A stretch of 28,950 nucleotides of DNA, from positions 241,669 through 270,618 of the forward strand of contig WELB01000117.1 of NCBI GenBank assembly GCA_009602725.1, written 5' to 3'. This document shows positions 1 through 28,950 of the stretch, one piece after another. The position numbers and the translations under genes are program-made. The stretch's first letter is position 1, and each line of letters begins with the position of its first letter. A model generated the notes under the pieces. It did not search any database and had not been told where the DNA came from. It was given only the letters and a program-made list of their open reading frames with translations. The DNA comes from Spirogloea muscicola. Its lineage: Eukaryota; Streptophyta; Zygnematophyceae; Spirogloeales; Spirogloeaceae.

Positions 1-124
<124 letters not shown>

Positions 125-194
125 AGCCTCCGCCGCCGCGCCTTGCCGCTGGCGGCGGAGGCCGCCGGCGCTCCGGGCGGGCGGGGCGCGCGCC

Positions 195-765
195 ATGGCG
201 CCCGACGAGGAGAAGATGACGCGGCGGTCGCCGCTGGACTTCCCCGTGGTGAGCTCCCCGAGGTCCCGTGCTCGAGCCCCCAGCTCGTCGTCCCGAGGGC
301 CGGGCCCCGGATTTCCGACCTCCGCCTCCAGCACGTTGCCCTGGCCGCCGTCGCCTGGTCCTTGCCGCTGCTACCTCGTCGCCGGGCTGCTCCCGCCGTT
401 GCCGCTGGCGTTGGGGCCTCCCCGCCGGCTCCTGCATAGTGGGCTGCCTTTGTGCCACCGTGGGACTTGCGGCCGTTTGCGCCGTGGCTGCTAGAGCTCG
501 CCGCGCCCGCTTGCAGATCAGCATGGCTGCCGCACGCCCGACCGGACCTTGACGCTGTTTGTGGGCTCCTTGCTCGCCGCAGGAGTGGGACCGGCCGGGC
601 CCGGGGCGGCGGCCCGACATCTTCCCGCAGTTCAGCCCGATGAAGCAGCCGCTGCCGCAGCCGTTGCCCGGCGACCCGCCGGAGGAGGAGGAGGAGGACG
701 ACGGCGAGAAGAAGCCCGAGGAGGAGCCGGACCCCGACAAGGAGCCGGAGGTGCCCGAGGAGTGA
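195..765 (+). CDS. Small conserved plant-type protein with acidic C-terminus, 2 exons
   Basis: Exons are 195-248 and 583-765, giving 78 residues. The donor after 248 reads GTGAGC and the acceptor is CGCAG before 583; both junctions are phase 0. The N-terminus carries SPLDFPV, and the second exon opens with EWDRPGPGRRPDIFPQFSPM followed by PLPQPLPGDPP. The last third is a run of Glu, Asp, Lys and Pro ending in PEVPEE. The SPLDFPVEWDRP and FPQFSPMK blocks look like those I recall from short uncharacterised land-plant proteins, so the gene is probably conserved, but I know no function. No signal peptide or membrane segment is visible. ATG 195 is preferred because it begins the conserved block; translation of the retained intron gives only low-complexity sequence. 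Confidence 0.75.
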
Positions 766-2117
766 TAGCACGCCGGCTGTTGCCGTCGACGACACAGACT
801 GCCTCTCTTTCTCCTTTTCCACTCTCACTGCTGCTGGTGCGGAGTCAAGCTCCAGTACAATACTCTTGATACGCCCCACAGAAGCTGCTGCAGACGGTCA
901 TCTCGTGCTACAGCCTTTCTATCTTCCCTCCCTCCCTGCCTCCTGTTCGTTGTCGCTGCCGGTCTCCTTCCTGATCTTAGCCAGGAAGCAAGTGCAGGCA
1001 TGCTGGGCCCGCTCCTCCATGGTGCAGTTGTCCATCCTCTGCCACAGCTTGGCCATTGGAGCCTCCAAAGAGGCTCCAGCAAGCTCTGCAGATTAGTCGC
1101 ACTAGATGTTTCGTCACCTCCCAATTTTGACATCATGAGATGAGGATAATCTGTCTGTCGCAACACCAGGTGCAGTGCTTAGGGTGCCTCTTCTGAAGCA
1201 CATGAAAACTTGCAAGCTCAATGATTGCTGTATGCAGTATCGAACACCTTAAGCGTTGCACCCATCAATGACTCAGCAGGTCGGAGCGGAGCAGGCCCTC
1301 TGGTGATCTGGATTGTGCTAGGAGCACGCACGCTAAATCAGCTGACTGCACAAGCCACATGAGAGGCATGTTGCATTCTCAGGTGGGGTAGCTCCTGGTT
1401 CATTGGCAGCACAGAGATGATGCGCGGGCATGTCAGTAGTGGAGCCCGAGCTGGCCAGCTGAAGGGCGACAAAGGAGACATTGGACACATCAGGCATCCG
1501 CGGAAACTGCGCCAGGCGAGGAGGCGCCCAGCGCCGTGTCCCAAGTGCCAGGTGGTCATTTGGCAGCCCACTGGAGGGAAAGTGAGCTGGGCAGCGGTGG
1601 GAGCCACCCTCATAATGGTCACCCTCAGTGCAACGCCATCAGGCTGCCTGCCAGCAATTAGTTTTTCACCAGGTCTGACAGAGCTGCACTCTCACTTAGA
1701 TTGGCCCGTGATGAGCCACCCATGTGAACGAGAAACCTTGGCAAAGGAGAGTGCATTGCAGCAAGTTGGCAGGTCAGCCTGCAGCTATGCAGCATACTTC
1801 ATGTGAGTGCCCCGGATGCCACATTGCCCAGATACGGCATACAGCACAAGTGCTGGCTACACTTGACGATGAGTGTCAAGTCAGGTATGATGGCAAGAGC
1901 ACGAGCAGCTGTCATTTGCTGCTTTGAGGCACGCAGCCCCTGGATGAATGGTCTGAATTTGCAAAACACTACCAAAGAATCCAGCTCTGCTCAGCTTGTG
2001 ACAATCTAGCTTCGCATCTGCATGGCAGGACTGGCCACTGATGACAAGCAGTGAATAAATCTAGCATGAGTTACTCCATTTGCTCGTAGACTGCGTCATC
2101 AGTATGCCGTCAGAAAC
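766..2117. other. 1.35 kb between genes, no certain gene
   Basis: This interval should hold the 3' ends of the small gene on the left (+) and of the ORP gene on the right (-), which converge here. No full-length gene is recognisable. Two short minus-strand segments look coding and are listed separately. The overlapping plus and minus frames in 1338-1806 show no family motif. Confidence 0.6.
919..1505 (-). CDS. Possible exons of an unrecognised minus-strand gene
   Basis: Two minus-strand stretches have coding character. One (about 1056 down to the stop at 919) reads MAKLWQRMDNCTMEERAQHA, continues with a helical charged segment, and ends in a hydrophilic tail before TAG; a TCTGCAG acceptor lies just upstream, near 1090. 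The other follows a TGGCGCAG acceptor near 1505 and reads FPRMPDVSNVSFVALQLASS and onward. I could not join them through a phase-compatible intron with confidence and I recognise no family. They may be the 3' exons of one small gene, pseudogene pieces, or chance. Coordinates are approximate. Confidence 0.25.
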
Positions 2118-5100
2118 TCATTGAGCTGATTTGCCCTCCTCGGACAGCGGGTCTGAGGTGCTGAAGATGTCGGCGCAGCCTGACCAGTCACCACGCTCGC
2201 GTGCCTCCCAGTAACCGCCCTGGTATGTGAACGTGCCGTGCGGGCCCTGCTTCTTGAACCACCGCGGCTCCCACCCTGCCTCCTGCGCCTTCCTCGCCTG
2301 CCCAAGGCACACCAATGCTTATGCGCGACAATGATCAGCCTGTGAAGGTGTGTACAGCTTTTCTAGAAATTCTTGCATAGACAATACTTCTGTAGTATCC
2401 ATATACAAACCACTTTAACGACATGGCAACTGAATGCAGCTGGGTGAGATGGGCTGCTCACAACGCGCTGCCGTTGCTCCAAGCGCAGCTTCTCACTGTT
2501 GGCCTCGTCAAACTGCCCGTTTTCCAGCAGCCGCTGGTCTGGCCGCAGCCTGGAATCAGTTGGGGGCAACTTCTCCTGCAACAAAGCCAACATGCAACCC
2601 TTAGACAAATACTCACAAGCAAACGAGTTTGCAAAGTAAGTGTGTGCCTGTAACCTTGAACCAATCAGGGGAATGAGATCTTACCCTCAAGCCAGGGAGG
2701 ATCTCATTAAGGGTGATGGCAAAGGACGTGAGGCCGTAGCGCATGGGATACTTGGAAGGTGGGGAGCGCTGCCACACAAGCACCGCATCCTCCATACTCT
2801 CTACATCCGTAGCCTTGGCCTTCTTCCCCAAATCTCCCATCACGTAATATACGCAGTGGTCCCACTTGCCCAGGATTGCTGCCACGTTCTCGCCCCGTGC
2901 ATTCACCACGTGCCCTTGCACCTGCCAAAGTACGATATATCAGGCAATAATTCTTCCATCAAGTGCATTCATCATGTGCCCTTGCACCTGTCAAAGTACG
3001 AAAATCAGGCACTAATTCAATCAGAAATAAGACACAAAGGCCCTCCTCTGTGAGGAGCTCTCCTGCATCTATGCAGTGTGCTATCAATCTGCAGCACAGA
3101 AGAAGCTGCAGTGATTGCAAGAAAGTCACTATGACCTGACGAGGGTTCCGGTCCATGAGCGACTGCTCTTTGAATTTAAGGCTGGCTGAGAAGCCGCGGT
3201 TGCCGTTGATGCGCATGGTGCCATAGTGGTCCGAGTACAGCTTTCCCAAGATAATGTTGTAGATCGAAGTTGTCACCTAAGACAAGACACTAGGTTCTGG
3301 CTTAGATATCAAGAATGACGAAGTTGCCTGCAAGAAGGTCAGCAATCAATACAGACTCTTCTCAAACTTCAGCATTGACCTGCCTGCATTAAGCAAGATT
3401 GACGGCATAGCGGCAAAGCTCCAAGTGCTGGGAACCCACCTTGCTCCACTCAAAGCGCTCGCCGTCAATAAACTCCAGCGTAAGAACACCGACAGGGTCG
3501 AGCTGGATGGAGCGGCCCCAGAACTTGCTCTTGAGGTTGCAGTCGCCCCAGAACTTCCACTCCACGCCTTGGCATGCGCACGCCACAATTGTGGGGTGGT
3601 GGCTGACCTGCAGGCACATGTTTGGGGCACAGATGGTGTCATTGCACCTTGTCGATATGATCAAGCGTCAAACTGTTGTAACTTCTGCACAGCAAATTAT
3701 GTACAAGGATCTGTAGATCAAGTAGCTAGCTCAGCAGCAGCCTCAGATCTTGAGGCAGGCAAGAAGCAGTGTCATGAAGCCACAATGGAGATGCCCCCCA
3801 AGCCCACCTTCTCGGAGAAGAAGCGTAGGCCCTTGTCTGGCCAATCAGCCTCATAGGTCTCGCCAAGCAGTGGGTTGAATGGTTTGTTGGACCGACCCTC
3901 GGTGCAGGCGTAGCTCGAGATGGCGAATGCAGCGACATGGATTGCACGCATCAGCGGGTTGCCCTGCGCACCCGCAGCACACCATAAGACTGCCGCATGC
4001 AAGATGGAGGCCACCACAGGCAACAAGCTTCTAGCTCATGAAGTCTATCTCAGTGCACGTCTGGCTGATTCCCATCAAGATCTTAATACCCTTTTACCTG
4101 GTCAGATGCAACCTCAGACCAGAGCAGATGACACATCACGAAGAGGTCCTTCGGATCAACTATAGCAGCGTAATGCTCAAAAGCAGCCAGTGGCAGCAGC
4201 TGTGCGTCAGCACAACCGCCGTGGCGGTCGCCATTTCATGGGCAGGGTGCTCAGCACTCACCCGGCGGCCGTACTCGGCTGCGCGGTCAAGGAGCCATGA
4301 GTACTCAAGCTCCTCGAAGCAGCGCTGGAGCGTCGAGATGGGCTCGTTGAAATAGACGGGCAGGCAGACCTTGGACAGGTCCTTGCCAACATTGTCTTTG
4401 ATGATGGACCACAGGCTCACGCTCTTCTCCTTGAACATGGCATCTGGCAGCTTCTCACGACGCTTCACATATGGGTACGTGAACCCAACCTTCTCCATGT
4501 CCAGCGCCGCAATCTCCTCTGGCGTCGGGATGTGCAAGTCCTCCAGCGCCGCAGCCGCCTTGCCAGGTGCGGGTGCTGTCGTGCCGGCAGGCAACAGTTG
4601 GCCCGACGCAGGTGGGCCTGTGGCGACGGGCGGTGGTGTCTTGGTCCTGTACTTCGCGACGTTGGTGGCGCCAGACATGCTGCGCGTGAGGGTAGCGGGC
4701 GACGCAAAAAACTCCTCCGACGTCTCAAAGAAGACATCATTGTCGTCGCCACGGCCGCGGTTGTCATCGTCGTCATCGCTGCCCAGGCCGCCCTCCTCTG
4801 AGTCGCCATGGTGGTAGTCCTCGTCGTCGTCCGTCTCGCTGCCGCCTGCGGCTGGGCATGCATGCTTCCATCAGACTGACGACTGAGCAAGAGAGCCATG
4901 TTGTCAGCATTACCAAGACGATAGGGCCGCTGATCATTGACAGCAGAGATGCACACTGGCCCACTGGCGCACCAGACGGATGATGAGAGCGGCGAGCACA
5001 CGTGCTGGTGCCGCGGTCTCACCCATCTCGCGGGTCAGTGGCCCACTCGAGTTGTTGTGGCCGCTGTCCTGCCTGACAGCCCCGGCGGCGAGCCGAGATG

Positions 5101-6538
5101 CGTCTGCATCATCGATCATCCGCGTCTCCAGCTCCACCTTGTCAGCCTGCCGTCCCCCCGGTCCCGCACATCAAATCCACCCTTTCTGAGCTAAGCCCAC
5201 CGGAGTTCCTAAAGGACTCAATTATGACCGTTGAAAACACATGACACGATAGGATTCATCAAAGCATCACATTTAACAGCACACATGACCGTGCACACTA
5301 GTGTGCATTCTGTACAGAAATATACATAGGCCTGATTGTGTTTTCTCCAGATTTTCACCTCCAGCTCATTCAGGCGCTCGACGAGGCGGTGGCGCTTCTG
5401 CTTGTGGTCGCGCAGCTCTGCCTGCATCTCCGCCACGAGGTCGTGCACGATGCCCTCGCAGTCGGCGATGAGGTCCTCAACACACCCGGCCTCGGCCATG
5501 CGCTGCCGCAGGCGCTCCGTCGAGACGGGCAGGTCATCTGCTGGCAGCAGCATCGCCAGCGGATTGCCAGCCAGGTCCTTGGCCACCTGCCGCAGCGCAG
5601 CCGCCACCACCGCCGCCGCCCCTCCATTAGTGCATGACTCCATCGGTGCATAAAATCGTTAACTAGCATAAGGAGCAGAATGCCAAATAGTTGCAAGCGG
5701 CATGCTAACAGGGATAGCCGATGGAGACAGAGGCGGCAGCGGTGGCCATCGGCTCTCACAGATAGCGCCTCGAGCCAGGCCATGCGGTCCTCCTTGCACT
5801 CTGCACGGAGGTGCAGAGTCCGCGTGCCCGAGTCCACGTAGAACTTCTTCTCGTCGGCATTGCTCGGGCGCAGCGTCGACACCTGCAGCGACAGCTCCCC
5901 GAAGAGCTTGCGGCGCGCCGGCGAGCCCACCGGCGTGTGGCCGCTGCCGCCAGGGCCGCCGCCAGCGCGCTCCTTCTTGAGCAGCCGCCGCACCTCGTCG
6001 CCAATCAGCATCAGCTCTGGCCGACGCTGCAGCTCGGCGATGATGGAGATCTTGGTCGGGCCCTCCACTTTCATGTACGAAAGCACGCCCTGCGGTGCAG
6101 CGCATTGACGGCAGCACGTCAGCTAGCCAACGCGGCATGCGCAGAAAGCTGCTTGACCAGGCTCTGCAACCAAGCCACTGGCTGGCCCCTCAGCTGGCAA
6201 GCGACTCAAATCAGTCGCCCATCAAGTCGAGGCAAGCCCACATGAGCATTCCTGCAGTCCTCAAGCAATCCTGAAGAAAGAGAGTCCATTGAGTGCCAGG
6301 AGGAGGAGAAGTAGAGAGAGGTGGGGCAACAGAGGAGGGAGAGAGCGCGCCGCCATGCCTGCTCGAGGATGAAGTAGCGCGGGCGCCAGCCGCGGCCATA
6401 GTTGACCCACTTGTGCAGCACGCCGGCGACCAGCGGGCCCGTCGGCAGCGCCGCACCCTCTCCGGACAGCCGCCGGTTGCTGCTGCCGCGCGGCGTTCCG
6501 GCCTGCTCGGCCAGCGGGCTCCACCGCGGGCTTGCCAT
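2118..6538 (-). CDS. Oxysterol-binding protein-related protein, plant ORP1/2 type (PH + ORD), 11 exons
   Basis: Exons on the minus strand: 6359-6538, 5760-6089, 5359-5637, 5023-5137, 4262-4845, 3808-3963, 3440-3607, 3136-3276, 2685-2921, 2462-2575, 2118-2297; all phases close, giving 827 residues. Residues about 36-170 form a PH domain ([15 protein letters not shown], then [11 protein letters not shown]). Exon 3 is helical and coiled-coil-like. Residues about 305-350 are acidic. The rest is the lipid-binding [19 protein letters not shown], the signature EKVSHHP at 547-553 (usually EQVSHHP), and the C-terminal [12 protein letters not shown] block. The family moves sterols and PI4P between membranes at ER contact sites; the PH domain targets phosphoinositide-rich membranes. 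The first intron has a GC donor (CAG|GCATGG). ATG 6538 is the first usable start. Exon 3's acceptor (TGGAG before 5637) is the least certain junction. Confidence 0.93.
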
Positions 6539-6607
6539 CCTGGGCACCGGAAGCGCCTCAGTTGCTCTCGCCCATGGCTTGCCACCGCCTGCACTCCCAG
6601 CTCCCTC

Positions 6608-7064
6608 TGCCTGTCTCTCTATCTCTCTCTCCCTCTCTCTCTCTCTCTCCCCCCCCCTCCCCTAAAATTGCCTCCCTCCCTCTCTCCCCCCCACTCCCTC
6701 CCTCCTCCGGTGTGTCTCAGTCTACCTCTCTGCCAGTCAGTCTGTTCACAGCGCTCTCTCTCCACCACCTGAGCAAGGCCTACGACTCTCTCTCCCACCT
6801 CGTCCTCCTCCCTCTCTGCCGCCCTACCTGGAAGCTAGCCTCCTCCTCACACCCACAACCCCCCTCCGCTCTCCCTCTGGCTGCCCGCTCTGCCTCCCAC
6901 GCTCTTCCTCAAAACCCCCTCTCTCCGGCTCACCACCCCCGCCTCTCCGCCCTCTCCCTCTCTCTCTCTCTCGCCCTCCCACGCGCCCCAGCTCCCTCCC
7001 TCCTCTGCGCTCTCTCTCTCCCGCGCTGCCCAGCTCAGCACCGCCGCTGCCGCCACCGCCGCCG
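6608..7064. repeat. CT/AG microsatellite and polypyrimidine tract
   Basis: Runs of alternating CT (for example 6608-6651 and 6955-6972) sit in a longer polypyrimidine region. The plus-strand frame through this region is open only because of composition: it translates to Ser/Pro/Leu repeats. GA-rich tracts upstream of genes can act as regulatory elements, but that is inference here. Confidence 0.85.
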
Positions 7065-7119
7065 CCGCCTTTCGCCGCCGCCTTACACGCCGCAGCTCTC
7101 CCTCGGCAAAGCCTCCACC

Positions 7120-7123
7120 TCGC

Positions 7124-7158
<35 letters not shown>

Positions 7159-7170
7159 GCCGCCGCCAGC
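7120..7170. repeat. GCC trinucleotide repeat
   Basis: Near-perfect GCC repeats, with an interruption by ACC near 7155, just downstream of the pyrimidine tract. It is simple-sequence DNA. Similar GGC/GCC runs occur at 14904-14941 and at the right window edge. Confidence 0.9.
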
Positions 7171-7690
7171 TCGCTCCGACGTCCAGGTTAGCCTGTCTGA
7201 TCCTCCAGTGCACCAGCTCAGTCGTCCGTACTTGACTGTCGTTTTCGACTGTGCACAGCCGTGGGGAACTAACGTCTCGCAGTCACCTTAGTCACCTTGC
7301 AATTGGGCTTTCTTTATTGTAGGCCCGCTTTTGCACTAGCTTTTGCCTGTATTGGCTGGATCGGCTCCGTGTGCACCGCGCGCCTTCCTTCACTTGCTGG
7401 TTAGAGGTTATCTAGTGCCCACTCACAGAAGTCACGCAGAGTGGTTTCGTCCTTTTTGCACCCTCCGGCCCTTCATTTGCGGTTCTAGGTTCCGCATGGT
7501 AAGCAGGAGCACATTCATGTCACAAAGTTGTGGCCCGCTGGCCGCCGTAGGAGTGGAGCATACTTGTGGCTGGTACTAGCTAACACCAATATAAATCAAG
7601 AACTTGGTCTACCACAGTCGCACAATGTGTGAGGCAGTGCCTCCAAAAGCACCTATGCCGAAGAGGCTGACAAGAAGTCAGCTGGACCAG

Positions 7691-8312
7691 CTACCTGGTG
7701 AAAGGCGAAACGCGCTGCTTGGCCTCGTCCATGAAACCTCCTGCAAGCACACCAAGGGACTGGCACCAATGGTACCCCGTGGAAGGGTGCGCCATTGTCT
7801 CCACAGCACACTTCGCAAGGAATAACTTCTCCTTGTGCCGCCTCTCCATTGCGGCTATCTCAGCGAGGTCCTCCTCAGTCAAAGGATGGTCTGCATCACA
7901 CTTCACTATCACTATCGCTGTCGCTGTCATTCGTCCAATACCCTCCTGTGGCGTAGAGAACGTCCAGATTTGCTTTCGTGGCAGCGCCAATCTGCTGCTT
8001 GATGCAAGCAGGGTCAGAGGCCGTTATAAGAAGGTCCGTGTCGCGACTTGTGCAGACAGAGCCGTGGACTTCTTCAAGCGTGAGACAGTAGGAGATTGGA
8101 ATGCGCTTTCTGTTCTCTCTCTCCAGAATCTCCACTAGTCTCAGCAGCACAACTGCAAGCATGCCAACTCCGTGAAGACAAAGCCCTCGCACGACAAGGT
8201 TTGCACCGTCACCGTACTGCGCATGCATTGGTTGAGGCAGTGGGCTCGCCAACATTACCCAGCCGGCAACGCCCACTGCCTTAAACACCAGATTGTTCCT
8301 AGGTTTTCCCAC
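7691..8312 (-). CDS. Unrecognised minus-strand coding-like region, structure unresolved
   Basis: Two overlapping minus-strand open frames look like parts of one protein. The upstream one (8312-7896) contains GANLVVRGLCLHGVGMLAVV, then RLVEILEREN and TLEEVHGSV, and ends in a DSDSDSDS tract. The downstream one (to the stop at 7691) contains DADHPLTEEDLAEIAAMERR and HKEKLFLAKCAVETM, and ends FMDEAKQRV. An intron with a GTAATG donor and CGCAG acceptor is possible inside the first part. Joining the two requires an intron I cannot place or a one-base slip in the GACAGC/GATAGT repeat near 7915. The VVRG...VEIL stretch faintly resembles an Alba-type fold, but I would not name it. Exact exons are unknown. 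Confidence 0.35.
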
Positions 8313-8640
8313 TCTGGCCAGAACACCTTACCGACCTACGGCTTTGTCCCCATCCCCTCTTCCACCCCCACCCAGAACCTTAATGCTGTAGCCACCATAT
8401 CATAAAATGCTCATGTGCTAGTGCAACTGTGGTGAACCTTTTTGTAAATATTGAGGACAAGCGTGGTCCTGTACGCGCATGAGTGTTATGATGAAGGGGT
8501 CCCACGGAGAATCGTGAACTCACCTCACGCCTTTGTACTGAAGAATCTGACGTATTTGGCATCACCTTAAACGTTTCCACCTGCCAAATGTCAGGTTCTT
8601 GCATGGTCGCATTCGGCCTGGCCGTAACACTGGCCTATTT
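8313..8640. other. Interval with no recognisable feature
   Basis: Between the unresolved minus-strand region and the left arm of the retroelement inverted repeat. Short frames on both strands show no motif, and I see nothing functional here. Confidence 0.5.
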
Positions 8641-9099
8641 GGCCCGACCGCGACCTCTTGTATCGACCGGCTGAAACCCCAACCTGAATTTGCACGCTAT
8701 CCTGCCGCTGCTGACGCGCCGCCGCAACCGCCGCCACTGGTGCCGAGCGCTGAAGCGAGTCTCCCCGTCGCTCTTGTCGCAAAGCTCTCCTCGCAATCAA
8801 CATGGCTGGTCAAGGCCAAGACGCCACAAATCACATGGTATCAGAGGAGGCCTCGAGGGCCTGCGGCAGTTTGACGGCACCAACTGGACCATCTGGAAGG
8901 AGATGGTGGAGCTGGCCGTTGGACCACCTTGGTCTACCGGCCATCCTACAAGGGACAGAGGCAGAGCCAGTGTCGCAGGAGGACGGCGCGGATGCTTCTG
9001 GAGCGATGCAGAAGTACAGGCGGAGGCAGACTCGCTGCCTCTACATTCGGAAGTGCAGCCTCAACCGCTGCACAGCTGAAGCTGGTGGTTGGAAAGAAG
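8641..9099 (+). mobile_element. Copia-type LTR retroelement 5' fragment, left arm (plus orientation)
   Basis: Reads 5' to 3' on the plus strand as leader or LTR end, a tRNA-Met-like primer binding site (TGGTATCAGAGG, 8836-8847, next to a CA dinucleotide), then the start of gag. Translation of 8850-9099 gives GGLEGLRQFDGTNWTIWKEM, typical of the gag N-terminal region of Copia elements (F-D-G-x-N-W-x-x-W-K). The copy is broken: relative to the other arm it has small indels, so the gag frame is lost after WKEMVELAV. It stops at GGAAAGAAG (9099). It is an incomplete, non-autonomous fragment and pairs as an inverted repeat with 9169-9632. Confidence 0.8.
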
Positions 9100-9632
9100 G
9101 TGCTGATGCTTATCTGCGTGGTCTTTCTGTACTCCTTGCACAGTGTCGCCCACGACTCTGTGGGTGTCTTCTTTCCAATCACCAGCCTCAGCTTTGCAGC
9201 GTTGAGGCTGCACACCAGAATGTAGAGGCAGCGAGTCTGCCTCCGCCTGTACTTCTGCATCATCGCTTCGGAAGCATCCGCGTCGTCATCCTGCGACACC
9301 GGCTCTGCCTCTGTCCCCTGTAGGATGGCCAGTAGGCCAAGGTGGTCCACGGCCAGCTCCACCATCTCCTTCCAGATGGTCCAATTGATGCCGTCAAAGC
9401 GCCGCAGGCCCTCGAGGCCTCCTCTGATGCCATGTCGATTCGTGGCGTCTTGGCCTTAGCCAGCCATGCTGATCGCGAGGAGAGCTCTGCGACGAGAGCG
9501 ACGGGGGAGACCCGCTTCAGCGCTCGTCAGCGGGCGGCGGTGGTGGCGGCGGCGCGTCGGCAGAGGCAGGACAGCGGGCAGTCTCAGGTTGGGGTCTCAG
9601 CCGGTGACGATACAAGAGGTCGCGATCGGCCC
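9100..9632 (-). mobile_element. Copia-type LTR retroelement 5' fragment, right arm plus loop (minus orientation)
   Basis: The minus strand carries the same sequence as the left arm and extends about 69 nt further, into the centre. From 9432 it reads TGGCATCAGAGG (a one-base variant of the Copia primer binding site), then gag: LEGLRRFDGINWTIWKEMVE, LAVDHLGLLAILQGTEAEPV, CLYILVCSLNAAKLRLVIGK, and ESWATLCKEYRK in the loop. This frame is intact to the loop, so it is the better preserved copy. An upstream ATG in the same frame (about 9468) is followed after two codons by a TAA where the left copy has CAA. Sequence similar to LTR/leader continues to 9632 and may extend to 9890. Confidence 0.8.
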
Positions 9633-9903
9633 AGATAGAGAAGTGCGCGCCCATAGAAAAGAGGGGCTGGCAAAGCCAGCCCAAAAACGAATGGACAATG
9701 TCCAAAGCCTAAGAAAGAGGAGCCGGAGAAAGGACTACACTACAGAACACTGCAGAACACAGAAACGATGCAGAGGAAAGCTCAGTACCCACGAGTGAGC
9801 AACATCAGGTCTGAGTAGCTCGCTGCAGGGAAAGAGGCACTCTGCCGAGACCCAGAGGCGGCGGCCATAGCACGGCCTGCGCGCGTATGNAATTTGGCAG
9901 CAT
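9633..9903. other. Probable retroelement LTR/leader flank and an ambiguous base
   Basis: On the minus strand this leads into the right retroelement arm and may be its LTR. It includes a perfect 8-bp stem, GGGCTGGC/GCCAGCCC, at 9664-9682. A single N at 9890 lies 14 bases from the end of the PFP gene model, so the join here may be imperfect. No gene is seen. Confidence 0.45.
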
Positions 9904-14864
<4,961 letters not shown>

Positions 14865-14904
14865 CTAGCGAGAGCGCCACGAACCAAGGCCGTTGTCCGA
14901 CTTC

Positions 14905-14935
<31 letters not shown>

Positions 14936-14943
14936 GCGGCGGG
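14865..14943. promoter_or_regulatory. Short shared promoter between divergent PFP-beta and telobox Myb genes
   Basis: Only 79 bases separate the start codons of the minus-strand PFP-beta gene and the plus-strand Myb gene. The interval includes a GGC repeat (14904-14941). In-frame codons upstream of the Myb ATG would encode a Gly tract but are preceded by TAG (14866) with no ATG, so they are probably 5' UTR. Both transcripts must start in or beyond this interval, which suggests a bidirectional promoter with overlapping 5' ends. Confidence 0.55.
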
Positions 14944-15994
14944 ATGACCGCCAACGGGAGCGTGCGGCGGAAGCACCACACGCCGTGGACGCTGCGGGAG
15001 GTGATGACGCTGGTAGACGGCGTGGCGCGGTGCGGGCCGGGCAAGTGGGCCGACATCAAGAAACATGCCTTCTCTTCCACCGACTACCGGACCGCCGTCG
15101 ACCTCAAGGCAAGTACCAACTTCACCTGTCCGCACTATTCTCCTTCTTAGAACCCCAATTGCTCGAAGTGCTGAGTGTGCCGCTGATTGCGGATTGATGA
15201 CCCGACGTGCTGTGTCTTCAGTATTCTCTCCACTCTGCTTGTCTCGTAGTCAAAACCTGTTGACCTTGGACTCGGCTATATCCGTTATATAAGCAATAGA
15301 TGTGTGCCCAACCATGGCGGTGGAGTTCAAAGAGGCCCCAAAGCAGCCATTGCTATTCGAGGCAGCTTCAGGCAGTGCAGTGGCCTTTTGCTGAGCAAAG
15401 TGCTTAGTGCACTGTGTATTGCACGTGAATCCTTCATTTGCAGGACAAGTGGCGGAATCTGCTCCGAGCAAGTCGCCCCGCAGGCCAGGCGGCTAAGCTG
15501 GTGGGTGGCCCTGCTCCATATGCAACAGCAGTACTGCCAAGACAGGCGCGCCTCATGGATGACACAGACGGCCTGCGGCGAGCATGGTCATGTATGCAAG
15601 TGCATCGTTGCAGGGAGGCTGACTGAAGGCTCAGCTTGCCTTGCAGGGCGAGCGTCGGAAGAAGAACTTGTCAGCGTCGGTGCCCGCGCAAGTCCTGGCA
15701 AGGGTGCGCGAGCTGGCAGACCGCCAACTGGTGCCAGCCAACAGCAGCGGGAGCAGCGGCGCAGGCACCAGCGCCGATGCCCGGGGTCCTGAGGACGGGG
15801 AGGGCCACAGCGGCCCCCGCGACGTGGACGCTGATGCAGCTGAGGGAGGTGACGGCGGAGGCCACGGCGGCGGCGGCGGCGGCGGCAGCGGCAATGCCGG
15901 CGACACGACCAGACACCCTCTCCTTGAGGCCGTGGATGCTCGCCATCCACTGAGCCCCGCTGCACGCAGCGGTCGCTCATCCGGCCGCAGATAG
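14944..15994 (+). CDS. Single-Myb telobox DNA-binding protein, plant TRFL-like, 3 exons
   Basis: Exons are 14944-15108, 15444-15500 and 15647-15994, giving 189 residues. Residues 8-66 form a telomeric-type Myb domain: RRKHHTPWTLREVMTLVDGV, then GPGKWADIKKHAF and the telobox helix VDLKDKWRNLL. Plant proteins with this box bind TTTAGGG-type telomere repeats or related promoter elements in the nucleus; which applies here is unknown. Exon 3 supplies the conserved tail RRKKNLSASVPAQVLARVRE found after the Myb in this family, then a Gly/Asp/Ala-rich disordered end. The first intron has a consensus GC donor (AAG|GCAAGT) and splits the telobox exactly between VDLK and DKWRN. The exon 2 donor (CTG|GTGGGT) is the least certain junction. 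It is divergent from PFP-beta. Confidence 0.85.
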
Positions 15995-17204
15995 CCTCAG
16001 ATGCCCGAGTGCGGCGCCCCCGCTGCTCGCTGTGCACTACTGCTTTCTGCTTCCCGCACCTCAAATTGCTTCCTCCTCTCTGCTCTCCTGGTGCTCGCCG
16101 GCAACCGTCAGACTTCAATTAGCCTCCTTAAGCTCCTCCTCCCCTCTTGTTCCACATACTCCCTTGTGTACAGAGGACTGCGCAGGAGGCTCGCCCACAC
16201 GCGCTGACACGGGACAGATTGGAGCTCCGCGCGCTTGGCTTGCACGCCACAGGACTCCCAGCCCGTTGTCACATGGCTGGATAGAAATGGTCGTCTTGGC
16301 AACCTTTTACCATCAAGAGACAGAGGCGTCCCTGCAGGCACATGGGTTTTGGGGGGCTTTCCTGCCCAGCTGTGATGTCTTGATTTTGCCCTCTGCATCT
16401 TTGTCCACCATCTGGACCCAGTAACTGAATTGGCCCAAGGTGCAGGCTGTCCCGATTCACTTGTAGATATCTGCAAGAATAGTCTGTGCAACATCTGGCA
16501 CCTGCAAGGTCCTGTGTGGGCAATGTCTATGGGCGCACCCTTTCTGTGTGGGCAATCTCCGAGCAGTCACTGCAGCGAGCCAAAGGGTTGCGCTGCTTAT
16601 GGCACAAGCTTTGTAGGAGAGATGAGGAGGGGCAGCAGGAGCTTCTGCATGTTTCTCTTTGCACTTAACATGCATATGTGAGGGCTTGACTTGAGGCAGA
16701 TAGTGGCGGCCCTAGGCTGGCCCCAGGCCGGCCTCTCTTACAGAGTACCTGGACATACATAGGCAGGAGGAGCCTCAAACCCATTTGAGGTCCTTGCGAG
16801 AGCTGACCGCACAGAATCGTAGGGCTTAGAAGTTTGAGCTCGGGGAATACCGCAAGCTTAACAGTGAAGGGCAGCAGATGGGCTTGGCGCTAATCCTCTG
16901 TGAGAACACCTGTAGCAAGCTACGTATTTACAACCTCTTGGCAGCCTCTTGATCTGATCAAGAGGGAGCTTCGGCAGACCACTTCCAAAGCACTGCTGCT
17001 TTGAAACAAAATTGCAACTGCGAGGCAGTTCTTCAGCAGCCTTTCAATGCAAAGAGCAAGCTCCTGCCACCAGATCCGCACGTTGCTGGCATGGAGCACT
17101 TTTGCTGGCCATCACAGTCAAGCTTCGTGAATCCAATGCTGCAACTGGCCACTGCTGCTCCTTATCCTGTACAACCTGCAGCCACCTGAAAAGGCCGGCC
17201 GCAA
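15995..17204. other. 1.2 kb between convergent genes, no gene seen
   Basis: This lies downstream of the telobox Myb gene (+) and of the unknown-function gene (-), so it should hold both 3' UTRs. Many short frames occur on both strands but none shows a motif or plausible splice partner. Confidence 0.5.
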
Positions 17205-18399
17205 CTATGGCACCCTGGCCTTGGCAACAAGCCACCACCAGGGGTGGCGCTCGCGGGAGAAGGTGGCAGCCTGCCCCCCTGCGTCGCATTCCTTGAGGCG
17301 CGACTCGTAGAAGATGGGCCGCGCTGCGCCACCTTCGGCAACTGTGAGGACCATGATGACGTCCTCCGCAACTTCGAGATCCTCTGCCACGGCATTGTAC
17401 TCCGCCTGCAGCATCTTGGCGGTGCGCCGCGTCTCGCACCACACGTGCAGCACGCACGTGCAGAAGCTGTGCAGCAATGACACCCCCTGCCGTGCCACGA
17501 CCTGCATGCAGCAGGGCACCACTGGATTGTGAGTGAGCGGAGGTGCTAGGAAGTGAGCCGCCACCAGGCGCTCGGACCTCGGAGCAGGGGAACCGTCTCA
17601 GCAGCGCCAGTCGTGGTGCTCACCAGGCCGCACAGCTTCTTGCACAGCAGGCGGCGGGCCTCCTCGTGTGAGAAGAGCGCGGGGTTTGGGTACGACATGG
17701 CCCGCGTGACCGAGACGCCGACGCGCTGCCCGTAGATGTCGCAGATGTAGTCAACCTTTTTCCAATTTGGGTTGCGGTACTTGACCTGCCGGCCAGCATG
17801 CAGCGAGGACAAGGGGGGTCTTGAGGCTGCAGCTGGCACAGGCTCTGATGACAGCTTCAAGCTAGAGTTGGAGCAACTCTGCCGCCGGCGTGCAATCGCA
17901 ATGGGGGAGATGGAAGCGGCACCTCCATCTCTGTGACCACGTTCCTTGCACAAAAGCGGCGGGCGAAGTACTCCACCGACAGCGACTGCAGCCGCACGCG
18001 CGACAAGGGCAAGGCTCACCGCGGGTCTCGCGGATCGAACAAGGGTCGCATGAAGGGCAGAAGGCTTGAGTGCATGCAGAGAAGGCCTCTCTTTCATATA
18101 TAGCAGTCAGGGAGGACGTTGAAGTCGGCGAGCAACGGGATTTGAACCCGTGTTTCCAGATTCACAATCTGAACAGCCTTAGCTCACGGCAGCGGCGTGC
18201 CGTGCCGAGCAGCGAGCACCATACCCACCTCGGAGACGACAGAGGCGCCGCCGGCATTGGGCTCGGTGGCCACGCGGGCGGCGTCGCGACCGAGGCAGAA
18301 CTGCTGGAACGGCGCGTGGGCCCGGAAGTGGCTCACGAACACGTTGCGCAGCTGCTGCGCGGCGGCCGCCGCGGCCGTGCCGCCGCCGAGCGANGCCAT
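17205..18399 (-). CDS. Conserved protein of unknown function with a nuclease-like motif arrangement, 4 exons
   Basis: Exons (minus): 18229-18399, 17923-17985, 17624-17785, 17205-17501; all phase 0, 230 residues. Blocks in order: FVSHFRAHAPFQQF (21-34), VATEPNAGG (43-51), SVEYFARRFCA (60-70), TEMEVKYRNPNWKKVDYICD (75-94), GVSVTRAMSYP (101-111), HVWCETRRTAKMLQ and VAEDVIMVLTVAEG. The blocks join across three introns into one continuous pattern, so the gene is real; I recall similar plant and algal proteins but no function. The sequence Glu..., KVDYICDIYG, VGVSVTRA resembles the spacing of PD-(D/E)XK nucleases with the E-x-K position changed to S-V-T. The ambiguous base 18394 is the third position of Ala codon 2 and does not change the product. 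Intron 1 contains a tRNA-His fragment. The end after LTVAEG is uncertain. Confidence 0.8.
18127..18189 (-). tRNA. tRNA-His (GTG) fragment lacking a matching 5' acceptor strand
   Basis: The minus strand gives an anticodon arm with stem TCAGA/TCTGG (one G-U pair) and loop TTGTGAA (anticodon GTG, 18165-18163), a T arm ACGGG-TTCAAAT-CCCGT, and a 3' acceptor strand TGCTCGC plus C. The required 5' strand GCGAGCA is absent: at the expected place the sequence is CACGCCG, which does not pair, and the D arm is irregular. The body resembles organellar or bacterial tRNA-His more than nuclear plant tRNA-His. It lies inside intron 1 of the unknown-function gene, on the same strand. It is probably a pseudogene derived from organelle DNA. 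Confidence 0.65.
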
Positions 18400-18587
18400 A
18401 GGGGCCAAAAGCACACACTCCTATTATGTCCCACTGGTCCCTGTGAATGGCCTTGCAGAGAAGGACCAAGAACACGGTGCTCTCACATTCCCAGTCCAAC
18501 GGGGTCTGGTAATTTGAATCTAAGAAAGCCCTTATAGCCAGCCTTGTACGAGGGCCCTTGTTGTCAAACTCTACAAGCTTTACTTCC

Positions 18588-19076
18588 ATGGAAGGTAACT
18601 GGGACCTTGTGCTGCTGTTAGCAGGCGATCCAGGTGGATGCTCGGCTTTGTTGAGGCATCTAACGCACGAGTATGGGGCAGATCTGAAGGTTCCTGGCCT
18701 CCGTATTCTCCTTGCCAACGACGGCAAGATAATAGAGGACCTCAGCAGCTACTTTGGGGGGAGGACAAGGTCCCACAAGCCGAAGCACGATGGCCTGTCT
18801 ACGATCTGCAATAAGCAGGGCCACAGCTACACGCTAAACATAGTACATACTGTGCCAGATGACCCTGATGTATTAGACGGGGTGGTATTTGTCATAACGG
18901 ACTCGCAAGAACAGCTAATCGTCGGCGGCGTCGGAAGGCGCGGCCATGGCGGGGGTGGCGTGCGGCGTGGGGCTTGCTCTGTCGACTCTGTCTTCCCGCG
19001 GCCTGCAGCAGCATGTGGCTTATCATGCCCCGCCTCCCCTCTCCGCCACCCCCCTCCCCGGCTCAGCTACCGCTAA
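18588..19076 (+). CDS. Unrecognised open reading frame in an unusual block
   Basis: From ATG 18588 the frame is open for 162 codons. The first about 110 residues look protein-like: MEGNWDLVLLLAGDPGGCSA, RHLTHEYGADLKVPGLRIL, SSYFGGRTRS, then VPDDPDVLDGVVFVITDSQE. After about 18920 it runs into GC-rich repeats and becomes Gly/Arg-rich, so the true end is probably lost. I recognise no family. The opposite strand is also open over 18410-18727 and contains QTPLDWECESTVFLVLLCKA. One may be real, or the block may be a degraded insert. No introns are apparent, unlike the neighbours. Confidence 0.35.
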   Translation: MEGNWDLVLLLAGDPGGCSALLRHLTHEYGADLKVPGLRILLANDGKIIEDLSSYFGGRTRSHKPKHDGLSTICNKQGHSYTLNIVHTVPDDPDVLDGVVFVITDSQEQLIVGGVGRRGHGGGGVRRGACSVDSVFPRPAAACGLSCPASPLRHPPPRLSYR

Positions 19077-19278
19077 GCTATGTAGAAGTTGACCCGGACA
19101 CCGTCACGCCAGCCAAGGCGCCTGGTCTGGGCTCCTCTCTCGTTAGCTGTGTACTGTCGAAACTCTGCCGGCGAAGCGGGGCCGCTCGCCCAGGAGCCGG
19201 CAGAGCGGGGGGAGCGCCCCCCCATCCCCAAACCATGCCCCGGGGGGGTGATACCAGGAATATGCGCCGGTCGGTCGC

Positions 19279-19409
19279 GACCGGGCCCGGTCCGCCCGGC
19301 CCACCCCCGCTTGATAGGCCCCCCGCCGTCTTCCAGACGCTCCTGGCTCCTCTTACTGGGGGCTTCCTAACGACGGGCCGTTGAGCCATCCCGGTCCGGC
19401 CGGACCGGG
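19279..19409. repeat. GC-only perfect palindromes
   Basis: Two perfect palindromes lie close together: GACCGGGCCCGGTC at 19279-19292 and CCCGGTCCGGCCGGACCGGG at 19390-19409. Both are built from CCGG and ACCGGG units in very GC-rich DNA. Dispersed GC-rich palindromes are a known feature of some green-algal organelle genomes; here they may mark inserted organelle DNA or a structured repeat. Confidence 0.8.
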
Positions 19410-19466
19410 CTCCCCCGACCGGGGGGCCTGCTCCGGTCGCCGAGCGCGAGCGTCACCCGGCCGTAG

Positions 19467-19573
19467 CCACGTGGCAGGCTGCCAGGCCCCCTCGTTGCCC
19501 ACGTGGGACAGGCCCGAGCTCTCTTTGCAACCCACGTGGCGAAGTCAGTTGCTCGTGCTGATAGCCCACGTTG
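19467..19573. repeat. Four CCACGTGG-type boxes spaced 32-34 bp apart
   Basis: CCACGTGG occurs at 19467-19474, 19499-19506 and 19532-19539, and a variant CCACGTTG at 19566-19573. Start-to-start spacing is 32, 33 and 34 bases. The core CACGTG is the G-box bound by plant bZIP and bHLH factors. The flanks (often GCCCACGTGG) are similar but the sequence between boxes is not clearly repeated. Confidence 0.75.
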
Positions 19574-20017
19574 CGCGGGATAAGACGGCGTGGAGCTAGC
19601 TACACCAGCTCCATCTCCAGGCCAAGCAGGCCATGACCTGCCTGACTTCGCCCAGGATCTTGCCACTAATCTGCACTACAGGAAGGCCATGTCTGAACTA
19701 TCATACCAGCCGACTGCCCAGTTTCCCACCTCTAGCTCCCACTTTACTGACGTTTGTGCATTTGCAAGTATGAGAACCATCTGCCTCAGCATCCGACCTT
19801 GTGGTGGTGGGAAGGGTGCCTAACTGCACCTGGCCCACTTGCTGGTAAATGCAGACTTCACTTAACGTCCAAGGAAAGGTATGCACCTTCTTGCGAAATG
19901 TGTGTGGAAGGTGTCGAGCTCCGTAGGGCAAGGGCAACCCTGTGCTTCTAAAAGGACGCGTCTTGACAACTACACTTCAGCTTACTAAACCAGGATCTGC
20001 TTTTGGCATTGCTCCTC

Positions 20018-21917
20018 TCACTCACCCTCATACTCAATGAGCACATACAGGGGCTTGCCACCAAGTTTCTGACGGCCCTGCGAAAGGAAGCGCACTAGTT
20101 TTCATTCAGAGCAATCGTGAAGAGCCGCGGCCTGCTTCTGCGGGCAAAGCTGACAGTGGTTACCAGGGAGCAGCACGAATATCATAAACACATTGATTGA
20201 CAAGTGCCAGGCATTCATGACCTGGTGAGCGCATCTTCAGTGAGATCTTGTCCAGCCTGCCTCATTACCTTGAGGTCCACGAGCTCGATGACGCACGCAC
20301 ACTCGACAACCTCAGCCCCACCTCTCTCTGCACATCAACGGTGGTGTATGCAGAGGAAGGCTAAGTCGGAGCAAGTCAACCTAGAACTGTAGTGGCAAGA
20401 TGGAGCGGCGCTAGACAAACATGAAGGGCACACACAAGTTAAGCTGAGCTAATAGGAGCTTTTGAGTAGGAAAATATGACGCGCTTTATCCAATGCACCT
20501 CTAGGAAAGGCCCACTTCATGAAGTCGCCTTCTGTGTAGCACAGGTGTTTGCGAGAATGTGAGGGGCACACCTAAAAGGCGGATGCCGGCGCCAAGCGTG
20601 CCCCCTGTAGCGACGAGGTCATCAATGAGGAGCGCCTTATCACCCGGCTCCACCGCGCCCTGGTGCATCTCTATCCTGTCCGTCCCGTACTCTAGCGTGT
20701 ACTCCTCATATATGACCTCGCCTACCCTCTTGGGCCGTGCAGTGTGAAGGCCGAACAGTCAGGAGTCTGCACGACCAGCAAGCTGCGACTGTGGTCCGAG
20801 GGCTATGCCTCTGCGGCGCAAGAATGGGATGCCTCAGGCTATTATTCAGGCGCACTGGCAAATGCCAACCAGCAGGTCGTGCTTCCCAGATGCGCAAGAT
20901 GCTGCCGGCGGCACCTGGAAGCTTCTTGGGCTTGCGGATCATCACGAACTTGGCACCGAGGGCCAGGGCTATTGGGGGGCCGAAGATGAACCCCCTCGCC
21001 TCCACTCCTGAGACAATGCCGTGACCTATAAGCTGTGCTGGTCGAGGCTGTCTTGCAGCTCACATCTAACCGAGGACTTAATGATGGCTCTGCATACATC
21101 CGCCTCTAGGGACCTCCCAAGGGACGCAGCCAACAGAAGCAGCGCCATTCAAGCTCACTGTCTCAACAGTGTGGCCAGCGGTGGGTGATGCGGTGGTGGT
21201 TACAGAATGGAGCCGGGAGAGAGGGGGTAGAGGAGAGCACCAGCGACAACGGTGAGGCCGTAGCTCCTGTAGCGCTCCACGAACATGTCGATGGTGTCCT
21301 GGAAGGCGCGGTGGTCGAGCAGCAGCGTCGTCACGTCCCGGAACATGATGCCTGCCCACGCACCGCGAGCGAGCACATCTCAGGAAGGCCTGTGGCAACG
21401 GCCTCTCGGCTTGCATGCGTCAGGAGAACGTCTGATGGCGGCCTGGCCCCGACATTGCCATCGGCCGCTAGGGCGCCGTCAGGAGAGGCCAGCCCCCTAC
21501 TCTTGATGGTACGTGTAGCCTAGCGCAGTGTGTTTCAGTGACCTCGGCGCAAGCCCCCGACGAGGCTACGCGCTGGCCGCCGCTGCGGTGGCCGTGGCGT
21601 CGCGCCGCCTATCTGGCCTATCTCGCAGCTTTCACAGGTGCGGTTCGGCAACTGCAGCGAGGTCCGGGGGCTCTCTAAGTCCTGATCACCGGAGCTCGCT
21701 ACTGCAGGACAGTGATCGCTGATGGCAATGGCGGAATGGCAGTGCGGCCGCATCTCGCGCCGCAGAATGCGGCGCAATTCGAGGACTGAAGGCCCGGCGC
21801 CGTCAGAGGGGGTGACTGGGAGTGAGTGCGCGCACCCTTCTTGGGCCAGTCCGGGATGGCGCGGATCGCCGCGGCAATGCGCGGCGCGCGCGGGTCCCCG
21901 TCCCTTGTCGCCGACAT
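20018..21917 (-). CDS. APT1: Adenine phosphoribosyltransferase, 6 exons
   Basis: Exons (minus): 21836-21917, 21241-21351, 20915-21007, 20572-20721, 20269-20321, 20018-20077; phases close, 182 residues, the usual length for plant APT. The enzyme converts adenine and PRPP to AMP and PPi in purine salvage, and in plants also acts on cytokinin bases. Landmarks: [40 protein letters not shown] with [28 protein letters not shown], the PRPP-binding loop [11 protein letters not shown] (127-137), and the C-terminal ECACVIEL and [11 protein letters not shown]. Start ATG 21917 begins [12 protein letters not shown]. No transit peptide is evident, so it is probably cytosolic. It is divergent from D2HGDH. 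The gene symbol follows the plant family name; the isoform cannot be told. Confidence 0.93.
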
Positions 21918-22470
21918 GGCTCGCGGCTCGCCCGCCGGCGCGGCGGCGGCGGCGGCGGCAGACGGGCAACAGCTCCCGCGGCTGAGTCAGAATGATGCGG
22001 AATGACGACTTGCAGAATGTCTGCAAAGGGGTAGTGCTATCTCGGAGGTGCTTGTCGGGCTTGCTGCTCTTGGGTCCCTGCCAAGATTAGCATCCTCATC
22101 GAAGTCCCACTTCTTTAGAGCTTGACAGCAACCTCGGCTGTTCGATTCACGGGTGTCACTCGGTGACTGCTTCTGTCACAGATGCGACTCTGGGGAAGGC
22201 CCTGAAGAACGCTGTCCTGCTCACTTGGGGCTGCTTGGGAGCAGCGGTGAGCACTCCCCCGCTGCTGCTAATGACTCAAATCTGCACTGAGGTTCTCATT
22301 GAGTACCTGAAAGGATTGGAATGTGATAGACATCATGGACACAGCACGCTCTATCCTCCCAATCTTCAGAGTGTTTCCTGTCCCAGAACCTTCTATGTGC
22401 TTTGTGCTCATAGACATTGTTTTCACGACAATAACAGAGCGTCTGCGCACTGAACTGCTGCCAATGTCAG
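21918..22470. promoter_or_regulatory. Intergenic region between divergent APT and D2HGDH genes
   Basis: This should hold both promoters and the 5' exon(s) of D2HGDH, which are not settled. It opens with a GGC repeat (about 21938-21960). One spliceable segment (22181-22245) is listed separately. I see no clear TATA box. Confidence 0.45.
22181..22245 (+). CDS. Candidate 5' exon of D2HGDH
   Basis: The segment is bounded by a CACAG acceptor and a strong GTGAGC donor. In the frame that joins in phase 0 to the next D2HGDH exon it reads ATLGKALKNAVLLTWGCLGA, a basic and hydrophobic stretch suited to a mitochondrial targeting region. It needs one further base and a start codon from an exon upstream that I could not identify. 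It could also be non-coding. Confidence 0.35.
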
Positions 22471-25400
22471 CCGGTAACCCGCCGCGACCCGCGCTTCGCG
22501 CGGCTGGAGGACGGCGACCTGCGGGCCTTCGAGGCGGCGCTTGGCGCCGGCGGCGTCGTGACGGACGCCGGCGCGCTGGCAGCGGCCAACGTGGACTGGA
22601 TGGGCAAGTTCCGCGGCGCCGCCGCCGCGCTCCTGCAGCCCCGCACAGCGCAGGAGGTTCGTAGATCAAGGCGATGAATGCAGACTTGTATCTGATCATC
22701 CACCAGATTATTTCTCAGTTGATGAATTCTTGCTGGTTACGAGAGTGAGTCCCTATCGGAACTTGGTGATATGATCTCGAAATGCTCAAAGCCTGCAGCC
22801 GCCGCCGCCGCCGCCGCCTCCGTCGTGGCGTCTGCCGACACCGCCAGCCCGCTGCCGGCGCCGCAGGTCTCGGTGGTGCTGCGGCACTGCCACGCCCGCC
22901 GGCTGGCCGTCGTGCCCCAGGGCGGCAACACCGGCCTCGTCGGCGGCAGCGTCCCCGTCTTCGACGAGGTCTGCACTCGATGTTCGCCTTCCCCAGCGCC
23001 GACACCTTCAGCCGCTTTGCCAGAACGCTCGCAGCCGAGGCCGGCAGCTTCATGATCGCGCCGCTGCATGGCTGCGCTCGCAGGTCATTCTGAGTCTGAG
23101 GCGCATGAATCGCATCATCTCGCTCGACGAGGTCTGCGGCGCCTTCCGTCCCTGCCCATCAGCTTCATCGCGACGCCCACATTCGCTGCTGCGCAGCAGC
23201 CGTGATCGCCCGCACTGGCGATCTTCCGCAGTGCACTGCCAGCCTGCATGCTGTTTGCCGACCAGCTCGTCTGAACCTGCCGCCTGCAGGTGAGTGGTAT
23301 CCTGGTGTGCGAGGCAGGGTGCATCCTGGAGGCCGTGGACGACCACCTCGCAAGCCGGGGGTAATGCATTCATCCACTTCCACTTTGAAGTGCTACCTTT
23401 CACTAACAGCAGTCAAGCTTAATTACACTGCTAAAAGCCAGCGCCCAAGCTTGATATTGCTTAAGCTGGAAGGCGGCACGAACTTGCTTATTGGGTTTAA
23501 TCTCAGTCCCCTCCTGGTTTGTAGGTTCATGATGCCCGTTGACCTTGGTGCCAAGGGGAGCTGCCAGATTGGCGGCAACGTGTCAACCAACGCCGGCGGC
23601 CTTCGCCTCCTGCGCTACGGCTCCCTCCACGGCTCAGTTCTCGGTGAGGGCCGGGAGCCACGGCGCCCCTCCCTCCTTTGCACAAGTGACATGCCAAAGG
23701 TTCCCTCTCTCGCCACACCGCCGTCTGTTCACATCCTCATCCCCTTAACTTTGACACTGTAACTTCCCGAAGCTCTCTGCGGCAAAGCTCTTGCGACTTC
23801 TGTGTCAACCATAATCTCAAGAAACTTGGTGGGTCTTGTCAGCAGACAGGCTCCAATTGCTGCTCCATATCCAGCCCGCACTCAGGTGAACGCTTGCCAG
23901 TAGTGATGCAAAGAGGCCAGCCTCACTGACAAGAGCGCTGCCGCCTTGTGCATCCAGGGCTGGAGGTTGTCCTTGCAGATGGGACCGTAATTGACATGCT
24001 CAAGAAGCTGCGCAAGGACAATACTGGGTACGACCTCAAGCAGCTCTTCATCGGTACGCTGGCAGCACCTCCCTTATGTGCACCTTCGACTTGTCCACAT
24101 GCTTGCAGTGCCAGTGATGGGGGCTCGAGTTTCTGCGGCTGGCTCAGGAGGGGAAGGCACACTGGGTGTCATCACCAAGGTGGCCATGCTCGTGCCGCAG
24201 AAGCCGTCGTCCGTGCAAACGGCCTTCTTGGCTTGCGCCGACTACAATGGCCTCCAGGTATGGCAAGCCTCTACATACTCAATTGCTCTTGGTAAGGTGT
24301 GAATCATGGTGCACATGATCTACCCTACGTCAGGTGTTAGGTATTACAGAAGTTCCTCATCCTGCAAAAAGAAAGTGGTGTGCAGGCTGCATTCAAAGAG
24401 GCACGGAAGCAGCTTGGGGAGATCCTGTCGGCATTTGAATTGATAGACTGCCAGGCCCTTGACATGGTAAGTCGCGTCGTTAGCAAACGATGCCTCTGAA
24501 AAGTCAAGATCCTCAAGATGTGGTCTAGAGCACTGATGCTTGTGGAGCATCGCACGAGCACGAGCTTGAGGTTGTTGGCGCAGGTCGTTCTGGCAGCTTT
24601 GCTGATGGAGACACGCTGAAACGCGTGGTGCAGTCGTGCCGCTTGGACAGGCCCTGCTACACCTGGAAGGCACGCGGCACCCGCTGCCAGATTGCCGGGA
24701 GCCCTTCTATGTGCTCCTTGAGACATCAGGCAGCGACACAGCGCATGACAGGTGGCACTCGTACCTCCCAAGCGAGCAAGCGCTTTGCGACCAGGCAAAG
24801 GCTTGGCTGGTGCTTTTACTCTGAAAAGCTGATCTGCCAGTTGCCCACAGGCTGAGGACAATCCAAAGTACATGCATTGCCCACCTTTGCGCAGGACTGA
24901 GATGTTGGCTTGACACGCAGTGAGAAGCTTGAGAGGTACCTAGAGCGCGTGTTGGAGGATGGCAGCGTGGTCAATGGCATGCTGGCGCAGGACCAGTCTC
25001 AGACTGCCGCCCTGTGGCGCATTCGTGAGGCAAGCCTCAAAAGCTTGCCCCCTTACAGATCCCTTAAGATAATGGCTCTGCCGTACTCGTGAGTGTGACT
25101 AGCATGGCAAGATGGACGCTGGGCTTCTTGCAATTTGTATCTCCACCACATACGTGTCAAACCGTCTGCAAGGAGCATCATGGCTGTTGAGAAACCTCAA
25201 TAAGACTGGTGACACACCTTGTGTACTACGAAGTTCCTGATAGTGCCGACATGTTGTTGAGCAGGGGTTGGCCGAGGCGGTGAAGCTGGGCAGCGGCACT
25301 GTGTACAAGTACGACCTTTCTATCCCGGTGAAGCATCTCTATGGCTTGGTGGACGAGCTGAGGGCTAGGCTCGGTACGGCCTCAGATTCATTTCTTGCTG

Positions 25401-26450
25401 TGCCTACAACCTCAATCTCTGTCCTTAGTTTCTATATAGCCGCTCATTGGTCAGCAGGACTTGTGCAAGCAAGCACTGCTATTCCAAGCCTAGAGTCCAA
25501 GCCCATTGCCTCCAATGTGTTCTTGCAACCTCAGGTGCCACACGCCCGTCACACAATAACCCGTGTTTTGCACTGGCAAAGAAGTGACTCTGTTGAATGT
25601 CAGCCTCTTCTCTGCCTGCTCGTTGCAGAAGGTGTAGCAACAGTTGTCGGGTGGGGCCACTTTGGCGATGGCAATTTGCACCTCAATATCTCGGCTCCCA
25701 AGGACAGCCACAAGGTCTGTCTTTGTCTGTGACGCGCGCTGAGTCGCATTCTCGATTGGGTGTGATATGTTAGAAAACTTCCATAATCAAGTTGTCATAG
25801 AGGCAGGCCGCTCAGAGAAGTAATTGACATTCAGCGATGTTTGACCCAGGTTCAAGAACAGATAGAGCCGTTTGTGTATGAGTGGGTGGCCAGCCGAGGC
25901 GGCAGCATAAGCGCGGAGCACGGGCTCGGAGTGATGAAGCCACATGCCATTCACTACAGCAAAGCCCCAGAAGCGGTGGGTGGCCCTCCCTGGTATCGAG
26001 CTGCCTGTGCGCAGGTGCAGCTGCTGTTGATGTTGGTGGTACTATTCGCCTGGTATGCCTTGCCTCAAATCAAGACATATCCTGCTTCGTCTGGTCATTG
26101 AAAACATTGTAATTTGCAGCAGTCATGCCTTGTCCCACTCTATGTCTCTTCGCCAGACACGCTCGCAGAGGTTCAATCTTGGTCCTTTTGGTCAGGCTAT
26201 GATGCTGCCTTCTGGCAGCCTCAGCCCTGATACATTCATGGCTGTTGGCAGTCTGTGCCTGCATGTCGTGACAGCTGAATCCTTTACCGAGTAGGTCCTG
26301 CTTGCTCTTGGCATTTGCATTCATGCCTACTTGTGCGCCCATGCTACTGTGCAGGTTTCGCTCATGGGAGAGATTAAAGCCCTCCTTGACCGGCAGGGTA
26401 TTTTGAATCCTTATAAGGTGCTGCCCGAGTCAGCAATGCCAGCGCACTAG
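22471..26450 (+). CDS. D2HGDH: D-2-hydroxyglutarate dehydrogenase, FAD-linked, at least 14 exons, 5' end incomplete
   Basis: Exons: 22471-22656, 22867-22968, 23084-23131, 23290-23360, 23525-23643, 23958-24053, 24148-24257, 24350-24466, 24651-24751, 24921-25029, 25265-25373, 25629-25714, 25850-25975, 26355-26450; 491 codons in frame. The mitochondrial flavoenzyme oxidises D-2-hydroxyglutarate to 2-oxoglutarate and passes electrons to ETF. The FAD-binding part has [35 protein letters not shown] and [15 protein letters not shown]; the substrate part has [17 protein letters not shown] with its metal-binding His residues, [11 protein letters not shown], and the ending [17 protein letters not shown]. 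The intron after 25029 has a GC donor (GAG|GCAAGC). The targeting peptide lies in upstream exon(s) not firmly placed. The 24147 acceptor gives GGEGTLG where the family has GSEGTLG. Confidence 0.92.
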
Positions 26451-27385
26451 TATGCAGTGATGCTTAGACAAGCCTACCAACTGGTGCGGCAAGGCTTAAG
26501 CATCTACAAGTGTGCACATGCAAACGAGCGGCCACAAATGTCATCCCAACTGTCAAGCACGATCACGCTTTCCTTTGAAGTTCAGGCCTGGAAGCTAAGC
26601 AGTTGGGTTTGTGAGGTTGTGCTGGTTGATATGTCGTCATCTTGTAAAGGTGGTGTGAGGATCACAGAGTTCCAGCATCAGTCATCTTTCAATGGAATCT
26701 CACTTGCTTGTTGGTGCATCCCCGCAAAGTAATGTCCATAAGCCAAGAGGCGTGGCTGCAAAGATTGCAGCAATGTTGCACACAACCCATCCAAAGTGCT
26801 GGGAAAACCCGTAGCAGCTAAGCCCGGCCAAGGTCGCCCAAGTTACTCAATTGTGCATGCTTAGAGGCCCGAAATGTATGTACAATTGGGCGAATGTTCT
26901 GATTGTGGGGGCCCTCCTTGATCTGGTCGAGCTGCCTTGGCTATACTTGTCCCCCATGGCGACAATTTTTACAAAGGACTGTGCTGCTCTCATGGCAGCG
27001 ACACAGGCCGCCCCAGAGTGAAGCAGGAACAGCTCCAGAGGGGGGGCATATTGAGCGTCGGTGACAGCCAAGCACCACCTCGGTGCACACCCTGCTCAAC
27101 GTCCTCCGCACTTCCGGAGGCTCCCTCGGGGGTTGGCACTTGGAGCAACCTCAAAAGGCATGGAGGGAAGAGAGCAGCTCGACGGCTGTGCTGCGCGGCA
27201 GACAGACCACCCAGAGAGCTAGGTGTCGACGTGCGCGACATGGCAGGACAATAAACAGTCAGCAGACAAGCAAGCCTCCAATAGCAACTGCCAAGCAGAC
27301 GTGGGCGATGACCGGCATGTTCGGGCCGGAGGTTTTGGGGATGGGGGTGTGTGGGGCTGGGGGGGAGAACAGTGATAATGGGAAG
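26451..27385. other. Convergent 3' regions of D2HGDH and the E2 gene, no gene seen
   Basis: Both neighbours end here facing each other, so this should be their 3' UTRs and a short spacer. The plus strand has a TTGTAA at about 26643, a possible UGUAA-type polyadenylation signal of the kind common in green algae, 190 bases past the D2HGDH stop. Short minus-strand frames near 26850-27240 show no motif. Confidence 0.45.
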
Positions 27386-28897
27386 TCAAAGGTCTGCATG
27401 ACCAGCCATCTCATCCTCGCTTGACATGTATCCATCATTGCTCATCTCGCTGTCATCGTCGCTGTCCTCGTCTCCCTCCTCATCGTCGATTTTTGCGTAC
27501 TTGTCGCAGTACTCTGAGCCAACATCGCATGAATGTGCACCAGATTAATGATGTGGCAAGTAGGTGTTTGGGAAGGCTTGCCCCACTGTCAAAGTATCAG
27601 CAGCAGTGAAATTGAAGCATCTGGCATATCATCTATCAATGAAGCCCGTAATCATGTAGACAATGAGATTCAAATCACGTGTCTGTCGAGCAGACATCCC
27701 AAATCTCAATCCACACAGAACCGCCACACAAAGATTGTAGGCAGCACATTTGGGAGGCTAAGCTGAAAGAGATGTCCGTGTCTACCTTTGACCTTCAGCT
27801 TGTAATGATCTGGCTCTCGCATAAGCAGTGCAGCTGCTTCGCCATTCAAGGGATCCGTGGGGTTTGGGTAGAGGAGCAGCTGGGGCAGGAAAACCTCGAA
27901 CACGTTGATGAGGTCTGCAGTTGAGAGCGTGTCAATGGACAATATCAATGTATTGTCTCTGAACAAAGAGCAATTCCAACCACATCATGTAGGCACGCCT
28001 TCTTGTAGCCTCAACAGCCCAATGCTCCTCATACATGTTCACAGCCTAAACATTATGAGGTGCCATGTACAAATTCAACAATCAGAGAGAGAGAGAGAGA
28101 GAGAAAGAGAGATGGGCAGGAGGTTCTCCGCACCAAACATCGGGCTCCACGTCTGATTGATGACATCCAGGCACACAGAGCCCGACCTACAGGTGATGCA
28201 AGCCCCACAGAGTGCCGGACATCAGAGGCCCAGCCAAGCAGCAGACCTTGACGTCTGCAAAGGCTCACGTCTAGAGTGACAGCATCGACATAGCCAGGAG
28301 CTCCGTCGCCCACGAGCTCACATTTCGTCCACGTTGGGATGGTAGATTCGGTTCACGAAGCCGATGGACGGCGACTTGTAGGGGTAGGCCTCGGGCAGCT
28401 CTACGTGAATCTTCCACTTGCCTCCCTCATATGGACCTGCGGCCGCAATTCTCGAGCAGTAGCGCGTCCCTGAACGACAGTTGCTCGCCGAGCCTTCACG
28501 AGCAGCGGAGCCCAAAGGCCCGCAGGCCACACTGGACAACACATCCAGGCGGTCGACGTGCGCACTGGCACGCTGCCGACGGGAGGAGGGCTGTGGGCCT
28601 CACTCTCTTTGGGCCCGTTAAACTCGACGTAGAACTCGCTCATGCCGTCGTTGATCATGTCCACCTTGTAGTCGCTCATCATGCTGCGGGCGGCAGCAAG
28701 GCGGCCGCGTAGTCGTGGCAGGCCGTCAGTCCATGCCGTGCCGATAAGACCATGACCCGTGATGAGAAACGGAGGCACGATTCGGGGCAGCAGCCGCGCC
28801 AGCGTCACGGGGTTTTTGGGGGCCAGCGGGCCTCGCGGGCGCAGAGCTCTCACAGCTTCATGACGTCCATCTCGCGGCGCTTGCTCGGAGACGACAT
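27386..28897 (-). CDS. Ubiquitin-conjugating enzyme E2, UBE2H / plant UBC4-5-6 type, 6 exons
   Basis: Exons (minus): 28854-28897, 28604-28683, 28322-28436, 28134-28186, 27786-27914, 27386-27513; in frame, 182 residues, close to the plant length. It takes ubiquitin from E1 onto its active-site Cys and passes it to substrates with E3 ligases, in cytosol and nucleus. Residues: [20 protein letters not shown] at the N-terminus, HPN at 74-76, active-site Cys85 in [13 protein letters not shown], then [20 protein letters not shown]. This last block and the acidic C-terminal tail (about 35 residues rich in Asp, Glu and Ser after KYAKI) identify the E2-H subclass, whose tail favours histone or CTLH-type E3 partners in animals and fungi; the role in algae is inferred. 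The 5' UTR is a GGC repeat running off the window. Confidence 0.94.
28083..28113. repeat. AG microsatellite in an E2 intron
   Basis: A GA/AG dinucleotide run with one interruption lies inside intron 4 of the E2 gene. On the gene's sense strand it is CT-rich but sits near the donor, not the acceptor, so it is not the polypyrimidine tract of that intron. Confidence 0.9.
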
Positions 28898-28904
28898 GGC
28901 CGCG

Positions 28905-28915
28905 CCCGCCGCCGC

Positions 28916-28950
<35 letters not shown>
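28905..28950. repeat. GCC trinucleotide repeat at the window edge
   Basis: Nearly pure GCC repeat directly upstream of the E2 start codon (GGC on the sense strand), forming at least part of its 5' UTR. The repeat continues to the last base, so its full length is unknown. Confidence 0.9.

Follow-up and report, generated by a model that had tools for sequence, protein, structure and literature searches.

Introduction

Mu killer of maize is a partial inverted duplication of a transposon with the potential to form hairpin RNA. It originates from the DNA transposon MuDR, is reported to silence MuDR and has been proposed to be transcribed from a flanking gene (PMC3440606). Long arms lying close together also characterize the eukaryotic long inverted repeats collected in LIRBase (cited in PMC12273906). 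A further related case are 5'-inverted LINE-1 copies (PMC2912911), in which an inverted segment is made during reverse transcription. For the alga Spirogloea muscicola, a published study lists three DCL2/3/4 copies and a genome triplication (PMC7994812).

Here, we analyzed a stretch of 28,950 nucleotides from this alga (the window), which is part of contig C117 in a 153-Mb assembly of 471 contigs; this assembly served as the genome for all comparisons, and C-numbers denote its contigs. The window contains a hairpin that is, like Mu killer, a long inverted repeat of part of a mobile element. Unlike Mu killer, it consists of the left end of a Copia element, is known here from sequence alone and has arms that are drifting apart. 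In contrast to the LIRBase repeats, its arms can be assigned to a single retrotransposon family and, at a related locus on C71, to one target duplication. Elsewhere in the window, we noticed two exon-like frames, one for an oxysterol-binding protein (PF01237, 4160-4870, minus strand) and one for an FAD-linked oxidase (PF02913, 25787-26101, plus strand).

Results

A BLAST alignment of positions 8635-9099 with the reverse complement of 9168-9638 yielded 419 identical columns out of 473 with 10 gaps (E 7e-172), and a repeat search of the window recovered the same arms as the ungapped pairs I1-I5, which are 86-95% complementary. Overall, the arms are about 89% complementary, and a separate alignment with 423 of 475 columns alike sets their difference at 11%. 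This bears out the earlier note on this DNA, which had described inverted copies lying tail to tail with arms of about 460 bp; the loop, given there as 69 nt, measures 68 nt. The predicted RNA fold of 8641-9632 reached -910 kcal/mol, whereas 20 shuffled sequences averaged -421.6 (sd 10.5). The longest perfect stem of the hairpin measures 44 bp.

Both arms contain a primer-site-like motif, as previously noticed: TGGTATCAGAGG on the left and TGGCATCAGAGG, a single base off, on the minus strand of the right arm. The frame of the right copy (8946-9455, minus strand) matches Pfam Retrotran_gag_2 (PF14223), which, together with the alignment to a full-length element on C18, supports the suggested Copia gag/leader identity, and it crosses the loop as had been claimed. 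At the junction of the copies (9099/9101), about 5 nt (AAGAA) are common to both sides. Beyond the earlier note, we found that the left copy extends outward to 8582 and overlaps by 18 bp with a 59-bp segment that derives, in antisense orientation, from the 3' junction of the element (Table 1); in the C18 element, a stem is predicted at the junction of the internal end and the 3' LTR. The outer LTR end of the right copy is severed by the insertion of a young-looking repeat, whose positions 9700-9889 have 37 further genome matches over all 190 bases (96-100%, the C49 block copy included). Past this repeat insertion, an outer end (element 1-83, 72%) was found in C49 at L029 5369-5440. An ORF beside the repeat on C49 (L029 5323-6000) matched no Pfam family.

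Table 1. Features in and around the hairpin (window positions; element coordinates refer to the C18 stretch)
Feature	Position	Strand	Evidence or remark
Block shared with C49:213892-216663 (minus); its place in the window is very probably wrong	7118..9889	+	2772/2772 identical
Element internal end and first bases of 3' LTR, antisense, element 5213 to 5271	8541..8599	-	85% to element
Left copy: LTR (from about LTR base 14), motif 8836-8847, gag start; element 14 to 541	8582..9099	+	80.6% to C18 element; arm 8635-9099
Loop, 68 nt, gag of right copy	9100..9167		BLAST alignment
Right copy: element 78 to 613 (window order 613 to 78), motif 9421-9432, gag frame	9101..9638	-	79.3% to C18; PF14223 E 1.5e-8
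End of high-copy interspersed repeat, interrupts right LTR	9639..9889		Genome matches
Single N, scaffold join	9890..9890		Other sequence joined beyond

Full-length family members, which the earlier note had proposed to look for elsewhere in the genome, are present on C18 and C106, with direct LTRs 98.2% and 98.9% alike and, in the flanks that were read, 5-bp target duplications (GGGCT and CCTCC, respectively). These ordinary Ty1/copia copies show what is common to the family: a 279-bp LTR, the primer-site-like motif, gag and the 5-bp target duplication. In the element coordinates, which are those of a 5519-base C18 stretch including three flank bases, the LTR begins with TGTTGA, ends with CAAGA and is followed from base 280 by TGGTATCAGAGG, which, by analogy with other Copia elements, is a putative primer-binding site. 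The gag match is stronger in C106 (PF14223, E 2.4e-23) than in the window; in addition, rve is present in a C106 ORF and RVT_2 (E 2.7e-66) further along C18, an order that combines two copies. The window copy, by comparison, ends in gag, lacks the integrase and copia-type reverse transcriptase domains, and has inverted LTR parts instead of two direct LTRs with a 5-bp target duplication. It is therefore a derivative of a Ty1/copia element and not a complete member.

Inverted pieces also occur in longer copies. The full-length C106 copy (L037 5243-7078) carries its middle part a second time in inverted orientation (element 3698 to 1881), and the 28 matches of a pol search included inverted pieces in C106 and C121. 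Another near-perfect palindrome is located near the C18 element (L036 13-1837, C18:253512-255336; 97.4% over 1825 columns).

A gag search with element bases 283-905 gave at least 20 matches in the genome. Among the matches listed, those on C18, C106, C2, C121 and C99 have one orientation each, and opposite-facing pairs occur on C71, C129, C19, C36, C132, C117 and C49, with a 45-bp remnant on C39. C36, C132 and C19 were merged into one insertion because flanks and junction are common to all three, and C117, C49 and C39 were also counted as one; C99 was classified from the match alone and C2 was read to base 4494. On this basis, tail-to-tail 5' ends are found in four of nine independent gag-bearing insertions among the matches listed, namely C71, C129, C36/C132/C19 and C117/C49. 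Unlike C18 and C106, these foldbacks consist of two 5' ends without a 3' half, so that both outer tips are U3. In C129, about 866 bp with another palindrome inside separate the copies; this spacer palindrome (L032 5301-5769, 85.4%) is directly followed by sequence like window 9637-9710. A mobile palindromic unit was considered for the common junction of C36, C132 and C19 and rejected, since the flanks are also shared (pieces 73-90.5% alike), and the three loci look like duplicated segments. In a viral-contig search, six stretches matched a pattern and none was confirmed as a relative.

The key case is the foldback on C71, the youngest-looking of the four. Its palindrome of 1963 bp runs from LTR tip to LTR tip with 1922 of 1964 aligned columns identical, the tips are intact at both ends (TGTTGAAAGG...CCTTTCAACA), and a perfect 5-bp target duplication, ATACT, is present on both sides. 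In the centre, the CAG run of gag turns into CTG. C71 thus combines two outward U3 tips with one target duplication, as expected of an integrated palindromic cDNA, and this arrangement points to a single integration of such a molecule instead of two independent insertions.

Comparison of the arms, with the closest relative judged among the copies compared only, identified same-locus arms as closest relatives in three of the four foldbacks. The window arms are mutually closest (88.3% in the LTR and 92.8% in gag versus 85.5% and 89.6% for the next best), as are the arms of C71 (about 99% versus 93%) and C129 (89.7% versus 82%). In C36, C132 and C19, where one side ends at about element base 314, corresponding arms between loci (86.1% and 84.7% alike) are closer than same-locus arms. 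Similarly, the C39 arms are 78.0% alike versus 85.5% and 83.9% to their C49 counterparts. Both patterns fit folds that are older than the duplications. Over 542 columns of the C36/C132/C19 trio, same-locus arms are 81.5% and cross-locus arms 80.4% alike (difference 1.1 points, bootstrap 0.2-2.0), and 7 of 32 columns varying in both arms still pair in all three loci, a raw count without a null. These values suggest a small excess of same-locus arm identity and no strong maintenance of pairing.

The window fold seems to predate the duplication separating C49 from C39. The window arms differ less (11%) than the flank of C49 and C39 (15.5%), a gap that slow change, some constraint or conversion of one arm by the other might explain. 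Such a gene conversion may be suspected because the LTR part of the window arms is 88.3% alike versus 83.9-85.5% for the C49/C39 counterparts; in a four-sequence comparison, the counterpart arms were favoured in 1859 of 2000 bootstraps, but on 147 columns with only three parsimony-informative sites (two for, one for the cross arrangement). In the C49 copy, the right tip lies beyond the repeat insertion and the left tip is replaced, and no target duplication is readable.

The block containing the hairpin is bounded by a CCG repeat on its left and the single N on its right. Beyond this N, window 9891-13500 is identical to C344:87015-90624, hence also present twice in the assembly, and 86% like C191. 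Upstream of the join point, over about 80 bases compared by eye, C344 resembles its diverged duplicate C191 and differs from the window. The left part of the block (7118-7592) is identical in C117, C49 and C132, and each copy begins in the same CCG repeat; the C132 copy stops at a single N, and this segment resembles a contig end that the assembler used more than once. In C49, an N is reached eight bases beyond the CCG edge. C39 follows the C49 region in the same order, with aligned pieces that are 76-89% alike and reach 84.5% over 1752 columns in the longest of them, and the C39 duplicate has the outer parts of both arms and lacks the inner gag part.

Because of the identity to C49, the edges in a CCG repeat and an N, and the different sequence upstream in C344 and C191, the block was very probably placed in the window by an assembly error. 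Its C49 context is supported by the diverged duplicate region on C39. The sequence to the right of the hairpin is consequently not its real neighbour, and the same probably holds for the left-hand sequence. Movement of the unit between C117 and C49 was considered for the 100% copy and rejected in favour of assembly duplication. The earlier note had cautioned that the inverted structure might be created by the assembly: this doubt does not extend to the fold, which is genuine because the diverged duplicates C36/C132/C19 and C49/C39 share such folds, and it was very probably warranted for the place in the window.

With regard to small-RNA machinery, we found 19 Piwi-domain matches on C41, C54, C5 and C188; six RNase III matches occur in pairs on C67, C277 and C9. 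The three Dicer-like loci and the triplicated segments fit the DCL copies and the triplication reported for S. muscicola (PMC7994812). Eight of nine in-frame stops inside the Piwi-domain matches are TAG and one is TGA; they are perhaps intron edges. Of the window 21-mers that are not CAG-rich, 24 of 1030 have a perfect match in C18, a number that rises to 171 when up to two mismatches are allowed; the corresponding C71 counts are 356 and 774 of 1791. The presence of Dicer- and Argonaute-type domains in the genome makes a silencing role testable, best on C71.

Discussion

The hairpin is probably an old, decaying palindromic Copia insertion, for which strand switching in reverse transcription would have produced a palindromic cDNA that was inserted by integrase. 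This best reading rests chiefly on C71 and on the recurrence of the foldbacks. The growing plus strand, comprising LTR, primer site and gag, would leave its template within gag at a short inverted match, which in C71 would be the CAG repeat. Synthesis would continue on a plus strand, either its own or that of a co-packaged genome, back to the LTR tip, and the linear palindrome would present two integrase-ready U3 ends for insertion. The window copy was later cut by the repeat insertion, and it appears in the window very probably via a scaffold error only. The short sequence common to both sides of the window, C71 and C36 junctions, counted without a chance control, speaks for a strand switch, and the junction common to C36, C132 and C19 and the fold common to C49 and C39 speak for a genuine structure. 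Several observations count against this origin. The window copy has no readable target duplication, with its left tip replaced by the 8541-8599 piece and its right tip beyond the repeat; C71 alone has both tips and a duplication, and five bases would agree by chance in 1 of 1024 cases; and the window turn (541|613) lies outside the CAG repeat. Arms are not closest relatives in C36, C132 and C19, which duplication of old arms would explain, and in C39, too, each arm is closer to its C49 counterpart than to the other arm. A fold older than the C49/C39 split also predicts that the window arms differ about as much as the flank (15.5%), compared to the 11% observed.

Inverted segments of LINE-1 copies arise by twin priming. 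Those inversions are target-primed; here, an LTR element is concerned and both halves have the same 5' end. A literature search for palindromic or inverted retroelement copies, with partial coverage and thus no proof of novelty, found no LTR-gag palindrome with a target duplication among the papers listed.

Two left-end cDNA fragments could also have been end-joined tail to tail with microhomology before integration, which differs from strand switching in the joining step only. The short common sequence at three junctions agrees with it; it has no separate support and gives no reason to expect that the turn of C71 lies in the CAG repeat, and we regard it as a possible but minor contender. Somewhat less plausible is that two related copies inserted independently and in opposite orientation and that deletions later trimmed them. 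The divergence of the window arms and the lack of a readable target duplication at the window copy would suit such a history, but the arms are mutually nearest among the copies compared, C71 has a single target duplication, and matching deletions would have to be assumed for every one of the four tail-to-tail cases, whose joins all lie in gag or beside it. It is very improbable that the fold itself arose from a chimeric read or from faulty assembly: the block is very probably misplaced, and a palindromic read could in principle account for the C71 palindrome, whose arms are about 98% alike, but the window arms differ by 11%, and diverged duplicates have one common junction (C36/C132/C19) or another common fold (C49/C39).

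A natural hairpin silencing locus, in which transcripts of the palindrome would yield double-stranded RNA and Dicer siRNAs against the Copia family, concerns function and is compatible with an origin from palindromic cDNA. In favour of it, the predicted duplex is near-complete, the longest perfect stem reaches 44 bp, Piwi domains are matched on four contigs and pairs of RNase III domains on three, and the inward-pointing LTRs suggest that transcription from an LTR promoter would enter the hairpin. The 1.1-point excess of same-locus arm identity, the pairing retained by all three loci in 7 of 32 columns that vary in both arms (a count without a null) and the lower divergence of the window arms than of the C49/C39 flank would also suit such a role. 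However, this excess is small, the C39 duplicate lacks the inner arms, few window 21-mers (24 of 1030) match C18 perfectly, and the LTR pairs of C18 and C106 (98-99% alike) suggest that insertions continued long after the fold had formed. From these sequence features, a silencing role of the window copy is unproven and unlikely.

The present case shows that a hairpin adjoining genes in a draft assembly may have been put there by mistake. We tentatively propose, as a speculative extension of the palindromic-cDNA origin, that this Copia family might habitually turn back in reverse transcription and insert LTR-gag/gag-LTR palindromes. With both LTRs pointing inward, each young insertion would then carry its own promoters for hairpin RNA, so that self-silencing loci would arise as a by-product of copying, with C71 as a young example and the window copy as a fossil. 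If palindromic cDNAs integrate regularly, LTR elements could directly give rise to hairpin RNAs of their own, a possibility relevant to the question of how a new element first comes to be silenced.
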